A DNA stretch of 64,000 nucleotides, taken from contig NZ_JAGGKQ010000004.1 of the NCBI RefSeq assembly GCF_017873815.1, positions 124,001-188,000 on the forward strand, written 5' to 3'. This DNA is from Halorubrum alkaliphilum (GTDB taxonomy: Archaea > Halobacteriota > Halobacteria > Halobacteriales > Haloferacaceae). Shown piece after piece: positions 1 to 64,000 of the stretch. The notes under the pieces were generated by a model. The model saw nothing but the letters and a program-made list of their open reading frames with translations, had not been told where the DNA came from and ran no database searches. Made by a program: the position numbers and the translations under genes. Positions within the stretch are counted from its first letter, which is position 1. Each line of letters begins with the position of its first letter.

Positions 1-123
1 GAACTCGCCGTCAGGGATCGACACGGAGACGTCGTCGACGGCGACGACGCCGTCGGATCCGTCTCCCGTCGATCTACCGCCTCCACTCTCGTACCGACAA
101 GTGACGCCGTCGACCTCGATCAC
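1..123 (-). CDS. ABC transporter ATP-binding protein, N-terminal part (BioM/EcfA type)
   Basis: Only the first 41 codons are in the window; the gene runs off the left edge. It starts at GTG (123) 29 bp after the bioY stop and reads MIEVDGVTCRYESGGG...VVAVDDVSVSIPDGEF, the usual first beta-strands of an ABC ATPase before the Walker A loop. Its place directly behind bioY on the same strand suggests the energising ATPase of an ECF-type biotin transporter (BioM). An ATG at 146 opens a short frame ending in TGA at 120 and is not the start. The family is clear; the biotin role is inferred from the neighbour. Confidence 0.72.
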   Translation of the reverse strand, partial: MIEVDGVTCRYESGGGRSTGDGSDGVVAVDDVSVSIPDGEF

Positions 124-152
124 AAGCGCCCTCCGAGACTGCTCATCGGAAC

Positions 153-737
153 TCAGTTCGCGGCGATCGCGTCCGACCGGACGACGCCGACCGCCGCGGC
201 CATCTTCACCGCCTCGAACGGGATGAAGGCGAGCGCGCCGGTGAGGAACGCCTCCACGAGGGTGAGTTCGAGGACGACCGCGAACCCGACGACGCCGAAC
301 GCGTAGATGACGGCGGTACCGGCGACCATCGCGCCGACCAGCCGTGGGAGACCGACGGTGTCGATGTCGCGGAGCGTCACGCCGCCGTGGACGACGAATC
401 CGATGAGCGCCGCGGCGAACGGGTACGACCAGAGATAGCCGAGGGTCGGCTCCGCGAGCAGCACGCCGAGACCGCCCGTCCCCGCAGAGAAAACGGGCGC
501 GCCGATCGCGCCGGCCGCGAGATAGAGCACGAGCGCGCCGCCGCCCCACACCGGCCCGAGGAAGATCCCGGCGAGGAACACGCCGAGCACCTGGAGGGTG
601 ATGGGCGACGCCGAGAACGGGTGGGGAAACGAGACGTACGCGAACGCGCCGACGAGGGCGGCGAAAAGCGCCGCGCGGGCGACGTTCGTTGCGGCTTCAT
701 CGCCGACGAGATCGACCGATTCCGTTCGTGTCGACAT
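153..737 (-). CDS. bioY: Biotin transporter S component BioY
   Basis: A 194-residue integral membrane protein with about six hydrophobic segments. Near residues 40-65 it has the BioY-like stretch FPHPFSASPITLQVLGVFLAG, followed by glycine-rich helices and a conserved WSYPFAAALIG segment. BioY is the substrate-binding S component of the ECF biotin importer and works with an ATPase such as the one that starts downstream. The frame can be extended to a TTG at 761, but that would put the start inside the palindromic operator at 753-780; the ATG at 737 lies just downstream of the palindrome and is preferred. Regulation by biotin through a BirA-type repressor is likely. Confidence 0.9.
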   Translation of the reverse strand: MSTRTESVDLVGDEAATNVARAALFAALVGAFAYVSFPHPFSASPITLQVLGVFLAGIFLGPVWGGGALVLYLAAGAIGAPVFSAGTGGLGVLLAEPTLGYLWSYPFAAALIGFVVHGGVTLRDIDTVGLPRLVGAMVAGTAVIYAFGVVGFAVVLELTLVEAFLTGALAFIPFEAVKMAAAVGVVRSDAIAAN

Positions 738-752
738 GTCGTTCGTTCTCAC

Positions 753-780
753 GTAAACCAACTTCAGTGTACTGGTTTAC
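753..780. promoter_or_regulatory. Biotin operator (BirA box) upstream of bioY
   Basis: A perfect 8-bp inverted repeat, GTAAACCA - 12 nt - TGGTTTAC, sits 16 bp before the bioY ATG, where the core promoter should be. The GTAAACC...GGTTTAC half-sites with about 14 nt between them match the known BirA operator form shared by bacteria and archaea. Binding here would block bioY transcription when biotin is plentiful. The divergent gene at 885 begins about 105 bp away. Confidence 0.8.
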
Positions 781-884
781 GACGTTGCCGCGGGAGCGGC
801 TTCGAACTGCTCCCGGGAGCACGATCGACTACGAAGGGACCCAACGACACGTTTTTTCAGTCCGAGTCCGTATGTACCGAACGT

Positions 885-1514
885 ATGGACGAGAAGACCG
901 AGAACCTCCGAGACCTCTTCGTCGACGCGACTGGGTCCGAGACGGTGACCGAGCACCAAGCGGAGTCGCCCGGGAGCCTCACCGACCGCGACGACGACGC
1001 GGTCGCCGCCCGCGTCGCCGAACTCGTGTCGGCGATGCGGGACCGGTACGGGTTCGACGCCGGGCTCGACGACGCGGGCTACTGTCGCGTGGTCCGCGGC
1101 TTCTTCGGCGACGAGGACGACGCGGCGATCGCCGCGGATCTGGCGGACGGGACGGGATCCATCGATCCCGGGACGGTCCGTGACGCGCGGCTCGATCTTC
1201 ACCTCGTCGACGACGACGACCGCGACTCGCCCTTCGAGTACGCGGCGTTGAAACGGATGGTTGCCGCGGACCGCGACCGCGACCGCGACCGCGACGAGAT
1301 GGCGAACGAGTTCGACGTCGACCCCGATACCGTCGAGGAGTACGCCGCGGTCGCCCGCGCGGATCTCGCATCGACCCGGGCGAACGACCGGTTCCGTGAC
1401 GAGTTCCGGGACCTGCTGACCGACGCGGAGATCGAGGGGTCACATGCGAGCGACGCCCGCGAGGACGGTCTCCGGGAGGCGACGGAGGACATCGAGACCG
1501 ACGTTTCCTTATAA
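885..1514 (+). CDS. Conserved acidic haloarchaeal protein (conditioned medium-induced protein 4-like)
   Basis: A 209-residue, very acidic soluble protein beginning MDEKTENLRDLFVDATGSETVTE. It resembles the haloarchaeal family annotated as conditioned medium-induced protein 4 (Cmi4), whose molecular role is unknown. Residues about 125-135 carry a short tandem Asp-Arg repeat from gaccgc codon repeats. The C-terminal half (MANEFDVDPDTVEEYAAVARADLAS) looks like a helix-turn-helix or sigma-like helical segment, but that is only an impression. The ATG at 885 is chosen because the family starts with MDEKT; the longer upstream frame crosses the bio operator and is not credible. A T-rich TATA-like stretch lies near 850. 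Confidence 0.7.
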   Translation: MDEKTENLRDLFVDATGSETVTEHQAESPGSLTDRDDDAVAARVAELVSAMRDRYGFDAGLDDAGYCRVVRGFFGDEDDAAIAADLADGTGSIDPGTVRDARLDLHLVDDDDRDSPFEYAALKRMVAADRDRDRDRDEMANEFDVDPDTVEEYAAVARADLASTRANDRFRDEFRDLLTDAEIEGSHASDAREDGLREATEDIETDVSL

Positions 1515-1528
1515 ATCTGCTCGACCCG

Positions 1529-1593
1529 TTTATATACCCTCGCGGGCCTCCGCAGTCCGTGAGCGGCGGCATCTCCGCCTGAATCCTTATATA
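1529..1593 (+). promoter_or_regulatory. TATA boxes before the Cas4-like gene
   Basis: Two TATA-like boxes, TTTATATA at 1529-1536 and TTATATA at 1587-1593, lie in the gap. The second is centred 27 nt before the ATG at 1617, the spacing of a leaderless haloarchaeal promoter. The first has no start codon at that distance and may be a second start site. Confidence 0.65.
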
Positions 1594-1616
1594 CGAACCC
1601 GGAACGATCCCGGTAC

Positions 1617-2276
1617 ATGACTCCGTTCAGCGACCTCGCGGCCGCCGCGTACTGCCCGCGGCAGCTGTACTATCGGCGGCAGGAGTCGGACCGCGGCGTT
1701 TCCGAGACGGCCCGCGAGCGGATCGATCTGGCGTTTCGCTATCCTGAGTTGGTGGACGCGTCCGACGCGACGCTCCGGCGACTCCCGATCCGTCGTTCGC
1801 CGGCCGCCTATCGTCGCAACCTCGCGCGGCTTCGAAACCGACCCGTGTACGATCGCCTCGTCGATCCGGTCAAGGAGCGCGCGTTTCTCTCTGGACGCGA
1901 CTGTCACGGGATCGCACACAAGCTGATCGCCGGCCCCGACGACGGTCCGCCGGTACCGGTCCTCTGCTCGCCCGGTGAACCGCCCGAGAACGGCGTCTGG
2001 GAGCCACAGTCGGTGCGGGCGGTCGCCGCCGCGAAGGCGCTGTCGTGGGAGCGTGAGCGGCGGGTCGAGGAGGCGATAGTCGAGTACCCAGCGGTCGGCG
2101 TCGTCCGGACGGTACGGCTTACGACTCGCAGAAAGGCGGCCTACCGGCGGGCGCTCCGTGCGGCCCGCGCGATCGACGGCCCGCCGGCACGCGTCGACGA
2201 CGGCCGCTGTTCCGCCTGCGAGTATCAGGAGACGTGTGGCACCCGTCGTCGGTCGATCCGGTCGATGCTCGGGTGA
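1617..2276 (+). CDS. Stand-alone Cas4-like Fe-S protein, nuclease motif apparently lost
   Basis: A 219-residue protein with the Cas4/AddB-type layout. Near the N-terminus is AAAYCPRQLYYRR (Cys13), and at the C-terminus CSACEYQETCG gives the three further cysteines of the 4Fe-4S cluster. Active Cas4 enzymes have Asp and Glu-x-Lys in the middle; here the matching stretch, GIAHKLIAGPDDGPPVPVLCSPGEPP, has no Asp in place and no ExK. The fold and cluster are therefore probably kept while the nuclease site is degenerate. No cas genes or CRISPR repeats occur in the window. It is expressed from its own leaderless promoter. Function is unknown; a DNA-binding or repair role would be a guess. Confidence 0.7.
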   Translation: MTPFSDLAAAAYCPRQLYYRRQESDRGVSETARERIDLAFRYPELVDASDATLRRLPIRRSPAAYRRNLARLRNRPVYDRLVDPVKERAFLSGRDCHGIAHKLIAGPDDGPPVPVLCSPGEPPENGVWEPQSVRAVAAAKALSWERERRVEEAIVEYPAVGVVRTVRLTTRRKAAYRRALRAARAIDGPPARVDDGRCSACEYQETCGTRRRSIRSMLG

Positions 2277-2312
2277 ATCGGACAGGACAGGCCGTGCCGG
2301 CGATCAACGACC

Positions 2313-2801
2313 TCACGGCGAGAACGACGTCCCACACTCGACACAGGTGAACCGGAAGCGACCCTCGTCGGTGAGCTCCGTGTCGTGGACGCGCTCCTCG
2401 CCGCAGGCGCGACACGTCGCGATCGACCGGATCGCGTCCCAGTCGTGGCGCGCGCCCGGCGCGCCGAACGCCCACGCGACGACCTCCTCGTCGGCGTCCT
2501 CGCGGACGAACCCCGACTGGAACTCCCCCGGCGCGAACCGGATCAGCTCGCCCGGGCCAACGTCGACGCGCTCGCGCTCGCGGCCGATCTCGAAGGTGGC
2601 GGTTCCGGAGAGCACGTAGAACACTTCCTCTTGGTCCTCGTGGGTGTGGAGCCCCCCGGCGAAGGCGTCGCCGGGCGCGAGCTCGAAGTAGTTCATCGCG
2701 ACGTGTTCGGTCCCGAGCGCCCGCGACACCGGTTTCCGGAGGTCGTGGACGCCCATCGGGTTGGTGACGACGTCGACCTCGTCGATGGCGACTTTCCGCA
2801 T
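2313..2801 (-). CDS. Cupin domain protein with C-terminal zinc ribbon
   Basis: A 162-residue protein. The cupin barrel spans about residues 35-105, with metal-ligand motif HTHEDQEEVFYVLSG and second motif PGELIRFAPGEFQSG. A zinc-ribbon tail follows, with CRACGEERV and CVECGTSF pairs at about residues 128-156. The N-terminus (MRKVAIDEVDVVTNPMGVHDLRKPVSRALGTEHVAMNYFELAPGD) is typical of haloarchaeal single-domain cupins. Substrate is unknown. It converges on the Cas4-like gene (36 bp apart) and has its own promoter with TTATATC at 2824-2830. Confidence 0.8.
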   Translation of the reverse strand: MRKVAIDEVDVVTNPMGVHDLRKPVSRALGTEHVAMNYFELAPGDAFAGGLHTHEDQEEVFYVLSGTATFEIGRERERVDVGPGELIRFAPGEFQSGFVREDADEEVVAWAFGAPGARHDWDAIRSIATCRACGEERVHDTELTDEGRFRFTCVECGTSFSP

Positions 2802-2823
2802 ACGCCGACATCCTCCCGACGAC

Positions 2824-2830
2824 GATATAA
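2824..2830 (-). promoter_or_regulatory. TATA box of the cupin gene
   Basis: On the minus strand this reads TTATATC, centred 26 nt before the ATG at 2801. Confidence 0.6.
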
Positions 2831-2964
2831 CGCTACTCCCGATCGGCGGGAGGGCCCGACACGCTCACCCTCGGGACGACCGATCCCCCCTTGGTTGAAC
2901 CGCTCGGCCAAAGCTGACGCGACCCGGCAGTTTATAGGGCTGTGAACCATCGACACGGGTACGA

Positions 2965-3045
2965 ATGACACGAAACGATCGTGGTCGTTCGGAGGATAGA
3001 GCAAGTCGCCTCACGGCGGCTGGCCGGGAAATTCGCCGAACGTAA
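2965..3045 (+). other. Possible 26-codon leader ORF overlapping the leuA-type start
   Basis: An ATG at 2965 lies about 31 nt after a TTTATAG box at 2931-2937, so it is the first start codon on the expected transcript. It encodes an Arg-rich 26-residue peptide ending at TAA 3043-3045, in a different frame from the synthase gene, whose GTG (2981) lies inside it. It could be a regulatory leader of an amino-acid biosynthesis gene or a chance frame. Confidence 0.3.
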
Positions 3046-4723
3046 CGACCGATCAGACAGCCTGGACCGTCCGTCCAGCGACGGAACCCGTCCGTCCAGC
3101 GATGACGGTTCCGCCGACACCGACACGGAGACCCTTTTGAACCCACTCACACACCTCGAGGAGGTACAGCTACTGGACACGACGCTGCGCGACGGCGAAC
3201 AGATGCCGGGCGTCTCGCTCACGCCCGCGGACAAACTGGAGATCGCTCGCGAGCTCGACGCCGCCGGCGTCCACGTGATAGAGGCCGGCTCAGCGTGCAC
3301 CTCGGAGGGCGAGCGCGAGGGGATCCGCCGGGTCGCCCGCGAGGGGCTCGACGCGACGGTCACGAGCTTCGCGCGCGGCGTGCGAAGCGACATCGACCGC
3401 GCGCTCGAGTGTGATGTCGACGGCGTCAACCTCGTCGTCCCGGCCTCGGACAGACACGTCGAGACCAAGGTCGGATCGAGCCGCGAGGCGGTCGTCGAGA
3501 CCACCGTCGAACTCGTCGAGTACGCGACGGATCACGGGCTCTGGGTGGAGGTGCTCGGCGAGGACGGCTCGCGAGCCGATCTCGACTACCTCGAACGCCT
3601 CATGCGAGCCGGCCTCGACGCGGGCGCGGACCGCGTCTGCTACTGTGACACCGTCGGCGCGGCCGGGCCCGAACACACCGCCGAGGTCGTCTCACGGCTC
3701 GCCGATCTCGGTCCGACGAGCCTTCACACCCACGACGACCTCGGCTTCGGGGTGACGAACGTCCACGCCGGCCTGAAGGCGGGCGCGGACACGGTCCACG
3801 GCACCGTCACGGGTATCGGCGAGCGCGCCGGCAACGTCGCCATCGAGGAGGTCGCGATCGCGCTCGATCGCTGTTACGACATCGACACGGTAGATATCGA
3901 CCGACTCTACCGGCTCTGTCGACGCGTCGCCGACGTGACGGGAGTCGTGCTCCCGCCGAACAAGGCCGTCTGTGGGGCGAACGCCTTCGCCCACGAGTCC
4001 GGGATCCACACCGACGGAACGCTGAAGGACGGGGCGATGTACGAGCCGTACCCGCCGGAGACGGTGGGTCGCGAGCGCCGGCTCGTGTTGGGCAAACACG
4101 CCGGTCGGGCGGGGGTTGCGGCCGCGCTCGCCGAACACGAGATCGACGTCGACGAGGCGGAGCTCCGCGAGATCGTCTCGCGGGTGAAGGAGCTCGGCGA
4201 CCGCGGGAAGCGCGTCACCGACGCCGACCTGCTCGCGATGGCGGAGGACGTACAGGGTCGCGAGCGCGACCGGCACGTCGAACTCGTCGATCTGTCGGCG
4301 AGCTCCGGCGGCAACCTCCCGACCGCCTCGGTTCGGCTCCGCGTCGGCGACGAGGAACGGGTCGCCTCGGGGACCGGATCCGGACCGGTCGATGCCGGGC
4401 TAGAGGCCGTGCGGACGGCGCTCGAAGCGGGATCGGAAAGCGGGACGCGTGCGGACGGATCGGAGCGCTCCGAGAGCGTCGCCTTCGAGCTCGACTCGTA
4501 TCACGTCGACGCGATCACCGGCGGTACCGACGCGGTCGTCACCGTCGCGGTCGACCTCTCCCGTGGAGACCGGTCCGTCTCGGTGTCCGCCTCGGACGCC
4601 GACATCACGCGGGCCAGCGTCGTCGCGATGGTCGACGCGCTCGACCGGCTCTCAGCAGTCGAGTCGAACGATGACGACGACTCGGTCTCCGATAGTGCCG
4701 AACTCCCGGAACAGGCGGAGTAG
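2981..4723 (+). CDS. 2-isopropylmalate / citramalate / homocitrate synthase family
   Basis: A 580-residue condensing enzyme of the LeuA/CimA family, which joins acetyl-CoA to a 2-oxo acid in leucine, isoleucine or related synthesis. The HMGL-like barrel starts at LLDTTLRDGEQMPGVSLTP (about residue 63) and contains SLHTHDDLGFGVTN and GIGERAGNVAIEEV, the metal-binding HxH and GxGERxGN motifs. A linker with ESGIHTDG and LVLGKHAGR follows, then a LeuA-type C-terminal dimer/regulatory domain (about 425-560). Which substrate it uses cannot be told from sequence. The first 55 residues are low-complexity, with a 21-bp tandem repeat near 3065-3105 (DRPSSDGTRPSSDDG). The GTG at 2981 is uncertain, but no better start follows before the conserved domain. 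Confidence 0.82.
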   Translation: MVVRRIEQVASRRLAGKFAERNDRSDSLDRPSSDGTRPSSDDGSADTDTETLLNPLTHLEEVQLLDTTLRDGEQMPGVSLTPADKLEIARELDAAGVHVIEAGSACTSEGEREGIRRVAREGLDATVTSFARGVRSDIDRALECDVDGVNLVVPASDRHVETKVGSSREAVVETTVELVEYATDHGLWVEVLGEDGSRADLDYLERLMRAGLDAGADRVCYCDTVGAAGPEHTAEVVSRLADLGPTSLHTHDDLGFGVTNVHAGLKAGADTVHGTVTGIGERAGNVAIEEVAIALDRCYDIDTVDIDRLYRLCRRVADVTGVVLPPNKAVCGANAFAHESGIHTDGTLKDGAMYEPYPPETVGRERRLVLGKHAGRAGVAAALAEHEIDVDEAELREIVSRVKELGDRGKRVTDADLLAMAEDVQGRERDRHVELVDLSASSGGNLPTASVRLRVGDEERVASGTGSGPVDAGLEAVRTALEAGSESGTRADGSERSESVAFELDSYHVDAITGGTDAVVTVAVDLSRGDRSVSVSASDADITRASVVAMVDALDRLSAVESNDDDDSVSDSAELPEQAE

Positions 4724-4773
4724 ACGGGAATTCCCGAAGCGGCCGAGGCAGGCAGCGTGTGCGCCGCAGCCGA

Positions 4774-5952
4774 TTATAACGGTCGCTGGCCGTCACCCAG
4801 CCGTCGACCGCTGATGACGCTCGGGGTTCCGCCGGTCTGGATGATGTTGAACGCGGTCATCAGGTCCGACCGCGAGAGCAGTCCGACCAACTCGCCCCGA
4901 TCGTTGAGGACGGGGAGCCGACCGACGCCGTGCTCCTGCATGGTCTGGAGGGCGGTCATCGCGTCCGTGTCGGCCGTTACCGACGCGATCTCCGTCGCCA
5001 TCACGTCCTCGACGCGGTAGGCGTCGCGTTCGACCTCCCGGATGCTTCGGGCGTCCTCTAGCGTTACCATGCCGACGAGTCCGTTCCGACCCATGACCGG
5101 ATAGCCGGTGTGGCGCTCCTCGAACATCCGGCTCATGAGGTCGGCGACCGAGGTGTCCTCGGTCACCGTGTGGAGGTCCTCACGCGGGGTCATCACGTCG
5201 GCGACGGTGACGTCCTCGAAGGCAGCCTTCAGCGTCGTCTGTTGGGCCTCGCCGGAGGCGGCAATATAAATGAAGAAGGCGAGCAGGATGAGCAGCAGTT
5301 GGAAGGTCAACAGCCCGATGATCCCCATCAGGAACGCGAACACTTTCCCGACCGCGGCCGCCTGCTGGGTCGCTTGGGCATGCGGACGTTTTCGGGCCAT
5401 GAGCGCCCGGAGCACCCGTCCGCCGTCCATCGGGAACGCGGGGAGCATGTTGAACACGGCCAACACGACGTTCAGTAACGCGAGGTAGCCGAAGACGAAC
5501 ACCACCGCGTTCGACCCGGTCGGGGCGAAAAAGAACACGCCGTAACAGACGGCACCGACGGCGAGACTGACTATCGGCCCCGCGACCGCGATCCAGAACT
5601 CGTGTTTCCAGTCCTCGGGGAACTCGGTAAAACTCGCGAGTCCACCGAGCAGCCACAGGGTGATCGAGTCGATCTCGTAGCCGTACCGCATCGCGACCAG
5701 CGAGTGGCCGAACTCGTGGAGCAACACCCCACCGAACAGTCCGATCCCGGCCGCGAGCCCCAGCACCCACGGGGTGACCCCCGCCGTCAGCGCCGTCGGA
5801 TCGATCCCGGCTCCCATCGTTTGGTTCATGACCTCGGCAGTCACCTCTATCTGGGAGCCGATGAGGTACGCGAACAGCGGTAACACGATCAGGAACGTCC
5901 AGTTGAGTCGGATCGGAATACCGACGACGGTTCCGATACGGAGTCCACGCAT
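4774..5952 (-). CDS. Site-2-protease family zinc metalloprotease with two CBS domains
   Basis: A 392-residue membrane peptidase of family M50 (SpoIVFB/S2P group). The zinc site HEFGH is near residue 80, and the second motif NMLPAFPMDGGRVLRAL near residue 165 brings the catalytic Asp. Six or so transmembrane helices fill residues 15-230. Two CBS repeats follow (about 245-370: MTPREDLHTVTEDTSVADLM and VEDVMATEIASVTADTDAM), which in this group sense nucleotides and gate intramembrane cleavage. The substrate is unknown. Start ATG 5952 gives MRGLRIGTVVGIPIRLNWTF, the usual family N-terminus. Confidence 0.9.
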   Translation of the reverse strand: MRGLRIGTVVGIPIRLNWTFLIVLPLFAYLIGSQIEVTAEVMNQTMGAGIDPTALTAGVTPWVLGLAAGIGLFGGVLLHEFGHSLVAMRYGYEIDSITLWLLGGLASFTEFPEDWKHEFWIAVAGPIVSLAVGAVCYGVFFFAPTGSNAVVFVFGYLALLNVVLAVFNMLPAFPMDGGRVLRALMARKRPHAQATQQAAAVGKVFAFLMGIIGLLTFQLLLILLAFFIYIAASGEAQQTTLKAAFEDVTVADVMTPREDLHTVTEDTSVADLMSRMFEERHTGYPVMGRNGLVGMVTLEDARSIREVERDAYRVEDVMATEIASVTADTDAMTALQTMQEHGVGRLPVLNDRGELVGLLSRSDLMTAFNIIQTGGTPSVISGRRLGDGQRPL

Positions 5953-6049
5953 GCCGCTTCGTTCGGGTGGCCACCGCTTAAACGTCCGGTGATCCGCGAC
6001 CCGATCTCTCGGCGGGGTCTGTCGAGACCCCCGCCGGCCGGATGCTCGG

Positions 6050-6862
6050 TTATGATCCGTCCTCGTACCGTTCGATCGCCCGATCCGCGCCGGCCCCGAG
6101 AAAGCCGACGTCCGTCCCGACGATCAGGAAGTCGAAGCCCGCATCGAGCCACGCGTCGATCCGCTCGTCGGTCGTCGCCAGCGTCCCGACGGGAACGCCA
6201 GCGTCGTTGCCGGCGGTCACCGTCTCCCGGACCGCGTCCACGAACTCCGGGTCGTCGAACGCCCGAAACCGTCCGAGCGACGCCGACAGGTCCGCCGGGC
6301 CGACGAACAGCGCGTCGATCCCGGGGACGCTCGCGATCTCCCCGGCGCTCGCGACCGCCTCGGGCGTCTCGATCTGGGCGATCACGGCGACCGATCCGGC
6401 GACGTGTCGAACGTGCTCGTTGAGCCGGCGACCGTAGTCGGATGCCCTGCTCAGCGCGATGCCCCGCGTTCCGTCTCGGTTCTCTCCGAAGTGCGCATCG
6501 CCCGTGTGGCCCTCATCGCTCTCCTGTACTGGATACCGACACGCACGAACCAGATCCTCGGCCTCCGCTGCGGCGTTCACCTGCGGAGCCATCACCCCGG
6601 CCGGTCCCGCGTCGAGAACGCGCTTGATCCGGACCGGGTCGACCTCGGCGACTCTGACGAGCGCCTCCGTCCCGCCCGGAGCCGCCTCGATCGCCCGGAG
6701 CGCGTGCTCGACCGACTCCATCGTCGTCGGCGCGTGCTCCGTGTCAACGGTCACGAAGTCGAACTCCGCCGTCGCCAGTGCCTCGGCGACCCCCGGCGAC
6801 GGGAGCGAACACCACCCGCCGACCGGTCCGTCGCCCTCCCGAAGCTTCCGTTTCAGATCCAT
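6050..6862 (-). CDS. HpcH/HpaI family 2-oxo-acid aldolase
   Basis: A 270-residue class II aldolase with a TIM-barrel fold. Motifs include FVTVDTEHAPTT (residues about 35-46), GVMAPQVNAAAEAEDLVRACRYP, AVIAQIETPEAV with the metal-binding Glu, and IDALFVGPADLSASLG with the metal-binding Asp. Relatives cleave 2-keto-3-deoxy or 4-hydroxy-2-oxo acids to pyruvate plus an aldehyde. Its substrate here is not evident, and no pathway partner is adjacent. An AT-rich element (TTTTTATTATCC on the minus strand near 6883-6894) serves as promoter. Start at ATG 6862. Confidence 0.87.
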   Translation of the reverse strand: MDLKRKLREGDGPVGGWCSLPSPGVAEALATAEFDFVTVDTEHAPTTMESVEHALRAIEAAPGGTEALVRVAEVDPVRIKRVLDAGPAGVMAPQVNAAAEAEDLVRACRYPVQESDEGHTGDAHFGENRDGTRGIALSRASDYGRRLNEHVRHVAGSVAVIAQIETPEAVASAGEIASVPGIDALFVGPADLSASLGRFRAFDDPEFVDAVRETVTAGNDAGVPVGTLATTDERIDAWLDAGFDFLIVGTDVGFLGAGADRAIERYEDGS

Positions 6863-7032
6863 GCGCGACCATCATCGACGGATAATAAAAAGGACGGCAT
6901 GGACGGCAGTCGACGTGGTCGAACCGAACGAGCGGTTGGATGACGCCGCATCCGAACGCGTGTCCACGGAACGGGCGACGATGGAGCAGTGGCTCGGGGT
7001 CGAGCGGGAACGACGAGAATCGACGGCTCGGT

Positions 7033-7299
7033 CTAGAGACGACCGACGTTCTCGACGGCGACGGACTCGACGTCGTCCACGCCGGAGAACGCTTCCTCGA
7101 CCGCCTCGGTGCCGCCCGCACCGTCGGGAACGATGACGGTCGGGAGGAGCGCGACCAGTCCGAACGCGACGTCGTCGCGCTCGAAGCCACGGATCTTCGC
7201 TCCCTGCGGGAGCGACTCCTCGAGCTCGTCCTGAAGCTCGTCGAGGTCGACCTCGGGGCTGTTCGGCATGACCTTGATCTTGGCGGCGACGTCCCCCAT
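7033..7299 (-). CDS. Translation elongation factor aEF-1 beta
   Basis: An 88-residue protein, [55 protein letters not shown]..., matching archaeal EF-1 beta, the guanine nucleotide exchange factor for aEF-1 alpha. Length is normal for the family. The ATG at 7299 lies 2 nt after the stop of a small zinc-finger gene, so the two form an operon. The frame is open upstream to 7449, but that part is the other gene read out of frame. Confidence 0.92.
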
Positions 7300-7301
7300 G
7301 T

Positions 7302-7481
7302 TCAGGGCCCCCGGAAGCCACAGTCGTGGCACTCGTAGAGGTTGCTCTGCTTGCGGCACTTCGCGCATCGGTAGATCGTCGCACCACAGTCCGGGCAGGC
7401 GAACCGCGCGGCGCTCATGCCGGACACCTGGATGCCACAGGAGACACACTGCTGCGTGCTCCGGCTTTCGGTATCGCTCAT
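7302..7481 (-). CDS. Small zinc-finger protein, HVO_2753-like
   Basis: A 59-residue protein, [19 protein letters not shown]...[31 protein letters not shown]. Four CxxC pairs predict two zinc ribbons in tandem. It matches the small haloarchaeal family typified by Haloferax HVO_2753, which commonly sits before the EF-1 beta gene. It ends 2 nt before that start codon, so the two are co-transcribed and probably translationally coupled. Its biochemical role is not known from sequence. Confidence 0.88.
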
Positions 7482-7581
7482 ACCTCTTCAGACCGGCGCG
7501 CGACGTTTAACGGTTGTTCTTTGCCGTCGCCGTCGGATTTCGACTCGCCAAAACGTGCCGTGAGGTACCGTGTGACGCATC

Positions 7582-8817
7582 TCACGAGAGCATCAGTGGG
7601 CCGATCAACACGCCCATCAGATGGACGCGGCGCGCGCCCAGACGCGGGGGAACGAGCCCCAACGCCGCGGAGACGGCAAATATAACGACACCAAAGAGTC
7701 CCGCGAACGCGAAGGAGACGCCGAGAAGCAGGGTCAACACGGCGATCGACAACCGGGTGTAGTCGGCGTTCCCCACGACCCTGAGATACGTGTCCCCGAC
7801 CAAGCACACGAGCGTGAACCCGCAGACGGCGGCGGTCGCGACCGCGACGAGGAGGATCGGCAGCGCGAGCGGAACGCCCGCCTCCTCCAGTGCGACCGTG
7901 ACGCCGGTCCGCGGCGTCCCGAGCGCGGCGAGCGCGAAGAGGGCGAAGACGGTATTGGCCGTGTTAGCCCCACTCGTGGCGACGATGAACCCGCGATCGG
8001 CCTCGCTCCGTGGAACCGCGGGGAGCGCTGCGACGGCCGCGATCGCCGCGGAGACGCCGGGGACGTAGCCGACGATCGCGCCCGCGAGCGACCCCGCGCT
8101 CGCGCTGACGCCGAGGTCGCGTTTGCCCATCGTGATCCGCGCGTCCGACTGCGGCGGGACGCCCTCGCCTCCCAGTGCGTCGATCAGGACCGGCGCGCCG
8201 AACAGTCCGGTGAAAAGCGGGGCGAGCACCCCGCCCGCATCGAGTGGAGCGGCGGGGTCGACGTTGAGCGTGGCCGCGCCGAGCGCGGCGCTCGCGAGAA
8301 AGGCACAGAGTCCGCCGACGGCCGACCGCTTCGACGACTCGGTGACGACGAGAAAGGCAACGACGCCGCCCAAAAGTAGCGGGAGATGGGATCGGACTGT
8401 CGGATAGCCGCGGACCATGACCCACGTGATCGGGATCGCGAGCGGGACCGCCAGGGCGACCGCGAGCCCGGAGCCGACCGCCGACAGCCGAAGCGCCTCT
8501 CGTCCCCGTCCCGCAATGACGAGCCGGTGGCCCGGAAGGGCGGCGACGGCGGTCGCGGCGTCCGGTACGCCGAGCGCGAGCGCGGGGACGATGTCCAGAA
8601 ACGAGTGGACGACGCCTGCGCCGAGCATGGCGACGCCGACGAGAAGGGGGTCGGCGGGGATCGAGGGAGCGACTCCGGCGAGCAGCAGCGCGAAGTTGTT
8701 GGCGTGAAGCCCGGGGACTAATCCGCTCACCGCGCCGAGCGCCGCGCCGCCAAACAGGAACGCAAGCGCGGCGGCTGCGAACGTCGGGTCGAGCACCGGG
8801 CGGACCAACGCGTCCAT
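7582..8817 (-). CDS. TctA-like permease (DUF112 / tripartite tricarboxylate transporter family)
   Basis: A 411-residue, almost entirely hydrophobic protein with ten or more transmembrane segments. Two internal glycine-proline motifs, AVSGLVPGLHANN (near residue 30) and IVGYVPGVSAAIAAV (near 250), mark the two halves of the TctA-like fold (PF01970). Family members are the large membrane subunit of TctABC solute carriers, but no TctB or TctC partner is adjacent, as is usual for the stand-alone haloarchaeal version. The substrate is unknown. A GTTTATG-like box on the minus strand (8841-8851) is 29 nt before the ATG. Confidence 0.78.
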   Translation of the reverse strand: MDALVRPVLDPTFAAAALAFLFGGAALGAVSGLVPGLHANNFALLLAGVAPSIPADPLLVGVAMLGAGVVHSFLDIVPALALGVPDAATAVAALPGHRLVIAGRGREALRLSAVGSGLAVALAVPLAIPITWVMVRGYPTVRSHLPLLLGGVVAFLVVTESSKRSAVGGLCAFLASAALGAATLNVDPAAPLDAGGVLAPLFTGLFGAPVLIDALGGEGVPPQSDARITMGKRDLGVSASAGSLAGAIVGYVPGVSAAIAAVAALPAVPRSEADRGFIVATSGANTANTVFALFALAALGTPRTGVTVALEEAGVPLALPILLVAVATAAVCGFTLVCLVGDTYLRVVGNADYTRLSIAVLTLLLGVSFAFAGLFGVVIFAVSAALGLVPPRLGARRVHLMGVLIGPLMLS

Positions 8818-8967
8818 CCCGGCGACGTGGCCGCGGCATGGTTCATAAACTCCGGGACCGGCGACGACGGGTCACCAGCCGGTCAGTCGATTGCCCGGGG
8901 TCGCCCGATCGGTCGAGTAGCCTGTCGGCTCGGGGGTGGGTCGGATGACGTTCGTGAGAGGAACCGA

Positions 8968-9162
8968 TCAGGCCGGCGCGGCCGCCTGCGCCTTCTTCTG
9001 GGTAATGTAGCCGGCGATCCGGTTGCGGACGCCCTTCGATTCGACGTTCGTCAGCGCGGAGACGCTCTCCTTGTTCGTCTCGAAGTCCGTGTTGAACGAC
9101 TGGGGGTATCGCTCCAGCAGGACGTTCGCGAGCTGTTTGATGTACTTGGGCTTGATAGCCAT
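8968..9162 (-). CDS. 30S ribosomal protein S17e
   Basis: A 64-residue protein, MAIKPKYIKQLANVLLERYPQSFNTDFETNKESVSALTNVESKGVRNRIAGYITQKK, the full-length archaeal S17e. It is part of the small ribosomal subunit. A TTTTAG box on the minus strand near 9187-9197 is 30 nt before the ATG, so the gene is probably leaderless and independent of the DUF447 gene upstream. Confidence 0.96.
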   Translation of the reverse strand: MAIKPKYIKQLANVLLERYPQSFNTDFETNKESVSALTNVESKGVRNRIAGYITQKKAQAAAPA

Positions 9163-9253
9163 GTCGAGCGGTACCGGCGGCGCGGACTAAAAGGGTTCGT
9201 TCCCGTACGAGCGGCCGTGACGAAGGAATCCGCCGGCGCGACGGTCGAACCCG

Positions 9254-9916
9254 TCACCGGGAGTCAGCGCTGCCGTCATCGTGACCCGCGTCGTCGCGGT
9301 CCACGTCGACCGCTCGCCACCCCGTCGCCTCGTCGATCCGCGCGAACGCCTCGCGCTCCGCGGGACCGCCACACCGGTCGACGACATCGGCGAAGTACCG
9401 GAGTCGATCGAGCAGTTCCGGAGTATCGTATGCGGGAACGTCCAGTCGTGAGGCCGCAACGGTGGCGTCGACGACCGCCCCGAACCCGCGGTTGACGGTC
9501 GGCACGCGCTCGGATCGAACCGCACAGTCGACCGGCGTCAGCGCCCACGTCCGGACGGTAACGTCGCCGGTTTCCTCGGCTCCGACCTGTTCGGCTTCGA
9601 CCTCCACCCACGCGTCCGCGTTCGGCAACACCGGCTCGGACTCCTCGCGGACGGTGAGCGCCGCGTCGACGAACTCACGGGGGTCGACGGTGAACTGGAC
9701 GACGCCGCCGCCACGCTCGGTGAAGTTCCGCCAAGTTCGGGTCCGCCCGTAGGTTCGAGCGGTGACACGGCCGTCGGCTTCGATAACGCCCTCGTCGTTC
9801 CCGTCCGGCACGTGAAGTCCGAGCGCAGCCATGTTCCACCGATCGTTGGGGCCGAGGGTCGCGACGACCGACTCGGTGACGCCGCGGAGCTCGACGGGCC
9901 AGTCGGCGTCGGTCAC
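9254..9916 (-). CDS. DUF447 family protein (flavoprotein-like)
   Basis: A 220-residue protein. The N-terminal signature ELRGVTESVVATLGPNDRWNMAALGLHV is typical of DUF447, a family with a flavin-reductase-like split barrel. In methanogens and methylotrophs related genes sit with pterin or cofactor synthesis genes. Here it is the last gene of the cofD operon: its ATG overlaps the CitG-like stop by 4 bp (9913-9916). The C-terminal 25 residues are Asp-rich and variable. Function is not established; a link to F420 or pterin metabolism is inferred from position only. Confidence 0.8.
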   Translation of the reverse strand: MTDADWPVELRGVTESVVATLGPNDRWNMAALGLHVPDGNDEGVIEADGRVTARTYGRTRTWRNFTERGGGVVQFTVDPREFVDAALTVREESEPVLPNADAWVEVEAEQVGAEETGDVTVRTWALTPVDCAVRSERVPTVNRGFGAVVDATVAASRLDVPAYDTPELLDRLRYFADVVDRCGGPAEREAFARIDEATGWRAVDVDRDDAGHDDGSADSR

Positions 9917-10935
9917 GCGTCTCCCCCCGGCCCGGGATCGAAGTTCGAACCGACCGTCACCCCGCGACGGAGCGCGACGTACAGTGCCGCACAGGTGATG
10001 TCGGCCGTGGTTCCCGGATTGATCCCCCGGTCGACGAACGCCCCGGCCAGCTCCGCCGCCGCGTCGCGGTCGATCCCGTGGACCGTGTCGGCGTCTGGCG
10101 GGTGATCGGCGTCGACCGCTCGTTCCGAGTTCGGCCCGCCGGACGTCACCACCTCGGCCGCCCGGTCGGTCGCCTCACGGGCCGTCGCCGGGTCGTGAGC
10201 GGTCGCGACTAGCGTGTCGGGCTCGGTCGCGAGCAGCCCGAGGAACGCGCGGGCGGCTCGGTCCGTGACCGGACCCTCGTCGGTACGGATCCACTCCGCC
10301 GCCCGGAAGGTCCGGGGGAACCCCTCGACCCACTCCTGCGCGTTGCGGTCGGGCACCCGGTCCCCCTTCGGATCCGCGGACCGATCCATCACGTCCCGGA
10401 GCGTGATCCCCCGGTCGCGGAGCGTCGGCTCGGCGGCCCCCCCGCGGCGGACGTCGAGGTCGGCCGCGTCCGGCGGCGGCTCCGCGACCGCGACGTCGAC
10501 GTGCTCGAACGCGCGGTAGAACGCAACCGCATCGTCGACGGTCGTCCCGCGAGTCACGCGGTCGAGGCCGTCTGGGGAGAGCCCCCTCGCCGGCGAGGGC
10601 TCGCCAGCCGGCGAGGGCTCGCCAGCTGACGAGAGCCCCCCGACCTCGGTCGCCCGCAGGAGCGGGACGAGCAGCAGCAGACAGCCGAACTGCGTGTTGG
10701 TGCCCGCACGGTCGGCCATGCCGGCGACCGCGCGTTCGAAGGCGTGACCGACCGCCCCGCCCCGGGCGGCCCGTTCGAGACCGGTACGGGCCCCGACCGC
10801 ACCGCCGAGAAACGACTCGAAGTGGAGATCAGCGAGGTCACGATGGCGGTCGACGTTCCCGGGTTTGGGGGTGCCAGCGACTTCGAGAAGGAGCGCGAGC
10901 GTCGCATCGTCGACGGGGGAGCGTCGGAGCGTCAT
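9913..10935 (-). CDS. CitG-like triphosphoribosyl-dephospho-CoA synthase family protein
   Basis: A 340-residue protein of the CitG/MdcB family (PF01874). The signature AGTPKPGNVDRHRDLADLHFESFLGGAVG lies at residues 20-48, and GINPGTTADITCAALYVALRRG near 310-330. In bacteria the family makes the prosthetic group of citrate lyase from ATP and dephospho-CoA, but no citrate lyase genes are here and the archaeal substrate is unknown. Residues about 95-120 contain a repeated insert SSAGEPSPAGEPSPARGLSP, encoded by a self-complementary GC-rich repeat at about 10580-10645. It overlaps both neighbours by 4 bp, in the middle of the operon. Confidence 0.8.
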   Translation of the reverse strand: MTLRRSPVDDATLALLLEVAGTPKPGNVDRHRDLADLHFESFLGGAVGARTGLERAARGGAVGHAFERAVAGMADRAGTNTQFGCLLLLVPLLRATEVGGLSSAGEPSPAGEPSPARGLSPDGLDRVTRGTTVDDAVAFYRAFEHVDVAVAEPPPDAADLDVRRGGAAEPTLRDRGITLRDVMDRSADPKGDRVPDRNAQEWVEGFPRTFRAAEWIRTDEGPVTDRAARAFLGLLATEPDTLVATAHDPATAREATDRAAEVVTSGGPNSERAVDADHPPDADTVHGIDRDAAAELAGAFVDRGINPGTTADITCAALYVALRRGVTVGSNFDPGPGGDA

Positions 10936-11750
10936 CGCGAGGGTCCCGGTTCGGCTCGTCGGCCGGACCCCTGCTCGGTATCACGCCCTAAGCCACCGAT
11001 CTCATGACACTCCGCCACCGCCTCGGCGACCCGCGAGAGGATCCGGGGGTCGTCGCTCGGTCGGCCGACGCTCACCGCGTCCGCGCCGTGGGCGACGTAC
11101 TCGGCGACCGTCTCCCGACCCCTGACCCCGTTGTTGGCGACGACCGTGAGATCGAGGTCGTGCCGGGCGACCGCGTCCACGATGTCGGCGATGACGGGCT
11201 CGGAGTCCATCGCGTCGACGTGGAGCCAGTCCGCGCCGACCTCCGCGACCGCGACCGCGATGTCGACGAGATCGACCCCGGGGACCTCCGCGCGGACCTT
11301 CACGCTCGTGGTCGCCCCCGTTTCGGCCGCGGCAGCGACGTACCCCGTCAGCCGACCGGCGTCGGCCAACAGCGTCTCGCCGCAGCCGACCGCCCGAAGC
11401 TCCGGCTGGCGACAGTGCGCGTTGATCTCACACACCGCGTCGTGGTCGGCACAGACGGCCGCCGCCTCCCGCACGGGCTCAACCGTCGTGCTGCGGACGT
11501 TGACGCCGGGACGAACCGGGACGTCGCCGAGCGTGCGGAACTGGCGGTCGATCCACTCGACCGGGTCGTCGGGGAGGAACTCGGCGCGCCCGCGTTCGAC
11601 GAGGTCGCGGGCGGCGGCCCGGCTCGCCGGGTCGAGCGCGATCCCGCCCATGACCGCGCAGTCGACGTGGGGGGCGGCCGCCCGCGACCACTCCGCGTCC
11701 GCCTCGCCGCTGAGGCTGGCGGCGACGAGGACGGGGCCGTTCCGGGTCAC
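10932..11750 (-). CDS. tRNA-dihydrouridine synthase-like flavoprotein
   Basis: A 272-residue TIM-barrel protein of the Dus / dihydroorotate dehydrogenase superfamily. Conserved stretches are [23 protein letters not shown] (about residue 105-127, in the place of the Dus NxGCP active-site loop), [13 protein letters not shown], and [31 protein letters not shown] for flavin phosphate binding. It is shorter than bacterial Dus and lacks the usual C-terminal helical tRNA-binding domain, so the tRNA substrate is doubtful. It lies between cofD and the CitG-like gene, overlapping each by 4 bp, which suggests a role tied to F420 or another cofactor. Confidence 0.75.
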
Positions 11751-12757
11751 GACACCGCCCCCAACGCCCGGTCACACGCGCGAGCGACGCGCTCGGCGTC
11801 GTCGTCGTCGTCGATCCGCGTGTCGGTGTACTCGACGTGGACCCCCGCCAGTGCCCGGTCGGTATCGGTCGGATCGTCGTCGTCGAGGACGACCGCGTCC
11901 GCGAAGGGGTAGGCGTCGGCGACGCCCGCGGTCGACGGGTCGAGGCCGACGCCGGCCATCAGCTCCGCCGCGGGTCCGGAGAACACCTCCCCGCCGACGA
12001 ACGGCGAGACCGCGACGACGGGCGTCTCCGCGAGCGCGGCCTCGAACCCCGGAAGCGCCAGCATCGGTCCGATGCTCGTCACGGGGTTCGACGGACCGAT
12101 CACGACCGGATCGGCAAGCGCTTCGCGGACCTCGGCGGTCGGCTCCGCGTCCCTCGACCCGCGGAACTCCACGTCGTCGACGGTCGGGGAGCCGCGGCGA
12201 TCGACCCAGTACTCCTGGAAGTGTATCGTCTCCCCGCCGGCCGTGTGGACCAGCGTCGCCACCGGGTCGTCGGACATCGGGAGAAGGTCGACGTCGAGAT
12301 CGAACGCGTCCGCGAGCGTTCGGGTGATCTCGGTGAGTGTGTGCCCCTCGTCGAGCAGTCCCGTCCGTGTCAGGTGGACGGCGCGGTCCCGGTCGCCGAT
12401 CTCCATGAACTCCGCGACGCCGGAGAATCGTCGCCATCGGGCGATTTCGCGGCCCGAGATCTGGGCCGCGTCGTCGAGGTATCGCGGGCCGCGATCGAGG
12501 CCGGCCGCGTCCGCGAGCCGACCCAGCTCCTCGTGAGTCGCCGTCGTGTCGTCGGCGATCCCCCACCACGTCTCGCGGTCGAGGACGCCGCCGCCCGCGA
12601 ACAGCACGGTGTCGACGTCCGGACAGACGAGGTGGCCGCCGAGCTCGATGTCGTCACCGGTGTTGGCGACGACCGAGACGTCGGCCGCCGGAAAGACGCG
12701 GGTTGCGCCGTCGAGCAGCTTCGGCGTCCCCGTGCCGCCGGCGAGGAACGTAACCAT
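11747..12757 (-). CDS. cofD: 2-phospho-L-lactate transferase CofD
   Basis: A 336-residue enzyme that transfers a phospholactyl-type group onto the deazaflavin FO to give F420-0. Motifs are [17 protein letters not shown] at the start, [14 protein letters not shown] (residues 28-41), and [16 protein letters not shown] near 220. Length fits archaeal CofD. It is the first gene of a four-gene operon; its stop overlaps the next ATG by 4 bp. A weak TATA-like GATACAAA on the minus strand is about 27 nt before the ATG. Confidence 0.95.
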
Positions 12758-13093
12758 ACGCCCGCAACGCGACGGCGGGATTTGTATCCTCGGCTCCGCG
12801 GGCGCTGGTGCGGATCGGCCGTGGAGGGTACGCCGAGACGGAACGGATTCGTTTATAAGCGAACGGTGCCGCTCGACGGCTACTACGGTCGGCGCATCCC
12901 GCTGAGCGGCCGATTATAAGTGGCCGAGGCGTTGGAGGCCTTCGCCGCTGATCCACAGTCAACCACTTATACGCAAGCCGCTGGGGGATCTGTGCGTATT
13001 CGCCGCCGATCAACGATCGATCACTTATAAATTATCGACGACGATCCGCGATCACCGGTAGCCTTTTTCAGGAAACCCATACATCCTCGCCGT
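12758..13093. promoter_or_regulatory. Gene-free stretch with scattered TTATAAGTGG-like boxes
   Basis: No credible gene is seen. Besides the divergent promoters of cofD (minus) and the small gene at 13094 (plus), it holds four TATA-like boxes: TTTATAAGC near 12852 and ATTATAAGTGG at 12913-12923 on the plus strand, and TATAAGTGG (12963-12971) and TTATAAGTGA (13021-13030) on the minus strand. None has a start codon at leaderless distance leading into a long frame. The same TTATAAGTGG core recurs in the composite repeats at 24.1 and 44.4 kb. Confidence 0.5.
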
Positions 13094-13264
13094 ATGGTCC
13101 TCGACGCCATACTCACCGTCGTGGTCGCGTTCGCCATCGTCGTTTCGGGATCGTATATTGGTGCGAAGATGGCGCTCAACACCGTGTTCGGCCGAGATTT
13201 CGACCCGACGGAGATGGATCCCTCCGCTTCGTCGGAGTCCGAACCCCGTGACGCGGACGAGTGA
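13094..13264 (+). CDS. Small single-pass membrane protein
   Basis: A 56-residue protein, MVLDAILTVVVAFAIVVSGSYIGAKMALNTVFGRDFDPTEMDPSASSESEPRDADE. One N-terminal transmembrane helix (about residues 4-30) is followed by an acidic soluble tail. Codon use is like its neighbours, and a T-rich element lies about 29 nt upstream, so it is probably a real gene. Such short anchored proteins are common in haloarchaea and their role is unknown. It ends 20 bp before the converging peptidase gene. Confidence 0.6.
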   Translation: MVLDAILTVVVAFAIVVSGSYIGAKMALNTVFGRDFDPTEMDPSASSESEPRDADE

Positions 13265-13284
13265 CTCCCGGTCCACGGAGTCGA

Positions 13285-14181
13285 CTACTTATAAGCGACA
13301 CTCGTCTGCATCCCGTCCGTATTAAACGCGCTCCCGGCCGTCTCGTCGCCGAGAACGATCACGCCCGCGCCGGATCCCGTTAGCTCCTCGAACTCGCGTA
13401 TCGCCCCGTCGGCGGCCGCCTGCGCGTCGAGCCCGTCGGCCAGGTGGTCGACCGCGCGCCGCGAGAGCGTCACCCGCGCGATATCCTCGCCGGCCCCCGT
13501 CGCGCTCGCGCCGCCAGCCTCGGTACAGAAGAAGCCCGACCCGACCTGTGGTACGTCGCCGACCCGTCCCGCCAAGGCGAACGACCGCCCGCCCGTGGAG
13601 GTTGCTGCCGCGAACGTTTCGCCGTCGGTGGCGACCGCACCAACCGTGTCGTGGTCGGGGGTGGTCCGCTTGTTTCCGCCGTTTCCCGCCTGATCGTCGC
13701 CGGAACCGAACCGCGTCTCCAGCCACGCTAGATGCTCGCGCGGGCCACCTTGGGGCGGATCCTCCGCCTCGTATCGCTCGCGCTTCTCCTCGGTGGTCAG
13801 ATCGACGCCCGTCTCCACGCCGAAGTCGTCAGCGAGGTCGACCGCGTGTTCGCCGGAGAGGAAGATATGCGGCGTCTCCGCCAGCACGACGCGGGCGACC
13901 GACACCGCGGCTTCGACGCCCGCCATCGAGCAGGCCGCGCCGATCGACCGGTCCGAGGTCATGAGGCCGGCGTCGGTGCGGACGACGCCGTCCGACTGGA
14001 GCGCGCCGCCGGTACCGGCGTTGAACCGCGGGTTCGCTTCGAGAACCCGGACCGCAGACTCGACCGCGTCGAGCGGGGTCGCCGCCGCCGCACCCGTCTC
14101 CGCCGCCTCGTCGAGGGTCGCCTGTCGGGGCTCGGGCTCGTTTGGGACTCCGCCCGCGCCGCCGTGAACGATGATGCGCAT
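13285..14181 (-). CDS. Isoaspartyl peptidase / L-asparaginase (Ntn hydrolase, plant type)
   Basis: A 298-residue Ntn hydrolase that removes beta-aspartyl (isoAsp) residues or hydrolyses asparagine. The N-terminus MRIIVHGGAGG and the GTGGALQSDGVVRTDAGLM segment (residues about 55-75) are conserved. The autocleavage and nucleophile site is HDTVGAVATDG near residue 178, where the Thr becomes the N-terminus of the beta subunit, followed by STGG and GSGFFCTEAGGASATG. The frame is open far upstream, but MRIIVHGGAGG is the family start. Confidence 0.92.
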   Translation of the reverse strand: MRIIVHGGAGGVPNEPEPRQATLDEAAETGAAAATPLDAVESAVRVLEANPRFNAGTGGALQSDGVVRTDAGLMTSDRSIGAACSMAGVEAAVSVARVVLAETPHIFLSGEHAVDLADDFGVETGVDLTTEEKRERYEAEDPPQGGPREHLAWLETRFGSGDDQAGNGGNKRTTPDHDTVGAVATDGETFAAATSTGGRSFALAGRVGDVPQVGSGFFCTEAGGASATGAGEDIARVTLSRRAVDHLADGLDAQAAADGAIREFEELTGSGAGVIVLGDETAGSAFNTDGMQTSVAYK

Positions 14182-14306
14182 GGAAATCCCTCCCGACGGC
14201 GACCTCATAAGGGTCCGGAAAGCGGCGGGGAAAGGGGAAAGCGCGTCCGGATCGGTCGGTTCGGGAACGGCACGGGAGCGAGAGCGGGTCCCCGATCGGG
14301 CGACCG

Positions 14307-14315
14307 TTTTTATAT
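14307..14315 (+). promoter_or_regulatory. TATA box of the glycosyltransferase gene
   Basis: TTTTTATAT centred about 27 nt before the ATG at 14338; leaderless promoter geometry. Confidence 0.65.
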
Positions 14316-14337
14316 CCGGTCGGCCGAAACGCCGTAC

Positions 14338-15306
14338 ATGGCGAACCCCCCGCCGACCTCCGTGCTCCTCCCCACGATCCGGTGGACCGATGCTTGTGAC
14401 GAAGTCGCCGAGCAACTCGGGCCCGACGACGAACTCCTCGTGATCTGTGACACGGGGGCGGATCCGGTAGCGGACCGCACCGGCCGCGTCAACGGCGACG
14501 AGAACCGCACAGTCGACGAGGACCTGCCGGACAACGTCCGTATCGTCTTCGCGGGCGAGCCGACGGACCGTTCCGGGAAGGCGAACGCCATCGCAGCAGG
14601 AATGAACGCAGCCGGACATGACCGGATCGTCTGGACCGACGACGACTTCCACCACCCACCGGACTGGCTCGACCGGCTTCACGTCGACTACGAACGACAG
14701 GGGCCGACCACGGAGCGGCCGGCGTTTGTCGGCCGCGACCCGCTCGGCGTCCTCCTCGAACCCGCATACCTGATCGGCGGGACCCTCCCCGTCGCCGTCG
14801 GCGGGATCGTCTGGGGCGGGGCCGTGATCTTCGAGCGCGACGACGTCGACGAGGACGCGTTCCTTGCGGATCTCCGCCGCGCGCTCAGCGACGACGGGAC
14901 CCTGAGCGAGCACCTCGACGTGACCGCCGCGGACCGAACCCGGCTCGTTCCTGCCGGCGGTTCCATCCGCGAGTCGCTGGAGCGGTTCGTCCGGTTCGTG
15001 TGGATCGCCCGCCACTACGCGCCGCGCGCGACCGCGTTCAACGTCGTTCTCGCGGTCGTGATGGCGGCGGCGTGTCTGGTCGCTCCGCTTCCGATCGTCG
15101 GGCTCCTCACGCTCGTCTCGGCGGCGACGTACGCGTGGACCGGGCTCCGGCGGCCGACGTTCCTGCTGGCCGGGCCGGCCGCCCTCGCCATGCCCGCGTT
15201 GCTGGCGTACGCGTTCGGCCGCCGGACGTTCGTGTGGGGAGGCCGACGCTATCGGTGGGCCGCGAAATACGACGTCGACGTGGTCGGCTGGACCGAGGGT
15301 GACTGA
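14338..15306 (+). CDS. Family 2 glycosyltransferase, membrane-anchored
   Basis: A 322-residue protein. Residues 1-200 form a GT-A domain: TSVLLPTIRWTDAC at the start, the donor/metal motif IVWTDDDFHHPPDWLDRL near residue 97, and an acceptor-side region around 150-170. Three hydrophobic segments follow (about 225-300), placing it in the membrane like ceramide-glucosyltransferase-type enzymes. It probably transfers a sugar from a nucleotide donor to a lipid, but neither substrate can be read from sequence. It is divergent from the isoaspartyl peptidase gene. Confidence 0.83.
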   Translation: MANPPPTSVLLPTIRWTDACDEVAEQLGPDDELLVICDTGADPVADRTGRVNGDENRTVDEDLPDNVRIVFAGEPTDRSGKANAIAAGMNAAGHDRIVWTDDDFHHPPDWLDRLHVDYERQGPTTERPAFVGRDPLGVLLEPAYLIGGTLPVAVGGIVWGGAVIFERDDVDEDAFLADLRRALSDDGTLSEHLDVTAADRTRLVPAGGSIRESLERFVRFVWIARHYAPRATAFNVVLAVVMAAACLVAPLPIVGLLTLVSAATYAWTGLRRPTFLLAGPAALAMPALLAYAFGRRTFVWGGRRYRWAAKYDVDVVGWTEGD

Positions 15307-15370
15307 ACGAACGTCCGCCCGAACCGAAAACGGCAGGCACTTTACGGCGGTGGGAGAATTTTCGGCCGTT

Positions 15371-16633
15371 ATGAGCTACGACAAGGTCGAGGTCCCCGAC
15401 GACGGGGAGCAGATTACGCTTGCTGACGAGGAGACCGGCGAGTTGAACGTCCCCGAGAACCCGATCGTCCCGATCATTCACGGCGACGGGATCGGCACCG
15501 ACGTCGGACCGGCCGCACAGCGAGTCCTCGATGCTGCCGCCGAGGCGACCGGCCGCTCCATCGCGTGGATGCGCGTGTACGCCGGCTCCGCTGCTCGCGA
15601 AAAGTACGACGAAAACCTCCCCGAGGACACCGTCTCGGCCATCCGCGACCACCGTGTCGCGATCAAGGGCCCGCTGACGACGCCGGTCGGTGCCGGGTTC
15701 CGGTCGCTGAACGTCGCGCTTCGCCAGACGCTCGACATGTACGCGAACGTTCGGCCAACCTACCACCTCGACGGTGTCCCGTCGCCGGTCAAAAACCCCG
15801 AAGCGATGGATATGATCACGTTCCGTGAGAACACCGAAGACGTGTACGCCGGCGTCGAGTGGGAAGCCGGCACAGGGGGGGCAGAACAGGTACGCGAGTT
15901 CCTCGAAGACGACATGGAGATCGCCGACATCATCCACGACGGCCCGGTCGGCATCGGCGTCAAGCCCATCTCCGAGTTCGGCTCCAAGCGGCTCATCCGC
16001 GAGGCGATCGATTACGCGATCGCAAACGATCGTGACACCGTCACGCTCGTCCACAAGGGGAACATCATGAAGTTCACCGAGGGCGCGTTCCGCGACTGGG
16101 GTTACGAGGTCGCCGAGGAGGAGTACGGCGACGACGTGCTCACCGAGGACGAACTGTGGGACGAGCACGACGGCGAGCAGCCCGACGACACGGTCGTCGT
16201 CAACGACCGTATCGCCGACAACATGCTCCAGCAGCTGTTGACCCGGACCGACGAGTACGAGGTCATCGCGACGATGAACCTCAACGGCGACTACATGTCC
16301 GACGCGGCCGGCGCACAGATCGGCGGGCTGGGAATCGCACCCGGCGTCAACTACGGGCACGGCCGCGCACTCGCTGAGCCGGTCCACGGCTCCGCACCCA
16401 AGTACGCCGGCGAGAACAAGGTGAACCCGACCGCGATGATCCTCTCGGGACGCGAGATGCTCGATTACCTCGGCTGGTCCGATGCCGCCGACCTCGTGCG
16501 TGACGCCGTCGAGGAAACCATCTCCTCGGGCAAGGTCACCTACGACCTCCACCGACAGATAGAGGGCGGCGAGAAGCTCGCGACGAGCGAGTTCGCGGAC
16601 GCCGTCGTCGAGAAGATCGAAACGCTGTCGTAG
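15371..16633 (+). CDS. icd: Isocitrate dehydrogenase (NADP-dependent)
   Basis: A 420-residue TCA-cycle enzyme converting isocitrate to 2-oxoglutarate. Motifs include IPIIHGDGIGTDVGPAAQ at the N-terminus, the substrate loop TTPVGAGFRSLNVALRQTLDMYANVRP (residues about 100-125) with the phosphorylatable-type Ser, FRENTEDVYAGVE, the catalytic Lys/Tyr region, and LNGDYMSDAAGAQIGGLGIAPG with metal-binding Asp residues. The ATG at 15371 gives MSYDKVEVPDDG; the frame is open to 15299, but that part overlaps the glycosyltransferase end. Confidence 0.95.
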   Translation: MSYDKVEVPDDGEQITLADEETGELNVPENPIVPIIHGDGIGTDVGPAAQRVLDAAAEATGRSIAWMRVYAGSAAREKYDENLPEDTVSAIRDHRVAIKGPLTTPVGAGFRSLNVALRQTLDMYANVRPTYHLDGVPSPVKNPEAMDMITFRENTEDVYAGVEWEAGTGGAEQVREFLEDDMEIADIIHDGPVGIGVKPISEFGSKRLIREAIDYAIANDRDTVTLVHKGNIMKFTEGAFRDWGYEVAEEEYGDDVLTEDELWDEHDGEQPDDTVVVNDRIADNMLQQLLTRTDEYEVIATMNLNGDYMSDAAGAQIGGLGIAPGVNYGHGRALAEPVHGSAPKYAGENKVNPTAMILSGREMLDYLGWSDAADLVRDAVEETISSGKVTYDLHRQIEGGEKLATSEFADAVVEKIETLS

Positions 16634-16820
16634 ACAACGCTTCGGGCGTTCGAAGATATCCGAAGGCATCGGGAAGCTCTCGTAGAGAGTTTCTCTGACC
16701 GCTGTCCTTCGGCCGAAGGCGTCGAAACCAGTTCCGGACGGTTCGTATGTCGACATCGGTCGGCGAGAGCGAGGACGGCGACGCGACGACGGGTATCAGC
16801 GCCGATAACCGATCACCGTA

Positions 16821-16829
16821 TTTTAAATA
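16821..16829 (+). promoter_or_regulatory. TATA box deciding the start of the small zinc protein
   Basis: TTTTAAATA centred 27 nt before the ATG at 16852. It lies inside the longer upstream frame, which argues for the short 44-codon gene. Confidence 0.65.
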
Positions 16830-16851
16830 CAACTGGAGCCTACCCACGTCA

Positions 16852-16986
16852 ATGAAAGTCCAGTTCGAGTGCTCCTGTTCAGAGGACATCTCGGAGTTCA
16901 CTCGAGGGGAGACGAGCCGAGGCGTTCACGTCGAGTGCGGGAACTGCGGTGCGGTGTATGCGGTCACGATCACTGAACTCGATTGA
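16852..16986 (+). CDS. Small zinc-binding protein (44 residues)
   Basis: MKVQFECSCSEDISEFTRGETSRGVHVECGNCGAVYAVTITELD. Cysteines at 7, 9, 29 and 32 form a CxC...CxxC zinc site, as in many tiny haloarchaeal zinc-finger proteins. The frame continues upstream to 16747, but the TATA box at 16821-16829 lies within that extension and sits exactly 27 nt before this ATG, so the leaderless short form is preferred. Function unknown. Confidence 0.65.
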   Translation: MKVQFECSCSEDISEFTRGETSRGVHVECGNCGAVYAVTITELD

Positions 16987-17026
16987 TCGGGGACCCGACC
17001 GTTTCGAGAACCGACTTCCTCAGGGG

Positions 17027-17932
17027 TCATCCGCCGACCCGGGGACCGTCGGCCGACGTGAACCGAAGCCGGACCGTTGTTCCGTCGTCGCCTGCGTCGA
17101 ACTGAACCGTCCCGCCCTGTAGCTCACACATCCACTTGACGAGCCACAGCCCGATGCTGCTCGCGTGGGACAGCGGCGTCTCCTCCTCGGCGCGAAGTAC
17201 CGCCCGCTCGTCGGCCGGGATCCCCGGCCGGTTGTCATGGACCTCGAGACAGGTCGTCGTCCCGTTCTTGTCGATCCGCGCGACGACGCGCCGCCCGGGC
17301 TCGTGGTTGTGTGCGATCGCGTTCTCGAACACCTCGCGGACCGGATAGCCGACCGAGTCGTCGGCACGGATCCACGCGGACTCCGGAACGTCGACGTCGA
17401 TGTCGGCCTCGTCGGGATCGAGATCGGTGACAACCTCGGCGACGATCGCCGCGAGATCGACGCGGTCGTCCGTCGGCTCACCGGAGGCGTCCTCGATGAC
17501 CCGCAGCTTCTCGCTTATTTCCACGATGTTCTCCGTCGTCTCGCGGATCGTCTCCAGACACTCGTGACTCCGCTCGTCGTCCAAGCGTCGCTCCAGCAGA
17601 TCGGCGTATCCTTGGATGACGTTGAGATCATTTCGGACGTTGTGACGAAACACGCGGCTCAGGACCTGTAACTGCTGATTCGACGTTTCCAGCTCCGCGC
17701 GGGCGGCCGTCGCCTGACGGGAATGATGGGTCACCGCCCCGTAGAGGAACACGGACGAGAGCCCCACGAGGAGCCAACCGCCGAGAAGCCACGTCGGCGT
17801 CCAGCCCCCGGCGACTCCGAGTACGCCGACGAGGACATCGACCGCCGGCACGGACGCCGCCCCGAGGCCGAGATACAGGCCGACGACGACGTGGGGGGAT
17901 CGATCGAACGGTCGGTCCGGAACTAATTTCAT
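17027..17932 (-). CDS. Membrane sensor histidine kinase
   Basis: A 301-residue kinase. Two hydrophobic segments (about residues 15-70) form a minimal membrane anchor without a large extracellular domain. The dimerisation/phosphoacceptor helix is LSRVFRHNVRNDLNVIQGYADLLERRL (His near residue 96), and the HATPase domain has VREVFENAIAHNHEPG (N box), VHDNRPGIPADE (G1) and SSIGLWLVKWMCELQGGTV (G2). The RHNVRNDLN form is typical of haloarchaeal kinases. No response regulator is adjacent. A TATAATTG box on the minus strand (about 17959-17966) is 30 nt before the ATG. Confidence 0.9.
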   Translation of the reverse strand: MKLVPDRPFDRSPHVVVGLYLGLGAASVPAVDVLVGVLGVAGGWTPTWLLGGWLLVGLSSVFLYGAVTHHSRQATAARAELETSNQQLQVLSRVFRHNVRNDLNVIQGYADLLERRLDDERSHECLETIRETTENIVEISEKLRVIEDASGEPTDDRVDLAAIVAEVVTDLDPDEADIDVDVPESAWIRADDSVGYPVREVFENAIAHNHEPGRRVVARIDKNGTTTCLEVHDNRPGIPADERAVLRAEEETPLSHASSIGLWLVKWMCELQGGTVQFDAGDDGTTVRLRFTSADGPRVGG

Positions 17933-18053
17933 GGATGTGACGGTTAAGACCAGTAGAACAATTATACAACTAACAGCAGCACATCTTGTGTATTAAGTCT
18001 TCACCGTCGGGCAAAAAGAGCTGGGTCCGGGACGGGGCGTCGGTGGATCGGCG

Positions 18054-18410
18054 TCACCACTCCTTACAGTCGGGGCAGACGAACGCTCCGTCCTCTTCCC
18101 ACAGCCGCCGCACCGTGTCTCCACAGCGTTCACAGCGTCCGCCCTCGCTCGCCCACGCCGACGTCGTCGTTGCCGGATCGACGTCATCCGTGGCGACGGG
18201 ACCGGTCTCGTTGTCCTCGACCGAACTGACATCGTCGTCGTCGTTCCCGGTTTTGGCGACGTCGTCGTCGGAGACGACACCGCCGGTGTCGGACCCGGTG
18301 TCGTCCTCGACGGGAGGAACGTGCTCGTCGTCCTCCGGGTACTCGTCGTCCTCCGCGCCGTCACCGCTCGGACCGCCGGCGAACTCGTCGAGCGAACGGT
18401 CCTCGGGCAT
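18054..18410 (-). CDS. Acidic protein with C-terminal zinc ribbon
   Basis: A 118-residue protein. MPEDRSLDEFAGGPSGDG opens it, then a long, highly acidic and probably disordered stretch (residues 20-85), then the zinc ribbon CERCGDTVRRLWEEDGAFVCPDCKEW at the C-terminus. It resembles a haloarchaeal family of uncharacterised proteins (I believe DUF7573, not certain). Its ATG follows the lysS TAG with no gap, so it is the third gene of a pyrH-lysS operon. Role unknown. Confidence 0.75.
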   Translation of the reverse strand: MPEDRSLDEFAGGPSGDGAEDDEYPEDDEHVPPVEDDTGSDTGGVVSDDDVAKTGNDDDDVSSVEDNETGPVATDDVDPATTTSAWASEGGRCERCGDTVRRLWEEDGAFVCPDCKEW

Positions 18411-20153
18411 CTACGCCTCCCGTCGCAGCCTCGCAACGACGTACTCGCGCTCCAACTCGCCGAGGAACTCCCCGAGACGGGGTCCCTGCGTCTCGTCGAA
18501 GAAGAGGCGATACCCCGCCGCGAAGAAGTCGGCGACCTCGATCCCGTGTTCGCGGGCGGTCTCGTACATCTCGCCCTGGATCGCCTCGCCGTCGTGTCCC
18601 TCGGCGACGAAGTCGGCCAGATCGTCGAGCGCCGCGGCCACGTCGTCGTCGAACTCAGCGTCCGGGAGGTCGGTCTGGAGCCGATAGTCGTACTCGTTGT
18701 TCGTTCGCTCGGCCCACGTTCGGGCCTTTTCGACCCGCTTGAGCGCCTCCTCGACCGCCCACTCGGGTGTGTCCTCCTCGAAGTGCCCCTCGTCGCGTGC
18801 GAGCTGCTCGCGGAACGCGGGGTCCTCGACCATCCCGAGCACGGCGGCGAAGGTGTACGGGAGTCGGACCCGCTCCTCGCGAACCTCATCGACCGGGCGG
18901 GGCTCCGTCCCGCCGGAATCCGGTTGATGCCCGCCGACCACGAACGGGTACGCGCGCTCGGCGAACCGCGTCAGCTCCTCGTCGTCGACCTCGCCGAAGT
19001 ACGCCCGCTCGAACCGGTCGAACCGGTCGACGAGCTGGTCGATACGCTCGATGTCGAGGTCCCGGGCCTTCTTCGGATGGAGCGCGAAGAAGTACCGGAC
19101 GACCTCGGGTTCGAGTACTTCCAGCAGCTCCGGCACGGTGACGACGTTGCCCGCCGACGAGGAGAGTGCCTCCCCGCCGAGCGTGAACCACTCGTACACC
19201 ATCGGCACCGGGGGGTCGATCCCGAACACGTTCCGTGCGAGGTCCACGCCGGAGGGCCACGACCCCTCCGCGTGGTCCTTCCCGAACGGCTCGAAGTCGA
19301 CGCCCAGTACCTGCCACTGGGCGGGCCACTCCAGCCGCCACGGGAGCTTCCCGTCCCGGAACGTGGCGGTCCCCTCGTGGCCACACCCCTCGATCGTGTC
19401 GCCGCCGACATCCATGTCGGTACAGACGTACTCGATGGTCTCGGTCTCGACGTCCACCGAAACCACCGTCTCCGTGACCTTGCCACACTCGGCACACACC
19501 GGATTGAACGGGACGTACTCGTCGTCGACCTTGTCCTGATACTTCCCGAGCACCTCGCGAACGCCGTCGAGATCCGAGAGCACGGTTCGGACCGCGTCGT
19601 CGAAGGATCCCTCCGCGTACAGCTCGGTGTTCGACACCATCTCGATCGGAACGTCGAGTCGCTCGGCGTCCGCACGCAACAGCGCCGCGAAGTGGGCCGC
19701 GTACGACTCGCGCTCGCCGAAGGGATCCGGAATTGCCGTGTACGGCTTCCCGAGGTTTCGACCCAGCGCGCCGGCATCGACGTCGCCGAGGCCGACGATC
19801 TCGCCGTCGGCGTTCGCCAGCTTCCGGGGCACCTTCCGGAGGGGGTCCTTGTCATCGGAGGTGAACACCTGACGAACCTCGTGGCCGCGCTCGCGGAGCA
19901 CCTCGGCGACGAAGTAGCCGCGCATGACTTCGTTGACGTTCCCCACGTGTGCGACGCCAGAGGGTGAGACGCCACCCTTGATCACGATCGGGTCCTCGGG
20001 GTCGCGAGCCTCGATCTCGTCGGCGACGACGTCGGCCCAGAAGGCGTGGAAGGCCTCGTCTCCGGCAGTACTCTCGTCCGCACCGCCCGCGTCGCCCGCG
20101 CCGCCCCGGTCCGCCGCCTGTTCCGACAGGATGTGCGGCGAGTCGTCGGTCAT
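18411..20153 (-). CDS. lysS: Lysyl-tRNA synthetase, class I
   Basis: A 580-residue class I LysRS, the archaeal form, which charges tRNA-Lys. The HIGH-type motif is PSGVAHVGN (residues about 64-72) and the KMSKS-type loop is GEALSSSAGNVVTV near 290. A zinc-binding insert (CAECGKVTE...CGHEGTATF) lies at about 185-230, and the C-terminal part is the alpha-helical anticodon cage. The ATG at 20153 overlaps the pyrH stop (ATGA), so the longer start at 20171 inside pyrH is rejected. It is co-transcribed with pyrH upstream and the zinc-ribbon gene downstream. Confidence 0.95.
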   Translation of the reverse strand: MTDDSPHILSEQAADRGGAGDAGGADESTAGDEAFHAFWADVVADEIEARDPEDPIVIKGGVSPSGVAHVGNVNEVMRGYFVAEVLRERGHEVRQVFTSDDKDPLRKVPRKLANADGEIVGLGDVDAGALGRNLGKPYTAIPDPFGERESYAAHFAALLRADAERLDVPIEMVSNTELYAEGSFDDAVRTVLSDLDGVREVLGKYQDKVDDEYVPFNPVCAECGKVTETVVSVDVETETIEYVCTDMDVGGDTIEGCGHEGTATFRDGKLPWRLEWPAQWQVLGVDFEPFGKDHAEGSWPSGVDLARNVFGIDPPVPMVYEWFTLGGEALSSSAGNVVTVPELLEVLEPEVVRYFFALHPKKARDLDIERIDQLVDRFDRFERAYFGEVDDEELTRFAERAYPFVVGGHQPDSGGTEPRPVDEVREERVRLPYTFAAVLGMVEDPAFREQLARDEGHFEEDTPEWAVEEALKRVEKARTWAERTNNEYDYRLQTDLPDAEFDDDVAAALDDLADFVAEGHDGEAIQGEMYETAREHGIEVADFFAAGYRLFFDETQGPRLGEFLGELEREYVVARLRREA

Positions 20154-20872
20154 TCCTCGTCCTCCGCCCACGCGGCCGGCTCGGTGCTTCTCTCGGGGAC
20201 GACGTTCGTTCCCGTGTGTTCACCGTGGAGAACCGCGTCGACGACGGCGTCGGGATCGGTGCCGTCGAGGACGATCGATCTGATGCCGGCCCGGTCGATC
20301 AGCTTCGCCGCGAGGAGGTCGACGGGGGCCGACGCGCCGGCGTTCCGACTCATCGGAAGCACGACCTCGACCAGCTCGGCGGGCGAGAGCGTCTCGAACC
20401 GAGTCGCGTCGTCGTGGCGGTTCGGGTCAACGTCGTAGACGCCGTCGGCGCTCGTCGCGAACACCAGCAGGTCGGCGTCGACCGACTCGGCGAGCGCGGC
20501 GGCGACCGCGTCGGTGGTCTGTCCGGGCGTCATCCCGCCCATCACGGGGATCTCTCCGCGTCTGAGCGCCGCGGCCGCCTCGTCGTAGCCCGTCGCTGGC
20601 GACGGGGCCGCCACGTCGCCGAGCGCGGCGATCAGCAGGCGGGCGTTGAGCCGCGTGGTTCCGATCCCCAACTCGTCGAGCTCCACCTCGTTCGCGCCCA
20701 GCTCTCGGGCCGTCGTGATGTACTCGCGGGCGACGCCACCCCCGCCGACGACGACGCCGGACGCACACTCCTCGCCCGCCAACCGTTCGAGCGCGTCGGC
20801 GTAGGCGGCGACGCGTTCGGGATCGAGCTCGGGCGCGAGCACGCTCCCGCCGATGGAAACGACGACTCTCAT
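20150..20872 (-). CDS. pyrH: UMP kinase
   Basis: A 240-residue amino-acid-kinase-fold enzyme that phosphorylates UMP to UDP. It starts MRVVVSIGGSVLAPELD and has VVVGGGGVAREYI (residues about 40-52), IPVMGGMTPGQTTDAVAAALAE and ATSADGVYDVDPNRH, all typical of archaeal UMPK. A TTAAG box on the minus strand (about 20896-20904) is 28 nt before the ATG. It heads the operon with lysS, which overlaps its stop by 4 bp. Confidence 0.93.
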   Translation of the reverse strand: MRVVVSIGGSVLAPELDPERVAAYADALERLAGEECASGVVVGGGGVAREYITTARELGANEVELDELGIGTTRLNARLLIAALGDVAAPSPATGYDEAAAALRRGEIPVMGGMTPGQTTDAVAAALAESVDADLLVFATSADGVYDVDPNRHDDATRFETLSPAELVEVVLPMSRNAGASAPVDLLAAKLIDRAGIRSIVLDGTDPDAVVDAVLHGEHTGTNVVPERSTEPAAWAEDEE

Positions 20873-20995
20873 TGCGTTCGGATAGCCCTGTCGCCGGCTT
20901 AAGGATTATCAAGCGGGGATGAGGAAGGGGGCAGGACAGCCGAGGGTGAAACCCACATGGAAAACTGTTTAGGATCGTCCGCAAGTTTTGCGGTC

Positions 20996-22807
20996 ATGAA
21001 GGTACACGTCGGGACGGCGGCGACGGCGGAGGAGGCGGCAGCGATCGCCCGATCGCTCGCGGAGCACCTCGGGGTCGGCGTCGACGTCCACGTCGGCGAC
21101 GACGACGAGCCGACCGCGAGCGCCGACCCGCCCGAGGCCGAGTACCCGCTCGACGACGATCTCGGGCCCACGGACCGCGAGCGCGACCTCCGCGCGGAGA
21201 TCGACGACATCCTCGAAGGCGGTCCGGAGAAGTACAGGGATCGCCTTCCCGACCAAGGGAAGCTGTTCGTCCGCGATCGGCTCGACCTCTGGTTCGGGGG
21301 CGAAGGCGGGACGCGCGGGACGGGGGACGCGAGCACGGATGAGGACGGCACCACCAGCGATCCCGCCGGGCTCCACTTCGAGGACGGAAAGTTCGCGGCG
21401 TTCGACGACTGGCATCCCGACTCGCCGAACGGCGACGAGTACGACGAGGGTGACCGCGTCCCCGGCGACGGGCTGTTGACGGGCGCCGCAGCGTTCGAGG
21501 GGCGCGACGTCCACTTCATGGCCAACGACTTCACCGTGAAGGCGGGGTCGATGGCGGCGAAGGGCGTCGAGAAGTTCCTCCGGATGCAACAGCGCGCGCT
21601 GAAGACCGGCAAGCCTGTGCTCTACCTGATGGACTCCTCCGGTGGCCGGATCGACCAGCAGAGCGGCTTCTTCGCCAACCGCGAGGGGATCGGGAAGTAC
21701 TACTACAACCACTCGATGCTGTCGGGCGCGGTGCCGCAGATCTGTGTCCTCTACGGTCCGTGTATCGCCGGTGCGGCGTACACGCCCGTCTTCGCCGACT
21801 TCACCGTGATGGTCGAGGGGATGTCCGCGATGGCGATCGCTTCGCCGCGAATGGTGAAGATGGTCACCGGCGAGGAGATCGAGATGGCGGATCTCGGCGG
21901 ACCACAGGTTCACGCGGAGGAGTCAGGCTCCGCGGATCTCGTCGCCCGCGACGAGGAGCACGCCCGCGAACTCGTGGCCGATCTGATCACGTACCTCCCG
22001 GACCAAGCGGGCGAGACTCCCCCCAGATCGGAGCCGAAACCCCCGAAGTTCTCGCCGGACGGGATCGACGAACTGATGCCCGAGTCGCCGAACCGACCGT
22101 ACGACGTCCGCGACCTGCTCGACCGGATCGCGGACGCGGAGTCCGTCTTCGAGCTGAAAGAAGGATACGGTCCGGAGATCGTCACCGCGTTCTGTCGGAT
22201 CGACGGCCGACCGGTCGGCGTCGTTGCCAACCAGCCCACGGAGCGCTCGGGGGCGATCTTCCCCGACGCCGCCGAGAAGGCCGCGGAGTTCATCTGGACC
22301 TGTGACGCCTACGAGATCCCGCTTCTCTATCTGTGTGACACGCCGGGATTCATGGCCGGTTCACAGGTCGAGAAGGACGCCATCCTGGAGAAGGGGAAGA
22401 AGATGATCTACGCCACGTCGTCGGCGACGGTCCCCAAACAGACCGTCGTCACGCGGAAGGCGTACGGCGCGGGCATCTACGCGATGGGCGGCCCCGCCTA
22501 CGACCCCGAGAGCGTCATCGGGCTCCCGTCCGGCGAGATCGGGATCATGGGTCCGGAGGCCGCGATCAACGCCGTGTACGCCCGGAAGCTCGCCGACATC
22601 GACGATCCGGAGGAGCGCGCGGAGACGGAGGCACGGCTCCGCGAGGAGTACCGCCGCGACATCGACATCCACCGGATGGCAAGCGAGGTCGTCATCGACG
22701 AGGTCGTTCCTCCCTCGCAGCTCCGGGCGGAACTTGCGGCCCGCTTCGCGTTCTACGAGGACGTCGAGAAGGATCTCCCGGACAAGAAACACGGCACGAT
22801 AGTGTGA
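20996..22807 (+). CDS. Acyl-CoA carboxylase carboxyltransferase (beta) subunit
   Basis: A 603-residue carboxyltransferase of the propionyl/acetyl-CoA carboxylase family. The N- and C-terminal crotonase-like halves are both present: VLYLMDSSGGRIDQQSGFFANREGIGKYYYNHSMLSGAVPQICVLYGPCIAGAAYTP, and GVVANQPTERSGAIFPDAAEKAAEFIWTCD with LYLCDTPGFMAGSQVE and AYGAGIYAMGGPAYDPE. The extended N-terminus (residues 1-150) is acidic and variable. The enzyme needs a biotin carrier, which ties it loosely to the biotin importer at the left edge. The exact acyl-CoA is not clear. ATG 20996 is chosen from the MKVHVG start; it ends flush against the convergent DedA gene. Confidence 0.9.
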   Translation: MKVHVGTAATAEEAAAIARSLAEHLGVGVDVHVGDDDEPTASADPPEAEYPLDDDLGPTDRERDLRAEIDDILEGGPEKYRDRLPDQGKLFVRDRLDLWFGGEGGTRGTGDASTDEDGTTSDPAGLHFEDGKFAAFDDWHPDSPNGDEYDEGDRVPGDGLLTGAAAFEGRDVHFMANDFTVKAGSMAAKGVEKFLRMQQRALKTGKPVLYLMDSSGGRIDQQSGFFANREGIGKYYYNHSMLSGAVPQICVLYGPCIAGAAYTPVFADFTVMVEGMSAMAIASPRMVKMVTGEEIEMADLGGPQVHAEESGSADLVARDEEHARELVADLITYLPDQAGETPPRSEPKPPKFSPDGIDELMPESPNRPYDVRDLLDRIADAESVFELKEGYGPEIVTAFCRIDGRPVGVVANQPTERSGAIFPDAAEKAAEFIWTCDAYEIPLLYLCDTPGFMAGSQVEKDAILEKGKKMIYATSSATVPKQTVVTRKAYGAGIYAMGGPAYDPESVIGLPSGEIGIMGPEAAINAVYARKLADIDDPEERAETEARLREEYRRDIDIHRMASEVVIDEVVPPSQLRAELAARFAFYEDVEKDLPDKKHGTIV

Positions 22808-23326
22808 TTACAGCCCGATCAAGGCGCTTGCGGCACCCTCCAGCCCAAACGCGACGATGACGAGCGCGCCCGCGTACGCAGTCGATCCCGCAAGCGACGC
22901 AGCGGCGAACCGGGAGGCCGATACCGACGACCCCGCGGACGGGACCGCGAGCCACCCGCGGATCCCGGGAACCGTGTTGGACACGGCGACCGCCGGGAGT
23001 CCCCAGCGGTCGAACCAGTCGGCCGCGCCGTCGGCGCGGTCGGGCGCGATGGGGACCAGTCGTGACTCCGCCGGGTCGACGTCGAACCGGCGGACGAGAA
23101 CGAAAAGCAGGAGCTGGCCGAGGGTCGCGCCGACGACCGCGGCGATCAGGACCGGGAGAAAGGCGATGAGGCTCGTTCCGACCGCGAGCACCGTGGCGAC
23201 GAACAGCGTGCGCGTCGGGATCAGCTTCCCGACCAGCGCGCCCTCCAGAACGAACACACAGAGGAGCACGACGGCACCGTAGGTCCCGACGAGGGCGAAT
23301 AGCGTCTCGAACGCGGACCCGAGCAT
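22808..23326 (-). CDS. DedA-like membrane protein (first paralogue)
   Basis: A 172-residue protein with about four transmembrane segments and the DedA/SNARE-associated layout: VFVLEGALVGKLIPTRTLF (E and basic residues in the first re-entrant region) and LPAVAVSNTVPGIRGWLAVPSAG in the second half. Members are thought to be lipid scramblases or flippases linked to envelope homeostasis. ATG 23326 is preferred over the longer frame because GCTATATAC lies 25 nt upstream on the minus strand. A paralogue lies at 29573-30085. Confidence 0.72.
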   Translation of the reverse strand: MLGSAFETLFALVGTYGAVVLLCVFVLEGALVGKLIPTRTLFVATVLAVGTSLIAFLPVLIAAVVGATLGQLLLFVLVRRFDVDPAESRLVPIAPDRADGAADWFDRWGLPAVAVSNTVPGIRGWLAVPSAGSSVSASRFAAASLAGSTAYAGALVIVAFGLEGAASALIGL

Positions 23327-23346
23327 ACGGCATATTGGGCGGCCTC

Positions 23347-23355
23347 GTATATAGC
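23347..23355 (-). promoter_or_regulatory. TATA box of the first DedA gene
   Basis: Minus-strand GCTATATAC centred 25 nt before the ATG at 23326. Confidence 0.6.
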
Positions 23356-23455
23356 TCTTCCATCGAGCGAGTGACACGCACGCGAGGCGACACGCCCGTG
23401 CCGCCATAGGACGGCGCGACGCGGGCTTTTTGTTCGCGACGCACTCACGGAGGGT

Positions 23456-23983
23456 ATGATCGACGTCGGCGTCAAGGCCCCCGATTTCATCGCACCGGCC
23501 GTCTCCGACGGGACGGGCGTCGAGTTGGAGCTATACCGGCTGGTTGAGGCAAACCGCGCCGTCGTGGTGTCGTTCGCGCCCGCGAACTTCGTGCCGACGT
23601 GTACCGCCGCGTTCGCCGCGATACGGGACGCCGGCTGGCACGACCACCCTGACCTCGCCGTCGTCGCCGCCACCGGCGACTCGCTGTTCTCGGGGTTCGC
23701 GTACGCCGACCGGTTCGATCTCCCCTTCCCGATCGTCTCCGATTTCCACGGCGGGGTCGCGGACTCGTACGACCTGCTGGCGGAGTCGTGGGAGGGACAC
23801 TCGGAGATCCCGCGGCGCGCGACGGTCGTCATCGACGGCGACTGGACGGTTCGGGCGGCCGAGGCGACGACCGACGCGCTCGATCGGCCGGCCCCCGCAC
23901 CCGTCGAGAACGCGACCGCAACGCTACGGGAGATCGGACTCAACGTCGACCGACCCCGGGTCGAGTACGACGGTGCATGGTGA
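23456..23983 (+). CDS. Peroxiredoxin-like (redoxin domain) protein
   Basis: A 175-residue thioredoxin-fold protein, MIDVGVKAPDFIAPAVSDGTGVELELY... . The motif FAPANFVPTCTAAFAAIRDA places the single cysteine (near residue 49) where peroxiredoxins have the peroxidatic Cys. There is no other Cys, so it would act as a 1-Cys enzyme. The middle (FAYADRFDLPFPIVSDFHGGVADSYDL) fits AhpC-TSA proteins. It probably reduces peroxides or acts as a redoxin; the reductant is unknown. Promoter: CTTTTTG near 23427. Confidence 0.82.
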   Translation: MIDVGVKAPDFIAPAVSDGTGVELELYRLVEANRAVVVSFAPANFVPTCTAAFAAIRDAGWHDHPDLAVVAATGDSLFSGFAYADRFDLPFPIVSDFHGGVADSYDLLAESWEGHSEIPRRATVVIDGDWTVRAAEATTDALDRPAPAPVENATATLREIGLNVDRPRVEYDGAW

Positions 23984-24076
23984 GAGGAGTCGGAAGCCAG
24001 CCGGCCGTGAGGTTCCGATCGCTGGTGAGAGATCGTGACCCCGATGTGATCCATACGGATACATGTGTGATCGATG

Positions 24077-24480
24077 TCGGGAGTAGGTCTCGCAATACGG
24101 TTTGGTAGTTGTTTATAAGTGGATTAGTGGTGTTGCTGGCGGCTGTTTATAAGTAGATGGTGCTGTGATGAACGGCTCCACTTCTCCAGCTGTTCGTTTA
24201 TAAGTGGTTAGCGACAAATCGTCGGTGAAGACTTCCAAAGCCCCAGCCTCGCCGGAACGGCGCTTAAAGCGCCGTTCCGGGTTCCCTCGCGCCGTCGTCG
24301 CCGGCGCTACGCGCCGGCTGCCAGAGGGACCTTCGGTCCCTCGCGGTTCGCGCCCTTTTAAGTGCGCGAACCGGGGCGCGCCACCGCGGTGTTCATTTAT
24401 AAACGATCGTCGCAGCCGCTCACAGTCCTTTTAAATACGATCACGTTGCTGCCGATTTGAGAGACCCACTCCCGGCATCG
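24077..24480. repeat. Composite palindromic repeat, copy A
   Basis: About 400 bp with strong similarity to copy B at 44376-44926. It begins with three boxes TTTATAAGTGG (24112), TTTATAAGTAG (24146) and TTTATAAGTGG (24197). Four hairpins follow: 24252-24280 (12-bp arms CCGGAACGGCGC around TTAAA), 24300-24318 (GCCGGCG arms), 24324-24342 (GAGGGACC arms around TTC) and 24345-24372 (GGTTCGCGC arms). It ends with a conserved tail carrying TTTATAAAC (24396) and TTTTAAATAC (24429). No coding frame is conserved between copies. It could be a non-autonomous mobile element, a structured RNA locus, or both. Confidence 0.85.
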
Positions 24481-24640
24481 CTCAAAACGCCTCGAGTAGC
24501 ACAGCGGATCGAACGGATCGTAGGCCGTTCCGCGGATCCGGATCGAAGACGAATTCGCGGAAAACGCACAGACGCTTCAAAAGTACCATGCTGCCCTGTA
24601 TGAAGAACGTATTCGAACCGTCTGTGAGGAGACCGGGTAG

Positions 24641-24665
24641 AAGTGGGACCGCCCGGATTCGAACC
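24641..24665 (-). repeat. Partial second copy of the tRNA-Pro 3' end
   Basis: A 25-bp exact copy of 24743-24767, that is, the T-loop/T-stem half and acceptor 3' strand of tRNA-Pro plus 3 nt of its flank, lying 102 bp downstream of the real one in the tRNA reading direction. It looks like one side of an attachment-site pair. The 77-bp spacer (24666-24742) includes a hairpin with arms TGCTGCTGC/GCAGCAGCA next to the tRNA. Confidence 0.8.
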
Positions 24666-24745
24666 TCACTCGTTCCGCGTCGCTCCACTCCCTGCTTCGA
24701 ATCCGCTCCATTGCTGCTGCTCGCGGAGTTGCTCGCAGCAGCAAG

Positions 24746-24816
24746 TGGGACCGCCCGGATTCGAACCGGGGTCACGGGCACCCAAGGCCCGGAGTATACC
24801 ACTAACCCACGGTCCC
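24746..24816 (-). tRNA. tRNA-Pro (anticodon TGG)
   Basis: On the minus strand a 71-nt cloverleaf: acceptor GGGACCG...CGGTCCC with discriminator A, D-arm with TTAGTGGTA, anticodon arm CGGGC-CTTGGGT-GCCCG giving anticodon TGG, and T-arm around GGTTCGAATCC. No CCA is encoded, as usual in haloarchaea, and no intron is present. A CGCTTTAGCG element about 29 nt upstream is the likely promoter. Its 3' end is partly duplicated at 24641-24665. Confidence 0.94.
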
Positions 24817-24882
24817 GTATCCTCTAGTACCCGGATGCGCCGCTAAAGCGTTTCGTTCGGCGGCGACCCAAGGGACGGCCGG

Positions 24883-26742
24883 CTAGATCGGCCAGAAGTG
24901 GACGATCCCGAGGGTCGTCACGACGGTCAAGACGAGTTGGAGCGGCGCACCGACCCTGAAGAAGTCGGTGAACTTGTAGCCGCCGGGGCCGTACACCATC
25001 AGGTTCGTCTGGTAGCCGATCGGGGTTAACATGGCGGTCGAGGCCGCGAACGTTACCGCGAGCACGAACGGGAACGGCTCGGCTCCGATCGCTTGGGCGG
25101 TGTCGATGGCGACGGGGATCATCAACACGACGCTCGCGTTGTTGCTGACGACGTTCGTGATCAGCGCGGTGAACAGGTAGAACGCGCCCAACACGAGCAC
25201 CGGGCTCAACCCGCCGGAGGAGACGACGATGACGCTCGCGAGCCACTCCGCGGCCCCCGTTCGCTCCATCGCAACGCCGAGCGGGATGAGCCCCGCGAGC
25301 AGGAAGATCACGCTCCAGTCGACGGAGGAGTACACCTCGTTGGGCTTCACGCAGCCGGTGGCGACCATCGCGACGATGCCGCCGAGCGCGCTCACGAGGA
25401 TCGGGAAGATGTCGAGTGCCGCGAGCGCGACGACGCCGGCAACGATGCCGATCGCGATCGGGATCTTCTCCGACCGGAAATCCGGTCGGGTGAGCCGCCC
25501 GCCGACGACGAAGTCGCGGTCGTTGCTGAAGCGGGTGATGGTGTCCTCCGTTGCCTGTAACAGGAGCGTGTCGCCGGCGCGAAGCCGCCGTTCGTCCATC
25601 CGCGCGTGGATGACCCGTCCGCCCCGGCGGATGGCGAGGACGGTCGCGTCGTACCGCCCCCTGAAGTTCAGCGTCTCCAACGTTTCACCGATAAGCGGAG
25701 CTTCCGGGGAGATCACGACCTCCACGAGGTTCTGTTCGGTCTCGGCCTCGATGGCGTCGGCCTCCGTCGTCAGTTGGTCCTCGCTCACCTCGGCGTCGGG
25801 CGCGAGATCCAACCCCTCGGCGTCGACGAGCGACATGAGGCTTCCGCGGTCGGTCCGCAACACGAGCACGTCGCCCTCGCGGACCTCCTTGCGCGCCAGC
25901 GGCTCCGTGAACGCCTGATCGTCACGGACGAGTTGGACGATGTCGGCGTCGACGTCGAGCGTTTCGAGACACTGACTGACCGTTTGCCCGACGAACGGCG
26001 AGTCGCCACGAACGAACACCTCGGTGAGGTACTCCGTCATCTCGAACCCCTCTATCAGCTTGTCGTCCATTCGGATCCGCTCGGGGATCAGGTATCGACC
26101 GACGGTGGCAAGGTAGATCCCGCCGGTAAGGAGGACGATCACGCCCAGTTGCGTGAACTCGAACATCGAGAAGGGTCGATCGAGGAGTCGCGCGGAGACG
26201 TCGGACGCGAGGATGTTCGTTGAGGTGCCGATCAGAGTGAGCATGCCCCCGAGCATCGCCATGAACGAGACGGGCATGAGCAGCTTCGAGGGAGAGACGC
26301 CCGTTTTCTCGGAGATGGCGTTCACCATCGGGATCATGATGGCGACGACCGGGGTGTTGTTGATAAACCCGGCCGTCCCGCCGGAGAGGCCGAGCACCGC
26401 GAGCAACTGTTTGAACGGGCTGTCGCCGAACCGGTCGGCGATCCACGCGCCGATCCGATTGATGAGTCCGGACTGGCGGATCCCCTCGCTGAGGACGAAC
26501 ATCGCGAGGACGGTCACCGTGGCCGAACTGGAGAAACCGCCCACGCCGGTGGCGGCGTCGACCTGCGTCCACGGCTCCAGGACGATCAGCGCGACCATCA
26601 CGCCGATCGCGGTGATGTCGATCGGCACCGGCTCCGTAACGAAGAGGGCGAGCGCGACGAGGACGATCGCGAACAGGAGAAGGATCTCCGTCGTCAGCGG
26701 CGGCACCTCGGTTGCCGTCAGGGGTACCGCTGCGAAATTCAC
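24883..26742 (-). CDS. SLC13/DASS-type permease with TrkA-C domains
   Basis: A 619-residue membrane protein. Two permease halves (residues about 15-205 and 415-615) have SLC13-family motifs, including GFINNTPVVAIMIPMV, LLMPVSFMAMLGGMLTLIGTSTNIL and NVVSNNASVVLMIPVA near the C-terminus. Between them are two TrkA-C (RCK_C) regulatory domains (TEVFVRGDSPFVGQTVSQCL and VEVVISPEAPLIGETLETLNFRGRYDATVLAIRR). It probably moves dicarboxylates, sulfate or another anion with Na+. The start is a GTG (VNFAAVPLTATEV); an overlapping ATG is in another frame. The gene is divergent from uspA. Confidence 0.87.
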   Translation of the reverse strand: MNFAAVPLTATEVPPLTTEILLLFAIVLVALALFVTEPVPIDITAIGVMVALIVLEPWTQVDAATGVGGFSSSATVTVLAMFVLSEGIRQSGLINRIGAWIADRFGDSPFKQLLAVLGLSGGTAGFINNTPVVAIMIPMVNAISEKTGVSPSKLLMPVSFMAMLGGMLTLIGTSTNILASDVSARLLDRPFSMFEFTQLGVIVLLTGGIYLATVGRYLIPERIRMDDKLIEGFEMTEYLTEVFVRGDSPFVGQTVSQCLETLDVDADIVQLVRDDQAFTEPLARKEVREGDVLVLRTDRGSLMSLVDAEGLDLAPDAEVSEDQLTTEADAIEAETEQNLVEVVISPEAPLIGETLETLNFRGRYDATVLAIRRGGRVIHARMDERRLRAGDTLLLQATEDTITRFSNDRDFVVGGRLTRPDFRSEKIPIAIGIVAGVVALAALDIFPILVSALGGIVAMVATGCVKPNEVYSSVDWSVIFLLAGLIPLGVAMERTGAAEWLASVIVVSSGGLSPVLVLGAFYLFTALITNVVSNNASVVLMIPVAIDTAQAIGAEPFPFVLAVTFAASTAMLTPIGYQTNLMVYGPGGYKFTDFFRVGAPLQLVLTVVTTLGIVHFWPI

Positions 26743-26813
26743 ACATGACTCACGAGACTGAATCAAGAAAAGGGTTGAGATACTGACGGACGCGGTGGCA
26801 CTTCCGGCGCGGG

Positions 26814-26820
26814 TATATAT
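26814..26820 (+). promoter_or_regulatory. TATA box of the UspA gene
   Basis: TATATAT centred 27 nt before the ATG at 26844. Confidence 0.68.
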
Positions 26821-26843
26821 CGCTCCGTGTCGAACCGGCAGAC

Positions 26844-27263
26844 ATGGTTGATCGTGTTCTCGTCCCGATGGACGGCTCAGAACTGTCACAGACGGCGCTC
26901 GAATACGCCCTCGATTCGTATCCGGACGCCACGGTGACCGTCCTCCACGTCGTCGGCAAGGCGACGCCGATGATGGGCGAGATTGCCGGGCTCGCGCTCG
27001 AAGAGGACCTCCCCGCGGCCGCGAGAGAACGGGCGGAGGAGGTCTTCGAGAGTGCACGGGATATCGCCGCGGAACGGGACGCGGAGATCGAAACGACGGT
27101 CGCGGTCGGACACCCCGCAAGAACGATCGTGAAGCGCGCCGAGGAGTTCGACACGGTCGTGATCGGCAGTCACGGCGGGTCGTTTCTGGATCGACTGTTC
27201 GTCGGCAACGTCGCGGAGACCGTGTTCCGCCGGTGTCCGGTTCCGGTCACCGTGGTCAGGTAG
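26844..27263 (+). CDS. Universal stress protein (UspA family)
   Basis: A 139-residue single Usp domain. It begins MVDRVLVPMDGSELSQTALEYAL and ends with the ATP-binding motif VVIGSHGGSFLDRLFVGNVAETVFRRCPVPVTVVR, so it is probably the ATP-binding subtype. A MATTPMMGEIAG-like loop (residues 43-52) is variable in the family. It has its own leaderless promoter and is divergent from the SLC13-type permease, a common haloarchaeal arrangement in which the Usp may modulate a transporter. Confidence 0.92.
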   Translation: MVDRVLVPMDGSELSQTALEYALDSYPDATVTVLHVVGKATPMMGEIAGLALEEDLPAAARERAEEVFESARDIAAERDAEIETTVAVGHPARTIVKRAEEFDTVVIGSHGGSFLDRLFVGNVAETVFRRCPVPVTVVR

Positions 27264-27304
27264 AGCGGAGAGGTACCGCCAGCGGCGTCGGCGACGCGAC
27301 CGCC

Positions 27305-29359
27305 TCACTCCTCGTTCTCGCGCAGTTCGAGGTCGGCAACGACGTCGTAGGGATCGGTTCCCTTCCGGACCGCATCGAGGATGAAGAAGGCCTCGTCCGG
27401 CGCGAGGAAGTGCCGACAGATCGCCCGACCGAGCGGGGTCGGCGAGAAGCCGTCGATGAACTGCCACTCCAACAGCTTGCCGACCGCGTGTTTCGTCGGT
27501 ATCTCGCCGATCATGCGATCGTTGAGCCGTTTGGCCTTGTTTCCGGCGACGACGACGTTTGCGAGCGTCTCCTCGACGGCGGCGGTCTCGTCGTAGTGGG
27601 TCGCGACGTCCTCCATCTCGCCTTTTAAGAGCGTAAAGGCGACCTCGTCCTCGGTGCGGTCCATCGAGTTGTGGTACACCGCGTCGGGCTCGACGAGAAG
27701 GTAGACGCGTCCGCGGTCGTGGTAGTCCGGGCGGCCCGCCCGGCCGAGCATCTGGGAGAACTCCTGGACGGAGAGCCACTCGATCCCCATCGCCAGCGTA
27801 TCGAAGATCACCTGCGAGGCGGGGAAGTCGACTCCGGCCGCCAGCGCCGCGGTGGTCACGACCGCCGAGAGTTCCTGATCCCCGAACATGCGTTCGACCT
27901 TCTTCCGGCGACCGTAGTCGAGTCCGGCGTGATACGGGGCGGAGTCGTACCGGAGCTTTCGGCTGATCTCGTGACACCGACGGCGGGAGTTGGTGAAGAT
28001 TATCGTCTGTCCGCGATACCCCTTCGAGGACTTCGTGTCGAACTCGCGTTTTACGAGCTTGTCCGCGATCTGCGCCTTCTCGCGGCCGTCCGCGAAGGTG
28101 ACGTGGCGCTCGATCGGGACGGGGCGTTCCTCGAACTCGATCAGCGTCGCCCGCAGACGTTTCGCGAGCCATTCGGGGTTGCCGACGGTCGCCGAGAGGT
28201 AGACGAACTGCGTGCCGTCGTACCCGGGGCAGCTCTCCATGCGGTCCTCGCTGTAGTACTTGAGCCGCGAGATCAGTCCGTCGAGCCGGTGGCCTCGCTC
28301 ACCCTCCTTGAGCGTGTGAACCTCGTCGATGACGACGGTTCCCACGTCGCCCAAGTCTTTCCCCGTCCGGAGGGCGTGATCGATCCCCTCGTAGGTGCCA
28401 ACAATCACGTCCGCGTTGGGGTCGAAGCGGTTACCGTCGTCGGCGATCCGGGAGGAGCCGACGCGGATCGAGACGTCAAGCAGGTCGCCGTAGCGGTCCT
28501 CAAAGTCCTCGTGTTTCTGGTTCGCGAGCGCGACGAGCGGGACCAAAAAGAGCAGCTTCCCGTCTCCCTTCAGCGCCCGGTCGATCCCGGCCAGCTCGCC
28601 GACGAGCGTCTTGCCCGTCGCCGTCGCGCTTACCACGAGCTGGTCGTCCCCGTCGAGCAGTCCGTTTCGAACCGAGAGACTCTGAACGGGCAACAGCTCC
28701 TCGAAACGCCCTTGGAGATGAGCGGCGAGGTCGGGATGGATCTCCAGCTCGTCGGTTCGAACCGGGGAGACGTCGTCGACGTTCGCCGACACCTCGTCGT
28801 ACTTCGTGAGGTCCGGATCGAGGCCGCCGGACAGCAGGTTGATGATCCGGTCGAGATCCTTCGAGTCATAGAGGAGCTCTTCGAGTCGCTCCTCGGCCGC
28901 ACCCGTGAACTCGCCTTTATACGACAGTTCGCGTTCGAGCTCTCGGCGGGCACAGTCCCGACAGATGTGCTCGTCGTTGTGTTCGATCGCGGTCTCCGAG
29001 GTGATCGGCCCGTATCGCCCGTCGTTCGCACAGCGACGGCAAGTCCGCACCGTCACCGATTCCAGCTGGTAGCCGTCCAACATTGCCTCCAACCGCGCCC
29101 GGTTCTCCGATGAGGTCTGCTGGGAGATCCGGATCCGGTCGGCCGCTCGCGCGAGCTCGACGAACTCGTCGGGGCTGCGCGGGTGGTCCTCGCCGTCCCT
29201 GACGACGCGGAACCTCCCCGGTCGCGGACCCGCGGACGTCTCCTTGAGTTCGAGACGACCGCGAAGCACCCGGCTCCCGTCACGGTTCGCGACCACGGTG
29301 TAGTCGCTCCGTGCCTCGTGGAGGAACAGCGTCTCGACATCGGCCAACTGCTGTGACAC
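27305..29359 (-). CDS. DEAD/DEAH-box (Ski2-like) helicase with zinc-ribbon N-terminus
   Basis: A 684-residue superfamily 2 helicase. Residues 1-200 form a haloarchaeal-type N-terminal region with CRRC and CRDC (near 108 and 135), probably binding zinc. Helicase motifs follow: Q-like LLPVQSLSVRNGLL, Walker A VSATATGKTLVGE (about 245-257), IIb-type VGTYEGIDHALRTG, Walker B VIDEVHTL, SAT in LSATVGNPEW, and motifs V-VI TTAALAAGVDFPASQVIFD and QMLGRAGRPDYHDRG. It resembles Hel308/Ski2-like enzymes and probably unwinds nucleic acid in repair or RNA turnover. The start is GTG 29359, with GAAATAC 26 nt upstream. Confidence 0.87.
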   Translation of the reverse strand: MSQQLADVETLFLHEARSDYTVVANRDGSRVLRGRLELKETSAGPRPGRFRVVRDGEDHPRSPDEFVELARAADRIRISQQTSSENRARLEAMLDGYQLESVTVRTCRRCANDGRYGPITSETAIEHNDEHICRDCARRELERELSYKGEFTGAAEERLEELLYDSKDLDRIINLLSGGLDPDLTKYDEVSANVDDVSPVRTDELEIHPDLAAHLQGRFEELLPVQSLSVRNGLLDGDDQLVVSATATGKTLVGELAGIDRALKGDGKLLFLVPLVALANQKHEDFEDRYGDLLDVSIRVGSSRIADDGNRFDPNADVIVGTYEGIDHALRTGKDLGDVGTVVIDEVHTLKEGERGHRLDGLISRLKYYSEDRMESCPGYDGTQFVYLSATVGNPEWLAKRLRATLIEFEERPVPIERHVTFADGREKAQIADKLVKREFDTKSSKGYRGQTIIFTNSRRRCHEISRKLRYDSAPYHAGLDYGRRKKVERMFGDQELSAVVTTAALAAGVDFPASQVIFDTLAMGIEWLSVQEFSQMLGRAGRPDYHDRGRVYLLVEPDAVYHNSMDRTEDEVAFTLLKGEMEDVATHYDETAAVEETLANVVVAGNKAKRLNDRMIGEIPTKHAVGKLLEWQFIDGFSPTPLGRAICRHFLAPDEAFFILDAVRKGTDPYDVVADLELRENEE

Positions 29360-29412
29360 TGCGCGTTGATACGCGTCTCGGGTATTTCAGCGGTTCGGCT
29401 CGCGGCGTCCCC

Positions 29413-29490
29413 GACCGCGACGCCTCCACCTCCCTGACCGCGACGCCTCCACCTCCCTGACCGCGACGCCCCCACCTCCCTGACCGCGAC
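29413..29490. repeat. 23-bp tandem repeat
   Basis: The unit gaccgcgacgcctccacctc (first 20 of 23 nt) is repeated about 3.4 times with one change (cct to ccc in the third). It lies between the helicase promoter and the second DedA gene. It is a short direct repeat without unique spacers, so not a CRISPR. Confidence 0.85.
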
Positions 29491-29572
29491 TGGTCCGCCG
29501 AAAGACCGATGTTTGCCGGGGTGGAACCCCGTCGTGAGTGTCTCGAACCGACTCCCGGCGGACTACGACACC

Positions 29573-30085
29573 ATGATCGATGCGCTCGGCGACGCCGCGC
29601 TGTCCGTGCTTCTGGAGTTCGGCCTCCCCGCGCTGTTCGTCGTGTTCGTTCTCAAGGGTGCGCTCGTCGGCAAACCGCTCCCGACGAGCGTTCTGCTTCC
29701 GGGATACCTGCTGGCGGTGTCGGCGTCAGACCTGCTCGTCGCGGCCGCGATCGGGGTCGCGTCCGCCGGCTACGTCACCGGACAGGTGATGCTGTTCCTG
29801 AGCGCCAGACGATACGGACCCGGGTTCACGGACGCGACCGGATGGATCCGCGTCTCGGAGGTCCGCCTCGAGCGTGCGAACCGCTGGTTCCGACGGTACG
29901 GTGGCGCGAGCGTCTTCGTCACGAACCTCGTGCCGTACGTCGGCAGCTTCGTCTTGATTCCCGCGGGGATCGCTCGGTATCCGTTCGGTCGCGTCGTCGT
30001 CCATGCGACCGTCTCGACGGTACTGAACTACGTCCTGATCGTCTGGCTCGTGCTCGGATCCCTCGAGCTCGTTACGGGTATCTAA
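29573..30085 (+). CDS. DedA-like membrane protein (second paralogue)
   Basis: A 170-residue protein with four or five hydrophobic segments, FVVFVLKGALVGKPLPTSVLLPGYLLAVSASDLLV and ANRWFRRYGGASVFVTNLVPYVGSFVLIPAGIARYPFGR. The GALVGKxxPT and R-x-G...N-x-VP-x-x-G motifs are shared with the protein at 22808-23326. In this family the basic and acidic residues of the re-entrant loops are thought to drive lipid movement. The start is uncertain: ATG 29573, GTG 29534 and TTG 29513 are in frame and no clear TATA box decides. Confidence 0.72.
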   Translation: MIDALGDAALSVLLEFGLPALFVVFVLKGALVGKPLPTSVLLPGYLLAVSASDLLVAAAIGVASAGYVTGQVMLFLSARRYGPGFTDATGWIRVSEVRLERANRWFRRYGGASVFVTNLVPYVGSFVLIPAGIARYPFGRVVVHATVSTVLNYVLIVWLVLGSLELVTGI

Positions 30086-30121
30086 TGGACGAACGGAGAC
30101 TCGTCGAAAGGACGGTCGGCT

Positions 30122-30652
30122 TTACGAGACGAGGAGCTTCTCGCCGCGATCGACCGTGATCCGGCACGGCGGGGACATCTTGTTGTACGCGCGACGGAAC
30201 GCCTCCTTCACGACGGGGGCCTGATCGGCCGTACAGTACGCGGTGAACACGACGTCGTCGGCGTTAAGACGAGCGGCCGTGCCGACCGGTTTGCCGAACG
30301 CCTGACGCATTCCGTCGGAGACACGGTCCGCACCCGCGCCGGTCGCCTGTTTGTTCTCGCGGATGACTTGGTGGGGGAACTTGCGGAGGGTCATCTTGTA
30401 GTTGCCCTCGCCGAGCTCCTTGATCAGGTGGCGGTTCGCCGACAGGCGCGCGCTCTCGAGCGAGCCGTGTCGGATCTGGAGCTCCTCCTCGACGCGGAGG
30501 CTGATCTGGACGGGGTAGTCGTCCGGCTCCGCGGAGAGGTCGCCCATGTTGTGCTGTGCGATCTTCGAACCGGGGATCCCCGTGATGTACTCGCGACGGG
30601 TGTAGGACGGCTTGTCGATCGTCCGGTACATAGAGGCGGGTTTGTCGGACAT
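30122..30652 (-). CDS. 50S ribosomal protein L10e (L16)
   Basis: A 176-residue protein, [39 protein letters not shown]...[45 protein letters not shown]..., the archaeal L10e/uL16 at the A-site side of the large subunit. Full length and well conserved. A CTTTATCG box on the minus strand near 30685-30694 is about 38 nt before the ATG, so the mRNA would have a short leader. Confidence 0.95.
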
Positions 30653-30754
30653 GGTTACTTGTCCGATGTAGCCGCCGCTGCGTCGATAAAGCCTTCGATA
30701 CGGTGACGGAGCCGCGGAGGCGGCATTCCGGTGGTCACTCCACCGACCTCGCGG

Positions 30755-31549
30755 TCACTCCGCCGGCGTCGGTTCGAGCGCGACGTGTTCGAAGCCGCGA
30801 TCGGCGAGCCGCTCCGCGGCCCGCTCCGTCACCGAGGGCGCGACGAGCATCCCGCGGACCCGAGTCGTGTCGGCGTCATCAGGGGGGTTCGCCATACTCG
30901 ATCCCTCCGTCTCGGGCTCCGCCACGCTCGATCCCTCCGTTCCGAGTTCCTCGCGGATCGCGCGGACGTATCTGGCGAGCTGGCCGACCGCGTCCGGGCC
31001 GACCCGCCGGCGTTTCAACTCGACGACGACCGGGGTACCGTCGGCGTCGACGCCGAACACGTCGATCGGGCCGGCATTGGAGGGGTGCTCGGTCCCGATC
31101 GGCTCGAAGCCCGCCTCGATCAGGTCGGGGCGTTCGAGGATCCTGGTTCGAAGGTCCTCCTCGCTACCGTGAAGCTCCAGATCGCGGCCGCCCGTGACCG
31201 ACATCGCCGACAGCTGCTGTACGTCCGAAAAGTGGACTCGCAGGGTCTCCTCGGGGGTCTCCCGGACGGACGTCACGCGGAGCCGGCCCTCCCGGACGGC
31301 GGCGCGGTGTTCGGAGCCGGGGGGCTGCCAGTTGACCGGTTTCTGGCCCTCGTCGGTGTGGACGAGCGCGGCCCCGTCCGGTTTCAACAGGAGGAGGCGG
31401 TCGCCGGACCCGAGATCGGAGGCTGCCCGTCCCTCATACGAGACGGAACACCGACCGAAGACGCTTATCAGGTCGCCGCGATCGAACGCCGCCTCCAGCT
31501 CCCACAGCGCCTCGCGGTGGGCCGGATCGTGGAGGCTCGTGACTGTCAC
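30755..31549 (-). CDS. nucS: Mismatch endonuclease NucS
   Basis: A 264-residue nuclease of the NucS/EndoMS family, which cuts both strands at mismatches or at flapped DNA and works with PCNA. The N-terminal half holds LVHTDEGQKPVNWQPPGSE; the C-terminal catalytic part has NAGPIDVFGVDADGTPVVVELKRRRVGPDAVGQLARYV with Asp and the E-x-K pair of a RecB-like site. The linker after it carries a near-duplicated GTEGSSVAEPETEGSSMANP insert, longer than in most homologues. The GTG at 31549 is chosen, as a CTTTTGC box lies about 27 nt upstream. pcnA is elsewhere in the window (43301). Confidence 0.9.
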   Translation of the reverse strand: MTVTSLHDPAHREALWELEAAFDRGDLISVFGRCSVSYEGRAASDLGSGDRLLLLKPDGAALVHTDEGQKPVNWQPPGSEHRAAVREGRLRVTSVRETPEETLRVHFSDVQQLSAMSVTGGRDLELHGSEEDLRTRILERPDLIEAGFEPIGTEHPSNAGPIDVFGVDADGTPVVVELKRRRVGPDAVGQLARYVRAIREELGTEGSSVAEPETEGSSMANPPDDADTTRVRGMLVAPSVTERAAERLADRGFEHVALEPTPAE

Positions 31550-31612
31550 GGTCGAGCTACGGGCCGAGCGCGCAAAAGGGACGCGTCGCGTGACCGGACG
31601 CGGTCGACGCGA

Positions 31613-31620
31613 TATATAAA
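31613..31620 (+). promoter_or_regulatory. TATA box of the asparagine-synthase-like gene
   Basis: TATATAAA centred 29 nt before the ATG at 31645 and 20 nt before the ATG at 31636, which favours 31645 as the translated start of a leaderless mRNA. Confidence 0.65.
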
Positions 31621-31644
31621 TACGTCCCGGCGTCAATGCGTCTC

Positions 31645-33570
31645 ATGGACGTCGACCTTCGAGGCCCCGGCTGGGTTCACCGCGACGGCGTCGTCGCTCG
31701 CGGTCGGGCGTTCGACGGCGACGACCTCCTCGACGCGTCGGCCATCGCCGAGCGGTTCGCGGACGACGTGGCCGAGACGGAGTCCCGGACCGTGGTGCCC
31801 AGAGCGGACCCGCACACCGCAGTCACCGCGGCTGCCGACGATCTGGAGGGGTTCTACGCGGCCGTCGTCGAGGACCGAACGAGTGGAGAGGCCGACGCCG
31901 CAATCCTCGTCGCCGACGGCGCGCGCTCGATCCCGCTGTACTATGGGACCCATAACGGGTCGGCGATCGTTTCCGATCGTGGACGGGTCGTTCGCGACGC
32001 CCTCGACGCGTCCACGGACCCGGTCACGGAGTCGGAGTTCCTGTTGACGCGATACGTCTCCGGTCCGGAGACGATCTGGACGGGCGTCAGATCGACGCGC
32101 GCGGGTGCGGCCGTCCGGATCGACGATGGAGGCGGAATCGAGCCGACGACCTACCGCGATCACTGGCCCGATGAGACGGAGCCGGCGGCATCGACCGTGT
32201 CGGAACGGCCGGCATCGACCCTATCGGAGCCGGCGGCGTCAACCGTCTCGCTGACCGGATCCCAATCGCCGCGCGAGCGGCTCGAATCCGGGCTCGAACG
32301 GGCGTTCGACCGGGCGGTCCGGATCGCGGGGGACCGCCCGGTCGTCGTCCCGCTGTCCGGCGGGTATGACTCGCGGCTGGTCGCCAGCGAGTTCGTCGCC
32401 CGCGGCCACGACGTGATCGGGTTCACGTTCGGCCGGTCGGGTCATCCCGACGTCGAGGTCAGTCGGGAGGTCGCCGCGCGACTCGGGATCGAGTGGCGGT
32501 TCGTCCCCTACGACGCAGAGACGTGGCACGAGTGGTACGGCGGCCCCGCGGGCGAAACGTACCGTCGAGCGGCGTTCGGCGGGGACGCGCTCCCCTTCCT
32601 CGCCGAGTGGCCCGCGGTTCGGACGCTTGTCGCCGAGGGGCAGGTTCCCGCGGACGCGCTCTGGTGTCCGGGACACACCGTCGCGACGCCCGGCGAGCGT
32701 CTTCCCCGGTTCGCGGACCCCGATACGCCCGCCGGCGACGAGGGAGAGTCGGGGGAGAGCGACGCGGTCCCGCCGACCGTCGACGCGCTCGCCGACTACG
32801 TCAGACGAACGCACTACTCCCTCTGGGAGTGGGACGACGACCGGTTCAACGCGGCGGTCGACGAGCGGATCCGTCGAGGACTCCTCGGCGACCGCGACCC
32901 CGACGCGGTGAACGACGCCGCATCGGCCGCGGCGGCCTACGAGCGTTGGGAGTGGCGCGCCCGGATGACGACCTTTACCAACGGCGACCTGCGCGCCTAC
33001 GAGAACGCCGGCGTCGAGACGTGGCTCCCCTTGTGGGACCCTGCGTACGTCCGTGCGTACGCGTCGCTGCCACGACGATGTCGGGAAGACAAGCGGCTCC
33101 ACAGCGAACTCGCGGTCGACCGCTATCGGGCCGCGGCGGGGCTCGGCGACGCGGACACGGATGACGATCCCGACCGCCGTTCATCCGGTCTCGGCCCTGC
33201 GGAAGTAACGGACCGAACGCTCGCGCCGATCGATCGACACCTCTCGCTACTGCGCCACACGCCGGTCCGACGGTTCACCGAGCGGGACGGACGATGGGAC
33301 CCGCCGTTTCTCGCGCCGCGGGGGTCGTGGGGCGAGCGAGGGAGCCACCCACTCGCGTGGGACGCGATCGTCGATCCGGCCGTTCACGCGCGGCTCCCGC
33401 CCGCGCGGAACCTCTACGCGATACGGACGCTGGCGGCGACGAACCGGATCGGCCTCGGCGACCCGGAGAGCGTGGCGATCGACCGCTTCGTGTCGGCTGA
33501 CCGCGACGGGGAAACGGATGGGTCGGGGAGGGCTCGACTCCGGCTCCCGACCGAGACCGACGGGACGTAG
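31645..33570 (+). CDS. Asparagine synthetase-like protein, glutaminase Cys missing
   Basis: A 641-residue protein. Residues 1-170 look like a degenerate class II glutamine amidotransferase domain (AILVADGARSIPLYYG, GSAIVSDRGRVVRDALD) but there is no Cys at position 2. The C-terminal ATP-pyrophosphatase domain has VVPLSGGYDSRLVASEFVARGHDVIGFTFGRSG (P-loop like SGGxDS) and NGDLRAYENAGVETWLPLWDPAYVRAYASLP typical of AsnB. It probably activates a carboxylate and uses ammonia or an amine; the substrate may not be aspartate. A Ser/Ala/Glu repeat (EPAASTVSERPASTLSEPAASTVS) joins the domains. ATG 31645 fits the TATA box better than 31636. Confidence 0.75.
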   Translation: MDVDLRGPGWVHRDGVVARGRAFDGDDLLDASAIAERFADDVAETESRTVVPRADPHTAVTAAADDLEGFYAAVVEDRTSGEADAAILVADGARSIPLYYGTHNGSAIVSDRGRVVRDALDASTDPVTESEFLLTRYVSGPETIWTGVRSTRAGAAVRIDDGGGIEPTTYRDHWPDETEPAASTVSERPASTLSEPAASTVSLTGSQSPRERLESGLERAFDRAVRIAGDRPVVVPLSGGYDSRLVASEFVARGHDVIGFTFGRSGHPDVEVSREVAARLGIEWRFVPYDAETWHEWYGGPAGETYRRAAFGGDALPFLAEWPAVRTLVAEGQVPADALWCPGHTVATPGERLPRFADPDTPAGDEGESGESDAVPPTVDALADYVRRTHYSLWEWDDDRFNAAVDERIRRGLLGDRDPDAVNDAASAAAAYERWEWRARMTTFTNGDLRAYENAGVETWLPLWDPAYVRAYASLPRRCREDKRLHSELAVDRYRAAAGLGDADTDDDPDRRSSGLGPAEVTDRTLAPIDRHLSLLRHTPVRRFTERDGRWDPPFLAPRGSWGERGSHPLAWDAIVDPAVHARLPPARNLYAIRTLAATNRIGLGDPESVAIDRFVSADRDGETDGSGRARLRLPTETDGT

Positions 33571-33577
33571 TGCCGGC

Positions 33578-34867
33578 TTAAGTGCCGTGCTCCCAGCTGC
33601 CCATGTACTCGCGCTGTTCGGCGGAAAGCGAGTCGTGGTCGACGCCCTCGGCGGCGAGTTTGATCTCGGCGACCTCGCGGTCGAGGTCGTCGGGAACGTC
33701 GTGGACGCCGGCCTCGTAGGCCGCACCGTTCTCGGCGAGTTCGCGGACGACGACCGCCTGAACGCCGAAGCTCTGGTCCATCACCTCGACCGGGTGGCCG
33801 AGCGCGATGGGGGCAGCGAGGTTGACGAGGCGACCCTCGGCGAGCACGTTGAGCACGCGCCCGTCGGGCATCTCGAAGCCCTCGACGCCGTCACGCGCCT
33901 CGAAGCGGTCGACCGCGAGGTCGTCGAGCTCCTCTAAGTTGATCTCCACGTCGAAGTGGCCCGCGTTCGCGAGGAGCACGCCGTCGGACATGACCTCGAA
34001 GTGCTCGCGCGTGATCACGTCGCGGTTGCCCGTCGTCGTGACGAACACGTCGCCTTTCTGTGCGGCCTCCGCCATCGGCAACACCTCGTAGCCCTCCATG
34101 TGGGCTTCGAGCGCCTTGCGCGGGTCGACCTCACAGACGATCACGTTGGCGTTCTGTCCGGCCGCCTTCTTCGCGACGCCCTTCCCGCAGTAGCCGAACC
34201 CGCCGACGACGACGTTCTTCCCCGCGAACGAGAGGTTCGTCGTCATCGCGATGGTCGCCAGCGAGGACTCACCCGTGCCGTGAACGTTGTCGAACAGCCG
34301 CTTCATCGGCGTGTCGTTTACCGCAAAGACAGGGTAGTGAAGCTCGTCCTCGTCGTCCATCGCGCGCAGGCGGTGGACGCCGGTCGTCGTCTCCTCGGCT
34401 CCGCCGATGATGGAGTCGATCAGCTCGGGGTACTCCTCGTGGACGAGTTTGACCATGTCCATCCCGTCGTCGACCGTGATCGTCGGCTCGTGGGCGACGA
34501 CCGCGTGCATCGCGTCGTAGTACTCCTCGTCGCCGACGCCGCGCACGGCGTAGGAGGTTATCGACTCGTGCTCGTTCAACGCCGCGGAGACATCGTCGTG
34601 CGTCGACAGCGGGTTACAGCCGGTGATCGCGACCTCCGCGCCACCCTCGGCGAGCAGCTCGACGAGGTTCGCGGTCTTCGCTTCCACGTGCATCGCCATC
34701 GCGATGACCTCGCCGTCGAGGGGCTGCTCGGCGACAAACTCCTCGCGCAACGACTCCAGGATCGGCATGTGCTGGAGCGCCCAATCCATCTTGCGGCGGC
34801 CCTCCTCGCGGGCCGAGTCGGGATCTGACAGGTGGTGTGTTACCGGCGAATACGTGCTCTCGCTCAT
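33578..34867 (-). CDS. ahcY: Adenosylhomocysteinase
   Basis: A 429-residue NAD-dependent enzyme splitting S-adenosylhomocysteine to adenosine and homocysteine. Motifs: NDTPMKRLFDNVHGTGESS, the NAD-binding GKNVVVGGFGYCGKGVAKKAAGQNANVIVCEVDP, and DVFVTTTGNRDVI with LLANAGHFDVEI. The C-terminus is EYMGSWEHGT rather than the eukaryotic KYDHYRY-type tail. Three in-frame starts (34885 GTG, 34873, 34867) exist; a TTTAG box at 34891-34897 makes 34867 the best. It follows the MTA/SAH deaminase gene on the same strand, so both act on SAH. Confidence 0.94.
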   Translation of the reverse strand: MSESTYSPVTHHLSDPDSAREEGRRKMDWALQHMPILESLREEFVAEQPLDGEVIAMAMHVEAKTANLVELLAEGGAEVAITGCNPLSTHDDVSAALNEHESITSYAVRGVGDEEYYDAMHAVVAHEPTITVDDGMDMVKLVHEEYPELIDSIIGGAEETTTGVHRLRAMDDEDELHYPVFAVNDTPMKRLFDNVHGTGESSLATIAMTTNLSFAGKNVVVGGFGYCGKGVAKKAAGQNANVIVCEVDPRKALEAHMEGYEVLPMAEAAQKGDVFVTTTGNRDVITREHFEVMSDGVLLANAGHFDVEINLEELDDLAVDRFEARDGVEGFEMPDGRVLNVLAEGRLVNLAAPIALGHPVEVMDQSFGVQAVVVRELAENGAAYEAGVHDVPDDLDREVAEIKLAAEGVDHDSLSAEQREYMGSWEHGT

Positions 34868-34936
34868 GTCCATCGGTTGGCTCACCGCGCACTAAACGCT
34901 GCCGACACGGGCGGAAGAACGGAATCGCGATCTCGA

Positions 34937-36256
34937 TCAGCCCGCGTCTTCCGCGCGAGCGACGACGCCGGCCGCGGCCTCGGCGGCGCGCTCGCGGACG
35001 GCCTCGACATCGAGGGTGAGCACGTCCCGGTCGCGCATCAGCACCTCGCCGTCACACACCGTGTGGCGCACGTCGTGTCCGCTCGCGGCGTACGCGAGGT
35101 GCGAGACGAGGTCGTGAACCGGCGTCAGGTGTGGGGCGTCGAGGTCAACGACGGCGAGGTCCGCGGCGGCTCCCTCTGCGATCCGACCGCCCGGGAGCCC
35201 GAGCGCGTCCGCGCCCGCCGCGGTCGCCATCTCCACGACCGCCTCGGCGGGGACGGCGCTGGCGTCCTCGGCGGCGAGCTTCCCGACCATCGCGGCGTCG
35301 CGCATCTCGTCGAACAGGTCGAGGTCGTTGTTCGAGGCCGCGCCGTCGGTGCCGAGCGCGACCGTGACGCCCGCGTCGCGCATGCGCTGGACAGGGGCCA
35401 TTCCGCTGGCGAGTTTCATGTTCGAGGCCGGACAGTGGACGACGGCGGTTCCCGACTCCGCGAGCAGATCGATCTCCGCGCCGTCGACGTGGACCCCGTG
35501 CGCGAAGAAGTCTTCAGGGCCGAGCACGCCGATGTCGTCCGCGTACTCGATCGGTCGCTGCCCGCCCTCGTCGACGATCGGATCGACCTCGTCGGTCGTC
35601 TCGTTGGCGTGGAGGTGGATCGGGACGCCAGCCTCGCGCGCCTCGTCAACGCCCTCCCGGAGGAACTCCTCACCAACGGTCGTCAAGGAGTGCGGCATGA
35701 ACGCGGTTCGGATCCGGCCGTCGGCCGCCCCGTCCAACTCCGCAGCGACGGCGAGGCTCTCCTCGACGTCGGCGGCCGCCGCCGCGTCGTCCTTGCCGAC
35801 CGTGACGGCACCGTGCCCGAGTCGTGCGCGCAGCCCCGCGCGGTCGACGACGTCCGCCACGCGGTCCACCGCGAAGTACATGTCCGCGAACGCGGTCGTT
35901 CCCGACCGGATCATCTCGACGACGCCGAGTTCGGCACCCGCCTCGACGTCGTCGGGCGTGAGTTCGGCCTCGACCGGCCAGATGTCCTCGCGAAGCCACG
36001 CATCGAGCGGTTTGTCGTCGGCGTACCCCCGTAGAAGCGTCATCGCGACGTGCGTGTGTGCGTTGACGAGCCCGGGAATGACGAGCGATCCCTCAGCGTC
36101 GAGGGTCTCGGTCGCCGCATCCGTCGCGTCCGCGACCTCGTTCGGGGCACCGACCGCACGGATCGTTCCCGCGTCGCGATCGATGACGACGTCCGCCCGC
36201 TCCACGCGACCGTCCGGCCGCAACGCTCGCCCGCCGGTAACACACAGGGTGTTCAT
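34937..36256 (-). CDS. 5-methylthioadenosine / S-adenosylhomocysteine deaminase
   Basis: A 439-residue amidohydrolase of the Trz/Atz group. The metal site includes VIPGLVNAHTHVAMTLLRGYADD (HxH near residue 65), IHLHANET, FFAHGVHVDGAEI and TVALGTDGAASNNDLDLFDEMRDAA with the catalytic Asp. The family deaminates the adenine ring of MTA, SAH or adenosine. Its position before ahcY, 69 bp upstream on the same strand, supports a place in SAM-cycle salvage. ATG 36256 gives MNTLCVTGGRAL; the longer frame adds nothing conserved. Confidence 0.87.
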   Translation of the reverse strand: MNTLCVTGGRALRPDGRVERADVVIDRDAGTIRAVGAPNEVADATDAATETLDAEGSLVIPGLVNAHTHVAMTLLRGYADDKPLDAWLREDIWPVEAELTPDDVEAGAELGVVEMIRSGTTAFADMYFAVDRVADVVDRAGLRARLGHGAVTVGKDDAAAAADVEESLAVAAELDGAADGRIRTAFMPHSLTTVGEEFLREGVDEAREAGVPIHLHANETTDEVDPIVDEGGQRPIEYADDIGVLGPEDFFAHGVHVDGAEIDLLAESGTAVVHCPASNMKLASGMAPVQRMRDAGVTVALGTDGAASNNDLDLFDEMRDAAMVGKLAAEDASAVPAEAVVEMATAAGADALGLPGGRIAEGAAADLAVVDLDAPHLTPVHDLVSHLAYAASGHDVRHTVCDGEVLMRDRDVLTLDVEAVRERAAEAAAGVVARAEDAG

Positions 36257-36363
36257 ACGCTCCGATCCCGTCGCCCGCACCAAACGCCTTCGGTTCCGAC
36301 GTGCCAGACGGAAGTTCTCCCAGTTGCTCTCGATGCGGCAGCAGAGGACAACTGTTCGGATCG

Positions 36364-37260
36364 ATGTCGTTCCCCGATGGCCTTACTCCGGTCGAGGCCC
36401 TCCGTTCGATAGTGACGGTCGACATCCACACACATACGTCCTACTCGGACGGGTCCGGAATCCCGCTCATGCTCGACGCCGCCGAGTCGGCCGGGCTCGA
36501 TGCGGTCGGGTTCGCGGACCACTGTAGCCTGAGCCGAGCGTGGCGGGACGAACGGTTGCTGTGGAACCGCAACTTCGATCGGACGTACACCCGTCGCCGC
36601 GAGGCGATCGGGATCGCCGACGCCCGCACCGACCTGTCTGTCTATGACGCCGTCGAGATGGATTACGAGCCCGCATTGGAGCCCGCGATCGAGGCGTTCC
36701 TCGACGACGCCGGATTCGACTACGCGCTCGGAAGCGTCCACTACGTCGCCGGCAAACAGGTGTTCCCGTTCGAGTCGTTCACCGATGTGAGCGACGCAGA
36801 GCGTCGGGCGTTCGTCGACGACTACTACGACGCGGTCGTTTCGCTGGTCGACTCGGAGCTGTTCGACGTGCTCGCACACGTTGATCTCGTGGAGAACCAT
36901 CCGGCGCTCAACGGACTCACCACCGACGCCCATCGGGAGCGGGTCGCGGCCGCCTGCGCGGACTCTCGGACCGTTCCGGAGATCAACGCCGGTCGAGCCG
37001 GGGAACGGGGCGAGTTCGATCTCTTTCACCCCACCGAACCGTTCATCCGAGCGTTCCGCGACCACGGCATCCGGTTCGTCGTCGGGACCGACGCACACGA
37101 CCCCGAGGATTTCGCTGACCGGGTGCCACTGCTGGAACGATGTCTCGAAGAGCAGGGAATCGAACCGCTTGAGGTTGAGACGCTGTGTAGCGAAGTCGAC
37201 GGTGGCCGGTCGTCGAGCGCTTCCGAGACGGGCGTCCCGGATCCCTCCGAAGCCCCTTAG
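36364..37260 (+). CDS. PHP-domain phosphoesterase (histidinol-phosphatase-like)
   Basis: A 298-residue protein. Metal-ligand motifs of the PHP family are seen: DIHTHTSYSDGSG (near residue 20), GFADHCSLSRAW, DYALGSVHYVAGKQVFPFES, VLAHVDLVENHP, and FVVGTDAHDPEDFADRVP at the end. It probably hydrolyses a phosphate ester or a nucleotide. It precedes mptD by 24 bp on the same strand, so the pair may form an operon and the phosphatase may act on a pterin or another small phosphate. The start is uncertain (36301, 36364 and GTG 36412 are all in frame). Confidence 0.78.
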   Translation: MSFPDGLTPVEALRSIVTVDIHTHTSYSDGSGIPLMLDAAESAGLDAVGFADHCSLSRAWRDERLLWNRNFDRTYTRRREAIGIADARTDLSVYDAVEMDYEPALEPAIEAFLDDAGFDYALGSVHYVAGKQVFPFESFTDVSDAERRAFVDDYYDAVVSLVDSELFDVLAHVDLVENHPALNGLTTDAHRERVAAACADSRTVPEINAGRAGERGEFDLFHPTEPFIRAFRDHGIRFVVGTDAHDPEDFADRVPLLERCLEEQGIEPLEVETLCSEVDGGRSSSASETGVPDPSEAP

Positions 37261-37283
37261 GCCGACGCGACCGCAGTGTCGAC

Positions 37284-37634
37284 ATGGCAAGCGACGCTCA
37301 GCAGGCGTGTTTCGAGGCGGGGATCAAGTTCGGCTCACTGTACCACCAGTTCGCGGGAACGCCCGTGAGCCCGTCCAGCACACGAAGTCTGGAGACCGCG
37401 ATGGCGGAATCGATCGAGAACCAGCCCTTCTGTGAGTCCGTGAGCGTCGAGATTCACGATGACCGCGTCGCGGACGCGATCGATCACGAGAACGGGTACA
37501 CCGAACTTACGGGGTCGCTGATGGATGTCGAGATGCGAATCGACCACGAGGGGGTCGTCGTCAACACTCAAATGACGATGCGGGACGGCTATCCGCTGAT
37601 GGAGTTGGTCTCGGTCGTGGACGGCGGCGATTGA
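37284..37634 (+). CDS. mptD: Archaeal dihydroneopterin aldolase MptD
   Basis: A 116-residue protein beginning MASDAQQACFEAGIKFGSLYHQFAGTPVSPSSTRSLETAMAESIENQPFCESVSVEI. This matches the archaeal dihydroneopterin aldolase family (formerly DUF372), which converts dihydroneopterin to 6-hydroxymethyl-dihydropterin and glycolaldehyde for folate or methanopterin synthesis. In haloarchaea the product feeds folate. It sits 24 bp behind the PHP gene and converges on the GTPase gene. Confidence 0.85.
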   Translation: MASDAQQACFEAGIKFGSLYHQFAGTPVSPSSTRSLETAMAESIENQPFCESVSVEIHDDRVADAIDHENGYTELTGSLMDVEMRIDHEGVVVNTQMTMRDGYPLMELVSVVDGGD

Positions 37635-37667
37635 GGACGACGAGGGTCAAAAGAGGACCGGGGACCG

Positions 37668-39290
37668 TCACTCCACGTCGCGGACGGTCCCGACGCCCTT
37701 GCTCGATCCCTCGCGGAAGACGAACCGCTGCCCTTCCTCGATCAGATACGGACGGAACTTGAATCGGACTCGCGCGTGACCGGTGTCGCCGGGGAGCAGC
37801 CGTCCCTCCGCGGGATCGAACACCGCGGCCTCCGAGAGCGTTTCGAGGTGGACAACTGGCTCGTATCCCTCCTGTATCCGTGTCGGATGGTTGAGCACCA
37901 TCACCTCGGCCTCGAACTCCCGGACCGGTTCCGGGTCGCTCTCTCGGGGGACCAGGGCCATCCCGCGCTCTATTTCGGACTCGTCGACGCCTTTGAGCGC
38001 GATGCCGACGATCCGGCCGGCGGTCGCCTTGTCGACGCGGTGGTAGTGCATCTCGATCGAGCGGACCTCGACCTCGCGGAACGAGCCGTCAGCCATCGGT
38101 CCTAAGAGGAGTTCATCGCCCGCCTCGACCGTTCCGGAGTTGACCGTGCCGGAGGCGACCGCGCCGACGCCAGTTACCTTGTAGCTGCGGTCGATGTACA
38201 TCCGGAACGCCTCGCGCTCGGGTGTCGCGCGCTTCGGGAGCGACTCGAACAGCCGATCAAGCGTGTCGATCCCCTCGCCGCTTACCGCGCTGGTTCGGAG
38301 CAGCGGAACGACCCCTTCGCCGACCTCTGCGACCGCGACATCGACACCGTAGCGATCGACCAACAGTGGCGTCTGGCCGGCGTCACGCAGCATCGACTCG
38401 ACCTCGCGTTCGACCGCGGCGAGTCGCTCGTCCGAGACGGCGTCCGTCTTCGTGACGGCGACGAGGGTTGGCAGCTCCGTCGCGAGCAGGATCCCGAGGT
38501 GTTCCCGGGTCGTCTCCGTCGGGCCGTCGTCGGCTGCGACCGCGAGCAGGCCGTAGTCCAGCTTCTGGCCGACGAGTCCGCGGATCGTCGTCCGGAGCCA
38601 CGGCTCGTGGCCGACCGTGTCGACGAACGAGACCAGCCGGTCGGCCTCCTCGACGATCCGCGCTCGGTCCGACTTCCGGTGCGGGTTGTCCATCCGAACC
38701 GGCTCGTCGGCGTCGTCCGCGAAGCCGTACACCGCGTACGAGAGGTCGGCGGAGAGGCCGCGTTCGACCTCGTGGGGCTGGACATCGAGGAAGCCGCGGG
38801 TGCCGCCCTGCCCGTCGTCGGCCCGTCCCGTGACGAGCGTGCCGACGAGCGTCGATTTCCCGTGGTCGACGTGGCCCGCCGTCCCGATCACGAGGTGGTC
38901 GTCGTCAGCCTCGAACATCCCGCCCTCGCGGACGGTGGCGAGCCCGACGAGCCCTTCGTCGTCGCCGTTGCCGTCCGCGCCCGCGCTCCACGTCTCGACG
39001 TCGGCGATGTGGGCGTCCGCCTCCTCGGCAAGCAGCGAGAGCACGTCCATCGTCTCCGAGAACGTCTCCGGAGCGATCCCCGCCAGTCCGCCGTCGTCGG
39101 TGACGCCGAGGACGTAGGTGGCCTCTCCGTCGCCCGAGAGGACGCGGTGGCGCAGCTGGGCGACGAGCGACTCCATCCGACCGTCCGCGAGGTGTACCTC
39201 GCGGGTGAGCCGTTCCTTGAACTCGATCGCGCCGCCGTCCCGTTCGCCGCGCTCGATGGCCCGCCGTAACGCGGACCGGTCAGCGCTCAT
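37668..39290 (-). CDS. GTPBP1-type translational GTPase
   Basis: A 540-residue GTPase related to EF-1 alpha and GTPBP1. G1 is IGTAGHVDHGKSTLVG (residues about 132-147), G3 is SFVDTVGHEPWLRTTIRGLVGQKLDY, G4 is VAVTKTDAV, and the beta-barrel domains 2 and 3 follow (YKVTGVGAVASGTVNSGTVEAGDELLLGP). The N-terminal 130 residues are family-specific. Eukaryotic GTPBP1 acts in mRNA decay and ribosome rescue; the archaeal role is not set. ATG 39290 is 27 nt after a TTAAG box, and a 9-bp inverted repeat lies just upstream at 39332-39359. Confidence 0.87.
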   Translation of the reverse strand: MSADRSALRRAIERGERDGGAIEFKERLTREVHLADGRMESLVAQLRHRVLSGDGEATYVLGVTDDGGLAGIAPETFSETMDVLSLLAEEADAHIADVETWSAGADGNGDDEGLVGLATVREGGMFEADDDHLVIGTAGHVDHGKSTLVGTLVTGRADDGQGGTRGFLDVQPHEVERGLSADLSYAVYGFADDADEPVRMDNPHRKSDRARIVEEADRLVSFVDTVGHEPWLRTTIRGLVGQKLDYGLLAVAADDGPTETTREHLGILLATELPTLVAVTKTDAVSDERLAAVEREVESMLRDAGQTPLLVDRYGVDVAVAEVGEGVVPLLRTSAVSGEGIDTLDRLFESLPKRATPEREAFRMYIDRSYKVTGVGAVASGTVNSGTVEAGDELLLGPMADGSFREVEVRSIEMHYHRVDKATAGRIVGIALKGVDESEIERGMALVPRESDPEPVREFEAEVMVLNHPTRIQEGYEPVVHLETLSEAAVFDPAEGRLLPGDTGHARVRFKFRPYLIEEGQRFVFREGSSKGVGTVRDVE

Positions 39291-39331
39291 ACCCGCCCGT
39301 AGGCGACAGCCGGGCTTAACGGTTTTCGTGG

Positions 39332-39359
39332 TAGCGATCCCCACGTGAACGGATCGCTA
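39332..39359. promoter_or_regulatory. Inverted repeat upstream of the GTPBP1-type gene
   Basis: A perfect 9-bp palindrome, TAGCGATCC - 10 nt - GGATCGCTA, 42-69 bp before the ATG at 39290 and just beyond its TTAAG box. The size and place fit an operator for a dimeric regulator. No match to a known operator is recognised. Confidence 0.45.
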
Positions 39360-39441
39360 TAGAGATGCGTGGACCGGAGCAATCCCGAACCCGTCCCGTG
39401 TCGCGGATCTCGACTCACTCTCAATTGTAAGCAAGCGACGC

Positions 39442-39810
39442 TCACCGGATCGTCCACCACAGCGACCGGAGTCGATACCCCCACGACCCTTTTTGATACC
39501 CGTTCCAGCCGCTCATACCGCCGGCGAGCGTCGTGGCGTCGTATCCCTGCTCGTCGAGGAACCGCGTCGCTCGCTTGGCGACGATCCCCATCTTACAGAC
39601 AACGACGACGGGCTCGTCGTCCGGAATCTCGCCGAGTCGCTTCCGGAGCGCGGACTTGTCACCCCTCTGGAGGTCGTCGTACACCGGGACGTTGTGGCTG
39701 CCGTCGATCGCGCCTGCCGCGAACTCCGTTTCCGGCCGGATGTCGAGGAGAAACGGTCGGTCGCCGGCGTCGAGACGCTCGTCCAGTTCGTCGGGGCGGA
39801 TCCTACTCAT
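39442..39810 (-). CDS. Rhodanese-like domain protein
   Basis: A 122-residue single rhodanese domain. LLDIRPETEFAAGAIDGSHNVPVYDDL and the active-site loop VVVVCKMGIVAKRATRFL (Cys near residue 79) are typical, followed by GYDATTLAGGMSGWNGY. It probably carries persulfide sulfur for a sulfur-transfer pathway. ATG 39810 gives MSRIRPDELDERL, with a CTTTTAG box 20-25 nt upstream. No sulfur-relay partner is adjacent. Confidence 0.9.
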   Translation of the reverse strand: MSRIRPDELDERLDAGDRPFLLDIRPETEFAAGAIDGSHNVPVYDDLQRGDKSALRKRLGEIPDDEPVVVVCKMGIVAKRATRFLDEQGYDATTLAGGMSGWNGYQKGSWGYRLRSLWWTIR

Positions 39811-39864
39811 ACGATGGAATTGTACTAAAAGCACAAAGCCGTGGTGTTTCGTCTGGGGCGGACC

Positions 39865-40446
39865 TCAGATCGCCGGCAGCCACCACGCCGAGACGCCGAT
39901 GAAGATCACCATCCCGAACACGTCGACGACGTTCGTGACGATGGGGATCGTCGTGTCGTCGGGGTCGATCCCGAGCCGATAGGAGCCGTACGTCGCGAGG
40001 AAGCTGAACACGACCGCGATCACTGCTACCGACATGCCGCTTATAAGCGAGATGACGAGCAGGTCGGCGAGTCCGAGCGGCGCGCCGATGATCTGCCCGA
40101 TTGCCCACGCGCCGAGGGCGAGAGCGGTGAAGATCGTCGCTGCCAGCCCGAACACGGCACCGACGTTCGCCCACAGGGTGCGGTCACGAGGGTCGAAGTC
40201 GGTCGTCCCCAAGTGCATTCGTGTCGAGAGCCGCGAACTCAGGATTGCGCCGAGATTCCCGCCCATATCGACCATCGTCGGCACCATCACCGCGAGCAGC
40301 CCGTACTGATCGAGCAGTTCCTCGGCGTCTTCGAGGGTGATCCCCGCCCAGAGAACGATGATAGAGAGGACGACGAGAAGCGGGAACATGTTGGTCACGA
40401 TCTTGCGGGTGTCCCACGACCCCAGCGAGCCGCTCGGAACCACCAT
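39865..40446 (-). CDS. MgtE-like divalent-cation transporter membrane domain, second half
   Basis: A 193-residue protein with five transmembrane segments resembling the MgtE integral membrane domain (PF01769). The signature VMVPTMVDMGGNLGAILSSRLSTRMHLG (residues 55-80) and IPIVTNVVDVFGMVIFIGVSAWWL near the end match the pore helices, including the conserved Asp of the ion path. It lacks the cytosolic N and CBS domains that sense Mg2+ in bacterial MgtE. Its start overlaps the stop of the partner by 1 nt (TGATG), so the two probably assemble into one channel. Confidence 0.85.
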   Translation of the reverse strand: MVVPSGSLGSWDTRKIVTNMFPLLVVLSIIVLWAGITLEDAEELLDQYGLLAVMVPTMVDMGGNLGAILSSRLSTRMHLGTTDFDPRDRTLWANVGAVFGLAATIFTALALGAWAIGQIIGAPLGLADLLVISLISGMSVAVIAVVFSFLATYGSYRLGIDPDDTTIPIVTNVVDVFGMVIFIGVSAWWLPAI

Positions 40447-41015
40447 CAGATCAGCACCTCAATGACGATCACAGCGAGGAACAGGAACGCCATGCCGAAC
40501 ACGTCACCCAGCGTAGTGACGATCGGTCCCACAAGGTTGTCCGGGTCGTAGCCGGCTTTATATCCGGTGAAGATGAGCAACAACAGCCCGAATATCAGCA
40601 CAAACGACGTGAGCACGCCCGCGATGAGCATGATCCCCACCAGTTCGACGAGTGCGGCCGACTCTCGTCCGAGAAGTGTGAGCGCGCCCCACGAGATGAA
40701 CCCGATCACGATCGAAATACCGATTCCATTAATAAAGGACGCGAGCACGGCGTTTACCAGTCGTTCGCTCCGTTCAAACCGCGGGTCGATCAGCCCTTGA
40801 TGTAGGCCGCTGGCGATCCGTCCGCCGAGTGCGCCGTACACGTTCCCACGCGTTGCGAGAAACACGGGAACCATGACGAGCAGTCCGGGGAACCGATCGA
40901 CACTTTCGAGCATGCCCTCGAGAACCAATCCGGCAAACAGTCCACCTCCGAGTGCGATAACGAGAACGGGGAGCGCCTCGCGGTAGATCGACCAGAAGTC
41001 ACGACGGACACTCAT
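40446..41015 (-). CDS. MgtE-like divalent-cation transporter membrane domain, first half
   Basis: A 189-residue protein homologous to the downstream gene: LLVMVPVFLATRGNVYGALGGRIASGLHQG and VGPIVTTLGDVFGMAFLFLAVIVIEVLI match the same two pore motifs. Again no cytosolic sensor domain is present. Together the two give a two-chain version of the MgtE pore. Mg2+ or another divalent ion is the likely substrate. Start ATG 41015; the second gene follows with translational coupling. Confidence 0.85.
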   Translation of the reverse strand: MSVRRDFWSIYREALPVLVIALGGGLFAGLVLEGMLESVDRFPGLLVMVPVFLATRGNVYGALGGRIASGLHQGLIDPRFERSERLVNAVLASFINGIGISIVIGFISWGALTLLGRESAALVELVGIMLIAGVLTSFVLIFGLLLLIFTGYKAGYDPDNLVGPIVTTLGDVFGMAFLFLAVIVIEVLI

Positions 41016-41076
41016 AGAATGTACTGACCCAATTTTTGTTTAAAACTACCGGAAGAGACGATCGCTTCGGGCGTGG

Positions 41077-41619
41077 TCACGGGTCCGTGTCGGGCAGTCG
41101 CTCCGCGTGTTCAACGACGACACGTCCGAGGCGCTCCGTACGGTCTCGTAGCGAGTCGTCACGAAACGTTCCGTCGGCGGCGACAGCCGAGGACGCGCCT
41201 CGGATACCCACCTCATGGGGGACGACCCACGCGTGGACGTTCCGGAACGTCGACCGGAGGTGTTCGAGCGTGCCTCCGTACGAACCGCCACCCGCAGTCG
41301 TCAACAGGCCGACCGCGGTGTACTCGTACTCCTCGGAGCCGCAAAAGTCGTGGAAGTTCTTAAAGGTCGAGGAGTAGGAGCCACGGTACACCGGCGACCC
41401 GGCGATCACGCCGTCGGCCTCGCGAACGATCGCTTTCAGCCGGTCGCTCTCGCCTTGTTCGTCCTCGTTGGGGTGATATAAGGGGAGATCTACCGCACCC
41501 AGATCGATGAGATCCGTCTCCGCGCCAGCCCTCGCAGCCGCGCCGAGCGCCACACGAAGGGCAGCCTTCGTCGTGCTGTTCGTCCGCCGGCTACCGGATA
41601 TGGCGACGACCCTCGTCAT
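41077..41619 (-). CDS. NAD(P)H-dependent FMN reductase family protein
   Basis: A 180-residue flavodoxin-fold protein. The FMN phosphate loop is VVAISGSRRTNSTTKAALRVAL at the N-terminus, and the flavin ring-binding segment is GVIAGSPVYRGSYSSTFKNFHDFCG (residues about 70-95), followed by VGLLTTAGGGSYGGTLEHLRSTF. Members reduce FMN, quinones, azo compounds or chromate. The physiological substrate is not evident. ATG 41619 is chosen because the family starts at the phosphate loop; the ORF is open upstream. Confidence 0.9.
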   Translation of the reverse strand: MTRVVAISGSRRTNSTTKAALRVALGAAARAGAETDLIDLGAVDLPLYHPNEDEQGESDRLKAIVREADGVIAGSPVYRGSYSSTFKNFHDFCGSEEYEYTAVGLLTTAGGGSYGGTLEHLRSTFRNVHAWVVPHEVGIRGASSAVAADGTFRDDSLRDRTERLGRVVVEHAERLPDTDP

Positions 41620-41729
41620 ACCGGCCCCTCGCGGAGGACGGGCAAAAACGCGGCGAGTCCACCCCGGAGTTCGCTCAGATATCGACGACGACACCGGCCA
41701 TTATGGTCCCGGCCGTCGAGAGTGTAGCT

Positions 41730-43109
41730 ATGGATCGGATCTCCTTCGGCACCGATGGCTGGCGAGCGACGCTCGACGTCTTCACCGACGAACGGGTGCG
41801 GATCGTGGGACAGGCAGTCGCGGACCACCTCGACGCCGCTGGCCACGACGACCCGGTCGCGGTCGGCTACGATGCGCGCGAGACCTCGGAAGGGTTCGCC
41901 GAGAGTCTCGCCGACGTGCTGGCGGACAACGGGTTCGACGTACTCCTTCCCGAGCGGGACGTGCCAACGCCGGTGATTGCCTACGCCATCGTCGACAACG
42001 GACTTTCAGGTGCGTGTATGGTCACCGCGTCACACAACCCACCCGAGTACAACGGCGTGAAATTCATTCCGAGCGACGGGGCACCAGCCCTGCCGGACGT
42101 AACCGAGGATGTCGTCGATCGGCTCGCGGAGCCGACGTTCCTCCCCGAACCCGAACGGGGAACGATCGAGCGACGCGACTTCGTTTCCGCACACGCCGAC
42201 GCGGCCCGTGAACTCGTCGACGCCGACCTCGACGGGCTCACGGTCGCATACGACGCAATGCACGGCAGCGGCCGGGGCGTCACGGACGTGCTGCTCGAAT
42301 CCGCCGGCGCGGAGGTCCACCGGCTGCGCTGTGACCGCGACCCGACGTTTGGCGGGGAGCCGCCGGAGCCGAGCGCGGAACATCTCGGGGGGTTGGCCGA
42401 GTTGGTCACCGATCCCGGCAGCGACGTCGACCTCGGGATCGCCAACGACGGCGACGCCGACCGGATCGCGGTGGTGACGCCGGAGCGCGGCGTGCTCGAC
42501 GCTAACCTGTTTTACGCCGCCTGCTACGATCGCCTCTTAGAGACGGACACCGGCCCCGCGGTTCGGACCGTCTCGACGACGTTTCTCGTCGACCGGATCG
42601 CAGAGGCTCACGGCCAAGAGGTGTTCGAGACGCCGGTTGGATTCAAATGGGTCGCGGAAGCGATGGGGGAACACGACGCGCTGTTCGGCGGCGAGGAGTC
42701 GGGCGGGTTCTCCGTCCGCGGGCACGTCCGTGAGAAGGACGGCGTGTTGATGTCGCTGCTCGCGGCCGACGCGACGACCGCGGAGCCGTTCGACGCACGC
42801 GTCGATCGCCTGCTCGACGAGCACGGCCACATCGCGGCCGGGAAGGTGTCGATCGACTGTCCGGACGACCGGAAGGCGGGGGTACTCGACGAGCTGGAGG
42901 ACCACATCCCGGAGTCCGTCGACGGCCACGCGGTCGCGAAAGTCGTCACGCTTGACGGGTTCAAACTGCTTCTGGAGAACGGGTCGTGGCTGCTCGTTCG
43001 CCCCTCGGGGACGGAACCGAAACTCCGGGTCTACGCCGAGGCCGACGACGACGACCGCGTCGAGTCGCTGCTGGCGGAGGGTCGCGAACTCGTCGAACCC
43101 CTCGTCTGA
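41730..43109 (+). CDS. Phosphohexomutase (phosphomannomutase/phosphoglucosamine mutase family)
   Basis: A 459-residue alpha-D-phosphohexomutase. The catalytic serine loop is MVTASHNPPEYNGVKFI (Ser near residue 100), the metal loop is NDGDADRIAVV (near 245), the sugar-binding loop is GGEESGGFSVRGHV and the phosphate-binding loop is VRPSGTEPKLRVYAE at the C-terminus. Four domains are present at full length. It interconverts hexose 1- and 6-phosphates; glucose, mannose or glucosamine cannot be distinguished by reading. ATG 41730 has CCATTATG about 27 nt upstream. Confidence 0.93.
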   Translation: MDRISFGTDGWRATLDVFTDERVRIVGQAVADHLDAAGHDDPVAVGYDARETSEGFAESLADVLADNGFDVLLPERDVPTPVIAYAIVDNGLSGACMVTASHNPPEYNGVKFIPSDGAPALPDVTEDVVDRLAEPTFLPEPERGTIERRDFVSAHADAARELVDADLDGLTVAYDAMHGSGRGVTDVLLESAGAEVHRLRCDRDPTFGGEPPEPSAEHLGGLAELVTDPGSDVDLGIANDGDADRIAVVTPERGVLDANLFYAACYDRLLETDTGPAVRTVSTTFLVDRIAEAHGQEVFETPVGFKWVAEAMGEHDALFGGEESGGFSVRGHVREKDGVLMSLLAADATTAEPFDARVDRLLDEHGHIAAGKVSIDCPDDRKAGVLDELEDHIPESVDGHAVAKVVTLDGFKLLLENGSWLLVRPSGTEPKLRVYAEADDDDRVESLLAEGRELVEPLV

Positions 43110-43300
43110 TGGGCGTGTCGCGGTGGCCGTCGCATCGCGTGGCTCCGACGCCGTGCGGTACTGCTCGCCATCGTCGCCATCGGCCGGCTGATCCGGGTGC
43201 TGTGACGGCCCGTCCGCGCGGCGTCGAGTCCGACGTTCGACCCGGAGCGATGGCAGCGATTGGGTGGCTTTTTAGGGGATACCGCCGTAGCTGAACGTAT

Positions 43301-44044
43301 ATGTTCAAGGCCATCGTGGACGCGTCGACGCTACAGGACGCGCTCGATTCGGTGAGCGTGCTGGTCGACGAGTGTAAGATCCGTCTGAACGAGGAGGCCC
43401 TCTCGATCCGCGCCGTCGACCCCGCCAACGTCGGCATGGTCGATCTCACCCTAGAGGCCGCCGCCTTCGAGTCCTATGAGGCCGACGGCGGCGTCATCGG
43501 CGTCAACCTCGCACGACTGGAGGACATCGCCGGCATGGCCAACTCCGGCGACCTGATCCACCTCGAACTCGACGAGGAGACCCGCAAACTCCACATCGAG
43601 ACGGACGGACTCTCCTACACCCTCGCGCTCATCGATCCCGACTCGATCCGCCAGGAACCCGACATCCCGGACCTCGATCTCGCCTCCGAGATCGTCGTCG
43701 AAGGTGCCCAGATCGACCGCGGGATCAAGGCCGCCGACATGGTCTCCGATCACATCCGCCTCCGCGTCGACGAGACCGACGAGACGTTCTTCATCGAGGC
43801 GGAGGGCGACACCGACGACGTCGACCTCGAGTTGACCCGCGAGGACCTCATCGCGCTCACGGCCGGTCCCGCCGACTCGCTGTTCAGCCTCGATTACCTG
43901 AAGGACATGAACAAGGCGATCCCCGGCGACGCCGAGGTCACCATCGAGCTCGGCGAGGAGTTCCCCGTCAAGCTCCACTACGGCTTCGCCGAGGGGCTCG
44001 GGCAGGCAACGTATATGCTAGCCCCGAGAATTCAGAGCGACTGA
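43301..44044 (+). CDS. pcn: DNA polymerase sliding clamp (PCNA)
   Basis: A 247-residue clamp, [64 protein letters not shown]..., with the interdomain linker and the C-terminal [22 protein letters not shown] stretch. Three such chains form the ring that tethers polymerase, ligase, FEN1 and NucS. It is highly acidic as expected for a halophile. A CTTTTTAGGG box near 43267-43276 lies about 30 nt before the ATG. Confidence 0.97.
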
Positions 44045-44086
44045 CTGGCACGCCACCGTTTTCCCTCCACGGTGCGGAACGCAGGT

Positions 44087-44293
44087 ATGTCACAGACGAT
44101 AGCGCTCGCGACCGCGCTCACGCCAGCACAGGTACTCGGTGACGGCGTGCTCGGCTGGGCGATCACCTTTTTCCTGTTGGCGGTCATCGCCGGTATCGCC
44201 GGGTTCCGAGGCGTCGCGGGCGTGACGATGCGCGTCGCGAAGATACTCGTCGTCGTCTTCCTCGTGCTCGCCGTGATCAGCTTGCTTTTATAA
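44087..44293 (+). CDS. DUF1328-type small membrane protein
   Basis: A 68-residue protein with two transmembrane helices. [47 protein letters not shown] matches the short DUF1328 (YtjA-like) family. An N-terminal extension of about 20 residues ([18 protein letters not shown]) precedes it. The role is unknown. It follows pcn by 42 bp on the same strand. A weaker start at 44072 is in frame; 44087 fits the conserved length better. Confidence 0.78.
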
Positions 44294-44375
44294 GCGACCG
44301 ACTTCGTTGAACGGCCGCTTTCAGACGTGCTATCGAACGGCACGACCAGCCGATCGGGCTGCTTTTTGAGTGATA

Positions 44376-44926
44376 TCGGGAGTGGGTATATCGATACGGT
44401 GTGGTGGCTGTTTATAAGTGGGATAGTGGTGTTGTTGGCGGCTGTTTATAAGTAGATGGTGCTGTGGTGAACAGTTCCACATCTCTAACTGTTCATTTAT
44501 AAGTGGTTGAGTACGGATCGTCGGTGAACACTTCCAAAGCCCCAGCCTGCTCCGGTCGAGGGGCTCGCTGCGCGCTCAAAAGGGCGAGCATAGCGAGCCC
44601 TTTTGAGTGCTTGCGTCACCCGTCTTCCCGGAGCAGGCTGCCCCTTTGAGCCCCACCCCACACAGCACCCGCACCTCACGCCTCCCCAGCCTCGCCGGAA
44701 CGGCGCTTAAAGCGCCGTTCCGGGCTCCAGCGAGAATCGAAGATTCTCTGGCAGCCGGCGCGGAGCGCCGGCGACCTCGCGCCGTCGGTTCGCGCCCTTT
44801 TAAGGGCGCGAACCGGGGCGCGCCACCGCGGTGTTCATTTATAAGTGGTCGTCGCAGCCGCTCACAGTCCTTTTAAATACGATCACGTTGCTGCCGATTT
44901 GAGAGACCCACTCCCGCCGTCACTCA
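44376..44926. repeat. Composite palindromic repeat, copy B
   Basis: About 550 bp matching copy A at 24077-24480. Boxes TTTATAAGTGG (44411), TTTATAAGTAG (44445) and TTTATAAGTGG (44496) keep the 34- and 51-bp spacing of copy A. The CCGGAACGGCGC hairpin, a moved and inverted hairpin module (44732-44775), a perfect 11-bp hairpin GGTTCGCGCCC/GGGCGCGAACC (44787-44814), another TTTATAAGTGG (44838) and TTTTAAATAC (44871) follow. A 144-bp extra module (44549-44692) is inserted relative to copy A. No conserved reading frame; no transposase nearby. Confidence 0.85.
44549..44692. mobile_element. 144-bp palindromic module inserted in repeat copy B
   Basis: Absent from copy A. It is bounded by a 9-bp direct repeat ccccagcct (44540-44548 and 44684-44692), of which copy A has one (24241-24249). 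It contains an outer inverted repeat GCTCCGG (44549)/CCGGAGC (44628) and a strong hairpin CTCAAAAGGGC (44575)/GCCCTTTTGAG (44597). The direct repeat could be a target-site duplication or the result of slippage. Confidence 0.6.
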
Positions 44927-45002
44927 CGACTGCGCCTGTACTGACCGCAGGAAAAAGTGTCATTTCTATGGATTTCAACAGTCCCGATTCATCCTAATTC
45001 CG

Positions 45003-45323
45003 CTATCTCTCTCTCTCGTCGATCGGGCCAAAGGAATTGAGAAGAATCCACAGAATCGTCAGCAGGAGCGCTGCGAAGAGAAACGATCTCGACCATTTCC
45101 GCTGATCCGCTGGTGATATGTTCCATCTAGTCGCTGCCCATCTCGTCCAAACCATCCCGGACAGGAAGAGCGATACACCGATGGCTCCGGTATGCACAAC
45201 ACCATATAACGAATACGGCAGAAACAGAAGGCTGAGCGCAATAATTAGCCCTCCAACGGTCATCGCTACTGCCGGTAACACACGGAACGTACTGCCGCTC
45301 TCAGGTGCTTGTTCGGCACTCAT
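45003..45323 (-). CDS. Orphan membrane protein
   Basis: A 106-residue protein, MSAEQAPESGSTFRVLPAVAMTVGGLIIALSLLFLPYSLYGVVHTGAIGVSLFLSGMVWTRWAATRWNISPADQRKWSRSFLFAALLLTILWILLNSFGPIDERER, with three or four hydrophobic segments. I do not recognise the family. The DNA here is visibly less GC-rich than the neighbours, suggesting recent acquisition or relaxed selection. The frame is open to 45398; ATG 45323 is chosen because an ATTTTA box lies 31 nt upstream. Next to the composite repeat on one side and nhaC on the other. Confidence 0.55.
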   Translation of the reverse strand: MSAEQAPESGSTFRVLPAVAMTVGGLIIALSLLFLPYSLYGVVHTGAIGVSLFLSGMVWTRWAATRWNISPADQRKWSRSFLFAALLLTILWILLNSFGPIDERER

Positions 45324-45532
45324 GACACGGTTCCCGACTACAATCGCAGTAAAATGTAGGTATATGAAACCATACGGTTGATACGCAGACAGGAACACCG
45401 CCGGTCACAGGGCAACCAGCTCTGGTACCATTTGCGCGCGGTATACCGCACGCGGTTCTTGTCGGAGCCGAAGGAGTTCAACAGAGCCGCCGACAGGGGA
45501 TCCGAGTCGGAGCGACGGTTTGGCAGGAGCGG

Positions 45533-45540
45533 TTAAATAC
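45533..45540 (+). promoter_or_regulatory. TATA box of the NhaC gene
   Basis: TTAAATAC centred 27 nt before the ATG at 45563; decides between 45551 and 45563 as start. Confidence 0.7.
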
Positions 45541-45562
45541 TCCGGCGAGTGTGTATGAAGAC

Positions 45563-47170
45563 ATGTCAGAGTTCGGCGTCCTCTCGATCGTTCCGCCGTT
45601 GCTCGCCATCGTGTTGGCGATTGCCACTCGGAAGGCGATCCTCTCGTTGTTCCTCGGGGTTTGGGCGGGGGCCGTGATATACACCGGTGGGCTGGGACTC
45701 GTCCAGACGTTCGACTGGATCATCGCGGCGATCCTCGTCGACGACGGGTTTCACGCGACGATAATCGTGTTCACGCTGCTTTTGGGCTCCGGCGTCGCGA
45801 TGATCTGGAACCTCGGCGGCTCCTACGCCGTCCGCGACTGGGCGCTGGAGCGGCTCGACAGCCGTCGTGACGCCGGGCTAGTCACGTGGCTGCTGGGGCT
45901 CGTGATGTTCTTCGACGACTACGCCAACACGGCTATCGTCGGCTCGTCGATGAAGGACGCCTCCGATCAACTACGGATCTCCCGCGAGAAGCTGTCCTAC
46001 ATCGTCGACTCGACGGCCGCACCCGTGGCGACGCTCGGCATCTCCTCGTGGGTGGCGTTCCAACTCGGGTTAATAAACGACGCGTACGACAACCTCGGGG
46101 TCGAGGACCCGCCCTCGGCGTTCGAGGTGTTCCTCAGCTCCATCCCGTTTAACGCCTACTCGATCCTCGCTATCGCGATGGTCGGGATCGTCGTCCTCAC
46201 CGGACGGGACTACGGCGAGATGTTGACCGCCGAGCACCGAGCGGCCTCAACCGGAAAAGTGACCCGTGACGACGCGGTCCCGATGCAGGACGTCGAGGCG
46301 GAGCTCGGCGAGCCGAGCGCGACCGAGCCGCGTCTGGTCAACTTCTTCGCACCCGTGGGAGTGCTGATCGCGGTCACCGTCGGCTCGGCACTGTGGACCG
46401 GCTACGAGCCCGGCGCGTCGCTGTACGACATGGTGATCGCCGCGGACTACGCGGCCGCCCTGCTGTACGGCTCCTTCGCGATGGTCGCGTCCGGATTCCT
46501 CCTCGGAAAAGTATACGGAATCTTCGGATTAGGCGAGGCGACGGACACGACCGTTAACGGCTTCGGCATCATGCTCACCGCCGTCACCGTCCTCGTCTTG
46601 GCGTGGTCGATCGGCGAGGTCGTGGCCTCGCTGGAGACCGCGGCGTTCATTGAGGGGTACGTCAGCGCGGACTTCCCGACGGCCGTCCTGCCGATCGTCG
46701 TGTTGGTTCTCTCAGCGTTCGTCGCCTTCTCGACCGGGACCTCGTGGGGTGCGATGGGGATCATTACGCCGGTCGCGATCCCCGTCGCGTGGTCGCTGAC
46801 CGGGGACCACACGATGGTCGCGGCCGTCGTCGGCGCGGTGTTCTCGGGGGCGATCTTCGGCGACCACACCTCGCCGATCTCCGACACCTCGGTGTTGTCG
46901 GCGACGTTCACCGGCGCGGACCTCATCGACCACGTCCGGACGCAGCTGTACTACGCCGTCACGGTCGGCGTCGTGGCGATACTCGTGTTGCTGACTTGGG
47001 GCGTCACCGGGATCACCCCGGTCGCGCTGCTGCCGCTCGGCGTCGTCGTCCTGATCGGACTCGTCTACGGGCTCTCGGAGTTTGACGCGAACCGTCGCGG
47101 GGTCGACCCGGTCGCGGCCAACCGACCCACCGAAGACGCGATCGAAACGGACCGAACGAAAGGCGAGTAG
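45563..47170 (+). CDS. Na+/H+ antiporter NhaC family
   Basis: A 535-residue membrane protein with about 12 helices. Motifs: the N-terminal FGVLSIVPPLLAIVLAIATRKAILSLFLGVWAG, MFFDDYANTAIVGSSMKDASDQLRISREKLSYIVDSTAAPVATLGISSWVAF (the conserved DD and the serine-threonine-rich helices), FSTGTSWGAMGIITPVAIP and GDHTSPISDTSVLSATFTGADLIDHVRTQLYY. The family exchanges Na+ for H+ or imports amino acids or organic anions. Na+/H+ exchange is the likelier role in a halophile. It is a single-gene unit with a leaderless promoter. Confidence 0.9.
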   Translation: MSEFGVLSIVPPLLAIVLAIATRKAILSLFLGVWAGAVIYTGGLGLVQTFDWIIAAILVDDGFHATIIVFTLLLGSGVAMIWNLGGSYAVRDWALERLDSRRDAGLVTWLLGLVMFFDDYANTAIVGSSMKDASDQLRISREKLSYIVDSTAAPVATLGISSWVAFQLGLINDAYDNLGVEDPPSAFEVFLSSIPFNAYSILAIAMVGIVVLTGRDYGEMLTAEHRAASTGKVTRDDAVPMQDVEAELGEPSATEPRLVNFFAPVGVLIAVTVGSALWTGYEPGASLYDMVIAADYAAALLYGSFAMVASGFLLGKVYGIFGLGEATDTTVNGFGIMLTAVTVLVLAWSIGEVVASLETAAFIEGYVSADFPTAVLPIVVLVLSAFVAFSTGTSWGAMGIITPVAIPVAWSLTGDHTMVAAVVGAVFSGAIFGDHTSPISDTSVLSATFTGADLIDHVRTQLYYAVTVGVVAILVLLTWGVTGITPVALLPLGVVVLIGLVYGLSEFDANRRGVDPVAANRPTEDAIETDRTKGE

Positions 47171-47578
47171 TCGGGGTGCGGCGTCCACGCGACTAGTTGA
47201 GGAGCCGCCGGCCACCCGACGCACCGGCCACCCGACGCACCGGCCACCCGACGCGTCGTTTATATCCCCTCGGCGGCAACTCTCCTCCGCGTGCCCTCAG
47301 TCCCCGCCCGAGTACTCCCGACTGGGAGCGATGACAGCGCGGAGAACCCAGGCACGTGACATCCGGTCGCTACCGTGACCCACAGTCGGTCGTGGACGCG
47401 ACCCGCCCGTCGCCGCGCAGGCGACCGCCCGCCACGAGGGTTTCCCGGTCGACGCGGCACGCCGCCGGAGATGAGACCGGTCGTTAGTGTTGCGGGCGAC
47501 ATTATGGCTCGCTAGCGCTTCGCTCGTCACGTAACCGGATTTCCCGCAGTGTCCGGGGCACATATGACTCTCGACGAG
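47171..47578. other. Gene-free region with a 16-bp tandem repeat and an orphan TATA box
   Basis: No credible gene on either strand. It holds a 16-bp unit ggccacccgacgcacc repeated nearly three times (47210-47255), then TTTATATC at 47259-47266, a good TATA box that is followed only by a 22-codon GTG frame. A small non-coding RNA is possible. It opens the less conserved island that continues to about 49.2 kb. Confidence 0.5.
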
Positions 47579-48100
47579 TCACTCGGATCCGTCAGCGAGC
47601 CATTGCCGTAGCTCTGCTTCCTTCTCGTCGTAAATCGTCTCCGGGTGCTGGTCCGCTCCCTGCCGCACGATACGTTTGATCTCTTCGAACAGTTCTTCGC
47701 AAAGCGATTCCAACTTCTCCGAATCGCTACGGGAGTGGTCGTTCATGACCGGAAAGTCACTTCGTTCGGAGCGGGATAGTTCCTGGTAGAGTCTGCGAGC
47801 GAGCGGTTCGTACAGGTTGTCCACGCGCTTCCAGTCTGCTGTTTCCTCCCGTGACTGGCGTCGATATTCCTTGTCGGTGCTGATCTTCTCTGCGAAATTC
47901 CACATGTACGCCTCAGTTTGCTCGCTGAAGTAGAACCACCGGTTTATTAACCAATCCGATTTGGCATCGATTGGCTTGACAATCATCAAGTGATTACTCC
48001 CGACCGGACCACCAGTGTCGAAGACTAACGTAGCTTTACATCCGTTTGTTGTTCGCTTGTTTATTGTTTCGCGCACGTGGGTCATTCCCAGCGTCATCAC
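47579..48100 (-). CDS. Hypothetical accessory protein
   Basis: A 173-residue soluble protein that I do not recognise. It reads MMTLGMTHVRETINKRTTNGCKATLVFDTGGPVGSNHLMIVKPIDAKSDWLINRWFYFSEQ...; aromatic residues cluster around 48-66, and a long charged helix (about 125-165) could be a coiled coil. Base composition is lower in GC than in the flanking core genes, which fits horizontal transfer. It is divergent from a toxin-antitoxin pair (111 bp between starts) and may belong to the same small island. Alternative starts at 48097 and 48085. Confidence 0.5.
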   Translation of the reverse strand: MMTLGMTHVRETINKRTTNGCKATLVFDTGGPVGSNHLMIVKPIDAKSDWLINRWFYFSEQTEAYMWNFAEKISTDKEYRRQSREETADWKRVDNLYEPLARRLYQELSRSERSDFPVMNDHSRSDSEKLESLCEELFEEIKRIVRQGADQHPETIYDEKEAELRQWLADGSE

Positions 48101-48211
48101 TCAAATACGTCCGGAGTGGCGGTGGGCCACGCCGACTCGATCGACATGTAACTATTTTCTTGTCGATACGCCAGCAGTATGTTTTTGCGGGAGTAGCAGC
48201 AACGCTTACGT

Positions 48212-48505
48212 ATGTCTGAGGGAGAATCTCGGCGGATCGAACACAATCTCCTGAGCGAGCCCCATATTCGCGGCCGCCGAATCAGCGTCCGTCAGGTGTA
48301 CGCCCTCGTTGAAGAGTACGATGAGGATCCGGAAGCAGTTGCCGATCGGTACGATCTCGATGTGGCCGACGTGTATCACGCGCTAGCGTACTATCACGAT
48401 CACCCACGCAACATGCGCGACGCAGAGCAGAAGCGCGAGAACGTCATGGAAGAGTTCCGGGAATCCATCGATCGTCCGGAAGGCGTCGATCCGGACGCTG
48501 CCTGA
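48212..48505 (+). CDS. DUF433 family antitoxin-like protein
   Basis: A 97-residue protein with the DUF433 signature: HNLLSEPHIRGRRISVRQVYALVEEYDEDPEAVADRYDLDVADVYHALAYYHDHP, a helix-turn-helix-like fold found in VapB-type antitoxins. It ends 1 nt before the DUF5615 gene, the standard order for this toxin-antitoxin type. As antitoxin it should bind the partner and repress the shared promoter. A T-rich box lies near 48181-48187. Confidence 0.83.
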   Translation: MSEGESRRIEHNLLSEPHIRGRRISVRQVYALVEEYDEDPEAVADRYDLDVADVYHALAYYHDHPRNMRDAEQKRENVMEEFRESIDRPEGVDPDAA

Positions 48506-48506
48506 G

Positions 48507-48860
48507 ATGAGCGATTGGCAGTTTCTGCTCGACGAGAATATCGATCCAAAGACTGCCACGTACGTAGAGAAGGAAGGGATTCACGCCGAGCACGTCCGGG
48601 ATTCACTCTGGCAAGGAGCCGACGACCAAGAGGACGTCCTACCGTATGCCCGAGAACACGAATTGATCGTCGTGACGAGCGATGTGAAAGATTTCGGTAG
48701 AGTACCACCAGAGACTCACGCTGGTATTGTTCTCCTCTATGATGATACGATGCCGGCGTACCAGGTTGCGGCTGGTCTTATTACGATGATCGACGCCAGA
48801 ACCGATATTCGTTCGATGGCCGTGAGGAACTCGACCCATGGATTTGAGCGAGTATGCTGA
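48507..48860 (+). CDS. DUF5615 PIN-like toxin
   Basis: A 117-residue PIN-like protein, MSDWQFLLDENIDPKTATYVEKEGIHAEHVRDSLWQGADDQEDVLPYAREHELIVVTSDVKDFGRVP. The acidic residues LLDEN and VVTSDVKDF form the metal site expected in the Mut7-C/DUF5615 ribonuclease fold. It follows the DUF433 gene by 1 nt. Together they form a likely type II toxin-antitoxin module in which this is the ribonuclease. The RNA target is unknown. Confidence 0.83.
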   Translation: MSDWQFLLDENIDPKTATYVEKEGIHAEHVRDSLWQGADDQEDVLPYAREHELIVVTSDVKDFGRVPPETHAGIVLLYDDTMPAYQVAAGLITMIDARTDIRSMAVRNSTHGFERVC

Positions 48861-49208
48861 TTTCACCAGTTCAAGTGCCCAAAATCCTCAAATACACTTC
48901 CACCGAGCCTAGTGAACTACCCCTGCCTACTGCGTCCTCAGAAATCTTCGATTTCTGATGTGCGAACGAGAGCTTGCTCTCGTTAACGCTACTCGGCTTC
49001 GGCCTGCGTTGCTCCTTGAGGAAGGGGGCTTACCGCCTGTAATCAGCTAAAAGAAACTCGTCCGGTAGTGTTACCGGCGCACATTCCGAATGGCCGTAGC
49101 GACATCGCCAGCCACGGAAACGTGCTCGCCACCCGCCAAACGTAACCAGTTCCAATTACTGTACAAGCAGAATAGCTAAATAGGCTCCATCAATACGTTG
49201 TATCACTC
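48861..49208. other. Gene-free region with hairpins and a dispersed 29-bp repeat
   Basis: Two perfect hairpins, CAGAAATC-TTC-GATTTCTG (48939-48957) and AACGAGAGC-TT-GCTCTCGTT (48965-48984), resemble the hairpins in the composite repeats. At 49021-49049 begins a 29-bp sequence (gaagggggcttaccgcctgt...) that recurs with three differences at 53660-53688. This could be the decayed end of an insertion sequence. The rest, to 49208, holds the tupA promoter (CTAAATAG near 49175). Confidence 0.55.
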
Positions 49209-50117
49209 GTGATTCATCGACGGAGAGTTCTCACAGCCGTCGCTGGCGGGGTGACGGCGGCACTTGCCGGCTGTCTCGGTGACGACGACGCCCCTGCCGA
49301 GATACACGACGAGACACTGACGGTCACGACGACGACGAGCACCTACGACACGGGACTGCTGGACGAGGTGAACGCGGCGTTCGAGGACCGGTACGGCGTC
49401 ACGGTCCGGGCGGTCGCTCAGGGAACCGGCGCGGCGCTCGAAACCGGGCGACGGGGCGATTCCGACGTGGTGATGGTTCACGCCCGATCGCTGGAGGACG
49501 AGTTCCTCCGGGAGGGATACGGGATCAACCGGCGCGATCTCATGTTCAACGACTTCGTCGTTGTCGGTCCCGACGACGATCCTACCGGTGTCGACCGGAT
49601 GGAGAGCGTGACCGACGCGTTTCGGGCGATCGCCGAGAGCGAGTCCGTCTTCGTCTCGCGTGGCGACGACTCCGGGACCCACGTGAAGGAACTCGCCATC
49701 TGGGACGCGGCCGACGCCGACCCCGAGGGCGAGTGGTATCGGGAGGCCGGCAGCGGGATGGGAGAGGTGCTGAATCAGGCGAACCGGACGCCCGGCTACA
49801 CGCTCGCCGACCGCGGCACGTACGTCTCCCAGCGGTCCGAACTCGACGAGGTATCGATCCGCGTCGAGGGACCGATCGAGGGCGGTTCGGCGCTCCTCGC
49901 GAACCCGTACGGTGTCGTCGCCGTGAACCCCGGCGTCCACGAGACCGTCAACTACGACCTCGCCATGTCGTATATCGGCTTTCTCACGTCCCGGGAGGGA
50001 CGGGAGATCATCGAGGAGTACGCGATCGACGGCGAGCAGTTGTTCTTCCCCGAGGCGGTCTCGGAGGAGCCGAACTTCCGGCAGTACGTCCCCGAGAACT
50101 GGACGACTGAAGAGTAA
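49209..50117 (+). CDS. tupA: Tungstate ABC transporter substrate-binding lipoprotein TupA
   Basis: A 302-residue secreted protein. The N-terminus [21 protein letters not shown] is a twin-arginine-like signal with lipobox LAGC (Cys22). The mature part has [27 protein letters not shown] and [21 protein letters not shown], the oxyanion-binding loops of the TupA family, whose members bind tungstate far better than molybdate. The start is GTG 49209. It heads tupABC; the permease begins 8 bp after its stop. Confidence 0.9.
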
Positions 50118-50125
50118 CCAGCCAG

Positions 50126-50854
50126 ATGATCGAACAGGCATCACCAGTCGTTGCTGCCGCTGACGGAGCACTACCACTGTTCGTCGAGCTCCCCTTCAAG
50201 TGGAACTACGTCGAGAGCATTATCTACGTCTCGCTGTACGTGAGCCTCACCGCCGTCCTCGTCAGTACGCTCGTGAGCCTTCCGATCGCGATGCTCGTGG
50301 GGTTCTCGGAGTTCCCCGGCAAGGGGTTTCTCGTCGCTCTGATCAACACGGGAATGGGCTTTCCAAGCGTCGTCGTCGGTCTGATCGTGTTGTTCGCCGT
50401 CTCCAATCAGGGCCCGTTCGGGTCCCTCGATCTGCTGTTCACGACGGAGGCAATGATCCTGTCGCAGATCGTCCTCGCCGCGCCGGTCATCACCGGTGTG
50501 AGTCTCGCCGCCGTGACCGGCGTCGAGGACGGCGTTCGCGACGCCGCGTACGCGATGGGTGGGACGCGACTCGACGTCGCGCTCGTCACCATCAAGGAGG
50601 CGAGGTACGGGATCGTGACCGGGATCCTTGCGGGATTGGGCCGAGCCATCAGCGAGGTCGGGTCCGTGCTCATCGTCGGAGGAAACATCGCTCGTGCGGA
50701 CGGCACCTCAGTCACGCGAACGCTCACGACGGCGATCCAGCTCGAAGCCCGACAGGGACGCTTCGAACTCGCGATGATCCTCGGTGCGGTCCTCGTCGCG
50801 CTCGTCCTGCTGATAAACGGCCTCGTGCTCAGGTTGGGGGGGAGCCGCATATGA
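50126..50854 (+). CDS. tupB: Tungstate ABC transporter permease TupB
   Basis: A 242-residue permease with six predicted helices. The EAA-like loop for contact with the ATPase is [50 protein letters not shown] (residues about 138-190). It forms the membrane channel of the tungstate importer. Its stop overlaps the ATPase start codon (ATGA), so the genes are translationally coupled. Confidence 0.92.
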
Positions 50855-51714
50855 CGGGACACCGAGGGCAGCAACGGGCGGAACGCAGAGGGCAGCAACG
50901 GGCGGAGCGCCGAGGCCAACGACGACAGGAGCCGAACCGACGAGTGACCGATGGGCTTGCCGTCAGGAACGTCAGCCACGGGTTCGATGACACCGACGTG
51001 ATCGAAGACGTGTCGCTCGCAGTCGAACGCGGGGAGACCGTGGCTATCATCGGCCCCTCCGGGACGGGGAAGACGACGCTGCTGCGACTGCTCTCGTGTT
51101 TTCACCGTCCGGATGCGGGGACCGTCGAGACGGATGGAGCCGACGTGTGGGCGCTGTCCGAGCGCGACAGGCTCGACGTTCGACGCCGGATCGGGATGGT
51201 GTTTCAGGAGGCGAACCTCTTCGAGACGACCGTCCGCCGAAACGTGAGCTACGGCCAACACGTCCGGCGCAGCTGGCGCGATCGACTCGCTCAGTGGTTC
51301 TCGCGGCTCCGCGGCGGCGACGCGAGCGAGGCGGTTGCCGAGTCGCTGGACCTCGTCGGGCTCGCCGACGCGGGATCGCGGCCCGTCGGCTCGCTCTCCG
51401 GTGGGGAAGCACAGCGCGTGTCTTTCGCCCGAGCGATCGCGTACGACCCGGAGTTCCTGCTCCTCGACGAGCCGACCTCCGATCTCGACCCTCGAAACAC
51501 TGCGGTCATCGAGGACGCGATCGACACGGCCCGAACACGCGGGTTGGGGGTCGCCGTCGCCACGCACGACATGAATCAGGCGGAGCGCGTCGCCGACCGG
51601 GTCGCGGTGCTGCTCGGTGGACGCCTCATCGAGGTCGGTCCCGCCGAACGCGTGTTCACGAACCCGGAGGACCCACGAGCACGGAAGTTCATCGAGGGCG
51701 AGCTCGTCTACTGA
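50851..51714 (+). CDS. tupC: Tungstate ABC transporter ATP-binding protein TupC
   Basis: A 287-residue ATPase. Walker [19 protein letters not shown] (residues about 66-82), Q-loop [18 protein letters not shown], signature [35 protein letters not shown] and the His switch [10 protein letters not shown] are all present. The first 30 residues are an odd Arg/Gln-rich tandem duplication ([21 protein letters not shown]). If translation started at GTG 50944, it would give a normal [15 protein letters not shown]-terminus, so the extension is uncertain. It powers TupAB. Confidence 0.9.
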
Positions 51715-51766
51715 GCCGACGACGAGACGGGTAAGACTCTAGCGTCTCCCCGAAGAGATCCGATCG

Positions 51767-52486
51767 ATGGACGAACCGAGCGGTCACGGACGTGCCGCAC
51801 TCGTGCGAGAGGGGGTGGAGTTCGACGAACGCGACGTGTCGCTGCTCCGAGCGATCGACGAAACCGGGTCGATCGCGAAGGCGTCGACGGATCTCGGCCG
51901 GTCACGTGCGCGCGAACTCTCCCGGATCGAGACGCTCGAATCCGCGTTCGGCGACCTCGTCGAGCGGTCTCGGGGCGGGAGCGGCGGCGGCGGAAGCACG
52001 CTAACGGACACCGCGAGGCAGCTGATACACCGCTACGAACGGCTACAGACGGCGCTCTCAGCGACCGCACAAGTTCCCGAAACCGTCCTCGACGGGACCG
52101 TCTCGTCCGTCTCGGGGGAGTTGGCCGACGTGACGACGACCGTCGGCACCGTCCGCGGCCTCCATCACGGCGTCGCTCCGGACGACGCGGTCCAGATCCG
52201 GATCGGCGCGGACGCGCTCACGGTTCTCGACCCGGCCGCCGACCCGGAACCGGGTTCGACGAGCGCGAGAAACCGACTGCCCGGAGCGGTCTCCGGGATC
52301 GTGCGGGGCGAAACGGTGTGTACCGTCGGTATCGACATCGACGGGACGACGTTTCGAGCGCTCGTGACGGCGGAAAGCGCGGATCGACTCGAACTGGTCG
52401 CGGGACGTGACGTCGTCATCACGTGGAAGGCGACGGCGACTCGACTCGTTCAAATAAAAAACGGGAGGTCCGGGTGCGAGAATTGA
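51767..52486 (+). CDS. ModE-like HTH regulator with TOBE domain
   Basis: A 239-residue regulator. A LysR/ModE-type winged helix (EFDERDVSLLRAIDETGSIAKASTDLGRSRARELSRIETLESAFGDLVER) occupies residues 18-68, and a TOBE-like domain (LPGAVSGIVRGETVCTVGIDIDGTTFRALVTAESADRLELVAGRDVVITWKATATRLV) is at the C-terminus. ModE-type proteins bind molybdate or tungstate and repress uptake genes, which fits its place 52 bp behind tupC. The last codons, RSGCEN-stop, lie in the partial tRNA-His copy (52468-52491), so its natural C-terminus was probably replaced. Confidence 0.85.
   Translation: MDEPSGHGRAALVREGVEFDERDVSLLRAIDETGSIAKASTDLGRSRARELSRIETLESAFGDLVERSRGGSGGGGSTLTDTARQLIHRYERLQTALSATAQVPETVLDGTVSSVSGELADVTTTVGTVRGLHHGVAPDDAVQIRIGADALTVLDPAADPEPGSTSARNRLPGAVSGIVRGETVCTVGIDIDGTTFRALVTAESADRLELVAGRDVVITWKATATRLVQIKNGRSGCEN
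52456..52461 (-). terminator. Oligo-T terminator candidate behind tRNA-His
   Basis: Six T in a row on the minus strand just beyond the partial tRNA copy, in the direction of tRNA-His transcription. T-runs end archaeal transcripts. A transcript stopping here would contain the tRNA, the spacer and the partial copy. Confidence 0.45.
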
Positions 52487-52491
52487 ACCCG
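52468..52491 (-). repeat. Partial second copy of the tRNA-His 3' end
   Basis: A 24-bp exact copy of 52571-52594: the T-arm half and acceptor 3' strand of tRNA-His, ending exactly at the mature 3' nucleotide. It lies 103 bp downstream of the true end in the tRNA direction. The 79-bp spacer (52492-52570) has hairpins GCGAGAC/GTCTCGC and CTTTCT/AGAAAG. It closely parallels the tRNA-Pro case (24641-24665). Confidence 0.82.
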
Positions 52492-52570
52492 ATTGCGAGA
52501 CTCGCTGACGCTCGTCTCGCGTGGTTCGATTTCGCCTTCCGGCTTTCTTCGTCACTACGTTCCTCAGAAA

Positions 52571-52644
52571 GTCCGGGTGCGAGAATTGAACCCGCGTCTC
52601 AGCCTCCACAAGGCTGAAGGATAGTCCACTACCCTAACCCGGAC
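52571..52644 (-). tRNA. tRNA-His (anticodon GTG)
   Basis: On the minus strand a 74-nt cloverleaf with the extra 5' G typical of tRNA-His: GTCCGGGT...ACCCGGAC pairs G-1 with C73. The anticodon arm CAGCC-TTGTGGA-GGCTG gives anticodon GTG, and the T-arm is around GGTTCAATTC. No CCA encoded. A GGTTATGAAG box 28 nt upstream is the likely promoter. Its 3' end is partly duplicated at 52468-52491. Confidence 0.94.
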
Positions 52645-52775
52645 ACGCATGGTCAGATATCCTTCTTTGCTTCATAACCGTTACGACTCACGGCGACCCG
52701 TGGGATCGAGTCACGGAGCGTTCGAGCACCCACCACGACTCTTTTGAGTGGGGGCGGCGTATCGGGGCCAAGACC

Positions 52776-53231
52776 GTGGCGTTCACCGATAAGATATACG
52801 TGAAGAACCACCGGCAGCTCGCCTCCCAACTGGAGACGAATCTCCCGAAGGGGGCGTTCACGGGTGCGACCCTCGACATGCTGTTCACCGGCGACGGCCT
52901 CTCGAAGCTCGACTCGACGACCCGGGACCGGATCCTCGATTTCGCCGAGGACTTCCTCGACTGCGACTGTCAGGCGAACCCGTACTGCGGCTGTCCCGAG
53001 CGGAAGTTCATCCGGTACGTCCTCGAACTCCGCGCACAGGGGTTGGGCCCGCAGGCCATCGTCGACGTGATGAGCGACGACTACATGGTGTACGCCTACA
53101 CCGGCGACGTGCGCTCGTTCCTCGACGACGCCGTCCGGCAGTTGGAAGCCGTCGAGACGCTCGCCGATGTCGAGGGGAACGACGAGATGTCCGGGAAGGC
53201 ACGCCGAGCGAAACGAGAACTCTCCGGATAA
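52776..53231 (+). CDS. Conserved cysteine-cluster haloarchaeal protein
   Basis: A 151-residue acidic protein starting with GTG (VAFTDKIYVKNHRQLASQLETNLPKGAFTGATLDMLFTGDGLSKLD). A cysteine cluster, LDCDCQANPYCGCPERKFIRYVLELRAQGLGPQAIVDVMSDDYMVYAYTGD, lies near residues 61-75, with five Cys in CxC...CxC arrangement that could hold zinc or an Fe-S cluster. It resembles a conserved haloarchaeal protein family that I cannot name with certainty. A CTTTTGAG box about 29 nt before the GTG supports the start. Function unknown. Confidence 0.7.
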   Translation: MAFTDKIYVKNHRQLASQLETNLPKGAFTGATLDMLFTGDGLSKLDSTTRDRILDFAEDFLDCDCQANPYCGCPERKFIRYVLELRAQGLGPQAIVDVMSDDYMVYAYTGDVRSFLDDAVRQLEAVETLADVEGNDEMSGKARRAKRELSG

Positions 53232-53330
53232 TCGGGCCCCGGCATCGTCGTCGAAGTCTCCGTTTCCGATCAGTTCTCGCCCTCCAGCGTGACCGCATCG
53301 TGGGCTCGGATCGCACCTATCCGAGGCGGG

Positions 53331-53338
53331 TTTATATT
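53331..53338 (+). promoter_or_regulatory. TATA box of the amphi-Trp gene
   Basis: TTTATATT centred 27 nt before the ATG at 53361. Confidence 0.68.
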
Positions 53339-53360
53339 CCTGTATCGCGTGTCACCTGAT

Positions 53361-53645
53361 ATGCCCGAAGAGATCCTGTTCGAATCGGAGAGTAGTCAAA
53401 CACGCGCCGAGATCGCCTCGTATCTCCGAACCGTTGCCGACGCCCTTGAGGCTGGAAACGACATAACGCTCACGGCCGGCGACCGGTCGGTGACGATGGA
53501 TCCTCCGCCGCGGCCGACGTTCGAGGTGAAAGCCGAGCGGGAGGGTCCTGCCGACGGCGACGGCGAGTTGAGCATCGAGTTCGAACTAGAGTGGGACGAG
53601 AACGCGGACGGGGAGGAACGCGGCGGCGACCTCGAGATCGAGTAG
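53361..53645 (+). CDS. Amphi-Trp domain protein
   Basis: A 94-residue protein, MPEEILFESESSQTRAEIASYLRTVADALEAGNDITLTAGDRSVTMDPPPRPTFEVKAEREG...LSIEFELEWDE, matching the haloarchaeal amphi-Trp domain family, which occurs as a stand-alone small acidic protein. Biological role is not known. Start ATG 53361 is set by the TATA box; the frame extends upstream to 53289 without conservation. Confidence 0.82.
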   Translation: MPEEILFESESSQTRAEIASYLRTVADALEAGNDITLTAGDRSVTMDPPPRPTFEVKAEREGPADGDGELSIEFELEWDENADGEERGGDLEIE

Positions 53646-53659
53646 CCGGCCCGGGTGAA

Positions 53660-53688
53660 GAAGGGGGCTTAGCGCCTGTAGTCGGCTA
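53660..53688. repeat. Second copy of the 29-bp dispersed repeat
   Basis: gaagggggcttagcgcctgt and the next nine bases match 49021-49049 at 26 of 29 positions. It includes the stop codon of the HalX regulator gene, so it may act as a 3' end or terminator element or be a decayed insertion-sequence end. Confidence 0.6.
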
Positions 53689-54261
53689 GTCGGAACGTGC
53701 CGCGATCTCCGCGAAGGCGTCCTCGGCCGAGAGGACGTCGAGCGTTTCGTCGACCTCCGCGCGGACCGCTCTGAGCCGGTCGACTAACTCCGCATACTCC
53801 TCGTTATCGGTCGCGCCCGACGCTTCGAGTGCCGCCTTCTTCGAGGCGAGCGCGAAGAAGCGTTGGCTCCGCTCGTCGAACGCCGCACGGTAGAGCAACA
53901 CTTCGACGAGCGCCACGAGGTCCTCCCGGCTGACGGGTTTCGTCTTGTAATCGTCAAAGGGCATGTTGACGATGTCGACGTCCGGCTCGACCGCGGTCAG
54001 CATGGCGACCCGCGCGTCGTATCCGTCCTCGCGGATCGCCCTGAGCACCTCGTGTCCGGACATCTCGGGCATTCGCCGATCGAGGAGGACCACGTCGACG
54101 GCGTCGTCCATCATCGAGAGCGCCTCCTCCCCATCGGTAGCGACGCGGACGCGGTAGCTGTCCTCGAGGTACACCTCGTACAGCTCCGCGAGGTCCGGCT
54201 CGTCGTCGACGGCGAGGACGGTCGGCGGGGGATCGTCGGCGGCCGCCGATCCGTCAGTCAT
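53686..54261 (-). CDS. HalX-domain response regulator
   Basis: A 191-residue protein. The receiver domain (residues about 12-120) has the acidic pair VLAVDDEPDLAELY, the phosphorylation site VDVVLLDRRMPEMSGHEVL (Asp near 59) and the conserved DDYKTKPVSREDL. The C-terminal HalX domain (YRAAFDERSQRFFALASKKAALEAS...LVDRLRAVRAEVDETLD) is a haloarchaeal helical module. There is no DNA-binding domain. ATG 54261 (MTDGSAAADD) or GTG 54288 may be the start. The stop lies in a 29-bp repeat also found at 49.0 kb. Confidence 0.88.
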   Translation of the reverse strand: MTDGSAAADDPPPTVLAVDDEPDLAELYEVYLEDSYRVRVATDGEEALSMMDDAVDVVLLDRRMPEMSGHEVLRAIREDGYDARVAMLTAVEPDVDIVNMPFDDYKTKPVSREDLVALVEVLLYRAAFDERSQRFFALASKKAALEASGATDNEEYAELVDRLRAVRAEVDETLDVLSAEDAFAEIAARSD

Positions 54262-54466
54262 CGCCGATCGGTCGCGGTCGGCCGACACCCACGCCGGCCG
54301 AGTCGACGCCGTTAGCGGATACGGTTCGTCCGTTCATGTCAACCCGTTTTCGCTGGAGCTGATAAAACCCAGTGGGCCAATTATCAAAGATGATTTCTGA
54401 CTCGGATCGATGAACCACCGTGACCCAAAGGCACATTTACGGGCATCTCGTACATCGGCGTAACGA

Positions 54467-55690
54467 ATGTCTCATAGTCCTTCACTCCCCGACCGTCCTC
54501 GTCTGGAGCTCGATCCGGAGATGAGCGAGGCGGAACGGTTGGAGGCGATCCGGCAACACTACCGGCGGATCGTCCACATGAACGAGGAGCTATCCGATCG
54601 ACTCGACGACGTACAGGGCCGCCGTGGCGACCTCAAATCGGAGGTCGATCAGCTGAAACGGGAGAACGAGACCCTGAAAACGTCCTCCCTGTACATCGCT
54701 TCGGTGGAGGAGATCACCGAGGACGGCGTGGTGATCAAACAGCACGGCAACAACCAGGAGGTGTTGACGCAGGCGTCGACGCGACTGGAGGCGGACCTCC
54801 GACCCGGTGACCGCGTCGCGATCAACGATTCGTTCGCCGTCCAGCAGGTGCTCGACGACGAGACCGACTCGCGGGCACAGGCGATGGAGGTCGCCGAGTC
54901 GCCGGACGTCGTCTACGACGACATCGGCGGGATCGACGAGCAGATCCGCGAGGTGCGCGAGGCCGTCGAGGATCCGCTTGAGAACCCCGAACAGTTCGAG
55001 ACGGTGGGCGTCGAGCCGCCGAGCGGCGTGCTGCTCCACGGTCCGCCGGGAACGGGGAAGACGATGCTCGCGAAGGCGGTCGCCAACGAGTCGGACGCGA
55101 CGTTCATCAAGATGGCCGGCTCCGAACTCGTCCGGAAGTTCATCGGTGAAGGGTCACGGCTCGTCCGGGATCTCTTCGAACTCGCTGCCGAGCGCGAACC
55201 CGCCGTGATCTTTATCGACGAGATCGACGCGGTCGCCTCGAAGCGAACGGACTCGAAGACCTCGGGAGACGCCGAGGTCCAGCGAACGATGATGCAGCTG
55301 CTCTCTGAGATGGACGGCTTCGACGAGCGCGGCGAGATCCGCATCATGGCCGCCACCAACCGCTTCGACATGCTCGACGAGGCAATCTTACGCCCCGGCC
55401 GCTTCGACCGTCTCATCGAGGTGCCCGAGCCGGGGCCGGAAGGCCGCGAGCGGATCCTCGAGATCCACACGCAGGAGATGAACGTCGCTGCCGACGTCGA
55501 CGTCGGCGTCGTTGCTCGCGAACTCGACGGATACAGCGGCGCGGACATCGCCTCGCTTGCGACCGAGGCCGGTATGTTCGCCATCCGCGACGGTCGGACC
55601 GAGGTCATCCAGTCCGACTTCGAGCGGGCCCGGGAGAAGCTCCAAGACGCCGATAAGACCGAGGACCGCGTCATCAACTACCAGTACTGA
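54467..55690 (+). CDS. pan: Proteasome-activating nucleotidase (PAN ATPase)
   Basis: A 407-residue AAA+ ATPase. An N-terminal coiled coil (residues about 25-75) and an OB-type domain (to 140) are followed by the AAA module: Walker A HGPPGTGKTMLAKAV (192-205), Walker B VIFIDEIDAVAS and the second region of homology NRFDMLDEAILRPGRFDRLIEVP. It unfolds substrates and feeds them to the 20S proteasome. The C-terminus is VINYQY, with Tyr at the third and last positions, not the canonical HbYX with a penultimate Tyr. Start ATG 54467, with CATTTACG about 30 nt upstream. Confidence 0.93.
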   Translation: MSHSPSLPDRPRLELDPEMSEAERLEAIRQHYRRIVHMNEELSDRLDDVQGRRGDLKSEVDQLKRENETLKTSSLYIASVEEITEDGVVIKQHGNNQEVLTQASTRLEADLRPGDRVAINDSFAVQQVLDDETDSRAQAMEVAESPDVVYDDIGGIDEQIREVREAVEDPLENPEQFETVGVEPPSGVLLHGPPGTGKTMLAKAVANESDATFIKMAGSELVRKFIGEGSRLVRDLFELAAEREPAVIFIDEIDAVASKRTDSKTSGDAEVQRTMMQLLSEMDGFDERGEIRIMAATNRFDMLDEAILRPGRFDRLIEVPEPGPEGRERILEIHTQEMNVAADVDVGVVARELDGYSGADIASLATEAGMFAIRDGRTEVIQSDFERAREKLQDADKTEDRVINYQY

Positions 55691-55786
55691 GCGTCCGCGG
55701 CGGTCGTTCGTTCGTCTCCGCAGAGTCCACTTTCCTTCCCTTCCCGATCCGTAACCCCTTACTCGAAACGTCGTCGAAGGCGGACA

Positions 55787-56332
55787 ATGAACACCATCCA
55801 CGTCGCCGGCGGCGTCGGCGTCGCCGACACGGCGATGGCCTCCTACGACGCCGCGCTCGCGGACGCAAACCTCCACAACTACAATCTAGTTGCCGTCTCC
55901 TCGGTCGTCCCCGCGGAAGCGACGGTGACGAGCGTCGACGCCGTTCCGGATCTGGGGCCCGCCGGAAACGCGCTCACCGTCGTCGAGGCGCGCCGGACGG
56001 TCGGCCCGGGCGACGAGGTCGACTTCCGCGAGGGGGGTCGCGCCGGCGCGGAGGACGCCGCGGACAAGCGGGCACCGCGCCGGCGTCCCGACGTGGTCGC
56101 CGGACTCGGATGGGCGACCGGTCCGGGCCCCGGCTTGTTCTACGAGGTGACCGGCGAGGATCCCGGATCCGTCCAGGAACGGATCCACGCGGGACTGGAC
56201 GCGGGAGCGGACCTCCGTGACTGGGAGCTCACCGACCGGCGGACCCACGTCGAGAGCGCGCCGGCCGCCGCCGACCGGTACACGACGGCGGTGACGATCG
56301 CGGCGTACGGCGAGTCCGAACCGATCCTGTAG
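55787..56332 (+). CDS. pdaD: Pyruvoyl-dependent arginine decarboxylase
   Basis: A 181-residue proenzyme that self-cleaves to make a pyruvoyl group and decarboxylates arginine to agmatine, needed for polyamines and for agmatidine in tRNA-Ile. The cleavage site is NLVAVSSVVPAEATV (Ser38-Ser39), and GLGWATGPGPGLFYEVTGE near 115 is conserved. An acidic-basic loop (about 70-105) is longer than in thermophile homologues. It follows pan by 96 bp. Confidence 0.92.
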   Translation: MNTIHVAGGVGVADTAMASYDAALADANLHNYNLVAVSSVVPAEATVTSVDAVPDLGPAGNALTVVEARRTVGPGDEVDFREGGRAGAEDAADKRAPRRRPDVVAGLGWATGPGPGLFYEVTGEDPGSVQERIHAGLDAGADLRDWELTDRRTHVESAPAAADRYTTAVTIAAYGESEPIL

Positions 56333-56399
56333 CCGACGCGGGTCGACCGTGCTCGCCGACGCCTTTTTGGGTCGGGTCCGCGTACACTGCCTGTCTTCG

Positions 56400-56777
56400 A
56401 TGAACGGCAATAACCCGTATGCCGGGCCACCGGGCGTAACGAACGCGGGCGAACCCGCGCCCGTCGACCTCTCCCCGGAACAGGAACGGCGTCTCAGGCG
56501 GACGGTCGCCGGGATCGTCTCGCGCACCGAATCGTACCTCCCGGACAGCTACGCCGTCGGCTCCGAACTCTCCGTCGGAACCGAGGGCCCGCAGGCGACC
56601 GTCGCCGTCAACCCGCCCGCAGGTCATCCCGTCTCTGCGGGCTTTACGCCCGACAGCGACGAGTTGGAAGCTGGCATCGCCGACGCCGACGCCGACGAGG
56701 TTGCTCGCGGCCTCGCCGCCAGCGCCGCGATGCAGGTCATGGACGCCGTCGGCGACGTGACGCCGACCGCGAAGTGA
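56400..56777 (+). CDS. Conserved small haloarchaeal protein (DUF5811-like)
   Basis: A 125-residue soluble protein, MNGNNPYAGPPGVTNAGEPAPVDLSPEQERRLRRTVAGIVSRTESYLPDSYAVGSELSVGTEGPQATVAVNPPAGHPVSAGFTPD. The opening and the RTxxYLPDxYxVGSE core resemble the haloarchaeal family DUF5811. No catalytic motif is apparent. It follows pdaD by 67 bp on the same strand. ATG 56400 is chosen as the first with family-like sequence. Confidence 0.68.
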   Translation: MNGNNPYAGPPGVTNAGEPAPVDLSPEQERRLRRTVAGIVSRTESYLPDSYAVGSELSVGTEGPQATVAVNPPAGHPVSAGFTPDSDELEAGIADADADEVARGLAASAAMQVMDAVGDVTPTAK

Positions 56778-56935
56778 GCCGAGAGACGTTCGTCGACCGA
56801 CGAGTCGACCGACGTCAGTCCCTCCGCCACACGACGTGATGTGACGTCCTCCCTCCACGGCGAACGTCATCCGAATATTGTAGGACGATACATACACGAG
56901 CACCGCACCGTATCGACCGACTGTCCGACCACGGA

Positions 56936-56942
56936 GTATATG
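56936..56942 (+). promoter_or_regulatory. TATA box of the SelA-like/sugar operon
   Basis: GTATATG centred 27 nt before the ATG at 56966; it should drive the SelA-like and dehydrogenase genes together. Confidence 0.65.
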
Positions 56943-56965
56943 ACCGCGGCGGTGACAGGGTCCGT

Positions 56966-58237
56966 ATGAACCGCGAACACGTCTACGACCGGTGGGGGGT
57001 CCCGGAAGTCATCAACGCGACGGGAACGAAGACGCGCATCGGCGGTAGCCGGATCCGTCCGGAAGCGGTCGAGGCGATGGCCGACGCCGCGGAATCGTTC
57101 GTCCGGCTCTCGGACCTCCAGGCCGCCGCGAGCGACCGGATCGCCGAGGTCACCGGCGCGGAAGCCGGCTACGTCACCAACGGTGCGGCCGGCGGAATGG
57201 TGTTGGCCGCGGCCGCGTGTATCGCCGGCGACGACCTCGGCACCATGTCCCGACTACCGGACACGACCGGGGTCGCAGACGAGATCGTGATGCCGCGGAC
57301 CCACCGAACCGGCTACGACCACGCCTTTCGGACCGCGGGAGCGTCGATCATCGAGGTCGGGACGAACGACCGATACCTGGGGACCGGATCGCGTGACGTC
57401 GAGCCGTGGGAGTATGCCGACGCGATCGGCGAGGGGACGGTCGCGGTCGGCCACGTGTACAAGTCCTACGGGACGCCGCCGCTCGCGGAGGTGTGTGCGA
57501 TCGCCCACGAACACGACGTTCCGGTGATAGTCGACGCGGCCGCGGAGGTGCCGCCGGCCGCGAACCTCTCGTGGTTCACCGAGCAGGGCGCGGACCTCGT
57601 CGCGTTCAGCGGCGGGAAGGGGATCCGCGGCCCGCAGACGACCGGGATCCTCGCGGGGCGGCAGGACCTGATCCGGTCGGTCGCGCGCCAGCAACTCGAC
57701 ATGCACGCGGCCGAGGCGGTCTGGGACCCGCCGTCGCGGCTGGTCGACGCCGACTCGCTCGACGGCGTCCCGAAACAGGGGATCGGCCGACCGCTCAAGG
57801 TCGGCAAAGAGGAGCTGGCAGGGTTGCTGGCGGCGCTCGAAGCGTTCCTGGAGGAGGACGAGGACGCCCGTGCCGCCGAGTGGCACGACCGTGCGGAGCG
57901 GCTGTCCGCGGGCGTGGCGGCCGCGACCGGGCTCTCGGCGCGGGTCGACACGAGCGGGCGGTCGGTCGCCCCAGAGGTGGTCGTCACAGTCGAGGGCGAC
58001 GGCTCCACGGCCGATCTCGTCGGGAGGCTCCGTTCCGAGGCGCCCCGCGTGTTCGTCGGTGCCGACTCGATCGCCGACGGGGAGTTCACGCTCAACCCGA
58101 TGTGTCTCACCGACGAGGAGGCAGACTACGTCGTCGAGCGGATCGTCTCCTTGGTCGACGACGTCGCCGATGACGACGCGGGGACCGGGGGCGCAGGTAC
58201 CGGGGACGACGCTGACGGCACCGTAGGAGGAGAGTGA
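56966..58237 (+). CDS. SelA-like PLP-dependent enzyme
   Basis: A 423-residue fold-type I PLP enzyme of the SelA-like group, which includes D-glucosaminate-6-phosphate ammonia-lyase and related proteins. Conserved stretches are VINATGTKTRIGGSRIRPEA at the start, VTNGAAGGMVLAAAACIAGDD, VPVIVDAAAEVPPAANLSWF with the PLP-binding Asp, and LVAFSGGKGIRGPQTTGILAGR with the Schiff-base Lys. It is not a selenocysteine enzyme here: no selenium genes are near. It lies with sugar dehydrogenases, suggesting an amino-sugar or sugar-acid eliminase. Acidic glycine-rich tail. Confidence 0.8.
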   Translation: MNREHVYDRWGVPEVINATGTKTRIGGSRIRPEAVEAMADAAESFVRLSDLQAAASDRIAEVTGAEAGYVTNGAAGGMVLAAAACIAGDDLGTMSRLPDTTGVADEIVMPRTHRTGYDHAFRTAGASIIEVGTNDRYLGTGSRDVEPWEYADAIGEGTVAVGHVYKSYGTPPLAEVCAIAHEHDVPVIVDAAAEVPPAANLSWFTEQGADLVAFSGGKGIRGPQTTGILAGRQDLIRSVARQQLDMHAAEAVWDPPSRLVDADSLDGVPKQGIGRPLKVGKEELAGLLAALEAFLEEDEDARAAEWHDRAERLSAGVAAATGLSARVDTSGRSVAPEVVVTVEGDGSTADLVGRLRSEAPRVFVGADSIADGEFTLNPMCLTDEEADYVVERIVSLVDDVADDDAGTGGAGTGDDADGTVGGE

Positions 58238-58242
58238 TCGCG

Positions 58243-59310
58243 ATGCGCGCGATCGTCGTGACGCCGGAGACGGAGGTTCCACACGTCCGCGAGATCGCTC
58301 GTCCCGAGCCGGCTCCGGGAGAGGCGCTGGTTCGGGTCCTCCGCGTCGGCATCGACGGCACCGACCACGAGGTGATCGCGGGCGGGCACGGCGGCTATCC
58401 CGACGGCGAGTCACACCTCGTGTTGGGTCATGAGGCGATCGGCGTCGTCGAGGACCCGAACGGAACCGACCTCGACGCGGGCCAGCTCGTGGTCCCGACG
58501 GTTCGGCGACCGGTCCAAGGCGGCCCGACGACCTACTTCGAGCGCGGCGAGCCGGACATGGCTCCCGAGGGCCACTACGTCGAGCGCGGGATCGCCGGCG
58601 AACACGGGTTCATGACCGAGTACGTGACCAGTCCGGCTGAGTTCCTCGTTCCGGTCCCGCCCGCGTTCGCGGAGACGGGCTTTCTGATCGAGCCGATCAG
58701 CAACGTCGAGAAGGCGCTTGAACTCGCACGCGCGTCACGATCCGCCTTCGAGTGGGCCCCCGAAAGCGCGATGGTGCTCGGGAACGGATCGTTGGGGCTG
58801 TTGTCCGTCGGACTGTTGGACGCGGCCGGGTTCGACCGGCTCTACTGTCTCGGACGGCGGGACCGCCCCGACCCGACGATAGACGTCGTCGAACGGCTCG
58901 GAGCCACCTACGTCGACTCCCGCGAACACTCGTTGCGGGAGATCCCCGACGTTCACGAACCGATGGACCTCGTGATCGAGGCGACGGGCCACGCGCCCCA
59001 CGCCTTCGAGACGATCGACCTGCTCGCGCCCAACGGGGTCGGCGCGCTTCTGGGGATCCCCGGCGACGACTCGGTCATGCTCGACGGAGGACGGCTTCAC
59101 CGGGAGTTCGTCCTGTCGAACAAGGCACTCGTCGGCAGCGTCAACTCCAGCGTCCCGCATTTCCGGGCCGCGCTCGACACGCTGGCGGCGTTCCCCGACT
59201 GGCTCTCCGAAGCCGTGATCACCGACGCCTTCGCTCCGGAGGCGGTCGAGTCGGCGTTCGAGAGCGACGAGGGCCGGATCAAGTCGGCTATCGAGTTCGA
59301 CACGCTCTGA
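58243..59310 (+). CDS. Glucose 1-dehydrogenase-like zinc-containing dehydrogenase
   Basis: A 355-residue MDR-superfamily enzyme close to haloarchaeal glucose dehydrogenase. GIDGTDHEVIAGGHG (residues about 36-50), LVLGHEAIGVVEDP and GFLIEPISNVEKALELA give the catalytic zinc ligands; AMVLGNGSLGLLSVGLL is the NAD(P) site. It oxidises an aldose to a lactone, the first step of the semi-phosphorylative pathway, although another sugar is possible. ATG 58243 is used; GTG 58234 overlaps the upstream stop (GTGA) and is also possible. Second gene of the operon. Confidence 0.85.
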   Translation: MRAIVVTPETEVPHVREIARPEPAPGEALVRVLRVGIDGTDHEVIAGGHGGYPDGESHLVLGHEAIGVVEDPNGTDLDAGQLVVPTVRRPVQGGPTTYFERGEPDMAPEGHYVERGIAGEHGFMTEYVTSPAEFLVPVPPAFAETGFLIEPISNVEKALELARASRSAFEWAPESAMVLGNGSLGLLSVGLLDAAGFDRLYCLGRRDRPDPTIDVVERLGATYVDSREHSLREIPDVHEPMDLVIEATGHAPHAFETIDLLAPNGVGALLGIPGDDSVMLDGGRLHREFVLSNKALVGSVNSSVPHFRAALDTLAAFPDWLSEAVITDAFAPEAVESAFESDEGRIKSAIEFDTL

Positions 59311-59386
59311 GAACCGGTCCTCTCGCCCGTCTCGGACGAACGCGACCACCGTGTGAGTTATACGCTACCGGGGAGCGGAACGACAC

Positions 59387-60649
59387 ATGAGCACTGACGG
59401 GTTCGGCATCGGCGTCGTCGGCTGCGGGTTCATCACGCGCGAACGACACCTCCCGAGCGTCGGGTACCTTCCCGGCGTCCACGTCGCCGGGCTCCAGAAC
59501 CGAACGCGGAGCACGGCCGATACCGTCGCGGACGCGTGTCGCGAGGAGGGCTGGGGGGACCCGACCGTGGCAGATTCGGTTGCGGGGCTGGTCGCGGACC
59601 CTGCGGTCGACGGACTGTGGGTAACCTCACCGAATTTCACCCGCGTCGACGTGATCGACGAGGCGGTCGACGCGCTCGAGGACGGCGCAACCCTCCGGGG
59701 GATCGCCATGGAGAAGCCGGTCGCCCGGAACCTCGCGGAGGCAACCCGGATCCTCGACCGCGTCGCGTCCGTCGGCGTGCCACACGCCTATCTGGAGAAC
59801 TGGCCGCATGAACCCGACATCAGCGGGATGCGAGAGCTGTTGTGGTCGCGGGGCAGGGAGGCCGGGCGGCCGTACCTCGCCCGGGCGCAGGCGGAACACA
59901 CCGGTCCCCACTCCGCGTGGTTCTGGGACGGGGAGAAACAGGGGGGTGGCGCGCTGACCGACATGCTCTGTCACGCGCTCGCGGGCAACGAGGTTCTGTT
60001 GTCGGATCCGGCGACCGATACGGCCGATACGACGGCGGACAACGCGAGCGATCCGAACGCCGATCCCGACGCCGGCCTCACACCGGTCTCCGTGACTGCG
60101 GACACGGAGACGCTCAAGTGGGGCCGCGAAGAGTACGCCGCCGAGCTCCGCGAGGAACACGGCGTGGACTACGAGACGAACCCGGCTGACGACTACGCCC
60201 GAGCGACGGTGCGATACGAGGACGCCGAGGGAACTCCGCTCGTCTCGGAGGCGACCGGATCGTGGTGTTACGTCGGCTCCGGCGTGCGGCGAACGATAGA
60301 GCTGCTCGGCCCCGAGTACTCCGGACAGGTCCTCTCCGACGAGGCGTCCTCCAGCGTCTTCCTCTCCGACGCCGTCGGCGACGGTGAGGGATGGGCCGAG
60401 AAACAGAACGCGACGAGCGGGCGGACCCCGATCGCCGCCGCGGACGTCGTGACGGGCGGGTTCGTCGCCGAGAACCGCGACGCGGTCGACTCGTTCCGTG
60501 CCGGCGAGAACGGCGCGTTGGACCTGACCGACGGCTATCGCGTATTACGGACCTGTATGGCCGCGTATAAGTCTGCGGAGGAGGGTCGCGAGGTCGTCCT
60601 CGCCGACGCCGACCTCGAAGGCTACACGCCGCCGCCGGCACGACGGTGA
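59387..60649 (+). CDS. Gfo/Idh/MocA family oxidoreductase
   Basis: A 420-residue two-domain dehydrogenase. The Rossmann part starts FGIGVVGCGFITRERHLPSVGYLPGVHVAGLQNRT; AMEKPVARNLAEATRIL is the EKP motif near 108, and QGGGALTDMLCHALAGNEVL contains the GGG...H catalytic-type segment near 188. A roughly 30-residue Asp/Thr-rich insert (around 200-225) is unusual. These enzymes oxidise sugars, inositols or sugar acids with NAD(P). It has its own TTATACG box about 28 nt upstream and lies behind the dehydrogenase gene. Confidence 0.85.
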   Translation: MSTDGFGIGVVGCGFITRERHLPSVGYLPGVHVAGLQNRTRSTADTVADACREEGWGDPTVADSVAGLVADPAVDGLWVTSPNFTRVDVIDEAVDALEDGATLRGIAMEKPVARNLAEATRILDRVASVGVPHAYLENWPHEPDISGMRELLWSRGREAGRPYLARAQAEHTGPHSAWFWDGEKQGGGALTDMLCHALAGNEVLLSDPATDTADTTADNASDPNADPDAGLTPVSVTADTETLKWGREEYAAELREEHGVDYETNPADDYARATVRYEDAEGTPLVSEATGSWCYVGSGVRRTIELLGPEYSGQVLSDEASSSVFLSDAVGDGEGWAEKQNATSGRTPIAAADVVTGGFVAENRDAVDSFRAGENGALDLTDGYRVLRTCMAAYKSAEEGREVVLADADLEGYTPPPARR

Positions 60650-60701
60650 GGAACGACGGGAGAGACGACGTGTGACCGACGGCGACTGGGAGGGCACGCA
60701 G

Positions 60702-61739
60702 CTACTCCCCCGCCAACGGCTCCCGAGTTCCGGTTCGTGCGCTCCGCCGCGCGGTTTCGATGATCCGGTGTGCCTCGCGACAGAACGCGGGGTCGGCGGG
60801 TCCCTCGGGTTCGGCACCGGTTTCGAGCCGATCGACGAGATAGGCCGCGAGGTTCTCGAACCGCGAGGCGAGCGCGTCGGGTTTGACCCCGTATCCCTCC
60901 GGACGCTCGCGGGTCTGGACCCGGATCGGCGCGGAGCGCTCGCGGGTGCTGATCGACCCCCGCGTACCCACGATCTCGTACCCCTTCGCCGGCTGCGGCT
61001 GCGTCTCCCACGGGTTCGTCACCATCCGCCACGAGGTGTGAAACGTCGACAGGCCGGTCTCGTATCGGCACACCGTGGTCGACTGGATATCGACTTCCAG
61101 CTCCGGCGGGGTGTACGTCTCAGCGGTTACCGCGGTCGGGAGGTCGCCGTCGCGGAACCAAGTGGCGAACGTCGCGCCGTAACAGAGGTAATCGAGCAGC
61201 GAGCCACCCCCTGCGCCCGCGTCGTAAAACCAGCTTTCGTCGGGCGGGGCACCCGCGTTCCCCCCGTAGTACTGGACCTCGAGGACGTCGCCGACGGTCC
61301 CCTCCCGGACGAGCCGCTTGACGGTGTGTTTGACCGGGTCCCACAGCACGGGCCAGTTGACGAACAGGCGACCGTCGCTTTCCGCGATCGCCGCCAGCAT
61401 CCGGTCGGCGTCCGCGAGCGTCATTGCGAGGGGCTTTTCGAGCGCGATCGCGAGGTCGTACGGAGCGACACGCTCGACGAACGCCGCGTGGTCGGCGTTC
61501 CTCGGACAGCCGATAACGACATCCGGAGCCAGCGTCTCGAGACACCGATCGAGATCGTCATAGACGCGGTCCGACGGAATGCTGAGTTGGTCGACGGCTC
61601 GTTGGACCGAGCCGGTCGAGGTCGCCGGCGACTCGTCACAGACGCCGACGAGTTCCGTTCCGGGATGGTCGACGACCCACTCGAGGTTCGTGTTCATATG
61701 CATCTGATCGAAGTTCGCGCCGACGACACGGAGAGTCAT
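60702..61739 (-). CDS. Gfo/Idh/MocA family oxidoreductase (second, convergent)
   Basis: A 345-residue relative of the preceding gene, on the opposite strand. TLRVVGANFDQMHMNTNLEW opens it (a GxN rather than GxGxxG loop), IALEKPLAMTLADADRML is the EKP motif, and GAGGGSLLDYLCYGATFATWF follows. It is shorter and diverged, so it probably handles a different sugar. A TTTAAG box on the minus strand (61764-61771) sits 28 nt before the ATG. It is convergent with the first Gfo/Idh/MocA gene and divergent from the transporter operon. Confidence 0.83.
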   Translation of the reverse strand: MTLRVVGANFDQMHMNTNLEWVVDHPGTELVGVCDESPATSTGSVQRAVDQLSIPSDRVYDDLDRCLETLAPDVVIGCPRNADHAAFVERVAPYDLAIALEKPLAMTLADADRMLAAIAESDGRLFVNWPVLWDPVKHTVKRLVREGTVGDVLEVQYYGGNAGAPPDESWFYDAGAGGGSLLDYLCYGATFATWFRDGDLPTAVTAETYTPPELEVDIQSTTVCRYETGLSTFHTSWRMVTNPWETQPQPAKGYEIVGTRGSISTRERSAPIRVQTRERPEGYGVKPDALASRFENLAAYLVDRLETGAEPEGPADPAFCREAHRIIETARRSARTGTREPLAGE

Positions 61740-61943
61740 GTCGCCGTCGTCTCGGCGACTCCTCTTAAATCTCACTTGCGCGCCGACCGCTCGGTCCCGA
61801 TCTCCGCTCACGCTATCATGACTGGTTATTTATAAGAGATCGGTTCGGATTCCGGATAAAACGGGAATACGTATTCGAGAGACTCTCGGCATTCCTTGCC
61901 CGTTCCGTCCCGTTCGTGTACGCAGTTAGTCAAGAATAAAAGC

Positions 61944-61952
61944 ATTTATAAT
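61944..61952 (+). promoter_or_regulatory. TATA box of the BMP-type transporter operon
   Basis: ATTTATAAT centred about 31 nt before the ATG at 61979; the longer frame from 61958 would start inside the leader. Confidence 0.6.
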
Positions 61953-61978
61953 GTGATATGGAGATCCGCCGAGATGGT

Positions 61979-63097
61979 ATGTCACGTCAGACTCAGTCGG
62001 AAGGCGATTCGGACGCTCGCCCCGCTACGCCGAACTCGGCGGGAACGGTGGACCGGCGCACGTTTCTCGCGTCGACGGCAGCGGTCGGTGCCGTCGGGCT
62101 CGCGGGCTGTGCCGACGACGAGGAGGGTGCCGAGTACAACGCCGCCATCATCTCGAGCCCGGCCGGATTCGACGACAACGCGTTCAACGATAACGCGCGC
62201 GACGGACTCCGCGAGGCGGCCGAGGAGTACGATCTCGACATCAACGACGTCGAGGAGACGGAGGAAGCCGAGTACGAGTCGGTTCAAGCCGAACTCGCCG
62301 AGCAGGACCTCTACGACGTGATAGTGATGGTCGGCCAGCAGCATTACGACCCGCTGGTGAACAACTCCGAGACGTATCCCGACCAGAACTGGATGCTGAT
62401 CAACGACCACGTCGAGGGCGCGGCCAACGTCTCGGGCTGGATCGAAATGAACCACGAGATGTCGTTCCTCGCGGGCGTCGCGGCCGGCACGCTCACGACC
62501 GAGTCGATCGAACACGAGGGCAGCAGCACGAACCCGGACGAGAGCGTCGTCGGCTTCGTCGGCGGCGAGGACATCGACCTGATCAACGCCTTCGAGACGT
62601 CGTACATCGAGGGTGTCGAGTGGGTCAACGACGACGCCGAGGTGCTGACGGGATACGGCGGCAGCTTCTCGGATACGTCGGCCGCAAACGACGTGGCCGC
62701 CTCACAGATCGACGACGGCGCAGACATCGTCTGGCACGCGGCGTCCGCGGCGGGCGGTGGCGCGTTCTCCGCGGCACAGAGCAACGACCGGTTCGCGCTC
62801 GGCGTCGACGTCGACCAGTCGATCACCGAGGACCAGTACGCGGACGTCATTCTGGGCTCGGCAGTCAAAGCGCTCAACGAGGCGACCTACGACGTGGTGA
62901 CGGCGGCGATGGACGGCGACTGGGGCGGCGTGTCCGGCGAGCGGAACCTCAGCATCGAACAGGGCGGTATCGACTTCATTACCGGCCAGGAGTTCGAGGG
63001 GAGCCTGCCGGCCGCTCTCGACGAGAACCTCGAGGACGCGAAGGACGCGTTCATCGCCGGGGAGATCGAACTGACCTGCGGTCCGACCGGCTGCTGA
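61979..63097 (+). CDS. BMP-family (PnrA-like) substrate-binding lipoprotein
   Basis: A 372-residue secreted lipoprotein with a Tat-type signal DRRTFLASTAAVGAVGLAGC (RR at 26-27, lipobox Cys44). The mature part is a periplasmic-binding-protein fold of the BMP/Med family: SSPAGFDDNAFNDNARDGLREAAEEYD, MSFLAGVAAGTLT, DIVWHAASAAGGGAFSAA and GVDVDQS. BMP-type proteins bind nucleosides or sugars. Placed next to sugar-catabolic genes and 36 bp before an RbsA-type ATPase, it probably feeds the pathway. Confidence 0.88.
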   Translation: MSRQTQSEGDSDARPATPNSAGTVDRRTFLASTAAVGAVGLAGCADDEEGAEYNAAIISSPAGFDDNAFNDNARDGLREAAEEYDLDINDVEETEEAEYESVQAELAEQDLYDVIVMVGQQHYDPLVNNSETYPDQNWMLINDHVEGAANVSGWIEMNHEMSFLAGVAAGTLTTESIEHEGSSTNPDESVVGFVGGEDIDLINAFETSYIEGVEWVNDDAEVLTGYGGSFSDTSAANDVAASQIDDGADIVWHAASAAGGGAFSAAQSNDRFALGVDVDQSITEDQYADVILGSAVKALNEATYDVVTAAMDGDWGGVSGERNLSIEQGGIDFITGQEFEGSLPAALDENLEDAKDAFIAGEIELTCGPTGC

Positions 63098-63133
63098 TCG
63101 GCCGGTGCGATCCGATATTTCGCGGGGTGACCG

Positions 63134-64000
63134 ATGAGCACGGACAACAGCACCGCGGTTCGGCTCGACGGGATCACCAAACGCTTCGGCGACGTCGTCG
63201 CGAACGACGACGTGACGTTCACGCTGGAGGAGGGAACGATCCACGCGCTGCTCGGCGAGAACGGCTCCGGGAAGACGACGCTCATGAGCGTCCTCTACGG
63301 ACTGTATCAGCCGACCGACGGAACGATCGTCGTGGACGGCGAGGAGCAATCCTTTGCGTCACCGCGTGACGCGATGGCTGCGGGAGTCGGGATGATCCAC
63401 CAGCACTTCCAGCTGATCGAGCCGATGACGGTACTCCAGAACGTCGTGTTGGGTCACGAGCCGACGAAGAACGGGCTCGTCGACGAGGAGGCCGCACGCG
63501 AGGAGATCACGCAGATCAGCGACCGGTACGGCTTCGACGTCGCGCGTCACCTCGACACGCCGGTTCGGGACCTCGATGTCGGGGTCCAACAGCGTATCGA
63601 GATCGTCAAGAGCCTCTATCGCGGCGCGGACGTGTTGATTCTCGACGAGCCGACCGCCGTATTAACCCCACAGGAAGTGGACGCGCTCATGGAGGTGATG
63701 GACGACCTTCGGGCGGACGGCCACTCGCTTATTTTCATCACTCACAAGCTCGACGAGGCGCTCTCGGCAGCGGACCAGATCACGGTGTTACGCGACGGCG
63801 AAGCCGTCGGTAGCGTCGATTCCGCAGAGACGGACGAGCGCGGTCTCGCCCGTATGATGGTCGGCCGGGAAGTGCTCTTCGACCGACTGGAGCGGGAGGG
63901 CGAGCCCGGCGACCCGGTGTTGACCGCGAGCGACCTCCGCGTCTCCGGCGATCGGGGCGTCGAGCAGGTCGCCGATGTCGACCTCACGGTCCGTGAAGGC
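63134..64000 (+). CDS. ABC transporter ATP-binding protein, RbsA/BMP type (truncated by window edge)
   Basis: 289 codons are in the window and the frame is open at the right edge. MSTDNSTAVRLDGITKRFGDVVANDDVTFTLEEGTIHALLGENGSGKTTLMSVLYGLYQPTDG gives Walker A near residue 41; the signature DLDVGVQQRIEIVKSLYRGADVLILDEPTAVLTPQE and the switch IFITHKLDEAL follow. From about residue 256 (VLTASDLRVSGDRGVEQVADVDLTV) the second nucleotide-binding domain begins, as in the two-domain RbsA/NupA type. It should energise uptake with the BMP-type lipoprotein; the permease genes are expected beyond the window. Confidence 0.9.
   Translation, partial: MSTDNSTAVRLDGITKRFGDVVANDDVTFTLEEGTIHALLGENGSGKTTLMSVLYGLYQPTDGTIVVDGEEQSFASPRDAMAAGVGMIHQHFQLIEPMTVLQNVVLGHEPTKNGLVDEEAAREEITQISDRYGFDVARHLDTPVRDLDVGVQQRIEIVKSLYRGADVLILDEPTAVLTPQEVDALMEVMDDLRADGHSLIFITHKLDEALSAADQITVLRDGEAVGSVDSAETDERGLARMMVGREVLFDRLEREGEPGDPVLTASDLRVSGDRGVEQVADVDLTVREG

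Follow-up and report, generated by a model that had tools for sequence, protein, structure and literature searches.

Two sites in a 64,000-nucleotide stretch of the Halorubrum alkaliphilum genome (contig NZ_JAGGKQ010000004.1; the whole analysed stretch is called the window) raise the question of whether a palindromic cassette has been inverted and moved within a repeated element. Direct reading of the first site, at 24297-24342, gives GTC-GCCGGCGC-TAC-GCGCCGGC-TGCCA-GAGGGACC-TTC-GGTCCCTC, and of the second, at 44732-44775, GAGAATC-GAA-GATTCTC-TGGCA-GCCGGCGC-GGA-GCGCCGGC-GAC. The reverse complement of the second can be aligned with the first from end to end, and the two lie on opposite sides of an 11-mer, CTCGCGCCGTC, which is 5' of the module in the first copy (A; 24286-24296) and 3' of it in the second (B; 44776-44786). 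The original prediction had these letters and coordinates right. It also held that three positions of the small stem had changed on both arms with pairing kept; the paired change is there, but more than three positions differ, GAGGGACC being a stem of 8 bp and GAGAATC one of 7 bp. Retained are GAG/CTC and the loop, TTC/GAA; the inner part is swapped and one pair is gone. The window holds 23 triloop hairpins whose stems are 7 bp or longer; five simulated sequences matched to it in dinucleotide composition had 9-18. A chance origin of the match is ruled out because the hairpins are perfect and the sites lie within homologous elements. An isolated 9-bp triloop hairpin, TCAGAAATC-TTC-GATTTCTGA, is also found outside both elements, at 48938-48958.

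Each site lies in a copy of a non-coding, hairpin-rich element found in Halorubrum-type haloarchaea. Its recurrent layout runs, in order, through the inner terminal repeat CGGGAGTGGGTCTC; a left arm, usually 154 bp long, in which TTTATAAG boxes occur; the core CAAAGCCCCAG; hairpin 1, which is variable; the linker CTGCCCCTTTGAGTCCCACCC, with CTCCCCAGCCTCG as its end; hairpin 2; the 11-bp spacer (termed X); another hairpin; and the right arm. Copy A, delimited by direct reading and by its homologous copies, occupies 24078-24476 on the plus strand between the inner terminal inverted repeats CGGGAGTAGGTCTC and GAGACCCACTCCCG. Hairpin 1 and the linker are missing from it, and a junction CAAAGCCCCAGCCTCG is read directly at 24235-24251 (plus strand); in copy B, CCCCAGCCT is present at both edges of the missing stretch, whose loss is consistent with direct-repeat deletion. 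A hairpin search places hairpin 2 of copy A, CCGGAACGGCGCT-TAA-AGCGCCGTTCCGG, at 24252-24280, and this is followed by X and then, still on the plus strand, by a double-hairpin module in plus orientation, GTC-hpA-TGCCA-hpB-GC, that with its two final bases extends over 24297-24344. Its hpA (24300-24318) has an 8-bp stem and a TAC loop, and its hpB (24324-24342) has the 8-bp stem GAGGGACC and a TTC loop. Copy B, also between inner terminal inverted repeats, spans 44377-44916 on the plus strand and retains hairpin 1, with the core CAAAGCCCCAG, and the linker CTGCCCCTTTGAGCCCC (44535-44656), as well as hairpin 2 (44695-44723), all plus strand. Its full module, at 44729-44775, is in minus orientation, AGC-hpB-TGGCA-hpA-GAC, with hpB (44732-44748) having the 7-bp stem GAGAATC and hpA (44754-44772) an 8-bp stem; their plus-strand loops are GAA and GGA, respectively.

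Comparison of all copies revealed that the module, GTC-hpA-TGCYA-hpB in 45-51 nt, occupies fixed places, or slots, two of which flank X: S1 on its 5' side and S2 on its 3' side. With inserts taken by their flanks and no structure required, all 23 modules in S1 are minus and all 13 in S2 are plus, the captured inserts at L243 and L165, which are not modules, being left out of the count; neither slot was found in both orientations, as an invertible cassette would be. The other slots are much the same: S1' is plus in 6/6, S3 minus in 5/5 and S0 minus in 11/12, where the one exception (L158), bearing an S2-type hpB stem and 3' flank, is probably misassigned. Modules at places inside hairpin 1 likewise have a single orientation each. 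S1 and S2 are filled or empty independently of each other, and every one of the four combinations is represented in this genome: three loci (L010, L015 and L040) have both S1 and S2 filled, in inverted relative orientation, six (L023, L025, L026, L031, L038 and L043) have both empty, and others have S1 only or S2 only. Copy A, with its S1 directly 5' of X empty, is S2 only; copy B, with its S2 directly 3' of X empty (GCCGTC^GGTTCGC), is S1 only. A pairwise comparison of the two therefore gives the appearance of an inversion accompanied by a switch of side, and no flip is needed.

That a single cassette was inverted and carried across the 11-mer in one lineage, by a recombinase or a hairpin-acting transposase, is accordingly very improbable. 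Its appeal lies in the two window copies taken alone and in two Y1_Tnp (PF01797) matches encoded in the genome, candidates for acting on hairpins, one of which carries an interrupting stop. However, flipping would be expected to produce wrong-way modules, and none was found: orientation scored over genomic copies, as the original prediction had proposed, was fixed in all 36 S1 and S2 modules, and the claim that one cassette had turned and the suggestion that a recombinase had worked on it are both contradicted. The loci carrying both modules also speak against it, as do the S1 modules of other Halorubrum. In this genome the S1 hpB stem is GAGAATC, but in 10 of the 11 S1 modules read in other Halorubrum loci it is a perfect GAGGGACC, the stem found in S2 of this genome (L124 has it with one mismatch); the change is therefore one between lineages. 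Direct reading disclosed no conserved target or crossover motif adjoining the modules, and the 5' flanks outside GTC differ by slot (CCGTC, GCGAG, GGGCA, GTGGC, GCCTC). Nor did the hairpins have next to them a conserved target or foot oligonucleotide of the kind expected for REPINs and the IS200-IS605-derived PATEs, and by reading only, no ORF adjoining the two copies was recognised as a recombinase.

The favoured explanation, which we regard as highly probable, is that of a dispersed MITE-like element with fixed slots for modules, in which stems would have stayed perfect through template switching. In the ancestors each slot would most likely have been filled once or a few times, and the filled and empty states would then have spread as the element was amplified and its copies recombined ectopically or underwent gene conversion. 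A filled site differs from an empty one by a clean insert, with no duplication in its flanks. The modules might instead be autonomous mini-elements that still transpose into the carrier, like the double-hairpin elements of fungal mitochondria, and such behavior would suit their clean entry, with no target duplication, into six or more slots and in both orientations. This is nevertheless unlikely: every exact CCGGCTGCCAGAG site checked falls in a carrier locus, with no free-standing module among them, and the single orientation of each slot points to a small number of old insertions, not to continuing movement.

The carrier itself looks MITE-like, its outer ends being like those of an IS5-family element. 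It has inner and outer terminal inverted repeats and is too short for a transposase; no ORF of at least 90 amino acids lies within 24109-24476 or 44377-44916. The outer end of copy B, GGATTTCAACAGTCCC (44970-44985, minus strand), has two mismatches to GGCTCTGTTGAAATCC, the end also carried by an IS5-family element. At a further locus of this genome, L044, the outer ends are GGCTCTGTTGAAATCC, flanked by TTATAACT and TTATAATT, which are alike at 7 of 8 bases; no target duplication is seen at L019 or L023. The right outer segment of L044 resembles the end of an element (L241) with an IS5-family transposase (NF033579, 1e-43), and carrier and transposase-bearing element thus have ends in common. 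The IS6 family, a first guess from the end sequence, was dropped because the element with the same ends encodes the IS5-family enzyme. The flanks of L044 are separated by 1474 bp here, and in most of the nine relatives compared the gap is no more than about 55 bp, which supports an insertion in this lineage, although the stretch absent from the relatives exceeds the element in size and defines no precise empty site. An empty site was also sought at pcna, where 20 of 21 relatives lose synteny on the downstream side; L066 alone still matches as far as 44281, a little short of copy B's outer end, and is without the element. Mobility of the carrier in the manner of a MITE would fit these ends.

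The element is abundant and widespread. A genome search with 251 bp around the first site returned 92 matches, and the linker pattern has 55 matches in this genome, occurs in 49 of 52 genomes of the genus, at up to 193 per genome, and is found in 52 of the 87 genera sampled across the order; among the matches listed in a scan of named genomes were Halorubrum records and one uncultured archaeon. With genes called by a home-made gene caller, 16 of 34 element loci lie between convergent genes, compared with 11 of 58 window gaps (p=0.008). The literature search found no published description of the family. A phage origin was set aside, there being no phage match and short plasmid matches in three haloarchaeal records only, as were conserved G-tracts (quadruplexes), whose positions, in an informal look, were mismatched at a frequency similar to that of the remaining positions. 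Other haloarchaeal families also have the hairpin-1 core, in the form GAAAG..CTTTC there and CAAAG..CTTTG in Halorubrum; in one such family it reads GAAAGCCCC...CGGCCCCTTTCAGTCCCACCC. At L254, a locus of another haloarchaeal family, hairpin 1 encloses a two-hairpin module (TCGTTCGAAAGA...CGTGATGACGAGAGAGC...) closely similar to the ones within hairpin 1 of Halorubrum L018 and L031. The core linker of other families, TTTCARTCCCAC (L248-L297), resembles by eye the end of haloarchaeal CRISPR repeats. Elsewhere in the window, the 3'-end stretch of a tRNA-Pro gene (24745-24816), at 24744-24772, is repeated about 100 bp away at 24641-24669, a pattern as at old integration sites, and a leuA-Halobacteria RNA (RF03001, 68 bits) is found at 2985-3037.

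The stems of the modules vary in matched pairs. Counting compensatory changes, again a check that the original prediction had named, bore it out: in the 30 distinct modules compared (S1, S2 and S0 inserts taken by flanks, a few without a readable linker or hpB omitted), Watson-Crick pairing holds for 458 of 466 pairs, with two or three pair types at hpB positions 4-6 and hpA positions 6-8. The outer stem of hairpin 1, which covaries strongly, shows paired variation likewise across 137 copies. Hairpins are perfect in 218 of 238 cases, a figure that is biased upward because hairpin searches require pairing. Triloops, moreover, are found in both orientations in the same slot and on the same stem (TAC/GTA, TTC/GAA). 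Loops of the GNA/TNC type are in excess, at 116 of 193, with a nominal p of 1e-54 that is not relied on, the copies being related.

The covariation thus stands, but it does not establish strong structural constraint, which had been offered as its cause. Loops are found flipped, and by distinct context there is no significant difference between G-U and A-C mismatches. In four sets totalling more than 5,500 pairs, the G-U/A-C counts are 6/6, 12/39, 12/15 and 1/6. No G-U excess is seen on the plus strand, and none on either strand is significant once shared contexts are collapsed. For hairpin 1 the excess of A-C over G-U (39 against 12) arises largely at one position and becomes 16 against 10 by distinct context (p=0.33), and on these counts a minus-strand RNA may exist. 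It is rather doubtful that the elements are genes for a large structured RNA whose fold, under selection, produced the paired changes. The inter-hairpin linkers are conserved while the stems change in pairs, the core recurs across families and TATA-like TTTATAAG boxes lie upstream of the hairpins, all as such genes might have. Yet nearly all hairpins are perfect, with so few plus-strand G-U pairs, which speaks against this reading, and same-slot loop flips should not be tolerated by an RNA with functional loops. Rfam searches gave no match at the gathering threshold for the window elements, nor any up to E=1 for six element loci.

Template switching would account for these features directly. 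From the pattern, it appears that DNA polymerase switches template between the arms of a palindrome, leaving identical arms and an inverted spacer, and such switching would explain perfect stems with triloops in both orientations; the loop flips and mismatch counts fit it at least as well as they fit selection on RNA. Template switching reportedly homogenises inverted-repeat arms and inverts the spacer (PMC8604942), and hairpins reportedly arise and persist through it (PMC8794818). Both predicted features, arms that are identical and spacers that are inverted, are seen here; what those papers treat is a mutational mechanism, and what is described here is an element family.

More speculatively, and with no great confidence, the hairpin-1 core could be an old haloarchaeal DNA-structure element in which perfect palindromes are kept at fixed places while the sequence is free to change, and the nested modules a separate class of archaeal mini-element. 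If true, the family would document in nature either template switching or selection acting on DNA hairpins. A family of many copies makes it possible to separate template switching, through arm homogenisation and loop inversion, from structural selection. It is important to emphasize that two copies of a mosaic repeat can falsely suggest cassette inversion, and that a wider set of copies corrects this.

Among known systems, the MITEs, PATEs and small mobile repeats (SMRs) of Haloquadratum walsbyi are likewise haloarchaeal, non-coding, multicopy palindromic elements nested in others, and the SMRs and PATEs also lack a target duplication (PMC3119063). Their homogeneous families are described as consisting of near-identical copies, whereas stems here change in matched pairs and the modules occupy fixed slots; inverted terminal repeats of the SMR type are not a feature of the modules (PMC3119063). 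The hairpin elements of fungal and sponge mitochondria are alike in being short, intergenic, sometimes double and in some cases G+C-rich, with variable loops, but the sponge elements reportedly have conserved stems with substitutions mainly in the loops, whereas stems here change on both arms, and, unlike the mitochondrial double-hairpin elements, the modules occur only inside a larger carrier (PMC2800124). REPINs, which are supposed to depend on Y1-type transposases, are also intergenic paired palindromes in which compensatory changes are common; they differ in their conserved REP foot and RAYT neighbour, neither of which is shown for the present elements, and, unlike the modules described here, are not restricted to slots in a carrier (PMC3116915).

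Follow-up and report, generated by a model that had tools for sequence, protein, structure and literature searches.

About a third of haloarchaeal tRNA genes carry one to three gene-less cassettes of about 100 bases directly behind them

The window analyzed here, a 64,000-nucleotide stretch of the Halorubrum alkaliphilum genome, holds just two tRNA genes, tRNA-His and tRNA-Pro. Both lie on the minus strand, and each is followed downstream by a second copy of its own 3' end. Between gene and copy lie a hairpin that adjoins the tRNA (H1), an inverted copy of the T-loop (M), and a second hairpin region (H2). Spacer and 22–24-nt core together form what we call a unit or cassette of ca. 85–170 bp. 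The parts of the two units in the window are:

52570–52644, minus strand: tRNA-His(GTG), host gene (ARAGORN, Rfam RF00005)
52571–52594, minus strand: tRNA-proximal 24-nt core, the 3' part of tRNA-His from the T-loop on
52544–52570, minus strand: His H1, TTTCT-GA-G-GA-AC-GTA-GT-GA-C-GA-AGAAA (from sequence, position, and the same type in congeners)
52522–52536, minus strand: His M, degenerate inverted copy of T-loop and T-stem (GGCGAAATCGAACCA)
52495–52521, minus strand: His H2, GCGAGAC-GA-GCGTCAGC-GA-GTCTCGC
52492–52570: His spacer, 79 bp between the 24-nt copies
52468–52491, minus strand: distal copy of the tRNA-His 3' end, 24/24 nt identical (repeat comparison)
24745–24816, minus strand: tRNA-Pro(TGG), host gene of the second unit (ARAGORN, Rfam RF00005)
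24711–24744, minus strand: Pro H1, TTGCTGCTGC-GA-GCAACTCCGC-GA-GCAGCAGCAA, adjoining tRNA-Pro
24694–24707, minus strand: Pro M, AGCGGATTCGAAGC, inverted T-loop core (inverted repeat)
24666–24695, minus strand: Pro H2 region, GCAGGGAGTGGAGCGACGCGGAACGAGTGA, with a right half of the 'CAGGGAGYG' type
24643–24665, minus strand: distal copy of the tRNA-Pro 3' end, 23 nt (25 with two more bases)

The repeats reported by the first-pass annotation proved exact at both genes: all 24 nucleotides agree at tRNA-His (52468–52491 and 52571–52594; 103 bp start to start, 79-bp spacer) and all 25 at tRNA-Pro (24641–24665 and 24743–24767; 102 bp start to start). The hairpins said to abut the tRNAs were likewise recovered, at 52544–52570 and 24711–24744; in that of tRNA-His, GA/GA mismatches interrupt the stem and the loop has three bases. 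The central TTCGA(A/T) singled out in both spacers is present at 52522–52536 and 24694–24707, not as an independent motif but as the inverted T-loop copy M. Predicted folds of the single DNA strand pair M with the tRNA core around H1 in both units. The only Rfam families matched in the window are tRNA and leuA-Halobacteria, with no other described RNA family; the leuA-Halobacteria RNA (RF03001) lies at 2985–3037 (68.3 bits). Far from the tRNAs, at 44575–44607, a perfect hairpin with an 11-bp stem carries a GA...GA loop motif (CTCAAAAGGGCGAGCATAGCGAGCCCTTTTGAG) and is perhaps a terminator.

To place the two units in context, the 3.1-Mb genome (64 contigs) was scanned and the surroundings of all Rfam tRNA matches were re-scanned; with a viral-looking tRNA array set aside, this left 44 distinct tRNA genes. 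Thirteen of these genes are followed, 70–203 bp downstream, by an exact 20–24-nt copy of their own 3' end (Arg-tct, Lys-ttt, Lys-ctt, Gly-gcc, Val-tac, Val-cac, Gln, Pro-tgg, Tyr, Asp, His, Leu-caa, and Arg-gcg), so that the feature is not confined to the two genes of the window. Two more carry degenerate copies with the same spacer plan (16 nt at Met, 14 nt at Gly-tcc). Upstream control regions gave matches of at most 11 nt, except at one tandem pair of tRNA-Asp genes. The array kept out of the count (contig C13:31452–35545, L032) is dense, comprises about 14 tRNA genes of unusual sequence that we take to resemble those of tailed haloviruses, and is probably part of a provirus or virus genome; no units were found at any of its tRNAs.

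Aligned with one another, the spacers follow a shared plan, as the first-pass annotation had expected. In tRNA sense, base 73 of the tRNA is followed by a few bases (often TT or CTT), H1, M, H2, and the copy. Read as its reverse complement, M is similar to the T-loop together with a portion of the T-stem. The units contain no integrase gene and have no room for a gene. Spacers range from ca. 61 to 150 bp, mostly 70–110 bp; the suggested constant spacing thus did not hold, and since spacer length varies, it is in part by coincidence that the two copies in the window are spaced almost alike. In at least 90 copies at four tRNAs, the copy runs from G53/T54 of the T-loop to about base 73: identity is near complete from G53, the last G of the 5' T-stem strand, to about base 73, and drops sharply on both sides. 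The core reads GTTCRAAT, its fourth base always being C. Since almost every tRNA shares GTTCRAAT, the point of exchange can be resolved only to about positions 53–60, which correspond to the T-loop. Within tRNA genes, the T-loop is among the regions recognized as targets of integrases (PMC8371274).

A second class of mini-units with the same plan and a different core was observed at tRNA-Ala genes of Haloferax larsenii and Halorubrum (L234, L275, L282). Here the copies are 14–17 nt of acceptor stem, the middle holds an inverted acceptor sequence (GTGGACTCGCCG), and the GA hairpins lie on the opposite strand.

We followed tRNA-His, tRNA-Pro, tRNA-Val-tac, and tRNA-Gln through 22–39 congeners, with some more distant relatives added for tRNA-His. 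The four tRNAs yielded 87 units in arrays of one to three, and individual sites hold zero, one, two, or three. Conservation of the outer flank was defined as at least 105 of 150 identical positions over 150 bp, a level above the maximum of 100 found among unrelated flanks in 400 comparisons. With this definition, 62 genome pairs differ in unit number despite a conserved outer flank, in the combinations 0/1, 0/2, 0/3, 1/2, 1/3, and 2/3. An empty site equals the filled site minus the insert plus one repeat. The tRNA-Val loci illustrate the range, with no unit in L127, one in L125, two in L120, and three in L118 and L128. Empty sites make up 14 of 28 at tRNA-Pro and 15 of 30 at tRNA-Gln within the genus, and two identical units in tandem occur at tRNA-Val of this genome and at tRNA-His of G018. 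Within arrays, the distal copy is more decayed than the proximal one in seven cases and less in one, with 11 ties.

A probe built on one H2 sequence type (up to 3 mismatches) matched 97 of 292 Halobacteria genomes, representing 35 of the 77 genera sampled, and its reversed control matched none. The exact degenerate form recurs in 84 stretches among 84,980 species, all labeled Halobacteria. In the named genomes, tRNA-core-like sequence follows the H2 motif in 86 of 86 instances. A complete tRNA lies within 800 bp upstream in 73 of these, covering 14 isotypes, with the copy beginning 6–9 bp past the motif and matching the upstream tRNA at 22 of 22 positions in 40 of the 73; the remaining 13 mostly sit at a contig edge or after a partial tRNA end left by a neighboring larger element. 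No unit carrying the 3' end of the wrong tRNA was seen among the H2-type instances for which a tRNA was found. Across 20 genomes of the phylum, a survey of 31 tRNAs gave a single copy, in a haloarchaeon, and none at the at least 26 tRNAs of relatives outside Halobacteria.

Some similarity is expected by chance, as T-arms are alike between tRNAs, and identical tandem units could suggest that tRNA ends were duplicated by simple slippage. Exact matches of at least 20 nt at 13 of 44 tRNAs with none upstream, spacers of differing types, and the absence of copies at the tRNAs from outside Halobacteria speak against this reading, which the genome-wide and presence/absence data refute; we consider its probability negligible. 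The cassettes are a real and widespread family of miniature tRNA-site elements, apparently undescribed until now. The tRNA-specific family of elements of about 100 bp that the first-pass annotation proposed from two genes is thus found throughout the genome and the class, precisely present or absent between species, and its view that the two repeats are unlikely to be independent phage remnants is supported as well.

Plasmid records held two further observations. Fourteen haloarchaeal plasmids that matched turned out to carry a different conserved hairpin and are not units; in L322, L323, L324, and further plasmids, this part is a conserved intergenic stretch just upstream of a gene for a TFIIB-family or DNA-binding protein, reads GTGGCTGCCGCGCGCAGCGACCGNAGGGAGCGAGCACGGAGCGGTGGGTGGGG in the three named, and is possibly a regulatory RNA or operator. 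On a plasmid of Haloarcula halophila (NZ_CP119561.1, L325), a tRNA-Cys at ca. 2950–3080 is split in its T-loop by an H2-bearing insert, which is either a unit trapped there or an insertion resembling an intron. This tRNA-Cys belongs to a viral-type array of 23 tRNAs beside genes for a type B DNA polymerase and a TROVE-domain protein.

A related possibility is that the units are what remains of full-size proviruses or integrative plasmids that lost their interior by deletion, so that the two att arms now meet in the center. Haloarchaeal proviruses leave tRNA 3' duplications of 22–43 nt (PMC3119063), tandem integration at tRNAs is known, and larger elements adjoin some of the units. One tRNA-Val locus (L124, genome G004, 541–1566) would also fit: the H1-like left half is followed by ca. 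0.8 kb with one small membrane-protein ORF. Independent decay would not, however, give the same H1–M–H2 order over 70–110 bp at more than ten tRNAs in 35 genera, nor a fold kept by compensatory changes and an M that fits its tRNA (see below). The proviruses examined differ in arms and cores, and no virus record carries an arm. The single match in viral contigs is a chromosomal flank that contains units. We therefore regard an origin from such remnants as unlikely. As observed at L124 itself, the H1 half resembles that of a unit, lies between two Val copies, and has no H2; the locus is a possible gene-bearing unit, and its cargo ORF has no Pfam match.

Many hairpins of the units follow the pattern stem-GA-RC-loop-GY-GA-stem, and their loop is often a GNA triplet. 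The sequence GCGNAGC forms an unusually stable DNA mini-hairpin. Of 81 spacers, 61 show the GA hairpin pattern on the sense strand and one shows it on the antisense strand, compared with a mean of 1.6 in shuffled sequences. The predicted folds on the tRNA strand have z-scores of −2.5 (His) and −5.2 (Pro); as the other strand of both window units likewise folds better than its shuffles, the strand preference of these two rests on the hairpin motif and the mean of the 81 spacers. Covariation was analyzed for one H2 type (TCGCGCRCAGCGAACGNAGTGAGCGAGCACGTC) in 110 distinct instances, a number in which related sequences are counted together and which does not represent independent events. The flanking arms pair at four to five inner positions, several of which use more than one pair type: C-G 88, A-T 11, and G-C 3 at k3; C-G 53, T-A 33, G-C 14, and A-T 4 at k4, where 104 of 110 are paired; and A-T 50 and G-C 35 at k5. 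Outside the arms, M and the copy core pair over ca. 11 bases, with 10 or 11 matching in 59 of 86 instances. M, H2, and copy thus form an imperfect palindrome in which the cores lie outermost, the arms lie inside them, and some positions stay unpaired, as in an integron attC site; two-sided changes at three positions across 35 genera are hard to explain other than by a fold.

Selection at the RNA level would produce the same covariation. H1, M, and H2 might act in the precursor tRNA, in termination, 3' processing, or as a decoy for an antisense M, and spread by homologous recombination. Every unit is located behind its tRNA and in tRNA sense, the strand-specific folding holds for RNA as well, and M could mispair with the T-arm while the copy could sequester M. 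A functional trailer leaves the precise borders and the exchange of halves at the T-loop core unexplained, and it fits poorly with copy numbers of zero to three. Such a trailer would also be dispensable, because many sites within the genus are empty. We consider this account highly improbable.

The halves of the units are modular. Of the 12 pairings possible between the three H1 and the four H2 types found at tRNA-Val, 10 were observed, and since the H1 and H2 halves meet at M, exchange of left and right halves between units at this point is the simplest account, by either site-specific or homologous recombination. M matches its own tRNA with a score of 826, compared with 726 ± 12 for permuted tRNA labels (none of 5000 as high), and in 86 H2 units from many tRNAs the five tRNA-specific bases score 1.91 versus 1.62 ± 0.10 (none of 500). 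The fit of M to its tRNA is real but modest, since the T-loop itself is common to all tRNAs. At another tRNA-Val locus (L136, genome G046, ca. 1230–1485), the loop of H1 holds a MITE-like insert of ca. 240 bp with the ends GAATCACTCAG...CTGAGTGAATC.

The inverted M, able to pair with the flanking target and the right end, is reminiscent of the guides of HUH (Y1) transposition of the IS200/IS605 or PATE kind. In such a scheme, the hairpins would be transposase sites and insertion would occur after base 73. Two subterminal hairpins on one strand and the single-strand structure agree with this idea, and haloarchaea are rich in palindromic MITE-like elements (PMC3119063). If insertion took place after base 73, however, any tRNA would be spared, so that units with the wrong tRNA end should be common, and none was seen. 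A 22–24-nt repeat that begins exactly at the T-loop is also not expected. IS200/IS605 elements use 4–5-nt targets. On balance, HUH transposition appears very unlikely.

We favor, with a probability of roughly 0.6, the reading that the units are non-autonomous mini-cassettes that insert by site-specific recombination within the tRNA T-loop (GG|TTCRAAT). Precise insertion, a core starting at the T-loop, and the rule that each unit carries its own tRNA's 3' end are the predictions of conservative recombination at this site. Whole units are seen to be gained and lost precisely between unchanged flanks, to stand in tandem arrays, and to swap halves, and one strand has a conserved fold that covaries. 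A circular or single-stranded unit would carry the 3' part of its tRNA; recombination inside the 7-nt T-loop would replace the tRNA's own 3' end with that of the unit, and the displaced original end would become the downstream copy. The tRNA would stay intact because the unit supplies a replacement end, and units would always match their own tRNA because a mismatched one would destroy it. The folded single strand may be the substrate, since the M–H2–copy palindrome folds on the tRNA-sense strand like attC; H1 would then occupy the place of a cassette gene. Several points count against T-loop recombination. No enzyme and no autonomous element with such arms came to light in the searches described below, elements that are integrated in the genus have other arms and cores, and RNA-level selection would account equally well for the covariation. 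A duplex circle of ca. 100 bp is hard to form, which weighs on a circular unit; one H2 type over 14 isotypes needs an occasional change of tRNA specificity, which the model makes difficult; and distal copies show only a slight excess of decay. A more far-reaching version, which we put forward tentatively and hold to be clearly less probable, is a gene-less integron-like system in which tRNA T-arms play the part of attI. In it, a tyrosine recombinase, either dedicated to the task or encoded by the host, would insert, stack, and reshuffle folded single-stranded DNA cassettes (core–H1–M–H2) at many Halobacteria tRNA genes, and M would provide tRNA-specific pairing.

The putative enzyme of T-loop insertion would most likely be a tyrosine recombinase supplied in trans, either by a resident provirus or ICE or by the XerA-related chromosomal gene. 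Genomes of the genus contain 6–13 tyrosine recombinase matches each, and one recombinase that recurs in nearly all genomes examined is XerA-related by NCBIfam at a score below the cut-off. No autonomous or larger element with H1 or H2 arms was found among the integrases beside tRNAs of the genus, viral contigs, or phage and plasmid records. The integrated elements beside these tRNAs were set aside as an obvious parent because their arms differ and their cores are longer, ca. 30 bp from the variable loop. Two H2 patterns searched against viral contigs (IMG/VR) gave one match for the first, rejected as a viral carrier because the units sit in chromosomal sequence beside a provirus, and none for the second; phage and virus records gave chance matches only, with no arm carried.

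The cassettes work like a non-autonomous integrative element with an attC-like attachment site. With tRNA elements of tyrosine integrases (SNJ2-like, HF1-group, pT26-2-like), they share precise insertion, a duplicated 3' end, an intact tRNA, and tandem accretion. They differ in being ca. 100 bp long without genes or integrase, in a core that always runs from T-loop to base 73, and in the inverted middle core, covarying hairpins, and arms shared between tRNAs. Like integron cassettes and CALINs, they form arrays of small units, each closed by an imperfect palindrome whose outer parts are inverted cores and whose inner arms covary; only one strand folds, and no enzyme lies nearby. In contrast to integrons, their target is a tRNA T-arm rather than attI, their core is TTCRAAT rather than the GTTRRRY / RYYYAAC of attC, they usually carry no gene (L124 possibly excepted), and each restores a tRNA. 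Because they lack an integrase gene and an attC core, we class them with neither integrative elements nor integrons. They are short, palindromic, and non-autonomous like the PATE and MITE-like elements of haloarchaea, yet strictly tRNA-specific with a tRNA-specific repeat of 22–24 nt. DDE-type MITEs have terminal inverted repeats and short target duplications, whereas the cassette ends differ and neither feature is present; IS200/IS605 and PATE elements have 4–5-nt targets without a target repeat. Archaeal integrons have been described from metagenome genomes, with no mention of Halobacteria or tRNA genes (PMC9668308).

We found no prior description of the family in the main texts of open-access papers, and one may exist elsewhere. 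In Haloferax gibbonsii LR2-5, 11 partial tRNAs were reported, several directly beside a full tRNA, and called remnants in passing, with structure, mobility, and family absent from the main text (PMC7921747); these are probably the same objects. Duplications of 22 and 43 nt at Haloquadratum tRNAs were tied to proviruses (PMC3119063). If our reading is correct, the cassettes would be the smallest known tRNA-site mobile elements and among the commonest insertions in Halobacteria, overlooked because they are gene-less and annotated as 'partial tRNA', and would likely explain the tRNA fragments around haloarchaeal tRNA genes. They would also be a warning that not every tRNA 3' duplication is the scar of a provirus. 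They would further represent a testable second case, beyond integrons, of recombination on single-strand structures. As a minimal attachment site that occurs naturally, they would lend themselves to site-specific recombination in archaea and offer a ready genome-engineering tool for halophiles.
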